In this document: one piece after another, positions 1 through 64,000 of the stretch | Numbering within the stretch: position 1 is the first letter of the stretch | How the letters are laid out: the number at the start of each line of letters is the position of its first letter | Assembly (NCBI GenBank): GCA_027490995.1 | Contig: JAIXWY010000011.1 | Location: forward strand, 868,001 to 932,000 | Source: Opitutaceae bacterium | Lineage (GTDB): Bacteria; Verrucomicrobiota; Verrucomicrobiia; Opitutales; Opitutaceae | Direction of reading: 5' to 3' | DNA: 64,000 nt | Position numbers and translations under genes: made by a program | Notes under the pieces: generated by a model | Database searches by the model: none | Told to the model about the DNA's origin: nothing | Seen by the model: the letters and a program-made list of their open reading frames with translations, nothing else

Positions 1-297
1 ACCTCGGACATCCTGAATAATGAACACGTAGCCTCGTTCTGCTCCCTTCAGTCCCTCCCTTAGGTTGGAATACTTGTTGTAGGGCGTGCGCAGCAGAATC
101 ACCGGGAACTGCCCGGAGCTCTTGGGCCGGAAGACGTCCGCTCGAAGCGTTTCGCCGTCGCGCGTCTTCATCGCGACATTGCCCTCGAACTCGACTCCGA
201 AAGGCGCATCAGCGGCGGTCGCCGGCCAAGCCAGCGCGGCGGCAATCAGGGTCACGAGAGCGGAGCAAAGGGAGCGGGGAGACAGACGCGGGGGCAT
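1..297 (-). CDS. CocE/NonD-family hydrolase, N-terminal part only (runs off the window edge)
   Basis: I translated this by hand from the ATG at 297 down to base 1: 99 codons with no stop, so the gene continues past the left edge. Residues 1-29 are a Sec-type signal peptide with an Ala/Leu-rich core ending in ATAA-D. The mature part reads as the start of the X-Pro dipeptidyl-peptidase/cocaine-esterase alpha/beta hydrolase family: VAMKTRDGETLRADVFRP, then PVILLRTPYNKYS, then FIIQDVRG, which is the strand leading to the RG.SEG oxyanion region. The nucleophile and the rest of the triad lie outside the window. Members hydrolyse acyl esters or amides (glutaryl-7-ACA acylase type), and the signal peptide places this one in the periplasm or outside. 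Exact substrate unknown. It is divergent from the PHP gene. Confidence 0.8.
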   Translation of the reverse strand, partial: MPPRLSPRSLCSALVTLIAAALAWPATAADAPFGVEFEGNVAMKTRDGETLRADVFRPKSSGQFPVILLRTPYNKYSNLREGLKGAERGYVFIIQDVRG

Positions 298-589
298 GCG
301 AAAAGAAAGAGAAGATTTCGCCGGGACGACAATATAGGAAGTCCGCGCGCTCCGGCGGGAGGCGCGGCCTTTGCTCTCCAAGAGAAGCTCCTTAGAGCTC
401 AAGGGAGTGCGTCAGGAATCTCAGCATACCCGTCTGAATGCGAGCGAGAGCGAGTAAACCGTCCGGCTGGTAGTACGCCGGGACAAGGCGGGGACCAGTC
501 GCTCGGTTCCTACCTCACTCCGCACGCAGGAGCCGGGCGCGGGATTGACACCTCGCCCGCGATGCTGTCCGGCTTCCGCTGCCGCCGCC
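298..589. other. Intergenic region between divergent hydrolase and PHP genes
   Basis: 292 bases with no convincing reading frame. It must carry the promoters of the two divergent genes on either side. No clear sigma-70 box stands out. It contains one copy of a 16-base sequence (498-513) that recurs exactly at 29517-29532. Confidence 0.6.
498..513 (+). repeat. 16-base intergenic repeat, copy 1
   Basis: The sequence gtcgctcggttcctac is found exactly here and again at 29517-29532. Both copies lie between genes and upstream of a plus-strand start. Function unknown. Confidence 0.55.
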
Positions 590-1903
590 ATGACCCGCTG
601 CCTTCTGTCCTACTGCTCGCTCCTATCCATTGCCCTCGGCCTATTCCCGAGCCATCTGCAGGGCCAGACCGAAAGGTGGTGGCGTGGCAACCTCCACACC
701 CACTCGCTGTGGAGTGACGGCGATGACTATCCGGAGATGATCGCCGACTGGTACAAGAGCCAGGGCTACCACTTTCTCGCCTTCTCCGATCATGACATTC
801 TGCAGGAGGGCCAACGCTGGCTGCCGCTCCAAGGCGGCGTCTCTTTCGCAGGTAGCGTCACGCTCCGCGGTGGCGGTGAGGTACTCAACCAGTACCTCCA
901 GCGCTTCGGGCCGCAGTGGGTCGAGCAGCGCCGCATTAATGGCCAGCACGAGGTCCGATTAAAGCCTCTCTCCGAATTCCGCACGCTCTTCGAAGAGCCT
1001 GGGCGGTTCCTGCTCCTCCCTGGAATCGAGGTGAGCCATCGCGAGGTCGTCGCACCCGACGGCACCAAGACGCCAGCCACGGTTCACCTGAACGTGATCA
1101 ACATCCGCGACGTCGATCCGAGGCCGAGCGGGCAGACGGTTCTGGAACTACTGCAGCGGACCGTTGATGCCGCGCTCGCCCAGCGGGAACGCACCGGACA
1201 GGCCATGTTTCCCCACGTCAACCATCCCAACTTCCGCTGGGGCCTCACCCCGGATGATCTCATGCGCGTGCGCGGTCTGCGTTTCTTCGAGGTCTACAAC
1301 GGCCACCCCCAAGTAAACAACGAGGGTGACGCCGACCACCCGTCGACCGAGCGACTCTGGGATCTGGCTTTGACTCATCGCCTCACCGACTTGGGCCTCG
1401 GGATCCTCTATGGGATCGCGACCGACGATTCCCATCACTACCACGAGCAGGGCATCGGTCGAAGCAACTCCGGACGCGGCTGGGTCATGGTCCGCTCCTC
1501 TCACCTGACGCCGGAGTTCCTGGTCCGCGCCATGGAAGCCGGGGACTTTTACGGCAGCTCAGGTGTCACGCTCACCGATGTCCGTCGGCCCGCCGGGCGG
1601 CTCGAGATCGAGATCGCCGGAGAGCCCGGAGTCTTGTACGAAACCCGTTTCATCGGCACCCGCCTACGCACTCCAGGCCAAGTCGAAGCCGCTGAGCTCG
1701 GCGTGGAACTGGCTCGATCGGCTGAGCTCCGCAGCAGCTACGCCCTACGGCCGGATGATCTCTACGTCAGAGCAGTAATCACCGCCTCACGCCACCACCC
1801 CAACGGAAGCATCGCCAACGAATGGGAGCGAGCGTGGACCCAACCCGTCGTCAACGAGCAGCACGCCGCCCTCCGGACCAAGGCCGAAGCGCCCCTGCCC
1901 TAA
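590..1903 (+). CDS. Secreted PHP-domain metal-dependent phosphoesterase-like protein
   Basis: 437 aa. I chose the ATG at 590 over an in-frame TTG at 545 because it begins directly with a signal peptide (MTRCLLSYCS..., hydrophobic core, cut near SHLQGQ). The mature N-terminus carries the PHP metal motif NLHTHS (H36, H38) followed by WSDGDDYPE and FSDHD (residues 65-69). Later motifs are LPGIEVSH (around 147-154), HVNHPNF (around 211) and ATDDSHHYH (around 285), together the usual set of metal-binding His/Asp/Glu residues. PHP enzymes hydrolyse phosphoesters; secreted members of this type are common near carbohydrate genes, and the substrate is unknown. The C-terminal ~100 residues form a beta-rich extension. 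The TAA stop overlaps the stop of the convergent permease gene. Confidence 0.8.
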   Translation: MTRCLLSYCSLLSIALGLFPSHLQGQTERWWRGNLHTHSLWSDGDDYPEMIADWYKSQGYHFLAFSDHDILQEGQRWLPLQGGVSFAGSVTLRGGGEVLNQYLQRFGPQWVEQRRINGQHEVRLKPLSEFRTLFEEPGRFLLLPGIEVSHREVVAPDGTKTPATVHLNVINIRDVDPRPSGQTVLELLQRTVDAALAQRERTGQAMFPHVNHPNFRWGLTPDDLMRVRGLRFFEVYNGHPQVNNEGDADHPSTERLWDLALTHRLTDLGLGILYGIATDDSHHYHEQGIGRSNSGRGWVMVRSSHLTPEFLVRAMEAGDFYGSSGVTLTDVRRPAGRLEIEIAGEPGVLYETRFIGTRLRTPGQVEAAELGVELARSAELRSSYALRPDDLYVRAVITASRHHPNGSIANEWERAWTQPVVNEQHAALRTKAEAPLP

Positions 1904-2859
1904 GCGGAACGCCCCCGGCGATACTGATCGAGCGTGACGGCGGCGACGATGATCCCGCCCGTGACGATCTCCTGCACCCAGTTCGACATTTCCAACTTGG
2001 TGCAGCCATTGTTGACGACCGTCATAATCAACGCGCCGATCATCGTTCCGAGGACTGTTCCCCGCCCTCCGGAAAGGCTCGCACCGCCGATTACGACGGC
2101 CGCGATGATGTTTAGCTCGAGCCCCACCGCCGTGGTGGGGTCTCCGCCGGTCAGGTAAGAGAACTGGAGCACTCCGGCCAAACCAGCGAACCCCGCTCCG
2201 ACGGCGTAGATCCAGACCTTGGTACGATCGACCGCGACTCCACACAGCCGCGCGGTGGACTCGTTCGAGCCGATCGCAAAAATGTGCCTTCCAAACCGCG
2301 TGTAGCGAAGCACCCCAGCCACGACCACGGCCATCACGAGCATGATCCACACCCCGCCGGGGAGGAAACGAGAACTGAGCAGCATGAGGTCGTTCAGCCA
2401 CGTCGGTTCAGGATAAATGGGCTGCTCACCCGCCAATCCCTTGGCCGCCCCCCGCAGGATGCCCATCATCCCGAGCGTCACGATGAACGGCATCAGGCGA
2501 AGTCGTGTCACCAGTAGCCCCGAGGCGACGCCGGTCATAACACCGAGGCCAATCGCACCGGCTGCGGCAACCATCGGCGGCGCGCCGGCCTGCAAGAGCA
2601 ACGCGAGCACAACCGCCGACAGAGCGATGATGGAACCGAACGATAAATCGACCCCGCCCGAGATCACAATCAGCGTCATACCGATCGCGCCGATACCGAT
2701 CACCGCGGTCTGCTGCAGCATGATCGCGGAGTTATCCCACGTGACGAAGCGATCGAAGCGCAGGATCGCGAACAGCGCGTAGACCGCGACGAGGGCCAAG
2801 AAAGGGGCCAACGCGCCGAGCACGCGCCGCGCGGAGCCAGAGGAAGAGTCGGTGGACAC
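1900..2859 (-). CDS. ABC transporter permease, ribose/RbsC type
   Basis: 319 aa from a GTG at 2859; an open frame continues 60 codons upstream but is Arg/Ser-rich, unlike a protein, and overlaps the upstream gene. Hydrophobic segments run throughout, with the family landmarks GVDLSFGSIIAL, TRLRLMPFIVTLGMMGILRG, FAIGSNESTARLCG, GGASLSGGRGTVLGTMIGALIMTVVNN and a final helix near VQEIVTGGIIV. This is the BPD_transp_2 family, the inner-membrane channel of sugar importers. The binding protein lies directly upstream at 2939-3907, but no ATPase gene is adjacent, so the ATPase must be encoded elsewhere or shared. The stop codon overlaps the PHP stop (shared bases 1900-1903). Confidence 0.88.
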   Translation of the reverse strand: MSTDSSSGSARRVLGALAPFLALVAVYALFAILRFDRFVTWDNSAIMLQQTAVIGIGAIGMTLIVISGGVDLSFGSIIALSAVVLALLLQAGAPPMVAAAGAIGLGVMTGVASGLLVTRLRLMPFIVTLGMMGILRGAAKGLAGEQPIYPEPTWLNDLMLLSSRFLPGGVWIMLVMAVVVAGVLRYTRFGRHIFAIGSNESTARLCGVAVDRTKVWIYAVGAGFAGLAGVLQFSYLTGGDPTTAVGLELNIIAAVVIGGASLSGGRGTVLGTMIGALIMTVVNNGCTKLEMSNWVQEIVTGGIIVAAVTLDQYRRGRSA

Positions 2860-2938
2860 GATCGAAAGAGCGGAGCCGCTTCTTAAACCCGCAGAGGTCG
2901 AGTCACCTCTCCGGGCACCGCAGCTGCGAGACGCGGAC

Positions 2939-3907
2939 TTACGGCGTCGCGAGAATCGCCTTGGTTTCCGGCGTGTCGATGGTTTCGAGCGTGACCAGGG
3001 CGCACCCCGTGTCGATGCGGGGCTCAACCTTCCCGCCACGCAAATGGGCCACCGCGGCCTTCACGCCCAGGTAGCCCATGCGGGACGGATTCTGAGCCAC
3101 CAGACCATGGATCTCACCGCGACGCAGTGCCTGAAGCAAAGCGGGCGAAGTATCAAAGCCAACGAACGTCTTCTTGCCCGCCAGACCCGTTTGCCGCAAC
3201 GCCAGCAGCATGCCCTGCGTGGTGGACTCATTCGGGCAGAAGATGCCGTCCGCCTCCCGCAGACGGTCGATGAGATTCAACGCCGTATCCTGCGCAAGGC
3301 TCACCGTCGCACCGCCGTAGCGATTCTTCACGGTCACTTCGATCCCCGGGTGCCGGGCAATCGCCGCAAGGAAGCCGGACTCGCGCTCGTCCGTACTGGC
3401 CGAGCCTTCCAAACAACGCAGCAGGACAACCTTGCCTTTGCCACCCAGCCGCCGGGCGAGTTCCTCGCCGCCGATCTCGCCGCCGCGGAAGTTGTCCGTG
3501 GCCACGAGGCTCACAAAATCACGGCCGACCTCGCCGCGCAGCGCCGAGTCGATGATGACCACGGGAATGCCCGCCGCCGTCGCACTACGAACGGGCCCGG
3601 CAAGGGCGGTCGCGTCGAGCGGAGCAAGCACCAACGCGGAGACCTTGGATCCCACGAACTGCTGGACCAAACTGATCTGCTGGGCGCGGTCATCCTCCTT
3701 CATCGGTCCCTTCCAAATGATGGTGACGTCCTCCTCCACCCCAGCCTTACGCGCACCGGCTTCCACGCTCTTCCAGAAGGCATGGGTGGATCCTTTGGGA
3801 ACGACCGCGATCTGGAGCTTCTCGGCGGCAAGGGCCGTCACGGCCGAGCCGGCTAAAGCGACTGCGGAAATCAGGGCGGGAAGGAGCGGACGGATGAAGC
3901 GGCGCAT
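2939..3907 (-). CDS. Sugar-type ABC transporter periplasmic binding protein
   Basis: 322 aa. The start at 3907 gives MRRFIRPLLPALISAVALAG, a clean signal peptide cleaved near TALAAEK; an in-frame ATG 16 codons upstream would bury the signal and reach into the RidA gene. The mature protein follows the type I periplasmic binding fold (Peripla_BP_4, RbsB-like): IAVVPKGSTHAFWKSVEAGA, then DDRAQQISLVQQFV, SALVLAPLDATALAGPV, GIPVVIIDSAL, FVSLVATDNFRGGEIGGEEL and a hinge near GFDTSPALLQAL. It delivers a sugar, or possibly a nucleoside-like ligand, to the permease downstream. Gap to the upstream RidA-like gene is 44 bases and to the permease about 80 bases, consistent with one operon. Ligand unknown. 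Confidence 0.88.
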   Translation of the reverse strand: MRRFIRPLLPALISAVALAGSAVTALAAEKLQIAVVPKGSTHAFWKSVEAGARKAGVEEDVTIIWKGPMKEDDRAQQISLVQQFVGSKVSALVLAPLDATALAGPVRSATAAGIPVVIIDSALRGEVGRDFVSLVATDNFRGGEIGGEELARRLGGKGKVVLLRCLEGSASTDERESGFLAAIARHPGIEVTVKNRYGGATVSLAQDTALNLIDRLREADGIFCPNESTTQGMLLALRQTGLAGKKTFVGFDTSPALLQALRRGEIHGLVAQNPSRMGYLGVKAAVAHLRGGKVEPRIDTGCALVTLETIDTPETKAILATP

Positions 3908-3951
3908 GGGGGTAAGCGAGGATACGAGGAAAGAAGGTGGACGAACGGGAA

Positions 3952-4413
3952 TCAATCCTGCAGCTCGACGACGACCTGAATCTCGGTCGTGGCATTGCGG
4001 GGCAGGCCGCAGACCGCAACCGCGGCCCGGGCATGCCTTCCGGCGTCACCGAACAGTGCGACGAACAAATCGCTCGCACCATTGATCACCGCTGGGCTGT
4101 CGGCAAAACCGCTGATGGCATTGACGTAGCCACTGACGAAGACGATGCGGCGGATCTTCTCAAGGGAACCGACGGCAGCCTTCACGTTCGTCAACGTGGC
4201 AAGAGCGCAGATCCGGGCCGACTCATAACCGGATTGCGTCGTCTGCTCCCGTCCCACCTGACCGGTGTGCGTCAACTCGCCGTTGTAGGCACTGATGGTG
4301 CCGGCGCAGTACAACAGATTACCGGTCCGAACGGTGGGCACATAGTTCCCGGCCGCGGCCGGCGGGTTAGGCAGCGCCAGTCCCATTTCCTTAAGCTTGT
4401 CCTCAATCGTCAT
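3952..4413 (-). CDS. RidA/YjgF-family protein (UK114-like subgroup)
   Basis: 153 aa from the ATG at 4413. The opening MTIEDKLKEMGLALPNPP and the stretch NYVPTVRTGNLLYCAGT match the ~150-residue subgroup of the RidA (YjgF/YER057c/UK114) family rather than the short 128-residue RidA. The Arg that binds the carboxylate in active RidA deaminases seems present in HARAAVAV. RidA proteins hydrolyse reactive enamine/imine intermediates or act in small-molecule breakdown (RutC belongs to this family). It heads the operon with the sugar-type binding protein and permease, and is divergent from the amidase with 96 bases between starts. The context suggests a catabolic role, but the reaction is not known. 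Confidence 0.87.
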   Translation of the reverse strand: MTIEDKLKEMGLALPNPPAAAGNYVPTVRTGNLLYCAGTISAYNGELTHTGQVGREQTTQSGYESARICALATLTNVKAAVGSLEKIRRIVFVSGYVNAISGFADSPAVINGASDLFVALFGDAGRHARAAVAVCGLPRNATTEIQVVVELQD

Positions 4414-4509
4414 GATGGCGCGAGCTTCGGAGCCGTCCGAAAAGGACGCAAAGCGATTCGGCGCGGAACCCGGTTGCGCCACGCCCGCTCTCCGGCGAGT
4501 CTGGCGTCG

Positions 4510-5784
4510 ATGAACCTCGCCGCTTGGCAGGACCTCGCCCACCGCGATCCCTTCGAGGCCGCCTCCACCCTGCTCCAACGCCTGAGCGCCCTTCCGCCCG
4601 CGCAGCGGCGCGCGATCGTTTCATGGCAACTCGACGCCGCCGCACTCGCGGCGGCCTTCGCCCGCCAGACCGCGCGGCCCGGCCCGCTCTCCGGCGTTCC
4701 CTACTTTGCCAAGGATCTGTTTCCCGTGCGCGGGGTTCCCCTGCATGCCGGCAGCGGATTCCTCGCGGAGATCCGGCCGGTTCCGACTCAGGATTCGGCC
4801 CTGATCACCGATCTCGCGGGATGCGGAGCGGTGCTGACCGGGACCGCTCACTTACATGAGTTCGCCTATGGCCTGACCGGCGATAATCCGCATTGGGGCA
4901 ACGTCGACATCCCCGGGAAGCCTGGCCGCACTCCGGGCGGCTCAAGCAGCGGCTCGGCGGCCTTGGTGGCAGCGGGAGTGGTTCCCCTGGCACTCGGCAC
5001 TGACACCGGAGGCTCGGTCCGCGTGCCGGCCGCCTACTGCGGCCTCTTCGGCTTCCGGACCACGCCCGGGGCACGCTGGATCTCGGACGCCTTCCCGCTG
5101 GCCCCCGGCTTCGATACCGCCGGCTGGTTCACCCGGAGCGCAGAGGACATGCTTCAGGTAAAGACCGCCCTGCTCGGAGCAGCCCCGACTGAGCGCCTGC
5201 CCCGAGGCGTCTACCTTGGTTTTGAGGGCTGGGCCGAGGCAGACCCCGGCATCGCCGCGGCGGTCGATGCCGCCGCGAGGCGCTTCGCTCCCGCTGCCGA
5301 CGCCGCCACCCGCGAACAACTCATCCGCGGCTTCGTTGGATCCACCGACACCTACGCCACCCTCCAAAGCATCGAAGCCTACGGCGTCCATGCCGACTGG
5401 CTCGACCGCTACCGAGATCGCTACGGCAGCGAAGTCTGGCAGCGGCTCGACCGCGGACGCCGCTGGACCGATGCCGAACGCGACCAGGCACTCGTCAAGC
5501 AGACGACGCTCCGTCTCCTGTGGACCTCGTTTTTTCTCACCTACGATTATCTCGTCTTACCCGCCACGCCCTTCGCGGCGCCCCTGCCTGAGCAGCGGAC
5601 GGTCGCAAATCGTCAACGCATTCTCACCCTGACCACGCCCGCCAGCGTGGGTGGACTGCCCGTCCTCACCGTTCCCGTGCCGCTCCCAGACGGGCTATCG
5701 ACGGGACTCCAGATCATCGTCAACCACCCCGGCAGCCCGGTGATTGACTGGGCCCTCCGACAGGCTGGCGCGGAACCACGATGA
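4510..5784 (+). CDS. Amidase (amidase-signature family)
   Basis: 424 aa from the ATG at 4510. The Ser-cisSer-Lys triad is visible: Lys68 in PYFAKDLFPV, cis-Ser145 in PGGSSSGSAA, and nucleophile Ser169 in GTDTGGSVR, with the usual spacing. The 424-residue length is at the short end of the family (often 450-500), and the C-terminal half is compact. No signal peptide, so cytoplasmic. Members hydrolyse amides ranging from allophanate and biuret to acyl amides and Glu-tRNA substrates; the absence of GatB/GatC neighbours argues against GatA. It is followed after 77 bases by the GCHII-like gene on the same strand and is divergent from the RidA-like gene, so a joint role in breaking down a nitrogen compound is possible (inference). 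Confidence 0.88.
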   Translation: MNLAAWQDLAHRDPFEAASTLLQRLSALPPAQRRAIVSWQLDAAALAAAFARQTARPGPLSGVPYFAKDLFPVRGVPLHAGSGFLAEIRPVPTQDSALITDLAGCGAVLTGTAHLHEFAYGLTGDNPHWGNVDIPGKPGRTPGGSSSGSAALVAAGVVPLALGTDTGGSVRVPAAYCGLFGFRTTPGARWISDAFPLAPGFDTAGWFTRSAEDMLQVKTALLGAAPTERLPRGVYLGFEGWAEADPGIAAAVDAAARRFAPAADAATREQLIRGFVGSTDTYATLQSIEAYGVHADWLDRYRDRYGSEVWQRLDRGRRWTDAERDQALVKQTTLRLLWTSFFLTYDYLVLPATPFAAPLPEQRTVANRQRILTLTTPASVGGLPVLTVPVPLPDGLSTGLQIIVNHPGSPVIDWALRQAGAEPR

Positions 5785-5861
5785 CCACCTCGGTGCCGCT
5801 CGAGGCGGATTAGGGCATTGCCGGCGGCCGGGTTTCCCGCGAAGCTTGGACCCTGCTTCGC

Positions 5862-7457
5862 ATGCCGTCTTCGCCTACTCCGGCTTCCCCCTCTCCGTCT
5901 CCCGTTCCCCGCCCACTGTGGGGCAACGAGGAGTTCACGGCATTGGTCGAGCGGCTCCAACACAAAGGGGGCGCAGCACTCGGTCCCCTGAGTCCAGGGG
6001 ACCATCCCCTTTACGGCCACACCCTGTTCATCGCCTCCTGCGATTTGGATACGCGCTACGGACCCTTCCGGGCCCACGTCTTTCAGGACCTGATTGACCG
6101 GCACTACGTGCTCGCTCTCGCCCACGGGGATATCGCAACGGCCCGGACCCTCTACACCCGACTCCACTCCTCCTGCGTTTCCAGCGAGACCCTGCGAGGC
6201 TGTGATTGCGACTGCGTTGAACAGCTAGACGGCGCGTTCCGCGTCATCGCCGAGAAGGGGCATGGCATCATCTTCTATCTGATGCAGGAAGGTCGCGGCG
6301 TCGGTTATGTCGGCAAGGCCCGCGACCGGATGCTCGTCCAGGCCTCGCTTGACCAGATCTCGACGTTCGCCGCGTACACGGCGCTCGGGCTTCGGAAAGA
6401 TCACCGTAACTACGACAACATCGCGCAGATCTGCCACCTCCTGGGCATCCAGGCATCGTGGATCGTGCTCACGAACAACCCGGACAAGGTGGAAGCCCTC
6501 CGCGAGCAGGGGCTGACCGTGGCCGGCACCGAGCCACTGGAGTGCGAACCGTCGCCCTACAACCTTGCCTACCTCACGTCGAAGGCGGCGGGAGGGCACC
6601 GTTTGCGCCGGCCAGCGGCGACCCAAGTCAGACGCGCCTCGCCGCCGGAGCCGGTCACGCCATTCAAGCCGCACGCCCTCCCGGAGGCCCAGCGTTTCAT
6701 CGCGACGGCGAGCTATTTCCTGCCGGTTCGGCCGGTGGACCATGAGGTGGTGGTCGCCGCGGGAGACCTTGAAGCCTCGCAACGGGACGGATCGCTTGAG
6801 CGCGCGATGTCCGGGCCGAGACCGCTCGTGCTCGGCCACCGCGCCATTCGCGGCCATCGCCACCTTGTGCGGGTGGATCCCGAGGCATTAGCCCGCCGCT
6901 CGCGCGGGGTCGCCAACGAGACGCTGCTCGCAGCGTTGACCACGCCCTACTGGTTTCGCGTGCATGTCTATTACGACATCGTTTCGAGTCAGGAGTTCGT
7001 GGTGCTCACGTACGGACAGACCCACGCGGGCGACCACCCCATCGTGCATCTTCACTCCGAGACCCTCTTCGAGCGATTTCCACTCCGGACGGAAGACCGA
7101 TGCGATCCCTTCAGCGCAGCCGTGAAGGAGATTGTGGCGTATGGATCCGGAGCGATCCACCTCGTGCACCATACCGGATCCGGCGGGGGCTTTGGCATTC
7201 ACGCATCGGAGACGATGCTTCAGCAATCCGGACAGGCCACGTCAGCAGCGGCAGCACGGGAGTCGCTCGGCGTCGGACGGGGTCCGGAAGAAACCGCGAC
7301 CGCGCTTCGGTTGCTTCGCCATCACATCCCAAGCGGCCACGTGCAGATGCTGGTTCCAGCGGGCGAAAGCCCTGAACGGCGCCGCACTGTGGAAGCGGTG
7401 CTCGCGGCGCAAGGATTCACGGTGCACGCCTGGGTGCCACTCGGAGCGGCGCCCTGA
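5862..7457 (+). CDS. Two-domain GTP cyclohydrolase II-like protein with altered active site
   Basis: 531 aa. Residues ~50-250 align with RibA (GTP cyclohydrolase II): zinc cysteines C105, C116 and C118 in the HSSC...CDCDC motif, QEGRGVGY, D180/R182 equivalent to E. coli D126/R128, and TNNPDKVEALREQG. The residue equivalent to the essential Tyr105 of E. coli is Arg156. Residues ~355-450 look like a second, degenerate copy: VVLTYGQ..., HLHSETLFERF, RCDPFSAA and IVAYGSGAIHLVHHTGSGGGFG follow the same order, but two of the three zinc Cys are lost (T401, P416; only C414 kept). No RibB or other rib gene is nearby. It is probably not the riboflavin enzyme. The product may be a formamidopyrimidine or something unrelated. 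The N-terminal ~20 residues are Pro/Ser-rich. The ATG at 5862 has no obvious ribosome site. Confidence 0.82.
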   Translation: MPSSPTPASPSPSPVPRPLWGNEEFTALVERLQHKGGAALGPLSPGDHPLYGHTLFIASCDLDTRYGPFRAHVFQDLIDRHYVLALAHGDIATARTLYTRLHSSCVSSETLRGCDCDCVEQLDGAFRVIAEKGHGIIFYLMQEGRGVGYVGKARDRMLVQASLDQISTFAAYTALGLRKDHRNYDNIAQICHLLGIQASWIVLTNNPDKVEALREQGLTVAGTEPLECEPSPYNLAYLTSKAAGGHRLRRPAATQVRRASPPEPVTPFKPHALPEAQRFIATASYFLPVRPVDHEVVVAAGDLEASQRDGSLERAMSGPRPLVLGHRAIRGHRHLVRVDPEALARRSRGVANETLLAALTTPYWFRVHVYYDIVSSQEFVVLTYGQTHAGDHPIVHLHSETLFERFPLRTEDRCDPFSAAVKEIVAYGSGAIHLVHHTGSGGGFGIHASETMLQQSGQATSAAAARESLGVGRGPEETATALRLLRHHIPSGHVQMLVPAGESPERRRTVEAVLAAQGFTVHAWVPLGAAP

Positions 7458-7486
7458 AGCGCGTCCGCCGTCACCCGGGCGAACCT

Positions 7487-8782
7487 TTAGGCAGCGTCCT
7501 GACGCGGCTCGCTCTTCGGATGGCGACGCAGTCGGGGACGGCGTGTGCCGGCCACCGCAGCGGCGTCGATGATCACCTCGGCGATGTCGTCGCGCTGCGG
7601 CAGGTCGAACATCACCTCGAGCATCAGGTTCTCCATGATCGCCCGCAACGCCCGCGCGCCCGTCTTGAGAGTGATGGCCTTCCGGGCAATCGCCCGCACC
7701 GCATCGGGCGTAAACCGCAGCCGCACTCCATCCATCGCGAACAGCTTGGAGTACTGTTTGACGAAGGCGTTCTTGGTCCGCTGCAGGATGTGGACGAGAT
7801 CATCCTCAGAGAGATGATCCAACACGGACACAATGGGGAGCCGGCCGATGAACTCGGGGATCATCCCGAAACGAATCAAGTCCTCGGGCTCCAGTTCGCG
7901 CATCAAGTCCTCGGGCCGCAGGACCGAATCCCGGCGCCGGGCCGCCGACGAGAATCCGAGCCCTCCCTGCCCGAGGCGCCGCTGTACCAACCCGTCGAGC
8001 CCCACGAAGGCGCCGCCGCAAATGAACAGGATGTTCTGCGTGTTGATCTGGACGTACTCCTGATTGGGATGCTTGCGGCCGCCTTGCGGCGGGACGTTGC
8101 ACACCGTGCCCTCGAGAATCTTAAGCAGGGCCTGCTGCACGCCTTCTCCCGACACATCACGCGTGATCGAAACGTTCTCGGTCTTCCGGCCGATCTTATC
8201 GATCTCGTCGATGTAGATGATTCCGCACTCCGCGCGTTTCACATCATAGTTGGCGGACTGCAGCAAACGGAGCACGACATTCTCCACGTCCTCGCCCACA
8301 TAGCCCGCCTCGGTCAGCGTGGTGGCATCGGAAATCGCAAAGGGCACGTCGAGGATTCGGGCCAGCGAACGGGCGAGCAGCGTCTTGCCTGAGCCGGTCG
8401 GACCGACCAGAAGAATGTTACTCTTCTCGACCTCCACGCCGTCAAACTCGGGAGACAGCGCCGGCGAGTCTTTCACGGTCTGGCCGGAATCGAACATCAG
8501 CCGCTTGTAATGATTGTAGACAGCGACTGAGAGAACCTTCTTGGCGTGCTCCTGACCAATCACGTGCTCATCGAGCGTCCGCTTGATTTCCGAAGGCTTA
8601 ACCAACCGAAAATCAGGCTTGGTCTCGCCCGCGGGCTGACGCACCTCGCGGTCGATGATCGTCTTGCAGACGTTTACACACGAGTCGCAGATGTAGACGC
8701 CAGGCCCGGCAATGATCTTCTTCACCTCCGACTGCGACTTGCCGCAGAAGGAGCAGAGCGTCATGCGGGAAGACTTGGCCAT
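7487..8782 (-). CDS. clpX: ATP-dependent Clp protease ATP-binding subunit ClpX
   Basis: 431 aa from the ATG at 8782; a longer open frame upstream has no ClpX homology. The N-terminal zinc-binding domain has C10, C13, C32 and C35 (CSFC ... CDSC). The AAA+ core has Walker A GPTGSGKT, Walker [10 protein letters not shown], pore loop GYVGEDVE, and the sensor region [15 protein letters not shown]; the C-terminal small domain ends with a basic tail. ClpX unfolds tagged proteins and feeds them to ClpP. It is the last gene of tig-clpP-clpX, separated from clpP by 177 bases that include a strong hairpin, so it may also have its own promoter. Convergent with the GCHII-like gene, 29 bases between stops. 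Confidence 0.97.
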
Positions 8783-8907
8783 GGCAAAAAGAGTGAGAAG
8801 ATCGGCGGTGACGTGTCGAGGGCGAACACCCTCTCTCATCGGCACGCCAGAGGGTGGACTGAGGCGAGGAGTCGTTCAGCGACCGACACCCCATCTAGGG
8901 TAATTCA

Positions 8908-8937
8908 CCCCGGCGTCCTAGGTGAGACGCGCCGGGG
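8908..8937 (-). other. Hairpin between clpP and clpX
   Basis: ccccggcg at 8908-8915 pairs with cgccgggg at 8930-8937; an alternative inner pairing gcgtc/gacgc is also possible. There is no T-run after it on the minus strand, so it is not a standard terminator. It could set the clpP/clpX ratio or protect an mRNA end. Confidence 0.45.
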
Positions 8938-8959
8938 ACGAATCACTCGCGACGCGACC

Positions 8960-9583
8960 TCAAGCGGCGGGGGCGACGGTCAGCTTGGCGGCGTCACGCG
9001 TCGAAGCGACCACGTGATCGACCAAACCATACGCCTTGGCCTCTTCGGCCGTCATGTAATAGTCCCGGTCAGAATCCTTTTCCACCTGCTCCGGAGTCTT
9101 GCCGGTGTGCCGCGCGAGTGTCTCGTTCAGGGTGCGCTTCCAACGCAGGATCTCGCGGGCCGCAATCGCGATGTCGGCGGCCTGACCGCCCGCGCCACCG
9201 CTGGGCTGGTGAATCATCACCCGGCTGTTCGGGAGGGCAAACCGCTTCCCCTTGGTGCCGGCAGCGAGGATCACGGTACTCATGCTCGCGGCCATGCCCA
9301 CGCAGTAGGTGACGATGTCACACTGCAGGAAGTTCATCGTGTCGTAGATCGCCATTCCACCCGTCACAATCCCGCCCGGCGAATTGATGTAGAGATGGAT
9401 ATCCTTCTTTGCGTCCTCCATCTGGAGGAAGAGCAGTTGCGCAATGACGCTGTTGGCCACGCCATCGTCGATCGGCGTGCCGATAAAGATGATCCGGTCC
9501 TTCAGGAGCCGACTATAGATATCCATCGACCGCTCGCCGCGGCCGGTGTTTTCAATGACGTAAGGGATGTAGTACGAACTCAC
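8960..9583 (-). CDS. clpP: ATP-dependent Clp protease proteolytic subunit ClpP
   Basis: 207 aa. The catalytic triad is visible: Ser in [10 protein letters not shown], His in [10 protein letters not shown], and Asp in KDSDRDYYM. The rest follows ClpP closely ([51 protein letters not shown]). It forms the tetradecameric protease chamber used by ClpX. The start codon overlaps the stop of tig by 4 bases (9580-9583), so the two are translationally coupled. Full-length, no oddities beyond Ser-Thr in place of Gly-Ala after the nucleophile region. Confidence 0.97.
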
Positions 9584-10917
9584 GAGGAGGACTTCGGGGT
9601 CTCAGATGCCTTGGTGGTAACCTTAGCTTTGGAGACCAAGAATTCAACCGTCTTGTCCAGAATGATGTTCTGCTGCATCGCGCGCAGTTGCTCGCGGTCC
9701 TTCGACAACTGCTTCACCAGCTTGTCAGCCGACACGCCAGAGCGCATCGACTCACGGTAGATGAAGCTATTCATGTCGTTCTCGGTAAGCTTGATACCCT
9801 CTTGGTCCGCAATGCGCCCGAGGATCAGCTGCATCTTGACGCGGGCGGCGGCGGCCTTGCGGGCATTCTCGAAAAGCTCCTTCTTGTCCTTCTCAAACTG
9901 CTCCTGCGGCACGCCGCGGCGCATGTTTTCCTCGATGAACTGACGAAGCACGTCCTGGGTCTCGAGGTCGATCAGCGACGCCGGGAGTTCAAACTCCAGC
10001 TTGGAGACTACGGCCTCGGTGACCTGACGACGCTGGAGAGACCTATTCTGGTGCTCTTTCTGCATCCGCAAGGAGTTGCGCACGTTGGTCTTCAGCGCAT
10101 CAAGGGAGTCGGCTTGGTGCGACTTCAGGAACTCGTCGTTGATCTCGGGAAGGACGCGCTCGCGGATCTCGAGAATCTCGACCGCGTACTGGGCCTTGGC
10201 ACCTGCCAAGGCCGGGAGCGGCGCAAATTCCGCCGGGAATGCGATCTCCACCGTGCGCTTCTCGCCGGCCTTGAGGCCACTGAGTTCGCGACCGAGGCCC
10301 GGAATCAACCCTTCCTGGCTGCCATCCACTTCTTCCCACGTCTGAGGCGCCTTGCCGTAAATGGGACGGTCCGGGGAAAGATCCGCGATGGGCTTGCCAT
10401 CGACCGTGCCCTCGTAAGACAGCTTCACAAAATCTCCCTTGGCCGAGGCCCGCTCCGCGACTCGGAAATCCGCGCGCTCCGCACGCATCGCCTCGATCGT
10501 ACGATCCACCTCTTCATCGGTGGCCTCGACCGGAGCAACCTCGGTTTCCAGAGCGTCGTAAGCCGGCAGATCGAACTGCGGACGCACATCGACCGTGAAA
10601 CGGATCTCCGCAGGCTTGCCCGCGGCGAGCTCGCCCGGCACTGCGTCAACGAGCTGCATCACGTCCAACTTGGACTGGGTCAGGCCGGCTTGGTAGGCCT
10701 TCGAAACCACCTTCTGCTTGAACTCATCGGCGATATCCTTGCCGAAGCGCTTCAGCACCATGTCCGTCGGAGCCTTGCCGGGGCGAAACCCGGGGAGCCG
10801 GGCCATGCGGGCAAACTCCGCCACGGTGGCGGCGTGCTGGGCGCTTACCTCGCCCGCCTCGAGCGTCACGACGAGGCTCTTGCGGGTCACGGACTGGTCT
10901 TGGACTGCGATGTTCAC
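9580..10917 (-). CDS. tig: Trigger factor (ribosome-associated chaperone)
   Basis: 445 aa. The N-terminal ribosome-binding domain carries the signature [10 protein letters not shown] (around residues 40-49). The FKBP-like prolyl isomerase domain follows from about 150 to 250 ([17 protein letters not shown] ... [17 protein letters not shown]), and the alpha-helical C-terminal chaperone domain from there to the end. It binds near the ribosome exit tunnel and shields nascent chains. First gene of tig-clpP-clpX, a conserved arrangement. Divergent from the TsaB-like gene, with 128 bases between the starts that must hold its promoter. Confidence 0.96.
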
Positions 10918-11045
10918 GGCGAAGAAGAGAGGAAAGGAAGGGTCAGTAGTAAACCGGCAACGATGCGCCTCCGACGAGGGCCGGTCAATGACGGATTCTG
11001 CACGCTTGCCTCGGTCCAGCCCCCGGGCATTGGTCGCAGGGACGC

Positions 11046-11720
11046 ATGCCTTCCCTGCGCTCGGTCCTCAACCTCCACGGCCCCGCCCTCGTCCTCGACG
11101 CCGCTTCGAGTCGCGTGCAGGTAGGCTGGCTGAAGGGTCCCGACGACGCGGGGGTCTGGCAACACCACGATGGCGAGGCCGGCGACACCCTCTTTCGCGG
11201 TCTCGAATCCCTTGGTTGCGACGTCCTGGAAGCGGGATGCTTCCTGTTCTGCGCGGGTCCGGGATCGTTGCTTGGCATCCGCACCACCGCAGTACTGCTT
11301 CGAACCTGGACCACGTTGAAACCTCGGCCCTGCTTCTCCTACCAGAGCCTTGAACTCGTGGCCCGCGGTCCCCACGCTCCCGGAATGGCGGTGATCGCGG
11401 ACGCGCGGCGTGACATGTGGCACGTGGTCGCCCGCGATGCCGGCGGGGCTCCCCTGCCCGTACAGCGCATCCCGGCCCAAGACCTTCCCACATCGCGGTG
11501 CATGCCGGAGCACTTCCGCCATTGGGCTCCCCTGCCCTCAGGCACGGCTCGCGTCCCGTATCACGTCGGCGAGTTACTGCGTGCGACCGCGAACGTGCCA
11601 CTGCTCCACGAGAGCCCGGAACCCGATGCTTTCCTCCACGAGGATCCGCAGTACGTCACCTGGACCCCGCGGGTGCATCAGGCACCGTCTTCGTCGGCTG
11701 CTTCCGCCGACGCAGACTAG
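11046..11720 (+). CDS. tsaB: TsaB-like protein (tRNA t6A biosynthesis), divergent
   Basis: 224 aa. It has the ASKHA-type features of TsaB/YeaZ: an N-terminal [15 protein letters not shown] strand, [20 protein letters not shown] (family pattern GPGSFTGLRIG), and [15 protein letters not shown] (family pattern DARM.EVY). TsaB is the partner of TsaD in making threonylcarbamoyladenosine at position 37 of ANN-reading tRNAs. The sequence is more divergent than usual (GSLLGIR for GSFTGLR) and the C-terminus is Ser/Ala-rich. No tsaD, tsaE or rimI gene is adjacent. Its TAG stop overlaps the stop of the convergent UDP-sugar dehydrogenase gene in the palindrome ctag. Confidence 0.75.
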
Positions 11721-13081
11721 CGTCCGATCGCGTAGACGCGGAACCCGAGTTCGCGAAGGCGATCCGCCGGGAGGATATTGCGACCGTCAAAGACAAAGGC
11801 CGGCTTGGTCATGGCCTGATAGATGCGCGCAAAGTCGAGCGTGCGGAACTCATCCCACTCCGTGACCACCGCGACGGCATGCGAGCCCTCGGCGGCGGCG
11901 TACGCGGAGTCAGCGATGGACAAGCGGCGCACATCCGCTCCTGCTGCCTGCAGGTCGCGACGGATTTCTGCCTCCGAAACTTTCGGATCATAGACCACCA
12001 CCTGCGCCTGCTCGGCGAGCAACTCTCGGACCACGGCGATCGCCGCCGACTCACGGGTGTCGTTCGTGTCCTTTTTGAAGGCGAAGCCAAGGACCGCGAT
12101 GCGCTTATCCGCGACGCTGTTGAAGAGCGTCTTCACGATCCGCGCGGAGAAGCGCTGCTTCTGCCACTCGTTCATCCGCACCACGTGATCCCAGTAGGCC
12201 CCGACCTCCGGGAGACCGAAGGTCTCGCACAGGTACACGAGGTTCAGGATGTCCTTGCGAAAACACGAGCCACCGAAACCAACGCTGGCCTTCAGGAACT
12301 TCGGACCGATGCGGGAATCGCGCCCGATCGCGTTCGCGACCTCGTCCACATCCGCTCCGGTCGCCTCGCACAGCGCCGAAATCGCATTGATCGACGAAAT
12401 GCGCTGCGCGAGGAACGCGTTGGCCACCAACTTTGAAAGCTCCGAGGACCAGAGATTGGTCGTGATAATGCGCTCCCGCGGTACCCAACGCGCATAGACA
12501 TCCACGAGGGTGCGGACCGCCGCTTCGCCCGCGGGCGTCCGTTCACCACCGATCAGCACGCGATCGGGATTGAGCAAATCCGCGATCGCGGTGCCCTCCG
12601 CGAGAAACTCCGGATTCGACAGCACCGCATGAACCAAACCGCGCGTCGTGGCGTTCGCTGCCAGGATGTCCTTGATCGTCTCCGCCGTTCGCACCGGGAT
12701 CGTCGACTTCTCGACGATGATCTTAGGCGACTCAGCCACCTCGGCGATCGTCCGCGCCACGGACTCCACAAACCGCAGGTCAGCCGCCCGGCCGGCGCCC
12801 ACGCCGTAGGTCTTCGTCGGCGTATTGACCGCGACAAAGATTAGGTCCGACTCCTTGATGGCAGCCCGGACATCGACCGAGAAGAAGAGGTTCCGGCCGC
12901 GACACTCGCGCACGATGCCCTCCAACCCCGGCTCGTAGATCGGCAATGCATCGGAGTTCCAGGACGCGATGCGCTCGGCGTTCATGTCGACCACCGTGAC
13001 CCGGATGTCCGGAGCCTTGTGGGCAATCATGGCCATAGTGGGGCCTCCAACGTAGCCGGCGCCGATGCAGCAAATCTTCAT
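11717..13081 (-). CDS. UDP-glucose 6-dehydrogenase family protein
   Basis: 454 aa from the ATG at 13081; a GTG five codons upstream is also open, but the ATG starts exactly at the NAD-binding strand [14 protein letters not shown]. Other motifs: [45 protein letters not shown], and the catalytic Cys in [19 protein letters not shown]. It oxidises UDP-glucose to UDP-glucuronate in two NAD+-dependent steps for capsule, LPS or exopolysaccharide precursors. The long form and [14 protein letters not shown] wording resemble the eukaryote-like UGDH branch rather than the short bacterial Ugd. A terminator separates it from ftsH upstream; the stop overlaps that of the TsaB-like gene. Confidence 0.92.
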
Positions 13082-13127
13082 GGGAAACAGCGCCACGCTG
13101 CCTTACGTGGAGCGCTAATCCAAGGGC

Positions 13128-13154
13128 AAAACGCCCGGCAGTCTCGCCGGGCGT
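13128..13154 (-). terminator. Intrinsic terminator after ftsH
   Basis: A 9-base-pair stem, acgcccggc at 13131-13139 with gccgggcgt at 13146-13154 and a 6-base loop, is followed on the minus strand by a short T-run (plus-strand aaaa at 13128-13131). It lies 57 bases past the ftsH stop and upstream of the UDP-glucose dehydrogenase gene. Confidence 0.75.
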
Positions 13155-13211
13155 GCAACGATCACGTCAAACCGCGGGGAGCCGCCTCCCAACCGTCCGC
13201 GGTTGCGCCCA

Positions 13212-15230
13212 TCAGGCCGGATGGGGAGCCGGAGTCGGCGTGCCAAGAGTGTCCGGTGCCGACGACTGATCCGCCGCCTTCTTGCCGCTGCGCTCATCGG
13301 GCTTGGGCGCGGCGGCCGGGGCTTCGCGCACGATCGGGGAACGAATTTCGCCGAACTCCACAATCTCCTTCACATGGATACCATCGATCGTCTCGTGCGC
13401 AATCAGCGCATCCGCGATCTTGTCGAGCGCGACACGATGCTCGACAATGATCTGTCGGGCCCGCGCGTAAGACTCGTCAACCAGCACCTTCACCTCGGCA
13501 TCGATCCGGCGTGACGTCTCCTCGGAGACCGTATGCGAACGAGTGATCTCGCGGCCAAGGAAAACCGTGTCCTGATTGTCACCGTAAGCGATCGGGCCAA
13601 GCGGACTCATGCCCCAATTGCACACCATGTGGCGCGCCAGCTTGGTCGCCTGCTCAATGTCTCCGGAAGCGCCGCTGGTGACATCATTCAACGCCACATC
13701 TTCCGCAATCCGGCCACCAAACAGCGCCGCCAAGCGATTCAGCATCTTCCGCTTCGCGTAATTGTAGGTGTCCTTGGTCGGGATGTACATCGTGCTCCCC
13801 AAAGAGCGACCACGCGGGATGATCGTCACCTTGTGCACCGGCATCGTATCGTCTCCGATCACGACGCTGACGAGGGCGTGACCGGCCTCGTGATAGGCGA
13901 CGACCTTCTTGTCCTCGTCATCCATCACCCGACGGCGTTCGCGGCCGAAGAGAACCTTACTGCGGGCGTCGTCGACGTCCTGCATCTCGACCTTCTTCTT
14001 GTTGCGGCGAGCGGCCAGCAGAGCGGACTCGTTGAGCAGGTTGGCGAGCTCGGCACCAGAAAGGCCTGGCGTACCCCGCGCCACCACCGCGAGATCGACG
14101 TCCTCAGCGAGGGTGATCTTCCGGGCATGCACGCGAAGGATCTGCTCGCGCCCGATCAAATCCGGCAGATCGACGTAGATCTGGCGGTCGAAGCGACCCG
14201 GACGCAAGAGGGCCTGATCCAGCACGTCGGGACGATTAGTCGCGGCGATGATGATGACGCCCTCGGTCGTGTCGAATCCGTCCATCTCCACGAGCATCGA
14301 GTTCAGCGTTTGTTCGCGCTCGTCGTTGCCGCCACCGAGGCCGGCGCCGCGCTGACGGCCGACCGCATCGATCTCATCGATGAAGATGAGGCAAGGCGCG
14401 TTCTTGCGCCCCTGCTCGAACATGTCGCGGACGCGGCTGGCGCCCACGCCGACGAACATCTCAACAAAGTCGGAACCGGAGATGCTGAAGAAAGGCACGT
14501 CGGCCTCACCCGCCACCGCCTTGGCCAGGAGCGTTTTGCCTGTACCCGGGGGGCCGACCAAAAGAATTCCCTTCGGAATCTTACCGCCCATGCGGGTGAA
14601 CTTCTTGGGGTCCTTGAGAAACTCGACGACCTCAGCGACCTCCTCCTTCGCTTCATCGCAGCCAGCGACCTCCGCAAAGGTAATCCGATCGCGATCGCGC
14701 GTGAGCAACTTAGCGCGGCTCTTACCAAAGTTCATCGCACCGCGACCCGCATTGCGCAACTGGCGGATAAACAAGAAGTAGAGCAGGCCGATGATCAGGA
14801 GAAACGGGATGATCTGCGAAGCAATCTGCGCCAGCAGGGTCGTCGCCGGTTGCTCGGTGAATTTCTGCGACTTCTGCAGTTTCTCAAGATTGGTGTCGGT
14901 CAAGCGTCCGGATGCCCGGAAAAAGGCCGTCTTGCCGGAGTCCGACGTGAGGACCGCCTCGGTCGTCTCGCCCGACACCACCACCCAATCGCGTCCCCCA
15001 GAGGTATCGGGGCGAATCAGCCCCTCGCGGATCTGACCGGCTTCCGCCAGTTCGACCACCCTCTGCAAGTTTAGCTGGGCGGGCGCCTTCACCTTGCCAG
15101 GGTTGAGGAAGAAAAGGGCGAGAACCGCCGCGACGATGGCGAGCCAGATCAGCAGCACCTTCGGCTGGAAGCGCTCCGGCGGCAGATTCTTGAGGGGACG
15201 GCGACGGTTCTTGGGATCGTTCTCGGACAT
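13212..15230 (-). CDS. ftsH: ATP-dependent zinc metalloprotease FtsH
   Basis: 672 aa from the ATG at 15230. Two membrane helices, around residues 25-43 and 139-156, flank a periplasmic domain of about 95 residues. Walker A is GPPGTGKT (226-233), Walker [12 protein letters not shown], the second region of homology [20 protein letters not shown], and the zinc site H447EAGH. The C-terminus is an Ala/Pro-rich low-complexity tail. FtsH degrades misfolded membrane proteins and regulatory cytoplasmic proteins at the inner membrane. It lies 51 bases after tilS on the same strand; a terminator follows at 13128-13154. Confidence 0.97.
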
Positions 15231-15281
15231 TGATTGAGCGGATGGACTCCGCCGAAACGGTGGAGGTTCCACTCAGACAAG

Positions 15282-16358
15282 TCAATTGGCCCGGGTCGCT
15301 TTTCGCAGCTTTGCGGCTTTTTCGCCCGCAGACTCAAACCGAAGCCATCCACGTTCGACCTTCGCGAAGCCCGCTGGGCCGAGGCTCAATCGAGTCGCAG
15401 CACCGGATCGGGCCGCCCCCAAGACGGCCTCAAAAGTCTGACGGGAGATTTCACCCCACCGCGATCCGAGGCTCAAACGCCAGCGATGCAACACCCTGCG
15501 CGCGACTGCCGGCGGCAGGGCAGCAAGGTCGGCGAGCCGCACGCCGCGCTCGGGTGAAACGACGATGCCGCCCGCCCAGGTTTCCAATGCCTCGGCGTCC
15601 TCCTCCAATTGATCCCGCGAGCGGGAAACCCCCGCCAACACATCCCGCCCGGGCTCGGCGGCAAGCCAGCGGGGAACCACATCGTGCCTTAGGCGGTTGC
15701 GCAGATGGTCACCGGACGCATTGGTGGCATCCTCCCGCCAAGGAATGCTCGCCCGCTTTAGGGCGTCGCAGATCGCGGACTTGGACAGGGTGAGCAACGG
15801 CCTCACATGAGTCCGTCGGCGGGCCAAGCAGTGGATGGGCCGAGGCGCGACAAGCCCTTCCAGCCCACTGCCCCGCGCCAGCCGCATGAGGATGCTCTCG
15901 GCGACGTCGTTCTGGTGGTGTCCAAGCCAGAGAATCCGCCGCCGCGACGCCATCAACGCCTGATCAAAAAAAGCAAACCGTGCCGCCCGCGCTTCGGTCT
16001 CGCTGGGCTGAACCCGCTCCCTGCGCTTCCAGCGCGCGGTCCGGAGGGGGAGGTCGAGCCCAGCACAGACCTGCCGGCAAAACCGCTCGTCCGCCTCGGA
16101 CGCGCTGCCACGCAACCGGTGATTGAAATGGAGCGCCTGCAGCCCGCGGCGACGCGTCGGCCAGTGCGCCCAGACCAGAAGCAGCAGCGCCAGTGAATCC
16201 GCCCCACCCGAGAAGGCGACCGTCCATGGCCCCCTCGCGTCCTTGGCCCAGCGATGGACCGACGCATGCAGCCGGTCGCGCGGAAGGATCGCCGCCAGTC
16301 TCTGTGCCGCCGCCGGCCAGTCGATCCGGGCAGCTGCGGTGACCCTTCGGCGCGTCAT
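15282..16358 (-). CDS. tilS: tRNA(Ile)-lysidine synthetase TilS
   Basis: 358 aa from the ATG at 16358; a longer open frame would overlap serS and is not protein-like. The PP-loop ATP pyrophosphatase motif is FSGGADS (residues 49-55), followed by ALHFNHRLRGSASEADE, LGHHQNDVAESILMRLARGSGLEGL, RPLL and WREDATNASGDHLRNRLRH, all TilS landmarks. The enzyme converts cytidine 34 of tRNA-Ile(CAU) to lysidine so that it reads AUA. The C-terminal region is shortened compared with E. coli TilS (432 aa), similar to compact forms. It lies 20 bases after serS and 51 bases before ftsH, probably one transcript. Confidence 0.93.
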   Translation of the reverse strand: MTRRRVTAAARIDWPAAAQRLAAILPRDRLHASVHRWAKDARGPWTVAFSGGADSLALLLLVWAHWPTRRRGLQALHFNHRLRGSASEADERFCRQVCAGLDLPLRTARWKRRERVQPSETEARAARFAFFDQALMASRRRILWLGHHQNDVAESILMRLARGSGLEGLVAPRPIHCLARRRTHVRPLLTLSKSAICDALKRASIPWREDATNASGDHLRNRLRHDVVPRWLAAEPGRDVLAGVSRSRDQLEEDAEALETWAGGIVVSPERGVRLADLAALPPAVARRVLHRWRLSLGSRWGEISRQTFEAVLGAARSGAATRLSLGPAGFAKVERGWLRFESAGEKAAKLRKATRAN

Positions 16359-16378
16359 CGGGCAGCCCCGGCAGGGGC

Positions 16379-17653
16379 TCAGGCCGGAAAACGGAGATGG
16401 TCGCGGCCGAAGAAACGCACGAGCGCCGTCGGAATCCGCACCGAGCCATCGGGCTGGAGATTGTTCTCGAGGATCGCCGCGAGCACTCGGGGCACCGCCA
16501 AGCCCGAACCGTTGAGCGTGTGCACCAACTCGGGCTTGCCCGTCTCGCGGGACCGATACCGGATCTGCGCCCGACGCGCCTGAAACGCCTCGAAGTTCGA
16601 ACAACTCGATACCTCCAACCAGCGCTTCTGGCCCGCCGCCCACACTTCCAAATCGTATTTCTTGGCCTGCGCAAACCCCAGATCACCACCGCACATCAGA
16701 AGGACGCGGTAGGGGAGCTCGAGCTTGCGGAGCAAACGCTCCGCATCGTCGCGCAACAGATCGAGTTCCACGTAGCTCTGCGACGGATGCACCCATTTGA
16801 GCAGCTCAACCTTGTCGAACTGGTGCAAGCGGTTCAGCCCGCGCACGTCCTTGCCGTAGCTTCCTGCCTCGCGACGGAAGCACGGGGTGTACGCACAGCG
16901 ATGGACCGGAAGCGACTCCTCGGCGAGGATCTCGTCGCGGAAGAAGTTCGTCAGCGGTACCTCGGCCGTCGGCACCGCATAGAGGTGGTCAACTGCCGTC
17001 TCGTACATCTGGCCTTCCTTGTCGGGCAATTGGCCCGTGGCGGTCGCGCTGGCCGCATTCACCAGAATGGGCGGAGACACCTCCAAGTAGCCCGCGGCCG
17101 CCGCTTCCTCGAGGAAGAAGTTCAGCAGCGCGCGCACGAGACGGGCCCCGTCGCCCACGTAAAAGGGGAAGCCCGCTCCGGTCACCTTGGCACCGCGCCC
17201 GAAGTCGAAGAGGTGATCAAAGCCCGGGATCTCCCAATGGGCCTTGGCCACGGGCGAGAGCGCGTCGATGTTCCCGTGAGAGGAGAAAACGGCGTTCTGT
17301 TCCGGGGTCCGCCCCTCAGGCACGCTGCTGTGTGGGAGGTTCGGAAGCGATAGCATCGCCTGTCGCCACGCCGTCTCGATCTCCGCCAACTCGGCTTCAC
17401 GCTGCTTCACCTCGGCTGAGACCGCCTTCATCTCGCCCACCTTGGCGATGAACTCCGGCGAGCCCTTCTTGAGTGCAACCATCTCGTTGTTCGCCGCCTT
17501 CTGCCGGGAACGCAGGGTCTCCACGTCGTGGAGCCGGGAGCGCCACGCCGCATCCACGCTCAGCACGGCGTCGATATCGACCTCAAGGTGCTTCTTTTGA
17601 ATCGCGGCCCGGACAAGGTCGGGCGACTCGCGGAGGAGTTTAGGATCAAGCAT
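16379..17653 (-). CDS. serS: Seryl-tRNA synthetase
   Basis: 424 aa, normal length. The N-terminal coiled-coil arm begins MLDPKLLRESPDLVRAAIQ. Class II motif 2 is CFRREAGSYGKDVRGLNRLHQF and motif 3 is NGSGLAVPRVLAAILEN; the substrate loop EVSSCSNFEAFQARR is intact. It charges tRNA-Ser (and tRNA-Sec) with serine. Upstream at 66 bases is a heptosyltransferase gene, downstream at 20 bases tilS, all on the minus strand. Confidence 0.97.
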   Translation of the reverse strand: MLDPKLLRESPDLVRAAIQKKHLEVDIDAVLSVDAAWRSRLHDVETLRSRQKAANNEMVALKKGSPEFIAKVGEMKAVSAEVKQREAELAEIETAWRQAMLSLPNLPHSSVPEGRTPEQNAVFSSHGNIDALSPVAKAHWEIPGFDHLFDFGRGAKVTGAGFPFYVGDGARLVRALLNFFLEEAAAAGYLEVSPPILVNAASATATGQLPDKEGQMYETAVDHLYAVPTAEVPLTNFFRDEILAEESLPVHRCAYTPCFRREAGSYGKDVRGLNRLHQFDKVELLKWVHPSQSYVELDLLRDDAERLLRKLELPYRVLLMCGGDLGFAQAKKYDLEVWAAGQKRWLEVSSCSNFEAFQARRAQIRYRSRETGKPELVHTLNGSGLAVPRVLAAILENNLQPDGSVRIPTALVRFFGRDHLRFPA

Positions 17654-17719
17654 GGCTAGTTAGGCGAAACCACGAAAGGAACGGGATGAACACTCTTTTT
17701 TCTCGGCTCCCGGTCCCGC

Positions 17720-18679
17720 TCATCGGCGGGCCGGGGTATCCCAGCGCTGGAAACGCTGAAAGACCTCTTTGGCGGACAGCATCGACAGGGCACCCACTGG
17801 AGCTTGGATGACGTGATTATTCGGGGCGTTGAGCGGATAAGGTCCGAAGCGGCGTGGATCCGTGGGGCCGAAGATTCCAAGGGTGCGCACGCCCAAGGCC
17901 GCCGCTAGGTGCATCGGGCCGCTGTCGTTGGAAATCACCCACCCTGCCCGCGCGATCAGCGCCGGAAGCGAGAGTAAGCTCGTGTTCCCAGTGAGGTTGA
18001 GGAACTGGTCGCGGGGAAACGCATCCTTGTCCGGCACGTAGTTATTGCCCGCCCAGACCACGTAGCGGGACCGGTCCTCGCGCAGGAGCATATCGGTGAA
18101 TTCCTTGAATCCACCCCAGCGTTTCTCAGGACGCCGGGAGTCGGGAAAGATCACGATCGGCGCGGCACTGCGCCGGCCATCCAGAAAGCTCAGGTTGAAG
18201 CGCTCGGCGTCGCGAAAACGCAGTGCGCCCGCAAGTTCCGGCTTGGCACCGAGGACCGGGGCGAACTGGAGCAGAATATCCAACGCATGGGCTCCTTCGC
18301 CAGCCGGCGGGAGGGGTACCCGCTCCGAGTAAAACATCCCGGCGCATTCACGGGCATCCGTCCGGCCGACCTTGCGGTCCGCAATCGTGCGCCAGGTCAT
18401 CAGACCGGTGCGCAGGAGGCCCTGAAAATCAAAGACGAGATCGAACGACGTCTTCCTGACCTCGGCCATCAGCGCCAAATACCCGCGCGCCCCCGCCATG
18501 CGCTGAAAGACGTAGACATGGTCCACCGCCTCACAGGCGCGCACGATGGGCGCAAAGATGTCCCGCACGATCCAGGAAATCCGCAGATGAGGAACCTGCG
18601 CCTTAAGCGACGCGGCCACCTGCAGTCCATGAATGATATCTCCAAGGGACGAGGGCTTGATGATGAGCAGCTGGGTCAT
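17720..18679 (-). CDS. Glycosyltransferase family 9 (heptosyltransferase-like)
   Basis: 319 aa from the ATG at 18679, which starts at the family's typical opening MTQLLIIKPSSLGDIIHGLQ. The C-terminal donor-binding motif is SNDSGPMHLAAALGVRTLGIFGPTDPRRFGPYP. KPSSLGDIIH is closest to WaaC (heptosyltransferase I). GT9 enzymes transfer ADP-heptose to the LPS inner core on the cytoplasmic face of the inner membrane. It is divergent from, and 109 bases away from, a gene that encodes a second GT9 domain fused to a lipid A acyltransferase, so this is an LPS core locus. Exact acceptor is inference. Confidence 0.9.
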   Translation of the reverse strand: MTQLLIIKPSSLGDIIHGLQVAASLKAQVPHLRISWIVRDIFAPIVRACEAVDHVYVFQRMAGARGYLALMAEVRKTSFDLVFDFQGLLRTGLMTWRTIADRKVGRTDARECAGMFYSERVPLPPAGEGAHALDILLQFAPVLGAKPELAGALRFRDAERFNLSFLDGRRSAAPIVIFPDSRRPEKRWGGFKEFTDMLLREDRSRYVVWAGNNYVPDKDAFPRDQFLNLTGNTSLLSLPALIARAGWVISNDSGPMHLAAALGVRTLGIFGPTDPRRFGPYPLNAPNNHVIQAPVGALSMLSAKEVFQRFQRWDTPARR

Positions 18680-18788
18680 TGCCGAGGCCCGGACGACACC
18701 GCTACGAAACGGCATTGCCCGCGCGAGGGCATCGTTTCATGGACTTTAGGCACGGAACGCAAACGCTAACCGCAAGCCCGCCCGCACG

Positions 18789-20699
18789 TTGTCCCTGCTC
18801 CTCCTCATCAAAAGCCTCGGCTGGATCCTCGCCCACGCGCCGGAGAGTCTGCTGCGCGGGCTCTCCGCCACGCTCGGCACGCTGTTGCACGCCGGCTTCC
18901 CTCGCCGGCGCCGACTCCTCCGTTCCAACCTTTCCCACGCGTTCCCGGAGCTGAGCGTCGCCGCCCGCGAGCGCATCGCCCGCGAGAGCTGCCGGCGATT
19001 GGTCGAGACCGGCATGCTGTCGCTCGCCTCTCCTTACCTCTCATCCACCCGCCTGCGCCAGATTCTGCGCGCCGGGCCAGGTCTGGAGGACATGCTGCGC
19101 GATCGCCGCGATCACCCCCGCCCCACCCTTCTCGTATCCGCCCACCTCGCCTATTGGGAGGCCCAGACTTGGATGGCGGTACTCACGGATCTGCCGCTGG
19201 GGGATTTCGGCGTCATTTACCGCCCCCTCGATCACCCCGGGCTCGATGACTTCGTCCGGCGCACGCGCGAGCGGTTCGGTATGCGCCTGCTCTCACGGAA
19301 GGCGGGGTTCGCCGAGGCCGCCCGCATCCTCCGGCACCATGGCTGCGTGGGCATCCTCTTCGATCAGAACGCCGGAATGCAGGGCGCCTTGACCACCCTC
19401 TTCGGCCGGGTCTGCTCCACCACCGAACTTCCCGGCATCCTCGCCGAGAAGTTCGGAGCCGAGGTCCGCGTGATCACCGCGCACCGACTGGACTTCTGGC
19501 GGGTCGAACTCCGCATCGCTCCCGTCTTGCACGACGGCTCGGCCGCCGGGGTCGTTTTTGCCCTCAATCGGTGGCTCGAGGACACGCTCCACCGCGACGT
19601 CGGGCTGCGCGACTCGTGGCTCTGGTCCCACGACCGCTGGCGTCATCAGGACCGGCCTTCCGCCCGCTTCCGGCTCGAGTCACGGCGCGACCTGCTCGCG
19701 CTGGAGCAGCAGGCGCGTGGGTGGGCGACGTTACCGCGCCGGACGCGGCTCTTCGTGCGGCTGCCGAACTGGCTCGGGGACGTCGTGATGGCGCTCCCGC
19801 TGCTGCAGGCCTTGCGAGTCGGCCGTCCCGACATGGAATTAACGCTGATCGGCAAGGGTCCGTTCCGCGACGTGTGCGAGCTGGGCGGACTGGCCTTCGA
19901 ACATTACATCCCCCTTCCCGCGCGCGGGGCGGGTTACTGGCGGCACTTCCGCGCCCTGGCGCAGCGCTGTCCCGATACGTACCTCCTGCTCACGCAGTCG
20001 ATCCGCGGGGACGTGGAAGCATGGCTGACCGCATGTCCACAGCGTTTCGGCTTAGTCCGACCCGGGCATCCGCGGCCACTCCTCACACACGCGTACCGGC
20101 GGCCGTCTGAGACGGACCCGCGGACTCAGCATCAGCTCGACGAATGGGTTGAGCTCTTCCGACACTTCGGCCTTGAGACGCCGATCGATCGCCGCCCGTC
20201 AACTTCGCCAACAAGGGAAGGCGCGCCGCGCGTGGGCCTGATCTGCGGGTCCGAGAATCATCCCGCCAAGCGCTGGCCTGCCGCTCACTGGAGTGCGCTG
20301 ATCCGACGTTTTCCTGACGTGTCATTTGTGCTCTTCGGCACGCCCGCCGACCGGGCCATCACGGATGCAGTGACGGAGGCCTGCCCGGGAGCCCGGGTCG
20401 AAAACCTTGCGGGTCGCACGACCCTGCGGGACTTCGGCGAGCGCCTGCGGACCTGCACGGTCCTCGTGAGCAACGACACCGGTGGCATGCATCTCGCGAA
20501 CGCGCTGGGTGTACCGGTGATCGCGCTCTTCGGGCCAACGAATCCCGTGCGCACGGCTCCCGTCTTCTCGTCGGTGGTCGACATCCTTCAGCCGCCCGGA
20601 TGCCCGCCGACCGGCGGCGGCGCACTCAACGACCTTTCCCCCGAGACGGTCGCGGCCGCGGTGCAAAGGCATCTGCGCCAGTCCAGCCCCGGCGTTTAG
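18789..20699 (+). CDS. Fusion of lipid A acyltransferase (LpxL/HtrB-like) and GT9 heptosyltransferase
   Basis: 636 aa from a TTG at 18789; an in-frame TAG at 18747-18749 (42 bases upstream) and the lack of an ATG or GTG before the homology force this start. Residues 1-290 are a lysophospholipid-acyltransferase domain: a membrane-proximal LGWILAHAPESLLRGL, catalytic HX4E (H119-E124, HLAYWE), GVIYRPLDHPGLDDFVRRTRERFG and ILFDQNAGMQGALTTLFGR. Residues ~315-636 are a full GT9 domain: LFVRLPNWLGDVVMALPLLQALR near the start and SNDTGGMHLANALGVPVIALFGPTNPVRTAP near the end (WaaF-like). There is no stop or frame change between them. The protein would combine late acylation of lipid A with core heptose transfer in one chain. 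Followed after 53 bases by oligopeptide ABC ATPase genes. Confidence 0.88.
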   Translation: MSLLLLIKSLGWILAHAPESLLRGLSATLGTLLHAGFPRRRRLLRSNLSHAFPELSVAARERIARESCRRLVETGMLSLASPYLSSTRLRQILRAGPGLEDMLRDRRDHPRPTLLVSAHLAYWEAQTWMAVLTDLPLGDFGVIYRPLDHPGLDDFVRRTRERFGMRLLSRKAGFAEAARILRHHGCVGILFDQNAGMQGALTTLFGRVCSTTELPGILAEKFGAEVRVITAHRLDFWRVELRIAPVLHDGSAAGVVFALNRWLEDTLHRDVGLRDSWLWSHDRWRHQDRPSARFRLESRRDLLALEQQARGWATLPRRTRLFVRLPNWLGDVVMALPLLQALRVGRPDMELTLIGKGPFRDVCELGGLAFEHYIPLPARGAGYWRHFRALAQRCPDTYLLLTQSIRGDVEAWLTACPQRFGLVRPGHPRPLLTHAYRRPSETDPRTQHQLDEWVELFRHFGLETPIDRRPSTSPTREGAPRVGLICGSENHPAKRWPAAHWSALIRRFPDVSFVLFGTPADRAITDAVTEACPGARVENLAGRTTLRDFGERLRTCTVLVSNDTGGMHLANALGVPVIALFGPTNPVRTAPVFSSVVDILQPPGCPPTGGGALNDLSPETVAAAVQRHLRQSSPGV

Positions 20700-20752
20700 G
20701 GTTGCCGTCCCGGACGGCCTTCCCACGTTGAACTGACACTTTCGCACCTCCC

Positions 20753-21727
20753 GTGTCGCTTCTCACGGTCAACGATCTCCGCACCTATTTCCACACCCGC
20801 AACGGCGTCTACCGTGCGGTGGATGGCGTCAGCTTCGCCCTCGATCGCGGCGAGACCTTAGGCATCGTGGGAGAGTCGGGATCCGGCAAGTCGGTCACAT
20901 GCTATTCGATCATGGGCTTGATTCCGCAGCCTCCGGGTCGGATCGAGAGCGGATCGGCGATCTTCGATGGGACTGACCTCCTGCGCTGTCGCCCGGAGGA
21001 AGCGCGTGCGATCCGAGGGAAACGGATTTCCATGATCTTCCAGGATCCGATGACCTCGCTGAATCCGTACCTACGGATCTCCGAGCAACTCATCGAGCCG
21101 CTCCTCATTCACGGCCTCGCCAGCCGCAAGGACGCCTTGCGCCGCGCGCTGGAGATGCTGGAGGCCGTCGGCATCAACGACGCCGCCAAGCGGATCCACT
21201 ACTATCCCCATGAATTCTCCGGCGGCATGCGGCAGCGCGTGATGATCGCGATGGCCCTGATCACCCGACCGGAGCTACTGATCGCCGATGAGCCCACCAC
21301 CGCACTCGATGTGACGGTGCAGGCCCAGATCCTCGAACTGATTCGCCGCCTGCAGCAAGAGTACGGCATGGCCGTCATTTTCATCACGCACGACCTCGGC
21401 GTGGTGTCGGGCCTCTGCGATCGGGTGCAGGTAATGTACGGCGGACGCATTGTGGAGACTGCTTCCACCCGCACGCTCTTCCGCACCCCGCTTCACCCTT
21501 ACACCCGGGCACTCCAGCAATCGATCCCGTCGTTGCAACCCAAGGGAGTCGAACTCTTCACCATCCCGGGCATGCCGCCGGACCTTTCAAAACCGATCTC
21601 CGGCTGCGCCTTCGCCGCCCGCTGCGCCGCCGCGACGGCGCGCTGCACCGGAGCGGATCCCGTCCTCACCGAGATGTCACCCGGACACGCTCAAGCCTGC
21701 CTGCGCGTGGCCGCCGGCGAGCTATAG
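20753..21727 (+). CDS. Oligopeptide/dipeptide ABC transporter ATPase (OppD/DppD type)
   Basis: 324 aa from a GTG at 20753. Walker A GESGSGKS (residues 40-47), Q-loop [11 protein letters not shown], signature [15 protein letters not shown], Walker [13 protein letters not shown] and H-loop [11 protein letters not shown] are all intact. The C-terminal oligopeptide-family extension ([12 protein letters not shown], then Cys-rich [14 protein letters not shown]) is the oligo_HPY region found in OppD/DppD. It powers peptide or opine import as a heterodimer with the next gene. No permease or binding protein is adjacent, so partners lie elsewhere. Confidence 0.94.
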
Positions 21728-21762
21728 TCCCCCTCGCAAGGAAGTTGTTTCCCTCCGCCCCC

Positions 21763-22743
21763 ATGAGCGAGCCGATCCTCGAACTGCGCGACGTCCGCAC
21801 TCACTTTCCCATCCGGCAGGGATTTTTCTTCAAACGCCAGGTCGGCACCGTCAAAGCCGTGGATGGGGTGACCCTCTCGCTCGCGCGCGGCGAGGTGCTG
21901 GGGCTCGTCGGTGAATCGGGGTGCGGAAAGTCCACGCTCGCGCGGACGATCCTGCAGCTGCTGCCGACGACCAGTGGTTCGGTACTGCTCTCCGGACGCA
22001 CCCTGGCCGATTGCGAAGCCGGCGAACTGATGCGCCTGCGCCGCGATTTACAGATGGTGTTCCAGGATCCGTATGCGTCGCTCAACCCGCGCATGACGGT
22101 GTTTGCGACGCTCTCGGAACCCCTGCTGACCCACGGCGTGTGCGACCGCAGCGAAGCCACGCGCCAAGTCGCCGAGTTGATGGAGCGAGTCGGACTGGCT
22201 CCGCGGTTCATGCAGAAATACCCGCATGAGTTCTCGGGTGGCCAGCGGCAGCGTATCGCCATCGCCCGCGCGCTGGCGCTGCGACCCCAAATCATCATCG
22301 CCGACGAACCGGTCTCCGCGCTCGATGTCTCCATCCAAGCGCAAATCCTGAACCTGCTCGCGAAGCTCGTGCGGGAAATGGGCCTGTCCCTCGTCTTCAT
22401 CGCACACGATTTATCGGTGGTGAAGCACATCTCTGACCGGGTCGCCGTGATGTACCTCGGCCGGATCGTCGAGATCGGCGAGGCCCGCCGCGTGATTGAT
22501 GATCCGCAGCATCCCTACACGCGCGCGCTGGTGAGCGCGATTCCGCGTCCCGATCCGGAGGTGGAACGGAACCGGCAACGAATCGTTCTTCCCGGCGATC
22601 CGCCGTCGCCGATCAACCCGCCCTCGGGATGCACCTTCCATCCCCGTTGCCCGCATGCGGTCGACGCCTGCAAGGCCGCTTTCCCCGAATTGCGTCCGGC
22701 CGCCGGTCGCGAGGTCGCCTGCAGCCGGATCGGCGCATTCTAG
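21763..22743 (+). CDS. Oligopeptide/dipeptide ABC transporter ATPase (OppF/DppF type)
   Basis: 326 aa from the ATG at 21763 (a start six codons earlier is open but unneeded). It begins with the OppF-like insertion [25 protein letters not shown]; Walker [10 protein letters not shown], signature [15 protein letters not shown], Walker [12 protein letters not shown], and the C-terminal [12 protein letters not shown] ... [14 protein letters not shown]. It pairs with the OppD-like ATPase encoded 35 bases upstream. Convergent with the GspE-like gene, with only 9 bases between stops. Confidence 0.94.
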
Positions 22744-22752
22744 CCCACGGTG

Positions 22753-23967
22753 TCAGGTCAGCGAGCCCGCGCCTTCGTCGTGGGTCCAGCGCAACGCCTC
22801 CGCCACGGCGATTTCGCCCCGCCGAGCGGCCTTCCGCACCTGCGCGCACAGCGTGCCCCCGCCTTCGCCAGCAATCGCCGACCGTAACTCGGCGACGGCA
22901 TCGGGGCACAAGAGTGCGGTGCGAATCCGCGCGCTGATTTCGACCACCTCGAAAATCCCCAGCCGGCCCACCATACCACGGCCGGAACAATGAGTACACC
23001 CGGCGCCCCGACCGCTGGGTCGCAGCCGCGATACCGCCATTTCCGCTCCAGCCTCATCTCGCTCGGCCTCCTGAAACTCCCGCGGCCAGCGCTCAACCAC
23101 CCGACACGAGGGACACAGGCGCGGAATAAGACGCTGAGCCACGACTCCAGCCAGGGCGTCCGCGAGAAGAAAGGGCTCAACCCCCAAATCCAGCAGCCGA
23201 ATGACCGCTCCCTCAACCGAAGCCGCATGCAGCGTGGCGACAACGCCGTGTCCCGTGAGGGCCGCTTGGACCGCAACGGCGGCCGTGGCCGCATCTCGCA
23301 CCTCTCCCACGAAAATCACGTCCGGATCCTGACGCAGCACCGCGCGAAGAGCCCCCGCAAATGTAAGCCCGTGGTCGGGATCCACCGCGATCTGGACCAA
23401 GCCATCCCGCCGAAACTCGACCGGGTCCTCAACCGTCATGATCTTGCTGGTCGAGGCATCCAAGCAACCGAGGGTCGCATACGCGGTGGTTGTCTTTCCT
23501 GCACCGGTGGGTCCGGCAATGACCACCAGGCCGCGCTGTTGCGCGAGCCAAGTGCGCAAGCGCGCCTCCGCCACCGCGCTCAGACCGAGATCCCCGAGGG
23601 GCGGCGGCGCAACGCTGCGCTGCAGCACGCGGAGCGCCACCACTTCGCCGTACAGAGAAGGCAGCGTGGCGACCCGAAAGTCGGCGGCCCGATCGCCGTG
23701 TCGCCAGCTCAAGCGACCGTCCAGCGGGAGCCGACGCTCGTTGGGATCCAATCGTGCGAGCACCTTGATCCGGGCACCGATTTCCGTTGGCGAGATCCCG
23801 GGCGGGACACGCTGCTCCTCCCAACCCTGCGCGCTCCGCAGCCGTACCCAAAGTCCCCCGGCATCCGGTTCGAGGTGCACGTCCGCCACGCCGTCCGCGA
23901 CCGCCCGTTCGAGCAGGCGATCAAGCCACGCCGCAGCGGGAGAGCGCGTGGCCAGTGCCCCCTCCAT
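22753..23967 (-). CDS. GspE/PulE-like secretion ATPase lacking the long N-terminal domain
   Basis: 404 aa. The core of the type II secretion/type IV pilus ATPase is present: DVHLEPDAGG near residue 30, Walker A GPTGAGKTTT (152-161), Asp box TVEDPVEF, Walker B-like RQDPDVIFVGEVRD, and His box TGHGVVATLHAAS. A tetracysteine zinc motif sits near the C-terminus (CPSC ... CTHC). The MshEN-type N-terminal domain found in the neighbouring PilB-like protein is absent, so it is a short form. It is the third of three ATPase genes in a row on this strand, 10 bases after pilT. Role: assembly motor for a pilus or pseudopilus, or a partner of the other two. Confidence 0.88.
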   Translation of the reverse strand: MEGALATRSPAAAWLDRLLERAVADGVADVHLEPDAGGLWVRLRSAQGWEEQRVPPGISPTEIGARIKVLARLDPNERRLPLDGRLSWRHGDRAADFRVATLPSLYGEVVALRVLQRSVAPPPLGDLGLSAVAEARLRTWLAQQRGLVVIAGPTGAGKTTTAYATLGCLDASTSKIMTVEDPVEFRRDGLVQIAVDPDHGLTFAGALRAVLRQDPDVIFVGEVRDAATAAVAVQAALTGHGVVATLHAASVEGAVIRLLDLGVEPFLLADALAGVVAQRLIPRLCPSCRVVERWPREFQEAERDEAGAEMAVSRLRPSGRGAGCTHCSGRGMVGRLGIFEVVEISARIRTALLCPDAVAELRSAIAGEGGGTLCAQVRKAARRGEIAVAEALRWTHDEGAGSLT

Positions 23968-23977
23968 CGTGAAACCA

Positions 23978-25060
23978 CTACAGCGTGCGCAGGGTGTGCC
24001 CCAACTGCTGCAGCTTCTCGCGCATCACGATCGGATCCTGGGCCTTTTCCATCGCTTCATCCGGCGAGACTAACTCGCGGTTCACGAGGCTCATCAGATG
24101 CGTGTCCATCGTGATCATGCCTAGGTTTGCACCGGTCTGGATGTCCGAGGTGATTCGGAACGTCTTGTTATCGCGGATCAGCGAGGCAATCGACGTCGTG
24201 TTGACCATGATCTCATACCCCGCGATGCGCCCTCCACCCTTCTTCTTGCAGAGCACCTGGGAAATAACGGCGACCAGCGACGAGGCGAGCTGGGTCCGAA
24301 CCATGTCCTTCATGTTCGCGGGGAAGGCATCGACGATCCGGTCCACCGTGCGCGCCGCGCTGTTCGTGTGCAAGGTACCAAACACCAAGTGCCCCGTCTC
24401 CGCCGCGCTGATCGCCGCCTCGATCGTTTCAAGATCGCGCATTTCACCGACGAGAATGACGTCAGGATCCTGCCGGAGCGCGCGCCGGATTGCCTCCGAG
24501 AAGGAAGGAACATCCACGCCGATCTCGCGCTGCGTGACGACACACTGCTTGTGCGAGTGGTAATACTCAATCGGGTCTTCGATCGTGATGATGTGGCCGT
24601 CGCGGTTCTCGTTGATGTAATTGACCATGGAGGCCAGCGTCGTCGACTTGCCCGAGCCCGTGGGGCCAGTGACGAGGATCAGACCGCGCGGGCGGTACAG
24701 CAGTTCGCGAACGCGATCGGGCAACCCGATTTCGCGGAGTCCGAACATGCGATTCGGGATCTGCCGCAAAACCAGGCCGTAGCTGCCTTTCGACTTGAGG
24801 ATCGAGACCCGGAAACGGGCCCGATCGAGGTACGCAAAGCCGAAGTCGGCACCGCCGTTCAGCTTCAGATTTTGCACATGCAAATCCGGGCTGATCGAGA
24901 GAACCAGCTTCTCCGTATCCTCCGGGGTAAGGCTGGGTCCCTCGATCGGAACCATCGATCCGCTGATCCGGAGCGTGGGCGGCTGCCCCACTTGGCAGTG
25001 GAGATCGGACGCGTTCTGGTCGACGACCAACTCGAGGAGGTCGTTCATTTCGTAGTTCAT
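23978..25060 (-). CDS. pilT: Type IV pilus retraction ATPase PilT
   Basis: 360 aa. N-terminal PAS-like domain with [17 protein letters not shown]; Walker [11 protein letters not shown] (132-141), Asp box [14 protein letters not shown], Walker [19 protein letters not shown], His box [26 protein letters not shown], and the PilT C-terminal segment [11 protein letters not shown], equivalent to the AIRNLIRE retraction motif though not identical to it. It depolymerises pilin for retraction, twitching or DNA uptake. It lies 5 bases after the PilB-like gene and 10 bases before the GspE-like gene, so all three are one operon. Confidence 0.95.
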
Positions 25061-25065
25061 AGGTG

Positions 25066-26820
25066 TCAGTAAAAAGTTGGGCCGAGCACGCGGGAGAGTT
25101 CGTCTAAGGTCGTCAGCCCGGCCTGCGTCCGCGCGCGGCCATCCTCCGCCAGCGAGCGCATCCCGGCCGCGCGGGCTGCGGTCCGCAACGCATCCGCACC
25201 GGCATCGCGACGGATCACCGCCCGCAGCGCATCATCCACCACCAACAACTCAACCACCGCCACCCGCCCGGAGAATCCCGTCCCGCGACAGACGGCGCAC
25301 CGCTCCTCCGCGATCCCAGCTCGCGGCAGGCCCGCACACGAGCGGCACACCCGGCGGACGAGTCGCTGCGCCACCACGCCCCGCAACGCGGACGCAAGAA
25401 GCGATGGGGTCAGGCCGAGGTCCCGCAACCGCACGATCGCGCCCACGGCATCGGCCGTGTGCAGCGTGGAAAACACCAAGTGCCCCGTCAGCGAGGCATT
25501 CAGGCAGCTGCGGGCCGTCTCACGATCACGCACTTCCCCAACCGCAATCACCTCCGGAGACTGACGCAGCACCGCCCGCAGCGCCTCAGGAAAACCCAAG
25601 CCAAGCTCGGCGCGGATGCCCACTTGGACGACCCGCGGCAACTCCCGCTCCACGGGATCCTCGATCGTAATGACTTTCCGGCCCGCGCGCGCCAGCTGGC
25701 TGAGCGAAGCGTGCAGGGTCGACGACTTTCCGCTCCCGGTCGGTCCGGTGACGAGGACCAGCCCGTCATGCGACTGAATCAAGCGCTCCCACCGCTCCCG
25801 AGCGTCACCGGAAAAGACGTTCGCCAAAGGATCTGCGGCACCCTCCGCACCTGAGCCATCGTCCAAGATCCGGATCACCACGCTCTCCCCTCGAATCGTC
25901 GGCACCGAAGACACCCGAAAAGCGCGCGTGCCCTTCCGGGATGTCCAGCGGAAGCGGCCATCCTGCGGCAGACGACGCTCCACGATCGACATCCCCGCGA
26001 GCAGTTTGGTGCGCGCCATCACGGCGGCCGCATGATCGGAGTGAACCTCCCCCGCCTCCCTCAACACCCCGTCGATCCGATGCCGTACCCGGATGCGCGT
26101 CTCGCTCGGTTCCAAATGGATGTCCGATGCACGCGAACCGATGGCCTCTTCGAATAGGGTATCCACCACAGTTGCTATCGACACAGGCGCCGGGAGGTTA
26201 ACGGGTGACTGGCGGGCGATTGGGGCCCTGATCGACCGGATCGGGGCGTCCTCGCGGACCTCCGCAGCGCCGTCTTCCGCGCGATCGATCTCCTCGCGTG
26301 CCCACGCTTCACTCCCCGCCCGTGCCACTCCCACGCCCGAGGCCCCGTCCGCGCCGACGTCAATCGTTCGCCAGGCTTCCATGATCCACTCGTCCGGTGC
26401 CAGGACGGGGACCACCGCGGCGCCGAGAACGTCTCCGATCCGGGTCAGAACGGCCTCGTTGAGCGGGTTCTCAATGGCGATCTCAAGCGCATCCCCGACC
26501 CGCCGAAGAGGAAAGACCCGCGATGCGACGAGGGCCCGGTGCTCCGCCTGCGAGAGGACCGCAACGAGGGGGGCGTGCTCCGGCGGCAACAGTTCCCCGG
26601 GCTTCACCCTCCTCAGGCCGAAATGCACCGCTAAGGCTTCCGTCGCCCACCAGCAATCCAGCTTTCCTTCCCCCACCCAGCGGCGCAGGGCGTCGCCCTC
26701 TGCCCCAGAGCCTTCGGAAGACGCTCTTGCCGCGTCAACGCGCAACGGCCCCTCGCCTCCGACGGGCTGCCACCCTCGCGACAGCAGAGCGGTCAAGATC
26801 CAGTCGTCGGCCTCGGGCAT
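25066..26820 (-). CDS. PilB/GspE-family assembly ATPase
   Basis: 584 aa from the ATG at 26820. The N-terminal ~180 residues contain an MshEN-like domain ([34 protein letters not shown]), joined by an Arg/Ala/Glu-rich linker to the ATPase core: [22 protein letters not shown], Walker [11 protein letters not shown] (359-368), [29 protein letters not shown], and [19 protein letters not shown] zinc tetracysteine (CRSC ... CAVC) precedes the last domain. It is likely the extension motor of the pilus retracted by the PilT encoded next. No pilC platform or pilin gene is present in the window. rho lies 46 bases upstream on the same strand. Confidence 0.9.
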
Positions 26821-26866
26821 ACTCGCCCCCGATTTCCCGCCCAAGCCGCCCCCCGAGAAACACCCG

Positions 26867-28801
26867 CTAGCGCGCCAAACTCATGAGGAACTCCGCGTTC
26901 GACTTCGTCTTCCGCAGACGCTGGATGAGCATCTCCATGGATTCGATCGGGCCAATACCCTGCATGGTGCGCCGCAGCCCGTAAACACGCTGCAGTTCAT
27001 CCGGATGATAGATCAGCTCCTCCTTGCGCGTGCCCGAGCGGAGCATGTTGATAGCCGGGAAGATGCGCTTATCCGAGAGACCGCGATCCAAGTGGAGCTC
27101 CATATTGCCGGTGCCCTTGAACTCCTCGAAGATGATCTCGTCCATCCGGCTGCCGGTATCGATCAGGGCGCTCGCAAGGATGGTCAGGCTGCCCCCACCC
27201 TCGATGTTGCGAGCGGCTCCGAAGAAACGCTTGGGACGCTGGAGCGCGGTTGCCTCCATGCCGCCGGACATGATCTTACCCGAGTTCGACGCCAGCGCGT
27301 TGTAGGCGCGGGCCAGGCGGGTGATCGAGTCGAGCAGGATGACCACATGCTCGCCCCGTTCCACGAGGCGCCGGGCCTTCTCTCCGACCATTTCCGCGCA
27401 GTGGATATGGCTTTCCGGGGACTCGTCGAAGGTCGAGGAGACCACCTCGCCCTTGGTGTGGCGGCGGAAATCGGTCACTTCCTCCGGACGCTCGTCGATC
27501 AGCAGAAGGATGAGTTTCACCTCCGGGAAGTTCGCTGAGACGGAGTTCGCGATGTTCTGGAGGAGCACCGTCTTGCCGGTGCGGGGAGGAGCAACGATCA
27601 GTCCGCGCTGTCCGAATCCGACCGGCGTGAGCAAATCGACGGTCCGCATCGAGATGTCCTTCTGGACCTCTGGAGCTTCCAACAGGATGCGGTTGAGCGG
27701 GTAATAGGGCACCAACTCCTCGAACGGCGTGACGTGATTGGCCTGCTCCGGGGCCCCGCCCATGACGGAGTCAATGCGCACCACGGAGGGGCAGCGCTCG
27801 TCGCCCACCGGAGGCTGCAACAACACCTGCACTTCATGCCCGCGCTTCAGACCATAGCGCCGAATGAGCGACTCCGGCAGGTACGCATCCTCCGGATACA
27901 AACGATAGCTGCAGTGATCGTGGACGATGAATCCATGTCCACGGTCGGTCAGGTCGAGCCAACCCCGGTCGCGGAGCGGGTGACCGGCGGACGCCGCGCG
28001 CTTGAGTACCTCGGCGATGATTTGCCGCTTGGGCAGTTGGCCCTCGATGGTGCAACCCATTCGACGCGCATAAGCCGCCAGTTCCGCGACGGGCAGCGCG
28101 GAGATTTGGTCGAGCTGGATAGGTTCACCCGCGCCGGCAGCGAGAGAAACGGCCAACGAATCGAGCGCAGCTACATCCGCGAAGCGGGCCGGATCCGGCA
28201 GGTCGCCGATCTTCGGCGCCAACGACGGCGGGGGCGGCTGCGGCGGATGCTGGGGACCGCGTCCACCACCACCACCACCGCCTCCTCCACCACCCTCGGG
28301 ACCGCCTGGGTGCCAAGGCTTCCCCTGGCGGTTCCGCTTTTCCTTTTTGAGCTGTTTCCAGTAGTCGCGACCACGGAACTCCCGCGGGGCAAAACCGGGC
28401 CGACCGCCGCCCTGCTCTCCGCCACCGCTCGGCTCGGGCGGAGGAGTGGGCTCACCCGTACCTCCTGCGGGGACGAACACCGGAGCATCCTCGGCGCGAT
28501 CCGCAACGGGTGCCGGAGCGGGAGCCGGAGCTTCCTCCACAGCCGGAGCCGCCCGTTCAACTACGGGCTCGGGACGGCGCTCGACCGGCTCTTCACGCTG
28601 GACCGGAGCCTCGGGGGGTTCCTGACGCGCAAAGATGGGCAACTCCAGCACCTCGGGCGGGCGCACCGCCTCGTCCGCGGGCGCGGAGGCCTTGGCGGAG
28701 CGACTACGCCCCCGCGGCGCGGCACTCCGCGCCTTCGGTCGGGCCGCTGCCTTCTTGGCGCGACCCGCTGCTCCAGAACTACTCTTGGAAGACTTTTCCA
28801 T
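26867..28801 (-). CDS. rho: Transcription termination factor Rho with long disordered N-terminal extension
   Basis: 644 aa from the ATG at 28801; E. coli Rho is 419 aa. The first ~225 residues are low complexity: Lys/Ala/Ser-rich, then Pro/Glu/Ala-rich, then Arg/Gly-rich with eleven consecutive Gly near 170-180 and a Pro run after it. The ordinary protein follows: RHO_N (about 230-275), RNA-binding domain ([17 protein letters not shown] ... [18 protein letters not shown]), Walker A APPRTGKT (404-411), and the Q/R-loop region [25 protein letters not shown]. Rho is the RNA helicase that ends untranslated transcripts. Insertions ahead of or inside RHO_N are known in several high-GC phyla and may affect RNA binding or condensation. 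Gap to coaE upstream is 25 bases. Confidence 0.96.
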
Positions 28802-28826
28802 GGGAAAGGGAGAAAATGAAACGGAA

Positions 28827-29441
28827 TCAAGCACCGGAACGGCGCCGCAGGGACCCTTCAGCCTCGAGTCGCCCCACCAGCAGATCGACCTGCCGGGCCA
28901 GAAACTCCGGCGCACCTTCGTTGCCGATGACATAGTCGGACAACTCAGCTTTGCGCGCCAGAGGCAACTGCTTGGATATGCGAGCCTCGGCCTGCTCTCG
29001 CGTGATTCCACGCGCTTCGAGACGGGCGTACTGCTGGGCCGGAGTAGTGGTCACACAGACGATGAAATCAAACCAATTCTCCAGAGCCTTCTCGAAGAGC
29101 AACGGGACCTCGAAGACCCACTTCGATCCGGGTTCAGCGGCGAGCCGCTCTCGCCACACGGCATAAAGCAAGGGGTGCACCAGATTCTCCAGCCATTGGC
29201 GCTCCACCTCATCGGCAAACACCCGCGCCGCCAACCGACCACGGTGCAAACGGCCTTCATCCTCCAGGACGCCCTCGCCAAAACGGCCTCGAACCGCCGC
29301 GACCACCTCCGGTCGGCAGAGAAGATCCACCCGCACGATGTCATCCGAGTCCAGCCGGCGATAACCGCGCTGCTCCAAGAGTTTTGCTACGGACGACTTT
29401 CCGCAGCCCATGCACCCTGTGATTCCAACGACGCGTTGCAC
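28827..29441 (-). CDS. coaE: Dephospho-CoA kinase
   Basis: 204 aa from a GTG at 29441. P-loop GCMGCGKS (9-16), the DSDDIVR acceptor region, [19 protein letters not shown] (family pattern vF.d...rk.Le.i.HP.i), [15 protein letters not shown] and the lid [23 protein letters not shown] are all typical. It phosphorylates dephospho-CoA in the last step of coenzyme A synthesis. Likely co-transcribed with rho, 25 bases downstream; a candidate promoter lies at 29480-29509. Confidence 0.95.
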
Positions 29442-29479
29442 AATGAGGTAGCGACCGATTAATGCAAATCGGAAACTTT

Positions 29480-29509
29480 ATTTTATTGCAAGATATTAAT
29501 TGTTTGCAA
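29480..29509 (-). promoter_or_regulatory. Candidate sigma-70-type promoter for coaE-rho
   Basis: On the minus strand TTGCAA (29504-29509) and TAAAAT (29480-29485) are 18 bases apart in an unusually AT-rich stretch of this GC-rich region; the -10 element ends 38 bases before the coaE start. TTGCAA is palindromic and occurs twice here (also 29486-29491), so it could also serve comM on the plus strand. Confidence 0.5.
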
Positions 29510-29516
29510 CGTTGGG

Positions 29517-29532
29517 GTCGCTCGGTTCCTAC
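29517..29532 (+). repeat. 16-base intergenic repeat, copy 2
   Basis: Exact second copy of gtcgctcggttcctac (first at 498-513). It ends 11 bases before the comM start, so it would lie in the 5' leader or at the ribosome site. Confidence 0.55.
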
Positions 29533-29543
29533 GGGCAGGCACC

Positions 29544-31082
29544 ATGTTGGCGATCCTCACCTCGGCGGCGTTGCAGGGTATTAATGCGGAAGCCGTTCAC
29601 GTCGAAGTCAACACCGGGGAAGCAGGGACTCCGGGGTTGCTGATGGTCGGGTTGCCGGATGCGAGCGTGAAGGAGGCCAAGGACCGCGTCTGGTCGGCGA
29701 TCCAGAATAGCGGTTTCAAGACGCCGTGGTCGCGTACCACCGTGAACTTGGCTCCGGGGGAACTGCGGAAGGAGGGCTCCGGCTTCGATCTCCCGGTCGC
29801 GCTGGGGCTCCTCGTCGCCTCGGGCCAACTGGAGAGTCCGTTGCTCGAGGAGGCGCTCATCGCCGGCGAGTTGAGCCTGTCGGGCGCGACGCGCCCGGTG
29901 CGGGGCGCACTCGCCATGGCCCGGCTCGCTCGTCAGTTAGGCAAGCGCCGGGTGCTCCTGCCACCGTCATCCGCCTTGGAGGCTGCTTTAGTCGAGAATC
30001 TCGAAGCAGTCGCGGTTTCATCGCTCGACCACGCATTTCGCCTGCTACGTGGCGAAATCCCTCCCCACGTGATCACGCCCGCCGAAGCACTCGCCGCCTT
30101 GGCACGCCACCCCGCGACCGAGGTCGCCGACTTCTCAGAGGTGAAGGGCCAGCGAGTGGTGCGCCGGGCGGCCGAGGTCGCTGTGGCCGGAAACCATAAC
30201 CTGCTGCTGATCGGTCCTCCCGGATCAGGAAAGTCCATGATCGCCAAGCGGCTACCGGGGATCATGCCCGTGCCGAACCGCGACGAGGCTCTCGAGATCC
30301 TCGGGATCCAGTCGGTCGCCGGCGTGCCGGGCGGTCTAGGTGGGTTCGGTCGCCGTCCCGTTCGTTCGCCGCATCACACCGTATCCGATGTCGCACTCCT
30401 CGGAGGTGGCGCCATCCCGTCCCCAGGCGAAGTCTCGCTCGCACATCACGGTGTGCTTTTCCTCGATGAGTTGCCGGAATTCAAACGCTCCGCCCTCGAG
30501 GTGCTGCGCCAGCCCCTCGAGGACGCGGTCGTTACGATCTCCCGAAGTTCGGGAAAGCTCACGTTACCGTGCTCGTTTCTGCTGGTCGCCGCGATGAACC
30601 CCTGCCCCTGCGGACACCTCGGCGACCGCACCCGCGAGTGCCGCTGTAGTCCGACCCAGATCCAACGCTACCGCAGCCGAATCAGCGGTCCCCTCCTCGA
30701 TCGGATCGATCTCCACGTGGAAGCGCCCGCGCTCTCCGTCACCGAGCTGCGCGCCGCCGCCGATGGCGAATCGTCGGCCGCCTTACGCGCTCGCACCGAG
30801 GCCGCCCGAGCCCGGCAGCACGCGCGCTTCCGCGGCTCACCCTGCACCAGCAACGCCCGGATGTCGCCCACGCAGATCCGGACCCACTGCCGACTCCCCG
30901 ACCCTCTGGCGCATCTGCTGGAGTCGGCCATGAATCAGCTGCAGCTCTCAGCCCGCGCCCACGATCGGATTCTCAAGGTCGCACGCACAATCGCCGACCT
31001 CGATGGCGCCGAGACGATCGCCGAGCCGCACCTGCTGGAAGCGATCCACTACCGCAACCTCGACCGCCGTCTCATTGGCTAA
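29544..31082 (+). CDS. comM: YifB/ComM-family Mg-chelatase-like AAA+ ATPase
   Basis: 512 aa. The N-terminal ChlI-like domain opens [23 protein letters not shown] and has [15 protein letters not shown] and [21 protein letters not shown]. The AAA+ core has Walker [37 protein letters not shown] and a Cys-rich [20 protein letters not shown]; the C-terminal domain has [20 protein letters not shown]. ComM is a hexameric helicase that helps branch migration during natural transformation. Divergent from coaE. Together with the pilus ATPases nearby it is consistent with DNA-uptake capacity, though no other competence gene is seen. Confidence 0.94.
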
Positions 31083-31096
31083 CCCCGCCGAACGCC

Positions 31097-33172
31097 CTAG
31101 GGCTTTCCGACCGCGTCGTTCGGCGCCGGCTTGCGATTGTTGAACAGCAGGTAGCGCGAGGTCTCATACATCGCCTCGATCCATACCGCGTTCTCCTCCG
31201 CGGCCACCGGGTCCGCCGCCTCGGCTTGAGGGCGCTGGGGGTCCGCCCAATCGTGCCGAGCCTGCCCACCCGAGAGGCGACGCGTCGCATACCACGGTCC
31301 GCGCCGCACTCCGACGGTCTGGTTATGGTGGTCGATGATGAAGGCAACATTGCTCCTGCCGCCGTCGATCGCCTCCTGACGGAGGAGGTCGCGCCCCAAG
31401 CTGCTATTGCGATAGGGAATGCCAGCGATCCCGGCGATCGTCGGCAAGACGTCGACCATCGAGGCAACCGATGAGATTCGCCGCGGTTCCAGCATCCCCG
31501 GAGCATAGAAAAGCAAGGGGGTGTGGAAGGCCGTGAGTCCCTGCTCGGTCCAGGCCCGCGGAAAGCGAGTGCCCGCATCTCCACCGATGCCATGATCGCC
31601 GATGAAGACGAACAGGGTGTCCGCAAAGTAGCGCTCCCCGCGAGCCGCCTCGATGAACGCGCGAAACGCGAAGTCCGTGTAGCGAAATGCGTTCAACTCG
31701 TCGTTCGATTCAAAGCCCGCCGCCGCCAACTCCGCTGCGGTGGCCTGCATCAGAGTGAACGCACCCAGGTCCTCCTTGGGGATCGTGTAGGGGCGGTGGT
31801 TGCCGGCGGTCTGGATGACGGCAAAGAACGGCTTTTCCTCCCGCGCGAGGAAGGCATTGGCTTCGAGGAAGAGTGACTTGTCGCTGATCCCCCACACATC
31901 CACGCGGGGCGATCGGAACGCGTCCTCTTCGAAGATCTGCAGGCCGCGAATGTTGTTGGCCAGGAGACCGCGCACATTCGCCCAACTCGTACTGCCGCCG
32001 AGGAAGTACCGTTTTTCCGAAGCCACGAAGTCATTGAGGATCACGTGCTGATCCACGAGCGCCGGATTGCGGGTCGCCGTCTTCGTCGCCTCAACGTCCG
32101 GAATGCCGGTAAGCAAGGCCCACACTCCTCGCGCGGTCCCAAAGTGCGGCGTATAGCAGTTGTCGAAAAGCACGCCTTCGCGGGAGAGCTCCGCGAAGAA
32201 GGGTGTCGTATCGATCGGGTTGCCCCAAAGGGAGCTCTTATACGCGCTGAAGGATTCACAAATCACCAACACGACGTTACGCGGCACCCGCCGTACGGGG
32301 ACCGACGACGAAGCTGACCCGGTGGCCGGGGGCACGCGGCGCACCCAGTCAATGCCTTGGTCCGTGACTCCTGCCGCGCCCAAGTACGCCGCCATGCGTG
32401 GAGCATGAGCGCGCACCCGCGCTTCGTCGTATCCGGAGCCGCGAAAATCGAGCGAACTTACAAAGGATTCGACCGGGCTGAGGGCCAAATGCGCATGCAG
32501 GTGGTCGCGCAGGTCGAAGGCATCACTCCACCGCAAGGGATACTGGCTGAACCGGCCGTACATCGCGACCACACAGCAGGCACCCGCGCCAAGCCCCCAT
32601 ACCCACCGGGACCGACGCGTCGCGGACTCCACCGCACGACCCGCGACGCGGTGCTGCCACACCAGGATCCAGACCAGGCCCGCCGATCCGAGCAACCAAC
32701 CCAAACTCACGCGAACGATCGGGTAACTCTGCCAAGCCATCTCCGCCGAAATCCCCGCATCGGTCAGGAATCCGAGCACGCTGGCATTGAGTCGTTGCTG
32801 CAGGTAGCGGAGGTGAAACGCATCGATGATCTGCAGCAGTGCGATCCCCGTCACCACGACCGCCGCCACGGCTAACCAGCCACGGGCCACGGTACGACTC
32901 GAGAACGGTTGCAGCCCGCGAATGCTACCGATCACCAGCGCGGGCAGGAAAAAGGTCGCGACCAACCGCAGGTCGTAGCGCAGACCGAGCACAAGAATGC
33001 GTGCAATCGCCTCCGCGGAGTCATCGGGGCGCACGAACGTGCCCAGCGCGAGGATCCGGAATGCGGTCGTCGTCGCGAGGATAACGAGCGCCACGGCGGC
33101 GAGCCACCGCAGCAGCCGGGGCGGCGAGAAGCGCGATGGCGGAGAAAGCAGCGGGGCGGCAGCGGGAGTCAT
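31097..33172 (-). CDS. LTA synthase/MdoB-family membrane sulfatase-fold enzyme
   Basis: 691 aa. Five hydrophobic segments in the first ~220 residues are followed by a periplasmic alkaline-phosphatase/sulfatase-fold domain. Metal and nucleophile motifs of the LtaS/OpgB family are present: [18 protein letters not shown] (metal Glu), [16 protein letters not shown] (nucleophile Thr), [12 protein letters not shown], and [12 protein letters not shown] (Asp, His). Family members move phosphoglycerol from phosphatidylglycerol onto envelope glycans or attach phosphoethanolamine. In a Gram-negative cell the acceptor would be periplasmic glucan or LPS-like sugar (inference). The start overlaps the adenosine deaminase stop by 4 bases. 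Convergent with comM, 14 bases between stops. Confidence 0.9.
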
Positions 33173-34233
33173 GACGGAACGGAGACCAAGCTAGCGGATT
33201 CCAACACGGGAGCCGGAGCCGACGCCACCCCCTGATCGATGGCGTCAAGTCGCTCTCGCCGGTCTTGCTCAGGGATCAACGCGACCTCCCACCCCGCCTT
33301 CAGGCAGCGGATCAGCTCATCTGTCGTGAGACGCGCCTCACGGAAGAGTCCTTCGTATTCATCGGTCAGCGTGTTGCCGAAGACCAGCGGGTCATCCGTG
33401 CTCACGGTGCACCGCACGCCGGCGCGGATCAACGCGGGGAGCGGGTGTTCGCGCCAACCCGGGACTACCCGGAGGCGGAGGTTGCTGATGGGGCAAACGT
33501 CGAAGGTCACTCCGCGATCCCGCGCCAAAGCCACGACTGCGGGGTCCTCAATGGCCCGAATGCCGTGCGCCACACGGGTCACGCCGAGCACCTCGATCGC
33601 CTCGCGCACACGGGCCGCACCGTCGAACTCTCCCGCATGTGCCTTGGTCATCTTGCCCGCCGACCGCAGGCGCTGCCAGACCGTTGCGGTCCATGGCTGC
33701 GTCGGCACCGCCTCGTCTCCGTGCAGGTCGACCCCCGCAAGCGTGTCCCAGTTTTCCAGGTCGTCGATGACCGGGCGGAGGCTGCCGGCGTAATCGGTGC
33801 GCAGCATTCCGGCGAACACCCGCACTTCCATACCCGGCGGCGCAGCCGAGCGAATGGCATCGATGATCACGGGGCCCGGCACGCCGAGCGCGCCACACAT
33901 CGGCAAGTGAAAGCTTGTTTCCAGATAGCGCACGGACTCGGCAAAGCGACGGGCGAAGAGGGCCTTCGCCGCCTCATGGTAGCGGTCCACGTTGGTGAAC
34001 CATGCCAGCGCATGCCGGAGCAGGACTCGATCGAAGTCAGCGAAGGAGGCAAAGCGGTGCTCCGGCCGCTGGAACGGCGGATTCTCCGGAAACTCGTCGG
34101 GACGCCACGCGTGGAGCAGCGCGTAGGGCACGGCTCCCTCGATGTGCAGGTGCGTCTCGGTCTTCGGAAATCGCCGCAGCCACTCCCGGAATGAACTATC
34201 CGGAGCAACCGGCGGCGAATCCGAGGCGTGCAT
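33169..34233 (-). CDS. Adenosine deaminase family protein
   Basis: 354 aa from the ATG at 34233; a longer open frame overlaps the aminopeptidase gene and is not protein-like. Zinc and catalytic motifs: [10 protein letters not shown] (H28, H30), KAHAGEFDG (His and Glu), [11 protein letters not shown] and STDDPLVFG (Asp-Asp). It deaminates adenosine, adenine or a related 6-aminopurine; family members differ in substrate, and the sequence does not settle which. It sits between an M29 aminopeptidase (28 bases upstream) and an LTA-synthase-family gene whose start overlaps its stop. Confidence 0.92.
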
Positions 34234-34261
34234 GCCGACGCAGGGGCCGACGCGGTCGCGT

Positions 34262-35380
34262 CTAGCGACCGAGGAGGTAGTCGGGGTTGAGCTTGTGCAG
34301 CGATTTCGGCACGAAGAGCCCGTCCTTGCGGATGAGCTTTCCGTCGAACCAAATCTCGCCCCCACCGTAATCGGGCCGCTGGATACAGACCATGTCCCAG
34401 TGAACCTGCGACTTGTTGCCGTTGCCCACGCCGTCGTACGCCTGACCCGGGGTAAAGTGGAAGGAACCGGCGATCTTCTCGTCGAAAAGAATATCCCGCA
34501 TCGGCTGGAGGATGTGCGGGTTGAAGCCGATGGCGAACTCCCCGATGAACCGTGCGCCCTCATCGCTATCGAGAATCTCGTTCAAGCGCTTCGTATTCGA
34601 CGAGGTGGCCTCGACGATGCGGCCTTTCTTGAAGACGAGGCGGATGTTGTCGAATGACGTACCGAGATAGACCGTGGGCGCATTGTACTGAATCACGCCT
34701 TCGACGGAGTCCTTCACCGGGCAGGAAAAGACTTCGCCGTCCGGAATATTGCGCTGCCCGCCGCACTCGCGGGACCCGATCCCACGGATCGAGAAACGCA
34801 GATCGGTTCCGGGGCCCTTAATCCAGACCTGGTCGGTCTTGTCCATGAGCGCCTTGAGCGCCTTCATCCCCGGCGCCATGCGCGCGTAGTCGAGCGTGCA
34901 AACGCGGAAATAGAAATCCTCGAATGCCTCGGTGCTCATCCCCGCCTGCTGTGCCATGGCCGACGTCGGCCAACGGAGGACGACCCACTTGGTCTCATTC
35001 ACGCGATGGTCGAGCACCGGCTTCATTGCCTTGGACACCACGCGGACCTTGTCAGCGGGCACGTCGGAGGATTCGAAAATATTCTCCGAGCCGCGCAGCG
35101 CGATGTAGGCGTCCATCGACTCCATGCGCATCAGTTCGACGTTGGCGTGCGGCGCGTACTGGGCCTCGGTGGCCTCCAGCATCAGTTCGCGCGTGATGCG
35201 AGCGCGGTGCAGTTGCACGTAAGGCAGGGCCCCGCGGGCGCGGGCGGCGCGGACGAGGGCGATCACCATCGCGTCCGGTACGTCAAACGCATCAATCAGG
35301 ACCCGCTCGCCTTTGGCGAGCGAAGTGGAGAAACCGGTCAGGCCCGCGGCGAGCGTTTCGAAGCGCGAATCCAGAAGCAT
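34262..35380 (-). CDS. M29-family metallo-aminopeptidase (AmpS/thermophilic type)
   Basis: 372 aa. The M29 metal-ligand pattern is visible: [13 protein letters not shown] (Glu), [15 protein letters not shown] (His), and [14 protein letters not shown] (His, Asp). It starts [18 protein letters not shown] with no signal peptide, so cytoplasmic. M29 enzymes are dimeric zinc or cobalt aminopeptidases that trim peptide N-termini with broad specificity. First gene of the three-gene unit ending with the LTA-synthase-family gene; a terminator of the preceding MFS gene lies just upstream at 35438-35468. Confidence 0.92.
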
Positions 35381-35437
35381 GATGCCTCGGAGCTAACCCC
35401 ACCCTGCGGCCGGGCGGCAAGGGCAATTGCGGACCGC

Positions 35438-35468
35438 AAAAAAAGGCCGCCTCCCGGAGGAGGCGGCC
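35438..35468 (-). terminator. Intrinsic terminator after the MFS transporter gene
   Basis: A perfect 10-base-pair stem, ggccgcctcc (35445-35454) with ggaggcggcc (35459-35468), loop cgga, followed on the minus strand by seven T (35438-35444). It lies 61 bases past the MFS stop. Confidence 0.9.
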
Positions 35469-35529
35469 AAAGGGGACACCGGTTCGTTCGCCGGGGCGGA
35501 CCGCCCTGGTGAGGAACAGATGCGTCGGA

Positions 35530-37131
35530 TTAGATCTGAACCGGTTTGTACCCGCCCTTCGCCTTGAAGTAGAGGACGAGCAACAGGTAGATCACCGCCA
35601 TGATGGCTGGGATGAAGGAGTCAGCAACCAGCGTGCGACGATCGCCGCGCATGTCGGCTTCGTGAACCTTCTTCTGTTGTTCAGTCGCCGTGCCGGCGGC
35701 CAGCGCGGCCTTCGCCTCGCCGAGCTTCTTGCCGTCCAAGCCATAAGCATCCGAGAAGACGAGGAACTTACTCGGCGTGGCGGCCTTGTACTCAGCGTAG
35801 AGCGCGGCGTCGGCCTTCTTCAGCTCTTCACCGGCGAAGCGGTCCTTGGCGTAGCCCAGGCCCGGAGAGCCGAGCAGACCCGCGGACATCATGCCGATGC
35901 CGCCCATGATCGAGATGGCGACAGCGCCCGTCCGCGGGAAGCGGTCCGAGGCGACGGCCAGCATGGTCGGCCAGAAGAACGTCTTGCCGATGCCGTAGAT
36001 CGTGAGGGCGACGAGGGCGCCCGCGAACGTCGAGATACCGGCGGTGAGGTTGAGGCCCACGCACGCCAGAATCGCGCAGAGCAGGAGCAGACCCACCGGG
36101 GAGAGACCCAGCTTGCGCTCGATGAAGTCAGCGCAGAATCGCAGCGCGAACATGGTCATCGACGTGAAGACGAAGAGGATCTTGCCCTGTTCGGAACTGA
36201 GGATGTTGCCGGTGATGTTCTGAATCCAGCCATCGGTGCCGAGTTCGACCGCGCCCAGCAGGGCGTGGGTCACGAACAGCACGAAGAGCAGGCCCGAGCC
36301 GAGCGCCCAGCCGCTGAGGCCCGAGAAGATGAGGAAGGTGCCGCCGCCGAGGGCGATGGCGACCCAGCTCCAGGAAGCGCTGGTGAAGAACGCCGCGCCG
36401 GTCAGACCGCCGAGCATCGGCCCGAGCGCGTCCTTGGAGAAGAGCCAGATGAAAAGGCCGATGACCGCGGCGCCGGCCATACCGACGTCCTTGAGCATTT
36501 CGCCGAGCTTGAGGCCCTTGGCCGAGGCCTCGGACTTCGGCATGTGCTGGCCGAGGAACATGAGCCCGTAGATCACGGTCGGGATGAGGTACAGCGAGAG
36601 CTGCCACTTCCACGAAACCTGGAAACGGTCATCCAGAACCCAGCCGCAAATACCGCCCAAGACCATGCCGGCGGGCCAGCTCGCGTGAAGAATGTTCAGA
36701 TAGTGAGTGCGCTTGGCCGGGAAGAGCGTGGCGACAAGCGGATTGGAAACCGCCTCAAGCGTGCCGTTGGCGTACGCGAAGATGAACATACCCCAGTAGA
36801 GGGTATTGTAGGCACTCGCACCCGACGCGGTGAACGTCACCACCGCGGACAAGACGTGCAGCGCGAAGGCGAGCAAGACGAGGCGACCGTAGCCTACCTT
36901 GTCGCAGATGACGCCTCCGATGATAATGCCGAAGCAGAAGCCCGAGAAACCCGCGCCACCGATCGCGCCAAGCTGCGCGCCGGTGAAGCCGAATTCCGAA
37001 CCCCAGTTATCGAAGATTCCACCGCGGATGGCAAAGCCAACGCCCGCGGCTAGGATCGCCATGAAACCGGCCCACAGGAGCCGGTTGGCATTAGGGGCAA
37101 TGGCCCCGCTTGAGTTGTCGTTAGAGCTCAT
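35530..37131 (-). CDS. Major facilitator superfamily transporter
   Basis: 533 aa, about twelve hydrophobic segments. MFS cues: [37 protein letters not shown] in the first two helices, [13 protein letters not shown] after helix 2 (the D..GR.. loop), a large central cytoplasmic loop with [15 protein letters not shown], and [24 protein letters not shown] near helix 11. A hydrophilic stretch of about 70 residues between the penultimate region and the last helix (from [13 protein letters not shown] to DRRTLVADS) is unusually long. Probably a sugar or sugar-acid transporter given the Gfo/Idh, discoidin and TonB neighbours, but substrate is inference. Has its own terminator and an AT-rich upstream region. 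Confidence 0.9.
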
Positions 37132-37418
37132 TACGTAGGACTAAGTGCTGCTTTCGCTATCGTGTGGGTAGTCCCGCGGCGGGCCGAGTTCGACCTAGAC
37201 ACGCTTCCAAGAGAAACGAACAAGGGACGGGGGGCGCGGACCGCGTTGGGGTGAGGGTGTAACCGAGACGCTCGGGAGGTTGAGCGGCGGGAGCTTCCTC
37301 ATCAAGGCACATTTTCACAGCGGTTTAATGAATATTCTCTGCCGAAATCCGGCCAAAAAAAGGCCGCCAACCCGGAGGTTGGCGGCGAGAGAGTCGAATC
37401 TGACTGCGGCGACCGCGA
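37132..37418. other. Intergenic region upstream of MFS gene
   Basis: 287 bases without a gene. It holds the terminator of the discoidin-like gene (37355-37386) and, at about 37315-37345, the most AT-rich stretch of this neighbourhood (tttaatgaatattc), which is the likely promoter area for the MFS gene. No clear operator palindrome was seen. Confidence 0.5.
37355..37386 (-). terminator. Intrinsic terminator after doxX-gfo-discoidin operon
   Basis: A 10-base-pair stem, gccgccaacc (37363-37372) with ggttggcggc (37377-37386), loop cgga, followed on the minus strand by seven T (37355-37361). It lies about 33 bases after the stop of the discoidin-like gene. Confidence 0.9.
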
Positions 37419-38075
37419 TCAGGGCTGACCGAAGACCTCAACCTCCACGTAGTGATTAAGTTCGTCGGTCGTATTCCCGGCCGAACTGAGCCGGACGTAC
37501 CGTCCCTTAGTTCCCCGGGCGTCGATCAAGCGTCCCTCGTTGGTCTCAATGTAGGCGGGATCCTTCCCTGCCCCGAGACCCGCCGAGTTATCGATGTCGT
37601 TGTTGAAGACGGTCGTGACGCCAGACTTAAACTCCGGGTCATCGGAGATCTGGACCACGACGTCATGATAAACCCGCGCCTGAGCGTGGAAGTGCCAGAC
37701 CAAGACCGCATGCACCTTGGCAGAAGAGCCGAGATCGATCTGCACCCACTGGACGCCGGGGCCAAATTCCACGAACGAGCCGTCGGCCCCGCTCTTTTCG
37801 CCATCGGTGACGAAGCTGAGGTCGCCGATGACGGGGAGTGAGTCCGAGGCCGTGACGGTCTTATCCTTGGAGAGCAACGTGGTGCCGGCCGGCACCATCA
37901 AGGCCGGGCGGGGGCCCTGGCGCGGCTTTTCCAGATTAGGCAGCGAGATCGGCCGCGGCGTGCCGACGAACAGCGGCTTTGGCAGTTCGAGCGCGAGCGG
38001 AACCCGATCCTGCGCAGTCAAAGGCAGGGCGGCGGCAGCGGCGACGACGAAGAGGGAGGCGGAGCGAAGGATCAT
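37419..38075 (-). CDS. Secreted protein with discoidin (F5/8 type C)-like domain
   Basis: 218 aa. A signal peptide covers residues 1-21 (MILRSASLFVVAAAAALPLTAQ). The mature protein has a beta-sandwich pattern typical of discoidin/galactose-binding folds: SFVEFGPGVQWVQIDLGSSAKVHAVLVWHFH (family pattern ..W..IDLG....i..V.v....), YHDVVVQISDDPEF, and GRYVRLSSAGNTTDELNHYVEVEVFG at the end. Such domains bind carbohydrate or assist enzymes that do; no catalytic domain is present here. Last gene of the operon with the DoxX-like and Gfo/Idh genes. Confidence 0.75.
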   Translation of the reverse strand: MILRSASLFVVAAAAALPLTAQDRVPLALELPKPLFVGTPRPISLPNLEKPRQGPRPALMVPAGTTLLSKDKTVTASDSLPVIGDLSFVTDGEKSGADGSFVEFGPGVQWVQIDLGSSAKVHAVLVWHFHAQARVYHDVVVQISDDPEFKSGVTTVFNNDIDNSAGLGAGKDPAYIETNEGRLIDARGTKGRYVRLSSAGNTTDELNHYVEVEVFGQP

Positions 38076-38120
38076 GATAGAAGCAGCAAACGATGAAGGA
38101 GCGGTGGGCCAAAGACAGCG

Positions 38121-39530
38121 TTAAACCACGAAGTCCGAAGGCTGGAAGTCGAGGGCTTTGCGAGCGGCCACGGCTTCATTGACTCGAAGCACAGTGACAG
38201 CGGAAGCGAAGGCCTGTTCCCCCGGACAGCTGAGGGCGGTGCCGTCGCGGATCGCGCCGAAGAAGTTCTCGAGGTGCGGTTGGTGGATCGCCTTGTCGAG
38301 CGTGACGGGAATGTCCCACGCCGAAAGAGCGGCGGTCTCCCGCACATCAACCACCGAAGCGCGGGGCGCGGCGGTCGCGAACTTGGGCTTCACTTCCTTC
38401 TCCCAAGGCTTGGAGGGCGCAGTAGCGCCTTCTTCACCGTAGCCCGGCTTCTTAATGAGACCCGAGGCCACGTGAACTTCCCAGTCCGGCGCCTGCGCCT
38501 CGCGGTAGAGTTTCGTGTACTTCGGATTCTCGGACATCTTCAGCGCGGCCTCGGTGCCCATGAAGTACTCATGGTAGCCACCTCCCGCGCTGGTGGTGGT
38601 CAGTACCTGATAGGACGCCCGCACCATGCCCTCGCTCGTCGGGAACTCGTAGATGGCCATGACGTTGTCATACCACTCGTGCGTCTTGTAGAAATCCACC
38701 CCACCGCCGGCCATGACAGAGCTCGGATTAACGCCCAACATCCAGTTGAAGATGTCGATCTGGTGGGCCCCCAAGTCCGAAATCGGGCCGCCGGCGTACT
38801 TCTTGAACCAGCGCCAGTTACGGAACTCGTGCATGTTCGCGTAGCCGTACGCGTTCAGCTTGGCCTCTGGAATCTTGAAGCGTTCCGGCCAGCCGAGATC
38901 TGCGCTGACCGAACGATTCCATTGGCCGCTCATATTATTGATGCGGCCCAACAAGCGTTTCTCACGGAGCAGCCGATCGCGAACGTAGATGTAGCGCGGA
39001 TTGCTCCGGCGCTGGTGCCCGACTTGGAGAAGCTTGCCCGCCTCGCGGGCAGCGCGGACCATCGAGCGAGCTCCCTCGATCGTGTTGGACATCAGCTTCT
39101 CGCAGTAGACGTGTTTGCCGGCCTTGAACGCCGCATTCGTCTGTTCGGCGTGCAGCCAGTCCGGGGTGGCGACGATGACTGCATCGACCTCGGGCACTGC
39201 GGATAGCATCTCGCGATAGTCCTCGAAGGCGCGGACGTCGTGCCCGAACTTCTTCAGCAGGCGCTCGCCGTACGTGCGATTGTAGTCCCAGATGTCGCAG
39301 ACCGCGCGGAAACGGATATCCGGAATCTTCAGGGCCGCATTGAGCAGCACGCGGCCCTGTTCGCCGCAGCCAATCAACGCGACGTTCAGTGTCCGCGAGC
39401 CGCCGGCTCCAGCGGGAGCCGAGGCGCGCGCAAGGTAGGGCGTCGCGATGAGCGCGGCACCGAGCTTCACGCCCGACGACAGGAATTCGCGGCGGGTGGC
39501 AGAAGCAGGGGAAAAGAGGGAGGGATTCAT
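38121..39530 (-). CDS. Gfo/Idh/MocA-family oxidoreductase, Tat-exported
   Basis: 469 aa. The N-terminus ATRREFLSSGVKLGAAL is a twin-arginine signal (RREFL). The Rossmann domain has NVALIGCGEQGRVLL, VIVATPDWLHAEQTNAAFKAGKHVYCEKLMSNT (the EKP-type lysine region) and the C-terminal substrate domain GGPISDLGAHQIDIFNWMLGVNPSSV. Exported members of this family are frequent in Planctomycetes and Verrucomicrobia and oxidise sugars or sugar alcohols with a bound NAD(P). It lies 21 bases after the DoxX-like gene and 45 bases before the discoidin-like gene. Substrate unknown. Confidence 0.93.
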   Translation of the reverse strand: MNPSLFSPASATRREFLSSGVKLGAALIATPYLARASAPAGAGGSRTLNVALIGCGEQGRVLLNAALKIPDIRFRAVCDIWDYNRTYGERLLKKFGHDVRAFEDYREMLSAVPEVDAVIVATPDWLHAEQTNAAFKAGKHVYCEKLMSNTIEGARSMVRAAREAGKLLQVGHQRRSNPRYIYVRDRLLREKRLLGRINNMSGQWNRSVSADLGWPERFKIPEAKLNAYGYANMHEFRNWRWFKKYAGGPISDLGAHQIDIFNWMLGVNPSSVMAGGGVDFYKTHEWYDNVMAIYEFPTSEGMVRASYQVLTTTSAGGGYHEYFMGTEAALKMSENPKYTKLYREAQAPDWEVHVASGLIKKPGYGEEGATAPSKPWEKEVKPKFATAAPRASVVDVRETAALSAWDIPVTLDKAIHQPHLENFFGAIRDGTALSCPGEQAFASAVTVLRVNEAVAARKALDFQPSDFVV

Positions 39531-39551
39531 CGCCGGGAAAACGCGCGTGGC

Positions 39552-40004
39552 TTAGGAGCGACCCGACCAGAGGGCGAAGCGATTGTGGCGCACCAGCAGC
39601 AGCGCACCCGCGGTCAACCCGACGTAGATCGCGAGCCACGCCACCCCTTCGTTCTCCTGCACCGCCATTAGGCCAAACGACAGGCCGACCCAGGTTAGCC
39701 CGAGCAGCGTCAGCGCGCAGCGCGTCCGGACCCCCAGCAGCAGGGCCAGACCGAGGGCGATCAGGACGTAGCCGAGGAAGAAAGCGAAGGTCTTCGTCGC
39801 CCAAAGCGGCATGAAAGACGCCGAGGTGATACCGTTGGCCATGCGGGCCATGTTGCGGTAATAGATTTCGAACGAGTAATTGCCGCCCGATTCGAATTTC
39901 TCAAGGCCCGCGAGCAGGGCGCGGAGCCCGAGGAAAAGACGCAGCAAAAGGAACGCTGCGGTGTGCTCACGACTGGAGACGGACGAGGGGGTGTCGTTGG
40001 ACAT
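39552..40004 (-). CDS. DoxX-like small membrane protein
   Basis: 150 aa from the ATG at 40004. Four hydrophobic segments: [22 protein letters not shown] (the DoxX opening with LEKF), TKTFAFFLGYVLIALGLALLLG, TLLGLTWVGLSFGLMAV and VAWLAIYVGLTAGALLLV. DoxX-family proteins are inner-membrane redox or quinone-associated subunits of poorly known role. First gene of the operon with the Tat-exported oxidoreductase, so it may pass its electrons to the membrane (inference). Confidence 0.72.
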   Translation of the reverse strand: MSNDTPSSVSSREHTAAFLLLRLFLGLRALLAGLEKFESGGNYSFEIYYRNMARMANGITSASFMPLWATKTFAFFLGYVLIALGLALLLGVRTRCALTLLGLTWVGLSFGLMAVQENEGVAWLAIYVGLTAGALLLVRHNRFALWSGRS

Positions 40005-40274
40005 GGTTTGGGAAAAAAGCGAAAGCAGGACGCGACCTCCAGAACGAACTCGCTGGGGCAGATCTGGCAAGTCTGCAAACGCCTCATTCGGCCCCGCGAA
40101 GCCCACCTTAGGCAAGCGCAGAATGCGCCGAGACATCCCTTGCCGCCAACGTGCCACCACTGTTCCGCGCGCCGTTTCAGCGATCGAGGTCCTCCGGTTT
40201 ACGTCCGCTCTCGTAGCCGTTGACCGACTGCTCCGACGCGCGGTTCGCTCTCCCTACCCAACCCCTTCCGATCC
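40005..40274. other. Divergent intergenic region between doxX-like and lyase-like genes
   Basis: 270 bases with no supported gene. It must contain promoters in both directions. No clear LacI-type palindrome or sigma-70 pair could be picked out by eye. Confidence 0.5.
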
Positions 40275-42023
40275 ATGCCCATTTTCTCCTGCTTCACGGT
40301 CTTTGCCGTCGCGACCGCGCTACCCTGGACCCCACCCTCGCCGGTCGAGCGCGCCGAATCCGCTCCATTCCTCGCCGAGCAGGAAGCCCGCTTCAATCCC
40401 GCGGAGGCCATGATCCGCCGGCCATTTTCCACCCCCGGCTACCACACCGAGCTGACGGGTGGATTCGTGCACCCGACTCGCGGCTCCCTGCTTTACGCCC
40501 TGATGCTTCTCGACACCGGTGAGCCGGATCATCTCGCACGAGCGTTATCGATTCTGGACCGCGTCGTGGCGCTGCAGGACACCGATCCCAGCAGTCGGAC
40601 GTTCGGCATCTGGTCTTGGTACCTCGAAGAGCCTCTTGCCCGCATGGCAAAGCCGGACTTTAATTGGGCGGATTTCAACGGCGTGACGTTGCTTCAGGTC
40701 GCCCGCGATCATCGCTCCCGAATCCCGACGGATCTCATGCGGAGAATCGAACAGGCGATCCTGAACGCCTGTGCCGCGATCCAGAAGCGCGACGTCAAAC
40801 CGGGCTACACCAACATCGCCCTGATGGGTAGCTACGTCACGCTCTACGCCGGAGAGCTCCTCGATCATGAGGGCTATCGCGCTTACGGCATGTCACGCCT
40901 GCGCCGCGTCGCTGCCGAGGTCGCGAACAACGGCGGCTTCGAGGAGTACAACAGCCCGACCTACACCATCGTGGCGCTGGAGGAATTAGCCCGGATGCAG
41001 GCCCACGTCCCTTCGCCCGAGGCGCAAACCCTCATTGCTCCCCTTCTCCGTCAGGCATGGGAGGACATCGCCACGCACTTCCACGCGCCGACCCGCCAGT
41101 GGGCCGGACCGTACAGCCGCGTCTACTCCTCACTGCTCCGACCAGCCGCGCTGGGGACGATCCAACGCAGCTTGAGCGGTGTTGACTTCGGCATCGCGAT
41201 CAACCCGCTCGACTCCCGACGACTTCCTCTCCGCTGTCCGGATGATTTGCAGCCCCACTTTCTCGAACTACCGACCCCAAGAACCGTAACCCAACAGTTC
41301 GTGCGGCGCAGCGAAACCATCGGCACCACCTACCTTCATCCGGAGTATGCGCTGGGGTCCATCAACCGGGGCGACCTCTGGAATCAACGTCGTGCCCTCC
41401 TGCTGCACTGGGGAACGCCGGAAAGGCCGGGCTACCTGCAGCTGCGTCTGCTGAAAGACGGCTACGACTTCGCCTCGGGCTACCTCGAGTCAGCACAGAT
41501 CGCCGGACGCGTGCTCGGCGCTGTCACGCTCGTGACGGATGGCGGCGATACCCACATCTCACTGAATCGCGTACGCGACGGGACCATTACCACGTCTGAT
41601 CTTCGGCTGCGCTTCGAGTTGGGCGGGCCGGCGGCGCAGACCGCAATCGTCGCCCTCCACCCAAACGGACACCAAGCGCGCCTCACCCTCGGAAAGGTCC
41701 AAGCGACACTGGTGCTGGCTTACGCCCGTTTCGCCCATGCAAGCCCGAAACTGGAAGTGGGCGAAGGTCCCGATCTCCGCTGGATCGACCTAGTCCTTCA
41801 CGCGGGCTCGCAGCAGACGATCGATCTTCGATCCCTTGAGGAAGCGGTCGTCGGTTTTGCCCTTGCGATTGGCGAGGAGACGGCCCCCAAGGGCGTCCGC
41901 GCGGCAGGGCTGCTCCAGCTCACAGACTCCGACTTGTCCGTGTCCGTCCCGATCAGACCACAGCCACGGCGCTTCGACGAGAGCGTGCATACCCCCCTCC
42001 AGACCGTGACCAGCGCACGCTGA
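40275..42023 (+). CDS. Unknown secreted protein, possibly an alpha/alpha-toroid polysaccharide lyase-like enzyme
   Basis: 582 aa. I do not recognise a family firmly. A hydrophobic leader (MPIFSCFTVFAVATALPW) suggests export. Residues ~50-290 are helical with repeated aromatic/His-rich turns (TFGIWSWYLEEPLARM, PDFNWADFNGVTLLQVARDH, GFEEYNSPTYTIVALEELARM), which resembles the (alpha/alpha) toroid of heparinase II/III or related glycan enzymes. Residues ~330-560 are beta-rich (THISLNRVRDGTITTSDLRLRFELGG), as in the sandwich domain that follows such toroids. EEYNSPTYT could be an active-site turn. It lies convergent with the TonB receptor gene and divergent from the doxX operon, which supports a glycan role. 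The fold call is inference. Confidence 0.5.
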   Translation: MPIFSCFTVFAVATALPWTPPSPVERAESAPFLAEQEARFNPAEAMIRRPFSTPGYHTELTGGFVHPTRGSLLYALMLLDTGEPDHLARALSILDRVVALQDTDPSSRTFGIWSWYLEEPLARMAKPDFNWADFNGVTLLQVARDHRSRIPTDLMRRIEQAILNACAAIQKRDVKPGYTNIALMGSYVTLYAGELLDHEGYRAYGMSRLRRVAAEVANNGGFEEYNSPTYTIVALEELARMQAHVPSPEAQTLIAPLLRQAWEDIATHFHAPTRQWAGPYSRVYSSLLRPAALGTIQRSLSGVDFGIAINPLDSRRLPLRCPDDLQPHFLELPTPRTVTQQFVRRSETIGTTYLHPEYALGSINRGDLWNQRRALLLHWGTPERPGYLQLRLLKDGYDFASGYLESAQIAGRVLGAVTLVTDGGDTHISLNRVRDGTITTSDLRLRFELGGPAAQTAIVALHPNGHQARLTLGKVQATLVLAYARFAHASPKLEVGEGPDLRWIDLVLHAGSQQTIDLRSLEEAVVGFALAIGEETAPKGVRAAGLLQLTDSDLSVSVPIRPQPRRFDESVHTPLQTVTSAR

Positions 42024-42090
42024 CTGCTCTGCCCCCCGCACCCGACGTAAGACTCACTTCCCCGAACCAAAGCCCTGGGGGAACAAGCAA

Positions 42091-42124
42091 TGGGGTGACC
42101 GCAACTGAACTCGCGATCACCCCA
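42091..42124. terminator. Hairpin between lyase-like and TonB receptor genes
   Basis: tggggtga (42091-42098) pairs with tcacccca (42117-42124), with a possible inner cgc/gcg pair. It sits between two convergent genes. The T-run is poor on both strands, so it is a weak or Rho-assisted terminator candidate. Confidence 0.45.
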
Positions 42125-42134
42125 TCCTCAAAGC

Positions 42135-45100
42135 TCAGAACGAGAAGGTGTTCGTGACGATGATCTGACGCGGGTCCTGGTACCGATAGGTCACCGGTTC
42201 ACCGGTCGACGGATGCGCGTTGTTCACGATGAACTCGTCTTCGTCTGTAAGGTTATTGACGTTGAGCTGAATGGTCCAACCCAGCTTCCGCAGTTTAATC
42301 CGCGGACGGTACGTGACCTGCAGATCGAAGATCGCCTGATCGGTGGCCTCCGTCAGCCGCGTGCTCTTCACCGTGCGCCCGTTGGCCTTCCGCAAGTAGG
42401 CATTCGTGTCTGAAGGGAGGTCGAAATCGGAGACAGCACCCGCAATGCGGTTCTTGCGCAAACGCATGCCGGCGCCGACCGACAGGCCCTTCATCTCTCC
42501 GCTCTGGAAGTCGTAACGGGTGCGGAGGTTCATGTTGTACTTGTTGTCACCAATGAACCGCCGTCCTTCGAAAACGAAGGGATTATTGAAGAGGTTGTTC
42601 TCCAGATCGACGAGTTGCTCGCCAACGGTGTCGGTATTGAGCGTGAAGTCGTTGAGCGAGCGAATGTCCGCGGGGACCCGGAAGTCCTGGGCGGTCCGAT
42701 AGTCCGGCCCGGGAGTAGCGGTGCTTTGCGTGAGACTCAGTCCGACGTTCTGAGCCGCCGTCCAGCTAAGTGCACCGCGGTCTGGGCTACTCCAGTAGTC
42801 GATGTAGGCTCGCGCTTCGGAGGCCACATTGCTCCAGACCGACTCGGTCTGTGAGACGTTAAGGGAGACCGACCATCCCGGCACGATCGTGCCGACCACC
42901 TCAAGTTCGTAGCCCTCCGTCTTCGAGTCGTACAAATACCCCTGGACTGCGGACGTGTAGTTGAACATATCCGACGCCGTGGCTTGCTGAGCCGGCGTGA
43001 GCAGCGTCGAGTCGCGGAGAGCTTGCCAGATATTGCGCACCGAGCCAGAGAAACCGAAGCCTGAGAAGCCAGTGTCCTTGACCGCCGTGGTCTCGAAGCG
43101 GGTGGCGGTCAGATAAAGACGATCACGGACCAGACTCAGCTTGAGCCCATAGTCGTCGGTGACACCCGAGCGAAGCGGGGCCGTGAGTCCCAAGAGATCG
43201 GTAGACGAAGGGTCCGATCCCACGATGCGGATCGTGCTCGGCGGATTGATGCTATTCGCGTGATTGTAGAAGCCGGACAACCACGGCGTGACGTGGAGCA
43301 CGCCGCCATAAGTATAGGTCTTACCCTCGAACTGGGAACTCGGAGAGGACGGCGGGGCGACCGGGATCCAGACACCGACGTTCGGCGCGACGGCCCGGGG
43401 GTCGCGAATGGCGTTCGATTGGAACCGCTTTACGTCGTCGCGACGATAACCGCCCGTCAGAACAAGGCGATTTCTCAGGGTGTAGAACTGACCGGCAAGC
43501 ATGGCCGTGGTGTTATCCTGCTCGAACCAGTTGATGTTACCCTGGGATCGATTGATCATGTGCGAGTACACTGTGCGGAGAGCACCGGTTGCCGGATCCT
43601 TCACCCGGATACCACCCGCAACGCTCATGGGGCCCGGAATGCGGAAATCCGGATTATTCAGATCGGCCAGATTTGAGATGTAGGATCGGTGGTTGAGCGT
43701 GTTGCGGGCGTCTTCCGGCAGCGAAAAATAAGCGCCGCCACTCGAGACCTCGGGTCCGTTCAGGAGGTACTCTTGGAGGATCTCGGTCTTGGTTTCGGTT
43801 TTGCGCATTTCACCGAGGCCCGCGAGCCGCAGCTCTCCGAGCCGACCCACCTCTTTTTCGTACGAAAGAGTGATGCGACCATAGTCGATCGTGTCGAAAC
43901 CCGGTCGCTCCGCCTTCGTGGTCTCGAAGTAGTACTGATTGCCCGCCGGCTTCAGAGTGCCGTCCGGATAAAAGATGTTCGGATCACCCTGAATCCCGTA
44001 AAAGTTCCACGACTGGATGTCGCGCACGAAGTAGGTTTGCTTCTGGTGCGAGACGGCAACCTCGGCATTGAGGCCCTGCGCGATTTCCTGCTGGGCGATC
44101 ACGGCGCCACGACGATTCTTCCAGTCGCCGCCCATCCAGTTGGCTTGGAGGTCAGCGCGGGGATTCGAACGCCCGCGCGCAAAGTCGTTCCGGATCGGCC
44201 CCGGCGTAGGCTCCGAACGCGTGAACCGACGGTAGTCCTGTGCGAACGGAAACTGTGGCGACAAGACAATATACGGACCGTCGCGAAGCTCCACGACGCC
44301 ATTCAACGCCGTGGCGCCAGTGTCGCGGAACGGATCTCCCGGCGCACCTAGGGTGCCCGGCGCCGCGGTGGCGCTGAAGTTGGAAAACGTGGGGCGGCCG
44401 GCTGCATCCCAGGCTCCCGTTAGATCCACGCCGAAAAACGGACGGGGCACGTAACGATCCTGCTCCAGGCCTTCAAACTCGGCACGCACATTGGTCCGGC
44501 GGGAAGGCCGCCACGTGGAAGTGATAAACAGACGGTCTTGATCGTTGTGACCGGCCGCGCGCCACGACTTCTCCCGCCCATGGAGATAGACCGTACGAAG
44601 CGCCAGCTTACCCGGGAGGAGCACCATGTTGACGTCTCCCGTCGCACGCACCCCACCCCACGAATCCATGCGCAACGACACGCTCTGCGCGCGCCGATCG
44701 GTACGCGCCTGCTTCGTGGCAACATTGATCACGCCCGCGGGCGAGCCAATGCCATAGAGAATTGAGTTGGGACCACGGTTGATCTCGATGCGCTCCGTGT
44801 TGAACGCATCGGCCTCGCCGAGATACGGCACGAAATTCAAGGTTCGCCCAGCCCCGGGAAGACCGCGGACGCGGAACTCGCGAATCGAGTTGTTGTAGCC
44901 GTCGGCGACCGGGCCCGCCGCCCGCCCGTCATCCGTCTCAACGCGGGTGTTGATCGCGTACTCACTCGCCTCAACGAGATTGGTGATGGCCAAGTCAGCG
45001 AGAAACTCGGCTGTCATCGGGCTGATCGCCGCCGCCACATCGCGTAACTGCGTGCGCAGGCGCGATCCGGCGAGCGTGTTCTGGCCCACATAGCCAGAAT

Positions 45101-45251
45101 CAGATTCGGCGGTGATTTCGAACGGCGAAAGCTTCACGGCCTCCTCCTCTTTGGGTACCGGCGCCACTGACGAGGGGGCGACAGTTTGAGCACTGACAGA
45201 CAACGCGCAGCTCAAGAGCGCGGCAAGGGAACGGACACACAAGGAATTCAT
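42135..45251 (-). CDS. TonB-dependent outer-membrane receptor
   Basis: 1038 aa. Signal peptide MNSLCVRSLAALLSCALSVSAQ. The N-terminus of the mature protein is followed by LSPFEITAESDSGYVGQNTLAGSRL, the plug opening common in Opitutaceae receptors, then IREFRVRGLPGAGRTLNFVPY and ERIEINRGPNSILYGIGSPAGVINV (plug end). The rest is a ~800-residue 22-strand barrel ending with a Phe (...NTFSF), as required for outer-membrane insertion. It takes up a large or scarce ligand using TonB energy; sugar polymers or siderophores are both possible. The LacI regulator directly upstream suggests a carbohydrate. No SusD is present, as is normal for this phylum. Confidence 0.94.
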   Translation of the reverse strand: MNSLCVRSLAALLSCALSVSAQTVAPSSVAPVPKEEEAVKLSPFEITAESDSGYVGQNTLAGSRLRTQLRDVAAAISPMTAEFLADLAITNLVEASEYAINTRVETDDGRAAGPVADGYNNSIREFRVRGLPGAGRTLNFVPYLGEADAFNTERIEINRGPNSILYGIGSPAGVINVATKQARTDRRAQSVSLRMDSWGGVRATGDVNMVLLPGKLALRTVYLHGREKSWRAAGHNDQDRLFITSTWRPSRRTNVRAEFEGLEQDRYVPRPFFGVDLTGAWDAAGRPTFSNFSATAAPGTLGAPGDPFRDTGATALNGVVELRDGPYIVLSPQFPFAQDYRRFTRSEPTPGPIRNDFARGRSNPRADLQANWMGGDWKNRRGAVIAQQEIAQGLNAEVAVSHQKQTYFVRDIQSWNFYGIQGDPNIFYPDGTLKPAGNQYYFETTKAERPGFDTIDYGRITLSYEKEVGRLGELRLAGLGEMRKTETKTEILQEYLLNGPEVSSGGAYFSLPEDARNTLNHRSYISNLADLNNPDFRIPGPMSVAGGIRVKDPATGALRTVYSHMINRSQGNINWFEQDNTTAMLAGQFYTLRNRLVLTGGYRRDDVKRFQSNAIRDPRAVAPNVGVWIPVAPPSSPSSQFEGKTYTYGGVLHVTPWLSGFYNHANSINPPSTIRIVGSDPSSTDLLGLTAPLRSGVTDDYGLKLSLVRDRLYLTATRFETTAVKDTGFSGFGFSGSVRNIWQALRDSTLLTPAQQATASDMFNYTSAVQGYLYDSKTEGYELEVVGTIVPGWSVSLNVSQTESVWSNVASEARAYIDYWSSPDRGALSWTAAQNVGLSLTQSTATPGPDYRTAQDFRVPADIRSLNDFTLNTDTVGEQLVDLENNLFNNPFVFEGRRFIGDNKYNMNLRTRYDFQSGEMKGLSVGAGMRLRKNRIAGAVSDFDLPSDTNAYLRKANGRTVKSTRLTEATDQAIFDLQVTYRPRIKLRKLGWTIQLNVNNLTDEDEFIVNNAHPSTGEPVTYRYQDPRQIIVTNTFSF

Positions 45252-45295
45252 GGACGGGGTCAGGTTCGCGGAGACAAACGGGGTAGAAACGCGCC

Positions 45296-45313
45296 CGCGG
45301 TAGACTCACCGCG
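45296..45313. promoter_or_regulatory. Inverted repeat upstream of the TonB receptor gene
   Basis: CGCGGT, six bases, ACCGCG, centred about 53 bases upstream of the receptor start and just after the LacI gene. It could be the LacI operator or a hairpin in the leader. Six-base arms occur by chance in GC-rich DNA, so this is weak evidence. Confidence 0.3.
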
Positions 45314-45358
45314 AACACACTCTTCCTCAAACGACCCCGACCGGGCCGCAACGCACCG

Positions 45359-46432
45359 CTAAGTTGACGTAAACTGAGGCCGCGCCGCGGCCCCCGTCTC
45401 CGCGCTCGCTAAGCGTAACGTCAAACCCTCATTCCATTCGCCAACAACGAGTTCTACACGCGGGAATCGCGGCGGCTCGAAATCGCGAACGAGAACTCGG
45501 CCGATGAGATTCTCAATGGCCGCGGCACCAATACGCTCCGGGTCCTGTCGCATTCCGGAATAGCGCGCCGGGTCCGGATTTTTGTCGAGCAAGGCGATGC
45601 CTACGTCTTGTGGCACCCGTAGGTTCCGTCGACGCAGATAAGACTCCATCGCTTCAAGAAAAGCGTGCGACTGATGCAGAACGATCACGTCGGGGCGGTG
45701 GGCCATGAACCAGGCGTCAAAGGCGACCTCATCCCAGTGGTCGGTGCGGAGAATGGGAATCAACGCACCCGAGCACGAGCGTTCGAGCACGCCAAGGTAG
45801 GATGAACTATACGCAAACTCGGTCCGCCGATCCCCGTGAACGAGAATGGAGAGACCCGGCCGACGGTAGCCCCGTCGCAGGAGCTCGCTAAACAGGCGAC
45901 GTGCATCGGCCGCAAAGTGACTGGCCACCCGGTGCAAGGCGCTGGGCACACTCGCCCCCTGAGTTGTCACCGCTAAGCCCGCCAGCTCAGGCGGACAGAT
46001 TTCCTCGGGGTCCAGGCTGCCGAGGCAGAACAGTCCTCGGATGCCACGCGCATCGACAATGCTCCGAAAGCGGGCCGGGCTCATGCGGGGGTCCTTGAAC
46101 CACAGATATTCGAGTCGATACCCATGCCGCTCGGCTGTCCTCTTGCCTCCCTCGAGCAATAAGCGAAGGTAGCCAAAGTCGGGACGCCGCCATGGTTCCC
46201 GCTCGGGGTATAACGAAAAAGCACCCAGCGTGGCCTGATAGCGCTTTGCGTCGGCGCGGCGCACTGCGCCCATGAGTTCGACGATCTTCGCATTGGGCAC
46301 GTAGCCGCGTTCGCGAGCCAACCTTCGAATGCGGTCTCCCAACTCGGGTGAAACCCGCGGCACATTGCGCAACGCCAAAGAAACGGTCGTCGCCGACACC
46401 CCGAGTTCCCGAGCGATGGCCCGCAAGCTCAT
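45359..46432 (-). CDS. LacI-family transcriptional regulator
   Basis: 357 aa. The helix-turn-helix opens the protein: MSLRAIARELGVSATTVSLALRN, followed by the hinge-proximal RIRRLARERGYVPNAKI. The ligand domain is degenerate compared with LacI/PurR but keeps the periplasmic-binding-like order (YLRLLLEGGKRTAERHGYRLEYLWF, RGIRGLFCLG, RPGLSILVHGD, RRNLRVPQDVGIALLDKNP, QDPERIGAAAIENLIGRVL). It lies 107 bases upstream of the TonB receptor on the same strand and probably controls it in response to a sugar. No autoregulatory site was identified with confidence. Confidence 0.92.
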   Translation of the reverse strand: MSLRAIARELGVSATTVSLALRNVPRVSPELGDRIRRLARERGYVPNAKIVELMGAVRRADAKRYQATLGAFSLYPEREPWRRPDFGYLRLLLEGGKRTAERHGYRLEYLWFKDPRMSPARFRSIVDARGIRGLFCLGSLDPEEICPPELAGLAVTTQGASVPSALHRVASHFAADARRLFSELLRRGYRRPGLSILVHGDRRTEFAYSSSYLGVLERSCSGALIPILRTDHWDEVAFDAWFMAHRPDVIVLHQSHAFLEAMESYLRRRNLRVPQDVGIALLDKNPDPARYSGMRQDPERIGAAAIENLIGRVLVRDFEPPRFPRVELVVGEWNEGLTLRLASAETGAAARPQFTST

Positions 46433-46669
46433 GGGCGCAAAGAACCGTCGGAATCATCCGGCGGCAAGCGCGATCCTTTCCGCCCGCCCCGCCTTCCCGA
46501 GGCGCTCACCGCGACTGGGATGCTCCAGTAAACCGAGGCAAGGCGCCGTCGACTTGAAGCCTGGCGGTCGTTCGGGCTCAACTCAGCCCCCGCGGGTGGA
46601 GCCCCAGCTCGCGGGGGATCGGACAGACCCTCAGCGCGAGCGGGGGCCATCGGCAGAAGCGTCGGCCCC

Positions 46670-48193
46670 TCATCCGCCCTGGCTACGGGTAAACCCCGGT
46701 TGGCCATCGAAGGTGTAGAGCAGCTCCGTCTTCGCCCAGTCGAAGCCTTCGGCCGAGATGGAGTGCAGGAGTCTCGTCACAGGATCGTGCGAGATGCCTC
46801 CGGTATCGGCGAGCAACTCTGGGATGCGGAAGCGACAGCGAAAAACATCGACGCACGAGGTTTCCGCCAGCCCGTCTGGCCACACCCGCATCCCACGATT
46901 GGAAATCATCTCCAGATCGAGCGGACCGCTCCGCAGCGGTTGCAACCGGCGCGCCAACTCGTTGGGCGAGATGCCGGGTTCATCGATGAAGACATCGACT
47001 CCCACGAGTACCTTGGCGGGGGCGGGCCGCTGCTTAAGCGTGCACACTGAAGGCACAGTACTCCGCACCGGAAACACGGGTGGTAAGTGCTGGGGCTGCT
47101 GCCCCAAGCGTTGCACTACCGCGAGTGCGAATTCACGGGTTCCCACTTTCGTTCGGGTGACCCCTTCACGGTAGATGTCGTAGGTGTGCACACCCTCCTC
47201 GAGGGTCCGCAGCCACGCATTGTGCACACGCGCCGCCACCTCCGCCTGACCTAGGTGCTCCAGCATCATGATCGCGCCGCGGAGCAAGCCGGAGGGGTTC
47301 GCCACATTCTGACCCGCGCGGCGCGGCGCCGAGCCGTGGATCGCTTCAAACATCGCGCACCGTTCGCCGATGTTCGACGAGCCAGCGAGGCCCACCGAGC
47401 CGGCGATCTGGGCCGCGACATCCGAGAGGATATCGCCGTAAAGGTTCGGCATCACCACCACATCAAACGCCTCCGGGGTATCCGCCAGCTTGGCCGCCCC
47501 GATGTCGACGATCCAGTGCTCCTTCTCCAACTCGGGATACTCCGCCCCGATTTCGTCGAACACGCGATGAAAGAGCCCATCCGTGAACTTCATGATGTTG
47601 TCCTTCGTAAAGCAGGTGACCCGCTTTCGCCCGTTCGCGCGCGCGTACTCGAAGGCATAACGCACGATCCGCTCGCAGCCCGGCCTCGTGATGAGCTTAA
47701 GACACTGATACACGTCAGCCGACTGCCGGTGCTCAATCCCAGCGTAAAGATCCTCCTCATTTTCCCGCACGATCACCAGATTCATGAGCGGGTGGCGCGT
47801 GGCAACGAACGGCGCATACGCAACGGATGGACGGACGTTCGCGTACAGCCCCAGAGCCTTGCGGACCGTGACGTTTAGGCTCTTCACGCCCCCCCCCTGC
47901 GGGGTGGTGATCGGGGCCTTGAGGAAGACCCCCGTCCGCCGCAGCGAGTCCCAAGCCGAGGCCTCGATCCCCGCCGAGTGCCCGCGCGCGTAGACCTTCT
48001 CGCCGATCTCGATCGTTTCGAGGTCAAGACGGGCGCCGGCTTCCTGTAGAATCTGCAGCGTCGCAGCCATGATCTCCGGGCCGATTCCGTCTCCGTGCGC
48101 CACTGTGACATGGGTGCGAACCGGCGCGGCGCCGACGGCCGATGCGGAGGAACTCAGCGGGGAGTGAGGGAGTGAGGAAGCGAGTGAGGACAT
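46670..48193 (-). CDS. icd: Isocitrate dehydrogenase, Thermus-like long form
   Basis: 507 aa from the ATG at 48193; an ATG at 48229 is also open in frame and cannot be excluded. Isocitrate/isopropylmalate dehydrogenase motifs: AHGDGIGPEI, KAPITTPQGGGVKSLNVTVRK (substrate Ser region), VIVRENEEDLYAGIEH, MPNLYGDILSDVAAQIAGSVGLAGSSNIG and IFEAIHGSAPRRAGQ. The C-terminal ~140 residues (VGVDVFIDEPGISPNEL ... RTELLYTFDGQPGFTRSQG-type ending) match the extra C-terminal domain of Thermus thermophilus IDH, not the E. coli enzyme. It oxidises isocitrate to 2-oxoglutarate in the TCA cycle. Divergent from a LysR regulator. Confidence 0.93.
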   Translation of the reverse strand: MSSLASSLPHSPLSSSASAVGAAPVRTHVTVAHGDGIGPEIMAATLQILQEAGARLDLETIEIGEKVYARGHSAGIEASAWDSLRRTGVFLKAPITTPQGGGVKSLNVTVRKALGLYANVRPSVAYAPFVATRHPLMNLVIVRENEEDLYAGIEHRQSADVYQCLKLITRPGCERIVRYAFEYARANGRKRVTCFTKDNIMKFTDGLFHRVFDEIGAEYPELEKEHWIVDIGAAKLADTPEAFDVVVMPNLYGDILSDVAAQIAGSVGLAGSSNIGERCAMFEAIHGSAPRRAGQNVANPSGLLRGAIMMLEHLGQAEVAARVHNAWLRTLEEGVHTYDIYREGVTRTKVGTREFALAVVQRLGQQPQHLPPVFPVRSTVPSVCTLKQRPAPAKVLVGVDVFIDEPGISPNELARRLQPLRSGPLDLEMISNRGMRVWPDGLAETSCVDVFRCRFRIPELLADTGGISHDPVTRLLHSISAEGFDWAKTELLYTFDGQPGFTRSQGG

Positions 48194-48231
48194 AGGGTTG
48201 ATGTCGCAGGATACCTCTCCCCTACTCATCT

Positions 48232-48268
48232 TAATACTAGATTGTTTTTAACGCATCGCTCAGTATTA
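48232..48268. promoter_or_regulatory. Inverted repeat between icd and lysR (candidate LysR operator)
   Basis: taatact (48232-48238) and agtatta (48262-48268) are exact reverse complements 23 bases apart, in an AT-rich gap of 85 bases between two divergent genes. The position fits a LysR-type site that controls both its own gene and icd, though the spacing is longer than the usual T-N11-A. Confidence 0.45.
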
Positions 48269-48278
48269 CTTAACTGTA

Positions 48279-49241
48279 ATGTCGACCTTTGAGACCACCG
48301 CCTGCCAGATCAACTTTCATCATCTGCGGGCGTTCTGGCACGCTGCGCGCGAGGGCAGCATCGCAAGCGCAGCCGGGGTGCTCCGCGTTTCCCCCTCGGC
48401 GCTGAGCATGCAGATTTCCGCCCTGCAGCGAGCCACGGGGCATGCGATGTTCGAACGGACTGGACGCAACCTTCGCCTCACGGCGACCGGACGCGAAGCT
48501 CTCGCGTACGCGGATCGCATCTTCACGGCCGGACGCGAACTGGAGGATTGGTTGGGACGCGGCTCCCGCCGCACGCGCCGACCGCTGCGGGTCGGCGCGC
48601 TGAGCAGTCTGTCAAAGAATCTCCAGTTCGACTTCATCTGGCCGCTCCTGCGCGACTCCTCTGATGCCGTCACCGTACGCGAAGGTTCGCAGGACGACTT
48701 GCTGGCTGACCTTCAGGGCCACGGCTTGGATGTCATGCTGAGCAGTTTACCAGCTGGGGCCGCGGACGCGGCCCGCCTGGAACAGGTCGTGCTCGGAGAG
48801 ATGCCCGCATTCCTGGTCGGACGCCCTCCGTTTCGGATTCCCCGGCAGCCGTTCCCCCGATGGCTTGAGGGGCTTCCCCTCTTCCTCCCTTCCCGGCGCA
48901 GCACCCTGCGCGTCGAGTTCGACACGCTCGTCGCGCGCGCGCGGGTGCGACCGCAGGTGCGGGCGGAGGTAGACGACATGGCCCTGCTCCGCCTCCTTGC
49001 GCTGTCCGGGGCGGGACTGGCTCTCGTCCCACGCATCGTGGTGGAGCGTGAACTCGCGGCCGGCGACGCCCTGCGCGTGGAACCCGTCCCCGGTCTCGCC
49101 GAGCGCTTCTTCGCGATCACCGTCGCGCGGCAGAGCCGGGACGAACGCGTGGAGGAACTGATCCAAAAGCTTAAGCTCCAGCTCGACCGCGAATCTTCGA
49201 CGCGCCTTCGAGCGGCGCGAACGCGGCGGAGCGTGCGTTGA
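48279..49241 (+). CDS. LysR-family transcriptional regulator
   Basis: 320 aa. The winged helix-turn-helix reads INFHHLRAFWHAAREGSIASAAGVLRVSPSALSMQISALQRATG, followed by LFERTGRNLRLTATGREAL-like sequence. The effector domain starts near residue 100 (RPLRVGALSSLSKNLQFDF) and includes ALSGAGLALVPRIVVERELAAG. SPSALSMQI and the NhaR-like layout suggest the NhaR branch, but the effector is unknown. Divergent from icd; an inverted repeat lies between. The C-terminal ~25 residues are Arg-rich. It does not share the usual LysR length exactly but is complete. Confidence 0.93.
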   Translation: MSTFETTACQINFHHLRAFWHAAREGSIASAAGVLRVSPSALSMQISALQRATGHAMFERTGRNLRLTATGREALAYADRIFTAGRELEDWLGRGSRRTRRPLRVGALSSLSKNLQFDFIWPLLRDSSDAVTVREGSQDDLLADLQGHGLDVMLSSLPAGAADAARLEQVVLGEMPAFLVGRPPFRIPRQPFPRWLEGLPLFLPSRRSTLRVEFDTLVARARVRPQVRAEVDDMALLRLLALSGAGLALVPRIVVERELAAGDALRVEPVPGLAERFFAITVARQSRDERVEELIQKLKLQLDRESSTRLRAARTRRSVR

Positions 49242-49476
49242 CCCCACGCCGAGGCGGCGCCTCACTCCACGCACGCCCAGACGTGAGGTGTCACGAGCGG
49301 GCCAGTACGGCACGGCTGCTTTTGAGGCCAGGAACTCGATTCCACGGCCCACCGCCAACTCGGCTCCGACCGCAGCCAAGATCCGCAGTGCAGCCCAGTT
49401 TCCGACCGCCCTGCTCCAATCCCGGGCAACGCCTGGAATTGGCAAGAAACCGTGGACGCCACGGCGTCGATTAAAA

Positions 49477-49561
49477 TGGTGCTCAGGAAGGGACTCGAAC
49501 CCTTACGCCTTACGGCACACGCCCCTCAAACGTGTGTGTCTACCAATTCCACCACCTGAGC
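49477..49561 (-). tRNA. tRNA-Leu (anticodon GAG)
   Basis: 85 bases, reading from 49561: acceptor GCTCAGG pairs with CCTGAGC, D arm GTGG...CAC with the AATTGGTAGA loop, anticodon stem CACGT/GCGTG with loop TTGAGGG (anticodon GAG, reading CUC and CUU), a long variable arm (TG CCGTAAGGC GT) typical of a class II tRNA, and T arm AAGGG TTCGAGT CCCTT. The 3' CCA is encoded. Its closest look-alike is E. coli tRNA-Leu. Confidence 0.97.
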
Positions 49562-49680
49562 GACTCGAAAACCGAGGAAGGGCGACTAAGCGAAATCGGC
49601 TCGCGCGTGTAAAGCCTCATTTTCAGGGCCTCCAAGATCCGCTTTGACGTCTCCCTCCCCGCCGGGCGTCATCTCGTGCC

Positions 49681-50607
49681 GTGGCCCAGACGCTTGCGGA
49701 CATCACCCACGCGCTGCTCCGCTCCTACGAGCGGGATGGCGGCATCAATCATTTCGACGGCACCAATCTGCCGTCCGAGGAGTCGGTCAACCGGCTGTGC
49801 TCCGACTTCATGCGTCTGCTGTTTCCCGGGTTCTTCGACCAGGATCCACTCCGCAAGGATGCCGTCCCTGCGGCCACCGCCGAACGGATTAGTGACGTTC
49901 ACCGGCGTCTCGTCACCGAACTCGAAAAGTGCCTTCGGTTTTCTCGCCATGCCGACCCCGCCAGCGCCGCTGGGACGCTGGCGATGGCACTGCTCGGTGA
50001 ACTTCCGGACATCCGACGCGCCGTCCACACGGACGTCGTCGCGGCCTACGAGGGCGATCCGGCCGCTCGCAGCATTGAGGAGATCATTCTCTCCTACCCG
50101 TGCGTACTCGTGATCTCCCTGCAGCGCATCGCCCACGCACTCTACCGGCGCGAGGTCCCCCTGCTGCCGCGGATGATGACCGAGTACGCCCACGAACGCA
50201 CGGGTGCCGATATCCATCCCGGCGCGCAAATCGGTTCCCATTTCTTCATCGATCACTGCACCGGCGTCGTCATCGGCGAGACCGCCCGCATCGGCAACCA
50301 TGTGAAGATCTATCAGGGGGTCACCTTGGGCGCCAAGTCGTTCGTCACCGACGATCAGGGCCGCCCGGTCAAGGGGGTGAAGCGCCATCCCCAACTGGAG
50401 GACCATGTGGTTGTGTACCCCGGGGCCACCATCCTCGGGGGAGACACCGTGATCGGCCGCAATTCCGTTGTCGGCTCCAATGTTTGGCTGATGGAGTCCA
50501 TGCCGCCCAACACGATCGCCTACTATCAGGGCGACCAAGCGTCGATTATCCGCCCGCGCAAGAGTCGCGACGCCGCCGGTGAGGTCGCGCTCGATTGGGT
50601 GATCTGA
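49681..50607 (+). CDS. epsC: Serine O-acetyltransferase (EpsC/CysE type)
   Basis: 308 aa from a GTG at 49681. The C-terminal half is a left-handed beta-helix of hexapeptide repeats: GADIHPGAQIGSHFFIDHCTGVVIGETARIGNHVKIYQGVTLGA, with the catalytic His in DHCTGVVIGE and the substrate loop KRHPQLEDHVVVYPGATILGG. The long N-terminal helical domain and the KGVKRHP motif match the EpsC branch. It makes O-acetylserine, the first step of cysteine synthesis, with acetyl-CoA. No cysK is adjacent. Convergent with pyrD after a 190-base gap. Confidence 0.94.
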   Translation: MAQTLADITHALLRSYERDGGINHFDGTNLPSEESVNRLCSDFMRLLFPGFFDQDPLRKDAVPAATAERISDVHRRLVTELEKCLRFSRHADPASAAGTLAMALLGELPDIRRAVHTDVVAAYEGDPAARSIEEIILSYPCVLVISLQRIAHALYRREVPLLPRMMTEYAHERTGADIHPGAQIGSHFFIDHCTGVVIGETARIGNHVKIYQGVTLGAKSFVTDDQGRPVKGVKRHPQLEDHVVVYPGATILGGDTVIGRNSVVGSNVWLMESMPPNTIAYYQGDQASIIRPRKSRDAAGEVALDWVI

Positions 50608-50798
50608 CCCATTCCGGTCAACCCGGGCCAAAGATGGGGCGCCCCTCCGAGATCGTCGGCGGTGTCCCACCCGTTGGGCAACGCTTGGAACTTACCCGGA
50701 ACCTGATCGCACCAGGGCTCTGGCGCCGCGATCTCGGCTCTGAGCAGACACGCCTAGGCCACTTCGAGCCGTGACTCCGACTCTCGTCGCTAAGGGCG

Positions 50799-51863
50799 TC
50801 AGCGTCGATCGCGCTCCGCGAGCGCTCGGGCCAACTCTCCCGCCAAGCGGGGTCCGCGGAAGACCAGACCCGAATAGACCTGCACCAAGGTGGCGCCGGC
50901 ATCGAGCTTCTCCGCCGCGCTGGCGGGGTCGCTGACTCCGCCGACCGCGATGATGGGGAGGCGTCCGCGCGACTGCAGCGCGAGGTAACGCACGATCTCG
51001 GTCGAGCGCCGCCGCAACGGCGCACCACTGAGCCCGCCGGCTTCGTTGACCTGCGCGAAGCGACCCGGCCGAGCGAGGGTCGTGTTGGTGGCGATCAAGC
51101 CATCGAGGCCAAACTCCCCCACCGTCGCAAGGACGGCGTCGATCTGAGCCCACGACAAGTCCGGGGCAATCTTGAGCAGAATCGGCACGCGCCGCCCGCC
51201 CGGGCGCTCCGCCGCCGCACGGTTTGCGCCCGTGACCGCGGCCAGCAACTCGCGCAGCCGATCTTCGTCCTGCAGCTTGCGGAGATCCGGCGTGTTGGGA
51301 CTGGATACGTTGAGTACGAGGTAGTCCGCGAACGGCGCGAGGCGCTCAAAGCTCGCGAGGTAATCGGCCGGGGCCTGCTCGATCGCCGTGACCTTCGACT
51401 TCCCGAGGTTGATGCCCAGCGGGATGGAGCGCCGACCGCGCTGGGGCTGACCACCCAAGGTGCGGGCTACCGCCTCGGCACCCGCATTGTTGAAGCCCAT
51501 CCGGTTGATCACCGCCTCCTCGGCCGGAAACCGAAACATCCGCGGCGCCGGGTTCCCGGGCTGGGCCAGCGCCGTCACGGTGCCGATTTCCACGTGGCCG
51601 AAACCCAGCGCCGCTGCACCCGGCCAAGCCCGGGCATTCTTGTCGAAACCCGCGGCCAGGCCCACCCGATTGGGAAATTCCAGTCCAAAGACCCGGACCG
51701 GGGCGTAAAGATCGCGATCCAGCCGCGACACCCGCTCCGCCAGCGCCCGCACCGGCCCCAGCCGACCCAGCAGCGCCAGAGCCTCTACCCCCCACTCATG
51801 GGCACGCTCCGACTCAAGTTTAAACAGCAACGGTCGAAGCAGCTTTTCGTAGAAAAAATCCAT
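50799..51863 (-). CDS. pyrD: Dihydroorotate dehydrogenase, class 2 (quinone-linked)
   Basis: 354 aa from the ATG at 51863; a longer open frame extends to 52007 but has no family match. The N-terminal membrane-association helices (MDFFYEKLLRPLLFKLESERAHEWG) precede the FMN barrel: FPNRVGLAAGFDKNA, GFGHVEIGTVTALAQPGNP, LVLNVSSPNTPDLRKLQ (catalytic Ser), and IATNTTLARPG ... PIIAVGGVSDPASAAEKLDAGATLVQVYSGLV. It oxidises dihydroorotate to orotate with quinone at the inner membrane. Divergent from the acidic-tailed gene at 52010. Confidence 0.95.
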   Translation of the reverse strand: MDFFYEKLLRPLLFKLESERAHEWGVEALALLGRLGPVRALAERVSRLDRDLYAPVRVFGLEFPNRVGLAAGFDKNARAWPGAAALGFGHVEIGTVTALAQPGNPAPRMFRFPAEEAVINRMGFNNAGAEAVARTLGGQPQRGRRSIPLGINLGKSKVTAIEQAPADYLASFERLAPFADYLVLNVSSPNTPDLRKLQDEDRLRELLAAVTGANRAAAERPGGRRVPILLKIAPDLSWAQIDAVLATVGEFGLDGLIATNTTLARPGRFAQVNEAGGLSGAPLRRRSTEIVRYLALQSRGRLPIIAVGGVSDPASAAEKLDAGATLVQVYSGLVFRGPRLAGELARALAERDRR

Positions 51864-52009
51864 GCGAAAGTGGAGGCTAGGAACCCACCGGACCAAAAAC
51901 AAGCACCCCGGAATCCATCCGGCCCACAAAAAAAGCACTTTCCCGGTTTGACTCACAGCAAGCCCCGCGCTTTTGCTCCGGAAATTCCCCTCACTGCGGG
52001 ACCACACTC

Positions 52010-52819
52010 ATGGCAAAATCCTCTGGCATTCTCGACTGGTGCAACGTCCGACTCGGCGACGACCATAATTGGTGGGTCGATGAGGTCAGCGACCCCGTGC
52101 GCTGGGACGTCGACGGCCTGAGCATCATCGACCCTCGCCAGGTCGCCCACCTGATTGAATCCGTCGAGCCGCTCCGCGATTACGGCTTCGACCAGGACAT
52201 CATGGAGGCCGCCTTCATTCCCTTCCGCATCGATAAGGACCTCGGTAGCGGCAAGGTGCGGCTCAAGCGGGTCAAGGATTCGATCTTCGAGTCCGAAGAA
52301 AAGCTCTTCGCCCTGCCCGACATCGTCGACGAAGAAAATGGCCCGTTCGCCGATCTACTCGATCACCTTACGCGCTGCAGGGTGAAGATGCTTAACGACG
52401 TGTTCGACTTCGAGCAGAAGCTCAGCGTCGACGAGGTCGAAGACGAGATCCGCGAGGACCAGAACGCGGAATTCATGGAGGGCAAGGCCATCCACTCCTT
52501 CGAAGAACTGTGCGCAATCCTCGACTACGCCCCCGCCGGCTGGGAAGGCGAGGACGAGGGCGAGGAAAAGCCGAGCGTCGAAGAAGGCGACGGCGAGGAC
52601 TTGCCAGAAATCGACGAGGAAGACGAAAAGGCCCTCGAAGGGGACTCCTCGCTCAAGTGGGACGAGGACGAGGAGAAGGAAGAGGATGGAGACGGGGAAA
52701 AGAAGACCTCGTCGGACGACGAAGACGACGAGGACGACAAGGACGACGAAGACAAGGACGACGACGAAGACGACGAGGACAAGGACGACCGTCCGGCTCG
52801 TGGCCGTCGCCGGCGCTGA
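52010..52819 (+). CDS. Unknown protein with compact N-terminal domain and long acidic tail
   Basis: 269 aa; I do not recognise the family. Residues 1-~175 look globular: ILDWCNVRLGDDHNWWVDEV, VDGLSIIDPRQVAHLIESV, MEAAFIPFRIDKDLGSGKVRLKRVKDSI, and a helical FAL-PDIVDEENGPFADLLDHL. From about residue 180 to 260 the protein is almost entirely Glu, Asp and Lys, then ends in a basic RPARGRRRR. The DNA is correspondingly a purine-rich low-complexity run. Such tails occur in nucleic-acid or ribosome-linked chaperones and histone-like partners, but no function is claimed. Divergent from pyrD and convergent with hemB across a strong hairpin. Weak start signal; ATG at 52010. Confidence 0.75.
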   Translation: MAKSSGILDWCNVRLGDDHNWWVDEVSDPVRWDVDGLSIIDPRQVAHLIESVEPLRDYGFDQDIMEAAFIPFRIDKDLGSGKVRLKRVKDSIFESEEKLFALPDIVDEENGPFADLLDHLTRCRVKMLNDVFDFEQKLSVDEVEDEIREDQNAEFMEGKAIHSFEELCAILDYAPAGWEGEDEGEEKPSVEEGDGEDLPEIDEEDEKALEGDSSLKWDEDEEKEEDGDGEKKTSSDDEDDEDDKDDEDKDDDEDDEDKDDRPARGRRRR

Positions 52820-52843
52820 GACGTTCGCCTCGTCCGATCCGTT

Positions 52844-52871
52844 GCGCGACTCGATCAAATCCGAGTCGCGC
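52844..52871. terminator. Perfect hairpin between convergent genes
   Basis: gcgcgactcg (52844-52853) and cgagtcgcgc (52862-52871) form a 10-base-pair stem with loop atcaaatc, between the acidic-tailed gene and hemB. Neither side has a good T-run, so it could end both transcripts with help, or act as a 3'-end stabiliser. Confidence 0.6.
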
Positions 52872-52890
52872 CGCCTGCCTCATCCGGCCC

Positions 52891-53904
52891 TCAGAGGGAG
52901 AGCTCGATCGCCATTTCCTTGGCGAAGTAGGTCAGGATCATGTCCGCTCCGGCGCGCTTAATCGCAAGCAGAGACTCGCGGCGCGTCCGAGCGAGATCCA
53001 GCCAACCGCGCTCGGCTGCCGCCTGGAGTTGGGCGTATTCGCCGGATACCTGATAAGCCGCGACCGGACGCTGCGTGGCGTTACGGATCTCGCGAATGAT
53101 GTCGAGATAGGGTCCCGCAGGCTTGACCATCAGCACGTCCGCGCCCTCTGCCTCGTCCAACGCGGCCTCGATCAGTGCCTCGCGACGGTTGGCCGGGCTG
53201 ACTTGGTAGCCGCGCTTGTCGAGCGAGTGCGTCCCGGCCGCCTTGGCGCTGCCCACTGCGTCGCGGAAGGGGCCGTAGTACGCGGACGCAAACTTCGCGG
53301 AATAGGCCATGATCGCGGTATGCGTGCACCCGGCGGCATCCATGGCCCGGCGGATCGCCGCCACCCGCCCATCCATCATGTCGGAAGGAGCCACAAAGTC
53401 GACGCCCGCCTGGGCATGGAGGACCGCCATGCGGGCCAGGACGCCTACCGTCTCATCGTTCGCGACGGTTTCACCATCCGGCAGAAGAATGCCGTCGTGG
53501 CCATGCGTCGTATACGGATCGAGCGCGATGTCGGTCATCACACTGATCTGCGGGACGGCGGCCTTGACCGCGTGAACGGCGCGGATGATCAGCCCATTGG
53601 GATCTAGAGCCCGGGTTCCCCGCTCGTCCTTGAGACCGTCGGCCAGCTTCGGAAAGAGCGCCACCGCGGGGACGCCCAAGCCGGACAGCGTGCGGCATTC
53701 CGCGACCAAATCGGCGATGCTGAGCCGGGAGACCCCGGGCATCGACGGAATCGGCTCGGGAGCACCGTTGCCCTCCACCACGAACAGGGGCGCGATGAAA
53801 TCCGCCGGAGTGAGGATCGTCTCCTCGACCAGGCTGCGCAGGGCGCCGGTCCGACGGAGACGCCGGGGACGGTGGGTGAGATCGAGCTTGAAGTCGGCGC
53901 TCAT
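52891..53904 (-). CDS. hemB: Delta-aminolevulinic acid dehydratase (porphobilinogen synthase)
   Basis: 337 aa from the ATG at 53904 (a TTG seven codons earlier is open). The two Schiff-base lysines are seen in MAYSAKFASAYYGPFRDA and DVLMVKPAGPYLDI. The metal site reads DIALDPYTTHGHDG, with Asp instead of the Cys of zinc-type enzymes (DVCLCEYTxHGHCG), so this is the Mg/K-dependent class. It condenses two 5-aminolevulinates to porphobilinogen for haem and related tetrapyrroles. Convergent with the acidic-tailed gene; 255 bases separate its start from cysS. Confidence 0.96.
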   Translation of the reverse strand: MSADFKLDLTHRPRRLRRTGALRSLVEETILTPADFIAPLFVVEGNGAPEPIPSMPGVSRLSIADLVAECRTLSGLGVPAVALFPKLADGLKDERGTRALDPNGLIIRAVHAVKAAVPQISVMTDIALDPYTTHGHDGILLPDGETVANDETVGVLARMAVLHAQAGVDFVAPSDMMDGRVAAIRRAMDAAGCTHTAIMAYSAKFASAYYGPFRDAVGSAKAAGTHSLDKRGYQVSPANRREALIEAALDEAEGADVLMVKPAGPYLDIIREIRNATQRPVAAYQVSGEYAQLQAAAERGWLDLARTRRESLLAIKRAGADMILTYFAKEMAIELSL

Positions 53905-54159
53905 ATTCGCGTTGTTGCCAGCCAATCACGCCATGGCCCAGGTCGCCACACGTTTTTTCACGGACTGCCGCCCGCTCAAGGCGCGGCGAACGCCGTGCGC
54001 CGGCGCCTGATTTCGCGGCCACCTACCGGCTGCGCGGTCCTCCACGGTTGCCGGCTGGTTCGCTGCACTGCCACCCCGGGCGGAGGCTGGAAATTGTCGT
54101 TTCCCAACCGCCCCCTCCCCTGCTAGGTCTCCCCTCCCGCCTCTTTCACTTTCCCACGA

Positions 54160-55527
54160 ATGGCCCTTCGCCTCTACGATTCACTCCGGCGTGACGTGCG
54201 CCCGCTGACCGCCTCCCAGGCGGACGGGGTCTTCCGTTTCTACAACTGCGGACCGACCGTCTATGCCCCGGCGCACATCGGGAACTTCAGGACCTTCGTG
54301 GTCAACGACCTGATCCGTCGCCTAGCCGACCGGCAGTTTGGCCCCGGCCGAGTGAAGCACGTCCGTAACCTGACCGACGTCGACGACAAGACGATCCGCC
54401 GCGCCCGCGAGGAGCGCCGTCCGCTGGCGGACGTCACGCGGCAGTGGACGGAAAAGTTCCACCGCGACTGCGCCGCCCTGAACTGCCTTCCGCCCCACGT
54501 CGAGCCCACCGCGACCGGCCACATCCCCGAGCAGATCGACATGATCGCCGCGCTCGAACGCCGCGCGCACGCCTACCGGACGGAGGACGGCTCGGTGTAT
54601 TTCAAGGTGTCGTCGTTTAACGACTACGGCTCGCTCTCCCGGTTAAAGGAGCGCGAGCTGAAACTCGGGTCCGCGCTCAAAGCGACCACCGCCGACTCAG
54701 ACGAGAAAGAGGACGGCAGCGACTTCGCACTCTGGAAGGGCCACAAGCCCGATGACGGCGACGTGTTCTGGCCGAGCCCCTGGGGCCCCGGCCGCCCGGG
54801 CTGGCACATCGAGTGCAGCGCGATGAGCAAGAAGCATCTCGGCGACACCATCGACCTCCACACCGGTGGAGTCGACCTGCTCTTCCCGCATCACGAGAAC
54901 GAGATCGCCCAGAGCCAGTGCTGCAACCAGCAGCCCTTCTCCCTCCACTGGTACCACAGTGAGCACCTGCTCGTGGACGGGAAGAAGATGAGCAAGAGTC
55001 TGGGCAACCTCTACACCCTGGACGACCTGACCGCGAAGGGGTTTTCCCCCGTGGCAGTACGCTACGCCCTGCTCTCTGGCCATCCGCGCAAGCAGCTCAA
55101 TTTCACCCTCGAGTCCGTCCACGCGGCCGAGAAGGCACTCGGACACCTGCGCGCCTACGCCGCCAGCCTCCCCGCCACCGGCGGGGATCCGGCCACCCTT
55201 GCGCCGGTGATCGCCGCGCTGGAGGACGACCTCAACACCCCCGCTGCCCTCGGTGCCCTGTTCACCGTCGTCAACCGCGGCACCCATGGTGTCGATGCCG
55301 CCGGCTTCGCCGAGGTGATGGGACTTTTGGGCTTCGACCTGCGCACCACACCCACCGCTGCGCCAGAGGCGCCAGCGGCAGTCCGCGCGCTGGCCGACCA
55401 ACGCTGGGCCGCCAAGGCGGCTCGCGACTTCGCCCGCGCCGACGCTCTGCGCGCGGAAATCGCCCAAGCCGGCTGGACCATGCTCGACCGCAAGGACGGC
55501 TTTTCCCTCGAACCGAACAAACGCTGA
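54160..55527 (+). CDS. cysS: Cysteinyl-tRNA synthetase
   Basis: 455 aa, normal length. Zinc ligands are Cys in [17 protein letters not shown] (which also holds the class I HIGN motif), Cys in WHIECSAMS and His in LLFPHHENE; the KMSKS loop is [10 protein letters not shown]. The C-terminal anticodon-binding part ends with [12 protein letters not shown]. It charges tRNA-Cys. Followed after 19 bases by thrS on the same strand. Confidence 0.97.
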
Positions 55528-55546
55528 CCCCAACCTCCCCTTTCCC

Positions 55547-57457
55547 ATGCCGATGTCCCCCCTCGAGGAACTCCGCCACTCCGCCTCGCACATCCTCGCG
55601 ACGGCCCTGCTCCGTGTTTTCCCGGACGCCAAGCTGGACATCGGACCACCCACCGACACCGGCTTCTACTACGACGTCGACCTCGATCACAAGCTGACCC
55701 AGGACGACCTCACCCGCATCGAGGCGGAGATGAAAAAAGTCGTCGATGAGAACCAGCCCTTCACCCGCCGCGAGGTCTCGCGCGAGGAGGCCATCGATAT
55801 CATCCGCCAACGCGGCCAAGAGCGCTACAAGCTCGGCCGCCTCGCGGACATTCCGGAAGGCGAGAAAATCTCGTTCTACCAGAACGGCGAGTTCATGGAC
55901 CTGTGCGCCGGCACCCATGTGCGCTACTCGTCCAAGGTGAAGGCGTTCAAGCTGCTCTCCATCGCCGGCGCCTACCACCGCGGCGATGAGCGCAACAAGC
56001 AGTTGCAGCGCATCTACGGCACCGCGTTCCCGAACCGCGAGGAGCTCGAGCAGCACCTCGAACGGCTCGAGCAGGCCAAGGCTCGCGACCACCGCAAGCT
56101 CGGCAAGGACCTGCGCCTCTTCGTGATCGACGAGGATGTCGGCCAGGGACTGATCCTCTGGACGCCCAACGGCTCCATCATCCGCCAGGAACTCCAGACG
56201 TTCATCGGCGAGGAACTGCGCAAGCAGGGCTACCATCAGGTCTTCACGCCGCACATCGGAAAGCTCGAGCTCTACAAGACGTCCGGCCACTTTCCCTACT
56301 ACAAGGAATCGCAATTCACGCCCGTCGTGGAAAACGAGTCGCTCGCCGCGATCGTCCGTGAGGGCTGCTCCTGCGCCGACATGGTGGCGCGGCTCGACGG
56401 CGTCTCCGCCAAGCTGCGCGAAGACGTCAACCGCCGCGCTGGCCGCGAGATCATTCCGCAGGATCGGGTACTCGACGCAGATCGCCTACTCGACGGCTTC
56501 ATGCTGAAGCCGATGAACTGCCCTCACCACATCAAGATCTTCGCGTCACAGCCGCACAGCTACCGCGACCTCCCGGTGCGGCTGGCGGAATTCGGCACGG
56601 TCTATCGCTGGGAACAGAGTGGCGAACTCAACGGCATGACCCGCGTCCGCGGCTTTACGCAGGATGATGCGCATCTCTTCTGCACCGAGAGCCAGGTGCC
56701 CGCCGAGGTCCTCGGCTGCCTATCTCTGGTCAAGGTCGTGCTCACCACCCTCGGCATGAGCGATTACCGCGTGCGCGTCGGTCTCCGCGACCCCGATTCC
56801 AACAAGTACACCGGCACCGCCGAGAACTGGGATAAGGCCGAAGCCGCGTGCCGCGAGGCCGCCAAGACCCTGGGCGTGCCGTTCACCGAGGAACCGGGCG
56901 AGGCTGCCTTCTACGGACCGAAAATCGACTTCGTGGTAAAGGACGTGATCGGCCGCGAGTGGCAACTCGGCACCGTGCAGGTCGACTACAACCTGCCCGT
57001 CCGCTTCGATCTCTCCTACATCGGGCCCGACAACCAACCGCACCGCCCAGTCATGATCCACCGCGCCCCATTCGGTTCAATGGAGCGCTTCTGCGGCGTG
57101 CTCATCGAGCATTTCGGCGGCGACTTCCCTGCCTGGCTCGCCCCCGAGCAGGCGCGCATCGTGCCGATCAGCGACAAGGTCATCGACTACGCGCGCGATC
57201 TGCTGGCGCAGTTCAAAGCCGCTGGCATCCGCGCGTCGGTCGACGAGCACAGTGACAAACTCGGCGCCAAGGTCCGCCGCGCCGAACTCGACAAGGTGCC
57301 CTACACACTCGTCATCGGCGCCAAGGAAGCCGAGGCCGCCTCGGTCAGCGTCCGCTCCCGCGCTCGCGGCGATGAGGGCGTAAAGCCGGCCGCCGCGTTT
57401 CTCGAGGGCTTGGTCACGGAAATCCGTACCCGCGCCCTCCCCGCCAAGCGGGCATGA
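55547..57457 (+). CDS. thrS: Threonyl-tRNA synthetase without a TGS domain
   Basis: 636 aa. It begins directly at the editing domain: HSASH (H11, H15) equals the HxxxH of E. coli residues 73-77, so the ~60-residue N-terminal TGS domain is missing; cysS ends 19 bases upstream in another frame, so the missing part is not hidden upstream. Editing Cys120 is in MDLCAGTHV. The class II core has a ~52-residue insertion between SGHFPYYKE and KPMNCPHH (residues ~265-317: ...IVREGCSCADMVARL...), and the zinc motif reads CPHH instead of CPGH. Zinc Cys325 and the RVRGFTQDDAH and MIHRAPFGSMERF motifs are intact. It charges tRNA-Thr. A terminator-like hairpin follows the stop. Confidence 0.93.
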   Translation: MPMSPLEELRHSASHILATALLRVFPDAKLDIGPPTDTGFYYDVDLDHKLTQDDLTRIEAEMKKVVDENQPFTRREVSREEAIDIIRQRGQERYKLGRLADIPEGEKISFYQNGEFMDLCAGTHVRYSSKVKAFKLLSIAGAYHRGDERNKQLQRIYGTAFPNREELEQHLERLEQAKARDHRKLGKDLRLFVIDEDVGQGLILWTPNGSIIRQELQTFIGEELRKQGYHQVFTPHIGKLELYKTSGHFPYYKESQFTPVVENESLAAIVREGCSCADMVARLDGVSAKLREDVNRRAGREIIPQDRVLDADRLLDGFMLKPMNCPHHIKIFASQPHSYRDLPVRLAEFGTVYRWEQSGELNGMTRVRGFTQDDAHLFCTESQVPAEVLGCLSLVKVVLTTLGMSDYRVRVGLRDPDSNKYTGTAENWDKAEAACREAAKTLGVPFTEEPGEAAFYGPKIDFVVKDVIGREWQLGTVQVDYNLPVRFDLSYIGPDNQPHRPVMIHRAPFGSMERFCGVLIEHFGGDFPAWLAPEQARIVPISDKVIDYARDLLAQFKAAGIRASVDEHSDKLGAKVRRAELDKVPYTLVIGAKEAEAASVSVRSRARGDEGVKPAAAFLEGLVTEIRTRALPAKRA

Positions 57458-57481
57458 AAAAAGGCGACTCACGTCGCCTTT
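57458..57481. terminator. Bidirectional terminator between thrS and glnB
   Basis: aaaggcgac (57460-57468) pairs with gtcgccttt (57473-57481), loop tcac, directly after the thrS stop. On the minus strand it is followed by a six-T run, so it can end glnB transcription; on the plus strand the T-run is short. Confidence 0.75.
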
Positions 57482-57544
57482 CAAATCTGCTGATCCAAGC
57501 GCGCCGTGCTGGCGCACGCGCGCTAGGGAAACGCCTCGGGACGA

Positions 57545-57943
<399 letters not shown>

Positions 57944-58000
57944 CTAGTCGCGACTCTGTCTAGGGAAGCCCGGCCGGTTTCCCCCCATCCCACGAGCCGC

Positions 58001-58022
58001 GGGCACGGACATACCCGTGCCC
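58001..58022 (-). terminator. Hairpin downstream of aspS (outer)
   Basis: gggcacgg (58001-58008) pairs with ccgtgccc (58015-58022), loop acatac. It lies 57 bases after the aspS stop on the minus strand. The T-run is weak, so this is a candidate only. Confidence 0.45.
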
Positions 58023-58043
58023 AGTCCGATCAAAGTCCTGAGA

Positions 58044-58061
58044 GGCCCGTATCACCGGGCC
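58044..58061 (-). terminator. Hairpin downstream of aspS (inner)
   Basis: ggcccg (58044-58049) pairs with cgggcc (58056-58061), loop tatcac, 18 bases past the aspS stop; a second stem follows at 58001-58022. The pair may act together as the aspS terminator. Confidence 0.45.
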
Positions 58062-58079
58062 CATGAACTGACGCCGACC

Positions 58080-59867
58080 TTATTCCGGCATGACCGTCTG
58101 AATATGCAGCTCTTTGAGCTGCTTCGGCGTCACGGGAGTGGGGCTCTGAGCCATCAGGTCCTGCCCCTTCTGAGTCTTGGGGAAGGCGATGACATCGCGG
58201 ATGCTCGTCGTGCCACAGAGGAGAGCCACCATGCGATCGAGGCCAAAGGCAATACCTCCATGAGGCGGGGCACCGTAGGTGAAGGCCTTGAGCATGTAGC
58301 CGAAACGGCTCTCAACGACGTCCGCCGGGATCTTGAGCACATCCTCAAACACCTTCTTTTGCAGCGCGGGCTGGTGGATGCGGATCGAGCCACCACCCAG
58401 CTCCATGCCGTTGAGGACAACGTCGTAGTGCTGCCCACGGACGGCCTTGGGGTCGGAATCCAGCAACGAGGCATCCTCCGGCACCGGAGCCGTGAACGGA
58501 TGGTGTGTGGCTGCGTAGCGGTTCTCCGCCTCGTCGTAGCTCATCAGCGGAAAATCGACGACCCAGAGGAACTTCCAGTCGTCGTGCCGAATCGTCAGCT
58601 TACCGCGCTTCTGCAGCAGCGCAGCCGCCTCGAGACGGATGCGGCCGAGGATCGCGCAGGCCTTCTCCCAAGGCGCAGCAGCGAAGAAGATCATATCGCC
58701 TTCGGCGACACCCAGCTGCTCGGTGAGCGCCTGCTTTTCGGCGTCGGAGAAGAACTTCACGATCGGCGACTTCCACTCACCCTGCTCCACCTTGATGAAG
58801 GCGAGTCCCTTCGCACCAAGAGACTTCGCGACCTCTTCGAGGCTCTTCAGCTCACCTTGGGTCAGATCGGAGAGGCCCTTCGCATTCAGCGCCTTGATCA
58901 CGCCACCGCCGGCGGCAGTGGCCTGGAAGACCTTGAAGGCGGAGTTGCGGAAAAGATCCGTGAAGTCGACTAGCTCCATCGCGAAGCGGACGTCAGGCTT
59001 GTCCACACCGTAGCGGTTCATCGCGTCGACGAACGCCATCCGCGGGAACGGCGCGGGCAGGTCCACGCCCAGCACTTCCTTCCACACGCGCTGCAGCATG
59101 CCTTCGAAGAGCGAGTAGACGTCCTCGCGGGTGATGAACGAGGCTTCCACGTCCACTTGCGTGAACTCCATCTGCCGGTCGGCCCGGAGATCTTCGTCAC
59201 GGAAACACCGCGCGATTTGAAAGTAACGCTCCACGCCCGCCACCATCAGGATCTGCTTGAACTGCTGCGGCGACTGGGAAAGCGCGTAGAACTGACCTGG
59301 GTGGATGCGCGACGGAACGAGGTACTCACGGGCGCCCTCCGGCGTGCTCTTGAAGAGGGCCGGCGTCTCCACCTCGATGAACTCGCGGCTATCGAAATAA
59401 TCGCGGATCGCCTTGGTCGCGCGGTGGCGCACCTGCAGGTTGCGCCGCATCTTCGGCCGGCGAAGGTCGAGATAGCGGTAGGTCAGGCGCAAATCCTCGT
59501 TCACCTTGTCACCACCAGCGTCGTCCAGCGGGAACGGAGGCGTCTCGGAGACATTGTGGATCGTCAGCTCCGTCGCCTCGATCTCGATGCCACCCGTCGG
59601 GAGCGATGGATTGACCGTGCCGGCCGGGCGAGCCGCGACTTTCCCGGTCACGCCGATCACGGACTCCGGCTTGAGGTGCGCCGCTTGCTGACCGAGCCCG
59701 GCGTTCACCTGCGGGTCGAACTTCACCTGGGTGATGCCCTGCCGGTCACGCAGGTCGACGAAGAGGATGCCGCCGTGGTCGCGGACAGAGTCCACCCAGC
59801 CAAGCAACGAAACGGTTGCTCCGAGTTCGGCAGGCGTGAGTTGGGCACAATGATGGGTGCGATTCAT
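58080..59867 (-). CDS. aspS: Aspartyl-tRNA synthetase, probably non-discriminating (Asp/Asn)
   Basis: 595 aa from the ATG at 59867. OB-fold anticodon domain (LLGWVDSVRDHGGILFVDLRDRQG), class II core with motif 2 FRDEDLRADRQMEFTQVD, the bacterial GAD insertion, and motif 3 GIAFGLDRMVALLCG. Counting from the start, residue 31 is His (RDHGG) and residue 83 is Gly (RPAGTVN). In Pseudomonas aeruginosa these two residues are known to let AspRS charge both tRNA-Asp and tRNA-Asn, while E. coli has Leu and Lys at the equivalent places. So this enzyme probably makes Asp-tRNA-Asn, which GatCAB must then amidate. No AsnRS or gat gene is in the window apart from a YqeY-like gene at 61474. Confidence 0.95.
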   Translation of the reverse strand: MNRTHHCAQLTPAELGATVSLLGWVDSVRDHGGILFVDLRDRQGITQVKFDPQVNAGLGQQAAHLKPESVIGVTGKVAARPAGTVNPSLPTGGIEIEATELTIHNVSETPPFPLDDAGGDKVNEDLRLTYRYLDLRRPKMRRNLQVRHRATKAIRDYFDSREFIEVETPALFKSTPEGAREYLVPSRIHPGQFYALSQSPQQFKQILMVAGVERYFQIARCFRDEDLRADRQMEFTQVDVEASFITREDVYSLFEGMLQRVWKEVLGVDLPAPFPRMAFVDAMNRYGVDKPDVRFAMELVDFTDLFRNSAFKVFQATAAGGGVIKALNAKGLSDLTQGELKSLEEVAKSLGAKGLAFIKVEQGEWKSPIVKFFSDAEKQALTEQLGVAEGDMIFFAAAPWEKACAILGRIRLEAAALLQKRGKLTIRHDDWKFLWVVDFPLMSYDEAENRYAATHHPFTAPVPEDASLLDSDPKAVRGQHYDVVLNGMELGGGSIRIHQPALQKKVFEDVLKIPADVVESRFGYMLKAFTYGAPPHGGIAFGLDRMVALLCGTTSIRDVIAFPKTQKGQDLMAQSPTPVTPKQLKELHIQTVMPE

Positions 59868-59948
59868 GGGCGTGGTCACCGTTGAGCTAAGCGGGAGCGC
59901 CGGGGGACCCGCAAACCAATTCTCCGAGGGAGAAGCTGGTCCGACGCC

Positions 59949-61385
59949 TCAGGCGTCCGCAGTCCGGCGGCAGGGCAACAGGGCGGCGTCCTGCATGCCG
60001 TGGATGATCTTCTTATCCGGAGGGCAGAAGGTGGCTAGCGCCCCCCCCAGTTGCACACTGCCGCTCTGCACGAAATAGTAGGGGCAAAGCCGGAGACGGC
60101 CGTGCTCGTCAGCGGCGGGGTAAGGCGCGGCGTCGGCGTAGAGACGGTGCGCGACCCGCTGGGGTTTCCGATACTCCTGCACGAGGTGGAGGTGGTGCGG
60201 CGCCGACGCCACCGCCGCCTCGATCGCCGCCTGCCATTCCTCCCGCGAACAATCGCTCCCCAGGGTCACGCCGCGGGCTCCCCATGCCGTCTCATGAAAG
60301 CCGGAAATCTTGACGATCAGCTCGCGCTCGCGTTGCGAGGCAGCCGAGAGCTGGCGCCAGTCCGTCAGGGCCCGACCGCCGACGCGCGGGCCGTCCAGAA
60401 ACGCACCGGGCGGGAGCGGCGCAGGGTCCATGACCCAGGTCATGGGGATCAGACGGCGCAGGGTCTCGAGCGCCGCCCGCGATAGCGTCTCCGTCCAGAA
60501 ATCCACCAGGCGTGAATGGTGAAAAAGGCCAAAGGCCATCTTCTCTTCTTGGAACGGACGCAGCGGTGGCGCAATCGCCACTTCGCCCGCGCGCCACGCC
60601 TCCAGCAGGTGCTCCGTCGCCGGGATGTTGCCGAGATCGAACAGCTCGAAAAAGCGGTAGACGACGTCGATCTTTTCGGGATTCCCCTCGAGGTCGAAGC
60701 AGAGCGTCGATCCGAGGGGAAAGAGTTCATCGGGTCGAAGGCAGAACACGCGCTGGCCCTGCAGCTGCAGCTGCTGCGCCAGCCAGTGCATTTCGGGCCG
60801 GTACGTCGCCGCCTCGTCGGAGACCACCAAGGCGATCAGCGGATTGCGCAGGTCGGGCTTCAGCGCCGCCAGACCAGCGTGAAACAGGCGGACCATCGCA
60901 TCGCCGGATCCGATCACCGCAGCGTCACCGCCCAAGGAATACAGGCGATTCAGGAAAGCGGTGAGCCCGATTCCGCCAGGCACCGAGTCGAGCTCGGTCA
61001 TGACGAACCCTTCCGCCGTGAGCAGGAGATCAGGGCGGAGAATTGTCGGAAGGCTTCCGCGATTGCGGGCGTCGCGGGCGTGCGCGAGGAGTGCCGGCGG
61101 CTTTCCGCGGTCGAGGTACTCGGCGACCCACGGAGCTAGGAGCGGCTTGTTGCGCAAAAGATTCCGGCCGGCCGCGGAGCGCAAATAAAGGGTCTCCAGT
61201 GCCTGATGGAACTCGAGGCATGCGGCGCCGATCCCCTCCAGTTCGCGGACCTGTGCCGGGCTCAGCGGCCAAGCTTCGGGGGCCAGTCGCCAAGACTTGG
61301 CCTCGAACAACGGCTGCCCGGCAAAGGCGGACTGCAGGGTGTCTCGGGCGAGGTCAGGCATGGCGACAGGGGAAGCTGCGTGCAT
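59949..61385 (-). CDS. Unknown cytoplasmic protein, possibly ATP-grasp-related
   Basis: 478 aa; no firm family. A central stretch, TILRPDLLLTAEGFVMTELDSVPGGIGLTAFLNRLY, has the R-D...G....E.....GG arrangement seen in circularly permuted ATP-grasp enzymes, and VYRFFELFDLGNIPATEHLLEAW plus a late EYRKPQRVAHRLY follow in similar order. No signal peptide and no membrane helix. Rich in Leu and Arg, 62% aligned by eye to nothing else in the window. If ATP-grasp, it would ligate a carboxylate to an amine using ATP; substrate unknown. It lies between aspS and the YqeY-like gene on the same strand. Confidence 0.55.
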   Translation of the reverse strand: MHAASPVAMPDLARDTLQSAFAGQPLFEAKSWRLAPEAWPLSPAQVRELEGIGAACLEFHQALETLYLRSAAGRNLLRNKPLLAPWVAEYLDRGKPPALLAHARDARNRGSLPTILRPDLLLTAEGFVMTELDSVPGGIGLTAFLNRLYSLGGDAAVIGSGDAMVRLFHAGLAALKPDLRNPLIALVVSDEAATYRPEMHWLAQQLQLQGQRVFCLRPDELFPLGSTLCFDLEGNPEKIDVVYRFFELFDLGNIPATEHLLEAWRAGEVAIAPPLRPFQEEKMAFGLFHHSRLVDFWTETLSRAALETLRRLIPMTWVMDPAPLPPGAFLDGPRVGGRALTDWRQLSAASQRERELIVKISGFHETAWGARGVTLGSDCSREEWQAAIEAAVASAPHHLHLVQEYRKPQRVAHRLYADAAPYPAADEHGRLRLCPYYFVQSGSVQLGGALATFCPPDKKIIHGMQDAALLPCRRTADA

Positions 61386-61473
61386 GGCATTAACCGCGAC
61401 CCCACGCGAGCACTTCCGCGCGCCGTCAGCGGCAACAACGGACGTCGCATCAGTGCCGAAACGCGCGCCGATC

Positions 61474-61923
61474 CTACGCGAGCTTCGACTGCAACAGACG
61501 GCTAACCACGGCGAAATCCAGCTGCCCGGCGTTCGGATGCTGCTTGAGCGCGCCCATGACCCGACCCATGTCCTTCTTAGTCGTCGCCCCGGTCGCTTGC
61601 AAAACGTCGTTCACCAGCGCCTCGGTCTGCGCGGCATCGAGCCCCTTCGGGAGGTAGGCCTCGAGGAGGGTGATTTCAGCCGAATTGGCCTCGACCAGAT
61701 CGGTGCGGCCGGCTTTGGCGAACTCATCGCGGGCGTCGGAGAGATTCTTCACCGCCTTGCGCAAGGTCGTCATCACGAGGCCCTCTTCGATGGGCTTGCC
61801 TTGATCCATCGACGCACGCTGGATGGCGGCGTCGCAGGTGCGGAGGATCGTCGCCGTCTTGGTGTCCCGGGCCTTCATCGCCGCGATGATGTCGGCGCGG
61901 ATGCGTTCGTAGGTGGAGGGCAT
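61474..61923 (-). CDS. GatB/YqeY-domain protein
   Basis: 149 aa from the ATG at 61923; the longer open frame upstream overlaps the divergent oxidoreductase gene. The sequence is that of YqeY: TYERIRADIIAAMKARDTKTATILRTCDAAIQRA, then EEGLVMTTLRKAVKNLSDARDEFAKAGRTDL, ITLLEAYLPKGL, and DMGRVMGALKQH near the end. YqeY proteins resemble the tRNA-binding tail of GatB. Their role is unsettled, but the presence fits a cell that makes Asn-tRNA by transamidation (see aspS). Divergent from the Gfo/Idh gene, 103 bases between starts. Confidence 0.9.
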   Translation of the reverse strand: MPSTYERIRADIIAAMKARDTKTATILRTCDAAIQRASMDQGKPIEEGLVMTTLRKAVKNLSDARDEFAKAGRTDLVEANSAEITLLEAYLPKGLDAAQTEALVNDVLQATGATTKKDMGRVMGALKQHPNAGQLDFAVVSRLLQSKLA

Positions 61924-62026
61924 GCGGCAAGTGTGACGCCTGCCCGCCGCCTGTCGAGCCGTCCTCCCCGGCTTGCCCCGTTTCCTCCGACGTACTCGTA
62001 TCACTCCCCTTCCCTTTCCTGATCCT

Positions 62027-63106
62027 ATGACCCCGCCCACCTCACCTACCCCGATCGGCTTCGGCATCGTTGGTCCCGGAATGATCGCTGACTTTCACGC
62101 GCGCGCGATCGCGGCCATCCCCGGCTGTGCGGTCAAGGGCGTCTGCGGCCGCTCGGCGGCCGCCACCAAGGCTTTTGCGGAGAAGCACGGCGTGGCGTTC
62201 ACGACGGACCGGGTCGAGGACCTGGTCGCGCGCGACGACATCCAAGTGATCTGCGTCACCACCCCGAGCGGGGCTCACCTTGAGCCTGCGCTGACGGCGA
62301 TGCGCGGCGGACGCCATGTGGTGGTCGAGAAGCCGATCGAGGTGACGCTGGAACGGATGGACGCCCTGCTCGCGGCCAGCCGCGCGGCGCGCGTGCATCT
62401 GCTGCCCATCTTTCAGGCGCGCTACGGGGAGGGTGCGCGTACGGTGAAGCGCGCCCTGGACGCGGGGCGGTTTGGGCGCCTCGTCCTCGCCAGCGCCTAC
62501 GTCAAGTGGGTGCGCGCGGCCGCGTACTATCACCAGAGTTGGCACGGCACGCTGGCGCTCGACGGCGGCGGTGCACTGATCAATCAGGCGATCCACGCGA
62601 TTGACTTGCTCCAATGGTTCGCCGGCGTACCGACGGATGTATTCGCATGGACGACGCGGCGCGTGCACACCGGCATCGAGGCGGAAGACACAGCGGCGGC
62701 CACGCTGCGGTTCGGCGATGGAGCGCTCGGAGTGATCGAGGCCTCCACCGCCGCCTATCCCGGTTGGTCGCGCCGCCTTGAGCTCTGCGGCGAGAACGGA
62801 TCGATCGTGCTCGAGGATGACCGCATCACCCGCTGGGACTTCCGCGAGGCCGCGCCGGAGGACGAAACGATCCGTCAGGGCGCCAGCGCCACCCAGATGG
62901 GCTCCGGAGCCAGTTCTCCCAGCGGAATCAGCCACCTCGGGCACCAGAAACAGATCGAAAATCTCGTCGAAGCGATCCGCTCCGGCGCCTCCCTCGAGGT
63001 CGATGGTCCCGAGGCCCGCAAGGCGGTCGCGCTCGTGCTTGCCCTGTACGAGTCGGCGAAGACCGGCCGCCCGGCTCAGCCCTCGACCGGCCCGCGCCCG
63101 GCCTGA
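62027..63106 (+). CDS. Gfo/Idh/MocA-family oxidoreductase, cytoplasmic
   Basis: 359 aa from the ATG at 62027 (a TTG 18 codons upstream gives a non-family N-terminus). Rossmann motif FGIVGPGMIADFHARAIAAI, then VICVTTPSGAHLEPALTAMRGGRHVVVEKPIEVT with the EKP lysine, and the substrate domain GGGALINQAIHAIDLLQWFAGVPTDVFAWT. No export signal, unlike the Tat-exported homologue at 38121. It oxidises or reduces a sugar or inositol-like compound with NAD(P). Convergent with the ThuA-domain gene, a pairing common in this phylum. Confidence 0.93.
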   Translation: MTPPTSPTPIGFGIVGPGMIADFHARAIAAIPGCAVKGVCGRSAAATKAFAEKHGVAFTTDRVEDLVARDDIQVICVTTPSGAHLEPALTAMRGGRHVVVEKPIEVTLERMDALLAASRAARVHLLPIFQARYGEGARTVKRALDAGRFGRLVLASAYVKWVRAAAYYHQSWHGTLALDGGGALINQAIHAIDLLQWFAGVPTDVFAWTTRRVHTGIEAEDTAAATLRFGDGALGVIEASTAAYPGWSRRLELCGENGSIVLEDDRITRWDFREAAPEDETIRQGASATQMGSGASSPSGISHLGHQKQIENLVEAIRSGASLEVDGPEARKAVALVLALYESAKTGRPAQPSTGPRPA

Positions 63107-63205
63107 GGACCAGGAGCGTCCGCGCACCGCTGAGCGAGTGGCCGCAGGGCCGATGACAACCGGCCCGCGTGGATCGGCCGGGCGCGCCGCGTTGCCCGCT
63201 TCAGC

Positions 63206-63958
63206 CTAACCGCCCACCGCACCGCGGATCGGCTCCGGGTGCGTCTTGGCATTCGGCGAGAGATGCACGTCGGCCCAGCGACCCTGCGGCGCCGCCCAGC
63301 GCGCGGCATTCGCCAGCACCCGACGCACATTTTTGTCGTGATAGGTCGGATACGTTTCGTGGCCGGGGCGGAAGTAGAAAATCTTTCCGTTCCCGCGGCG
63401 CCACGTACAACCGCTTCGGAACACTTCCCCGCCCTCGAACCAGGACAGGAAAATCTGCTCTTCGGGGGTGGGAATGACGAAGGGTTCGCCATACATTTCC
63501 TCCTGCGGAAGCTCGAAGTACCGCCCGAGGCCGGCCGCGATGGGGTGGCCTGGGTTACAGACCCAGAGCCGTTCGCGCTCCCCCGCCTCCCGCCACTGCA
63601 GCGAGGCGGTCGTGCCCAGCAACCGGCGGAAGATCTTCGCGTAATGCCCGGAGTGCAGGACGATCAGGCCCATTCCCTCCAGAACCCGCTGCTGGATGCG
63701 ATCGACGACCGCCTCGGCGACGTCGCCGTGCGCCATGTGGCCCCACCACGTCAGGACATCGGTCCGTGCCAAGCGCTCCGCCGTGAGCCCATGCTCCGGT
63801 TCCTGCAGCGTTGCGGTTTCCACGCTGGCCTCCGGCGCCCCTTCCCTGATCGCCTCGGCAATCGCCTCGTGCATCCCCCGGGGATAGACGGCGGCCACCT
63901 TGGAATGGCGCTGCTCATGGACGTTCTCACCCCAGACCACCACGCGAAGCGAAGACAT
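63206..63958 (-). CDS. ThuA-domain (trehalose utilisation-like) protein
   Basis: 250 aa from the ATG at 63958. ThuA-family landmarks: [12 protein letters not shown] at the N-terminus, [40 protein letters not shown] in the flavodoxin-like core, and [32 protein letters not shown] near the end, all typical. These proteins, of glutamine-amidotransferase-like fold, are found with Gfo/Idh oxidoreductases in sugar catabolism and their reaction is not well defined. It faces the Gfo/Idh gene at 62027, with 99 bases between the two stops. Confidence 0.93.
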
Positions 63959-64000
63959 GGGGGCGCAGTACATGCGGCCCGTGTCGGTTTACAAGCTCGA

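Follow-up and report, generated by a model that had tools for sequence, protein, structure and literature searches.

A tandem GCHII-like protein and its SIS-fold partner in the Opitutales suggest possible purine ring opening at the nucleotide level

The window analyzed here, the whole 64,000-nucleotide stretch of an Opitutaceae genome, encodes a protein with two GCHII-like domains that belongs to an undescribed family of such proteins, with its center in the Opitutales (Verrucomicrobiota). In many members, the gene is paired with a gene for an SIS-fold protein, and genes of purine metabolism are enriched around the tandem gene. Our tentative reading, which takes its substrate, product, and order of steps from analogy, is that the two-domain protein and its SIS partner could together open the purine ring on the nucleotide, in a manner resembling the URC pathway for uracil. 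The tandem gene and its parts lie in the window as follows.

5862 to 7457, plus strand: tandem GCHII-like protein P0001, 531 amino acids (open reading frame and translation, two PF00925 matches, alignment A1)
6021 to 6611, plus strand: domain 1 (residues 54 to 250), GCHII fold that retains its zinc cysteines and the residues of the phosphate site
6174 to 6176, plus strand: Cys105 (E. coli Cys54 site), zinc ligand, in 53/53 sequences
6207 to 6215, plus strand: Cys116-Asp-Cys118 (E. coli Cys65 and Cys67 sites), zinc ligands, each Cys in 53/53 sequences
6327 to 6329, plus strand: Arg156 at the E. coli Tyr105 site, in 53/53 sequences and opposite Y105 of 2bz0
6645 to 6926, plus strand: middle segment (residues 262 to 355), conserved across family members, without a Pfam match
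6939 to 7442, plus strand: domain 2 (residues 360 to 527), zinc-less second GCHII-like copy that has eroded in the window's lineage

The tandem architecture had been proposed in a first-pass annotation made from the sequence, and profile searches agree with it. The open reading frame starts with ATG, and a Pfam scan of its product returned GTP_cyclohydro2 (PF00925) twice and no other family, with a whole-protein E value of 5.4e-49 and 166.4 bits against the curated cutoff of 23.3. In the genome search, the two stretches gave E values of 5.8e-40 (domain 1) and 4.4e-8 (domain 2). The protein also passes the broader model NF001591 (156.7 bits; cutoff, 148) and misses the equivalog-domain model TIGR00505 (136.7 bits; cutoff, 205.85). 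The likeness of the first half to E. coli RibA extends to predicted structure: in an AlphaFold2 model built from 53 sequences (mean pLDDT 83.8; pTM 0.84), residues 52 to 228 match GCHII with a Z score of 19.7 and an rmsd of 1.8 Å over 172 residues.

The residues of domain 1 were compared in alignment A1, which holds the window's protein and those of 52 of the 80 loci described below (53 sequences). The zinc triad C105/C116/C118 and the D180/R182 pair (C54, C65, C67, D126, and R128 in E. coli), already read as intact in the window, proved invariant among all 53 homologues, as are R100, T204, and K209 (E. coli R49, T149, and K154), which we take to be phosphate sites. The replacement of Tyr105 by Arg156 was likewise recovered in a profile alignment with E. 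coli GCHII (2bz0), and Arg occupies this position in 53/53 sequences. The site of E. coli Asn118 is an invariant Tyr172, which might substitute for Tyr105, and the Glu116 site is variable (Q in 22 sequences, A in 13, E in 10, and D in 8). Apart from the zinc cysteines and Arg128, the residue roles referred to here are general background on E. coli GCHII. The roles of those cysteines and of Arg128 are given in sections of PMC10366380.

The C-terminal half had been described as a partial second copy that had lost two zinc cysteines. The copy is there, but it is not partial: residues 363 to 526 make up the whole fold and, in the predicted structure, nearly repeat the order of strands and helices in residues 54 to 223. 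The count of lost cysteines also has to be revised, as all three zinc positions are gone from domain 2 throughout the family; C414, the sole Cys at these positions in the window's protein, is present in 1/53 sequences. Because profile A3, which covers the C-terminal half, also matches single GCHII domains across the phylum, many with E values near 1e-16, we regard domain 2 as a genuine second copy. Its kinship with GCHII follows from the PF00925 and A3 matches and the order of its elements; in structure searches with the whole model, domain 1 filled the list of matches, and no clear GCHII match to domain 2 appeared among those listed. Ten motif residues (D438, R440, D474, R476, D477, Y478, N499, S500, P501, and K507) are kept in 48 to 51 of the 53 sequences. 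In most members, domain 2 retains motifs that are likely ligand-binding. None of the ten residues remains in the window's own domain 2.

Scanning one genome per species turned up 96 homologous stretches, of which 80 loci, nearly all with Verrucomicrobiota titles, were kept. The tandem gene is present in 18 of 57 relatives, and profile A3 matches at E < 1e-100 in 13 of 240 Verrucomicrobiota genomes, the window's own included. A tree of 62 GCHII domains places 16 domain-1 copies in one group and 16 domain-2 copies in another, with unsure deeper joins and long branches. Several genomes have irregular copies. G014 has two tandem genes (L159 and L160), of which only the copy at C1:2467627 is adjoined by an SIS gene, and G099 has a second, fragmented C-terminal half (L167; G099:C1:482961-483759) in addition to the intact tandem gene in its tandem-SIS-HPRT run near C1:219-221 kb (L166). 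At L020 (G002:C89:3766-5153), the tandem gene and the adjoining SIS gene are in several pieces, through sequencing errors or decay. Bins titled Akkermansia muciniphila (L070, L072, L083, L109, and L122) contain tandem genes much like those of Opitutaceae-titled bins, and the organism labels of these bins are probably loose.

The partner is a 361-residue protein. By script-based gene calling at 80 loci (window included, L083 left out), its gene directly follows the tandem gene on the same strand in 40 loci and occurs in 44 overall. With tblastn, 40 of the 68 loci with room have it no more than 1.2 kb downstream, and no SIS gene was found at the locus in 26/68. Over all 81 loci, tblastn gave counts close to those of the script (in parentheses): SIS 45 (44), permease 27 (27), HPRT 13 (10), and amidase 19 (15). 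In the phylum, the SIS gene was found in 11 of the 13 tandem genomes and in 0 of the 227 others (Fisher P = 2.6e-17, genomes treated as independent; the A3 and SIS searches of 240 genomes are treated as one set, the genomes being the same wherever rows were listed), and in 11/11 genomes the distance between it and the domain-2 match is 12 to 171 bp. It is missing from two tandem genomes, the window's genome and G011. Among the 57 relatives, 12/18 tandem genomes and 0/39 others have the SIS gene, a weak match in G001 (E 1.2e-4) being left out. The six tandem genomes without it are G000 (the window's genome), G003, G004, G011, G019, and G030, with G019 67% and G030 86% complete. Locus records in which the SIS gene is present include L131 and L130, from Coraliomargarita and Cerasicoccus.

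One representative of the SIS protein, scanned at an E value of 0.01, matched no Pfam family, and it matched no NCBIfam model. Profile A2, built from 32 of 42 complete SIS open reading frames, recovered a single PDB chain of the SIS type at the sequence level (E 0.014). In its predicted structure (pLDDT 92.2), the partner adopts a complete SIS fold and aligns best with NagB-II, at an rmsd of 2.8 Å over 310 residues and 12% identity. We found no report of the tandem-SIS pair among the papers that our searches of the open PMC library listed.

Purine genes concentrate near the tandem gene, making up 55 of 386 neighbors within three genes versus 8 of 300 at five or more genes away (P = 4.3e-8), and the enrichment holds when the permease is set aside (31/386 versus 7/300; P = 0.0012). 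A recognized purine gene occurs in only 39 of the 80 loci. By tblastn, 22 of the 69 loci with room have a GhxP-like permease gene on the tandem gene's strand, no more than 3 kb upstream of it. Neighbor clusters were named from representatives, and by these names the 80 loci include adenosine deaminase (12), purine nucleoside permease (11), HPRT-like protein (10), adenine deaminase (7), RidA (16), amidase (15), TonB receptor (15), DUF3891 (10), chlorohydrolase-like protein (7), phosphorylase (5), and creatininase (4). Three loci have another Xan_ur_permease cluster (c36, of which one representative was scanned). Outside the 80-locus count, creatininase-family genes are also found in L164, L166, and L173. 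Formamidase-family genes are found in L164 and L132. Compact tandem-SIS-HPRT runs recur, for example, in L078, L084, L099, L102, and L103. A DUF3891 gene is frequently found immediately upstream of the permease gene or the tandem gene (L078, L079, L084, L091, and L166). In L099, L102, and L103, a TonB receptor gene and a purine nucleoside permease gene adjoin the tandem gene, which suggests an outer-membrane nucleoside uptake locus.

The typing of these neighbors bears on whether the substrate could be a pyrimidine nucleotide, as for the UTP cyclohydrolase of the URC pathway. Domain 1 does match UTP cyclohydrolase 7ej3/7eev (profile E 4.6e-6; fold Z 14.8), and in the HMMER alignment the ARKR of UTP cyclohydrolase stands opposite the family's ARDR, a placement that is unsure given a nearby gap. 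However, RibA is a far better match to domain 1 (E 6.8e-42; Z 19.7). Within the main cluster, each of the 27 permeases is nearest to E. coli GhxP/GhxQ, that is, of the guanine/hypoxanthine type, with UraA, XanQ, and UacT at noise level, and three phosphoribosyltransferases scanned with NCBIfam scored best with HPRT models, far below the cutoffs. A pyrimidine substrate therefore seems to us highly improbable. URC genes typically neighbor uracil phosphoribosyltransferase and URC4. Membership of the tandem protein in URC1 was considered and rejected, with 19.2 bits against a cutoff of 403 for NF005536, presumably the URC1-like model.

The purine genes might alternatively supply the substrate for a tandem protein that makes a precursor of a specialized metabolite or modified base, or that has a regulatory role. 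GCHII paralogues occur in such pathways, and loss of the domain-2 zinc site in all 53 aligned members also speaks for this alternative. Against this, the recurrent cluster representatives scanned have the character of uptake, deamination, nucleoside cleavage, and amide hydrolysis, with no recurrent set of biosynthetic tailoring genes among them, and we consider this role rather improbable.

A role in riboflavin synthesis is a further alternative. The first-pass annotation had pointed to a pathway other than riboflavin and had asked whether a canonical RibA exists elsewhere in the genome. All PF00925 matches in the window's genome come from the tandem gene, and relatives mostly lack RibA regardless. 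Besides the tandem genes, 50 separate PF00925 domains occur in 49 of the 57 genomes, and the zinc triad is missing in 48 (47 lack all three cysteines and one keeps one), so that most of these genomes have no canonical RibA, whether or not they carry the tandem gene. The fusion gene of the relatives was for this reason rejected as a canonical RibBA. Canonical zinc-type separate domains are limited to G023 and one of the two in G039. The separate domains lie at loci L035 to L061, L181 to L184, and L190 to L208; the seven zinc-less ones that we read through are all RibB fusions, and from their sequences the zinc-less domains of the relatives fit RibBX, a DHBP synthase fusion that parts of PMC10012899 describe as without GCHII activity. 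Most Opitutales relatives examined thus have no zinc GCHII although other riboflavin genes are kept, with RibH in 51 of 57 genomes. Since the lack of zinc GCHII is a trait of the clade, its absence alone neither makes the tandem gene the riboflavin enzyme nor excludes it from that role.

The window's genome (G000) may owe its lack of a separate domain to the assembly. The stretch of G003 that carries ribBX, ribH, nusB, and an SRP54-type GTPase gene has no DNA match in G000, a search that strongly diverged copies would escape. The flank of the G003 ribBX region does match G000, at C1:119779-122203, and because these matches stop 3.6 kb from the contig end, ribBX and ribH of the window's genome probably fell into a gap in the assembly close to where contig C1 ends. 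Locus L188 is this flank region, near 119779-125783 on the same contig.

If the tandem protein were the clade's riboflavin enzyme, domain 1 would open GTP fully or only as far as a formamido intermediate deformylated by a BrbF-like formamidase. In S. meliloti and B. abortus, riboflavin is made with the help of BrbF, a formamidase first annotated as a creatininase (PMC9478397), and the same paper calls the cyclohydrolase that would feed BrbF yet to be discovered. Consistent with such a role, none of the 18 tandem genomes has another zinc-type GCHII domain (15 have only a zinc-less domain and 3 have no separate domain), creatininase-family genes occur in 4 of the 80 tandem loci and in the three others named above, and domain 1 remains under strong constraint in the window's lineage despite loss of the SIS gene. 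However, of the 39 relatives that lack the tandem gene, 32 likewise have RibH and a zinc-less domain of RibBX type but no zinc GCHII, which implies that the clade carries out the first step of riboflavin synthesis otherwise or not at all. No rib gene appeared among the neighbor families scanned. The absence of rib neighbors in the window, remarked on from the sequence, also held, with none among the 10 proteins scanned between positions 545 and 13096, the tandem gene aside. A riboflavin role would, moreover, leave the pairing with SIS and purine genes unexplained. We consider it unlikely, and a pathway other than riboflavin stands as the better reading, on the strength of a family-wide pairing that was not visible from the window.

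The window's own locus differs from the fuller ones, lacking both the SIS gene and the purine permease. Its neighbors are as follows.

1900 to 3039, minus strand: BPD_transp_2 ABC permease (Pfam)
3937 to 5784, plus strand: amidase (PF01425), 77 bp upstream of the tandem gene, of a cluster found in 15/80 loci
7487 to 8845, minus strand: clpX-like gene directly after the tandem gene, at the SIS position of many relatives

The amidase, correctly placed beside the tandem gene by the first-pass annotation, has PRK08310 and AtzE as its nearest NCBIfam models, both below cutoff, and its open reading frame probably starts too far 5'. Between the window's gene and that of a 91% identical relative (L062), dN/dS is 0.011 for domain 1, which is 98% identical at a dS of 0.60, and 0.130 for domain 2; in 13 other close pairs, the domain-2 value ranges from 0.000 to 0.079. 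Against the more distant L063, the values are 0.079 for domain 1 and 0.108 for domain 2, where the domain-2 dS is saturated. The contrast with L062 indicates that domain 1 is still under strong selection, whereas domain 2 has been changing fast recently.

These observations could also mean that the gene in the window's lineage is a decaying remnant without present function. The SIS gene and permease are absent, the ten domain-2 motif residues are lost, and the domain-2 dN/dS against L062 lies above those of all 13 comparison pairs. Yet domain 1 has hardly changed in its protein sequence relative to L062, the reading frame is open in three close genomes, and against L063 the two domains differ less, which makes decay of the whole gene distinctly improbable. 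With SIS and permease gone and domain 2 eroding, only the domain-1 reaction likely persists in this lineage. We infer from sequence that the cyclohydrolase reaction may continue here without the downstream step, perhaps for another use.

For the family as a whole, the reading that we tentatively favor is ring opening of a purine nucleotide. The analogies behind the proposed ring opening, formamidopyrimidine product, and removal of ribose phosphate by SIS are with RibA, with UTP cyclohydrolase, and with enzymes of amino-sugar phosphates. In the fullest setting, the GhxP-like permease would import hypoxanthine or guanine, and the HPRT-like protein would convert the imported base into a nucleotide. 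Domain 1, as a putative zinc cyclohydrolase, would then open the imidazole ring of the purine ribonucleotide and, with Arg in place of Tyr105, would probably release a formamidopyrimidine-type ribonucleotide. A GCHII paralogue of S. coelicolor with Met at the Tyr position reportedly stops at the formamidopyrimidine; we found no paper on this paralogue among those listed by a search of the open PMC library. The SIS enzyme may free or isomerize the ribosylamine phosphate, allowing the ribose phosphate to be recycled, and the remaining fragments could be handled by amidases, formamidase, creatininase, and RidA proteins.

It is possible, although more doubtful, that the tandem and SIS proteins are the central part of a so far undescribed route for catabolizing purines as nucleotides, one that bypasses xanthine dehydrogenase and urate and would be a purine counterpart of the URC pathway for uracil. 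A strong match to MoCoBD_2, in a search that pools xanthine dehydrogenase with other molybdenum hydroxylases, was found in 3/17 tandem genomes of the window's family versus 14/20 others (P = 0.0026), and in 3/18 versus 16/39 over all 57 genomes (P = 0.08); the cutoff (best E < 1e-40, reached in 19 genomes) was picked after the scores had been seen, and relatedness is ignored. Were such a route to exist, bacteria of lakes, soils, and guts would break down purines as nucleotides by hydrolysis, with neither molybdenum enzymes nor urate, and the tandem-SIS pair offers a concrete two-gene system for assay.

The tandem protein and its partner can be compared with several known enzymes. E. coli RibA (2bz0), which converts GTP to a diaminopyrimidine, formate, and pyrophosphate, shares the fold of domain 1, the zinc cysteines, the D126/R128 pair, and the R49, T149, and K154 sites. 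The tandem protein differs from it in having Arg for Tyr105, Tyr for Asn118, a variable Glu116 site, and three extra residues in between, as well as a middle segment, a second zinc-less domain, and, in many members, an SIS partner; it carries no RibB fusion. UTP cyclohydrolase (7eev/7ej3), which sections of PMC12507026 cite for the URC pathway, has the shared GCHII-like fold and works on a nucleotide in nucleobase catabolism, but it is far more distant in sequence (18 to 22%). RibBX (for example, 6mnz) contains a zinc-less GCHII-like domain, as does the tandem protein in its domain 2. In RibBX, however, the fusion is to DHBP synthase and no intact GCHII domain is present (PMC10012899), and in this clade RibBX is a separate gene. 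The partner's predicted fold is that of NagB-II (8fdb), GlmS (2j6h), and FrlB (8glr), with Z scores of 28.6, 28.0, and 21.6, all amino-sugar phosphate enzymes with at most 18% identity to it among the matches listed. Unlike these enzymes, the partner is confined, one weak match apart, to those of the searched genomes that carry the tandem gene.
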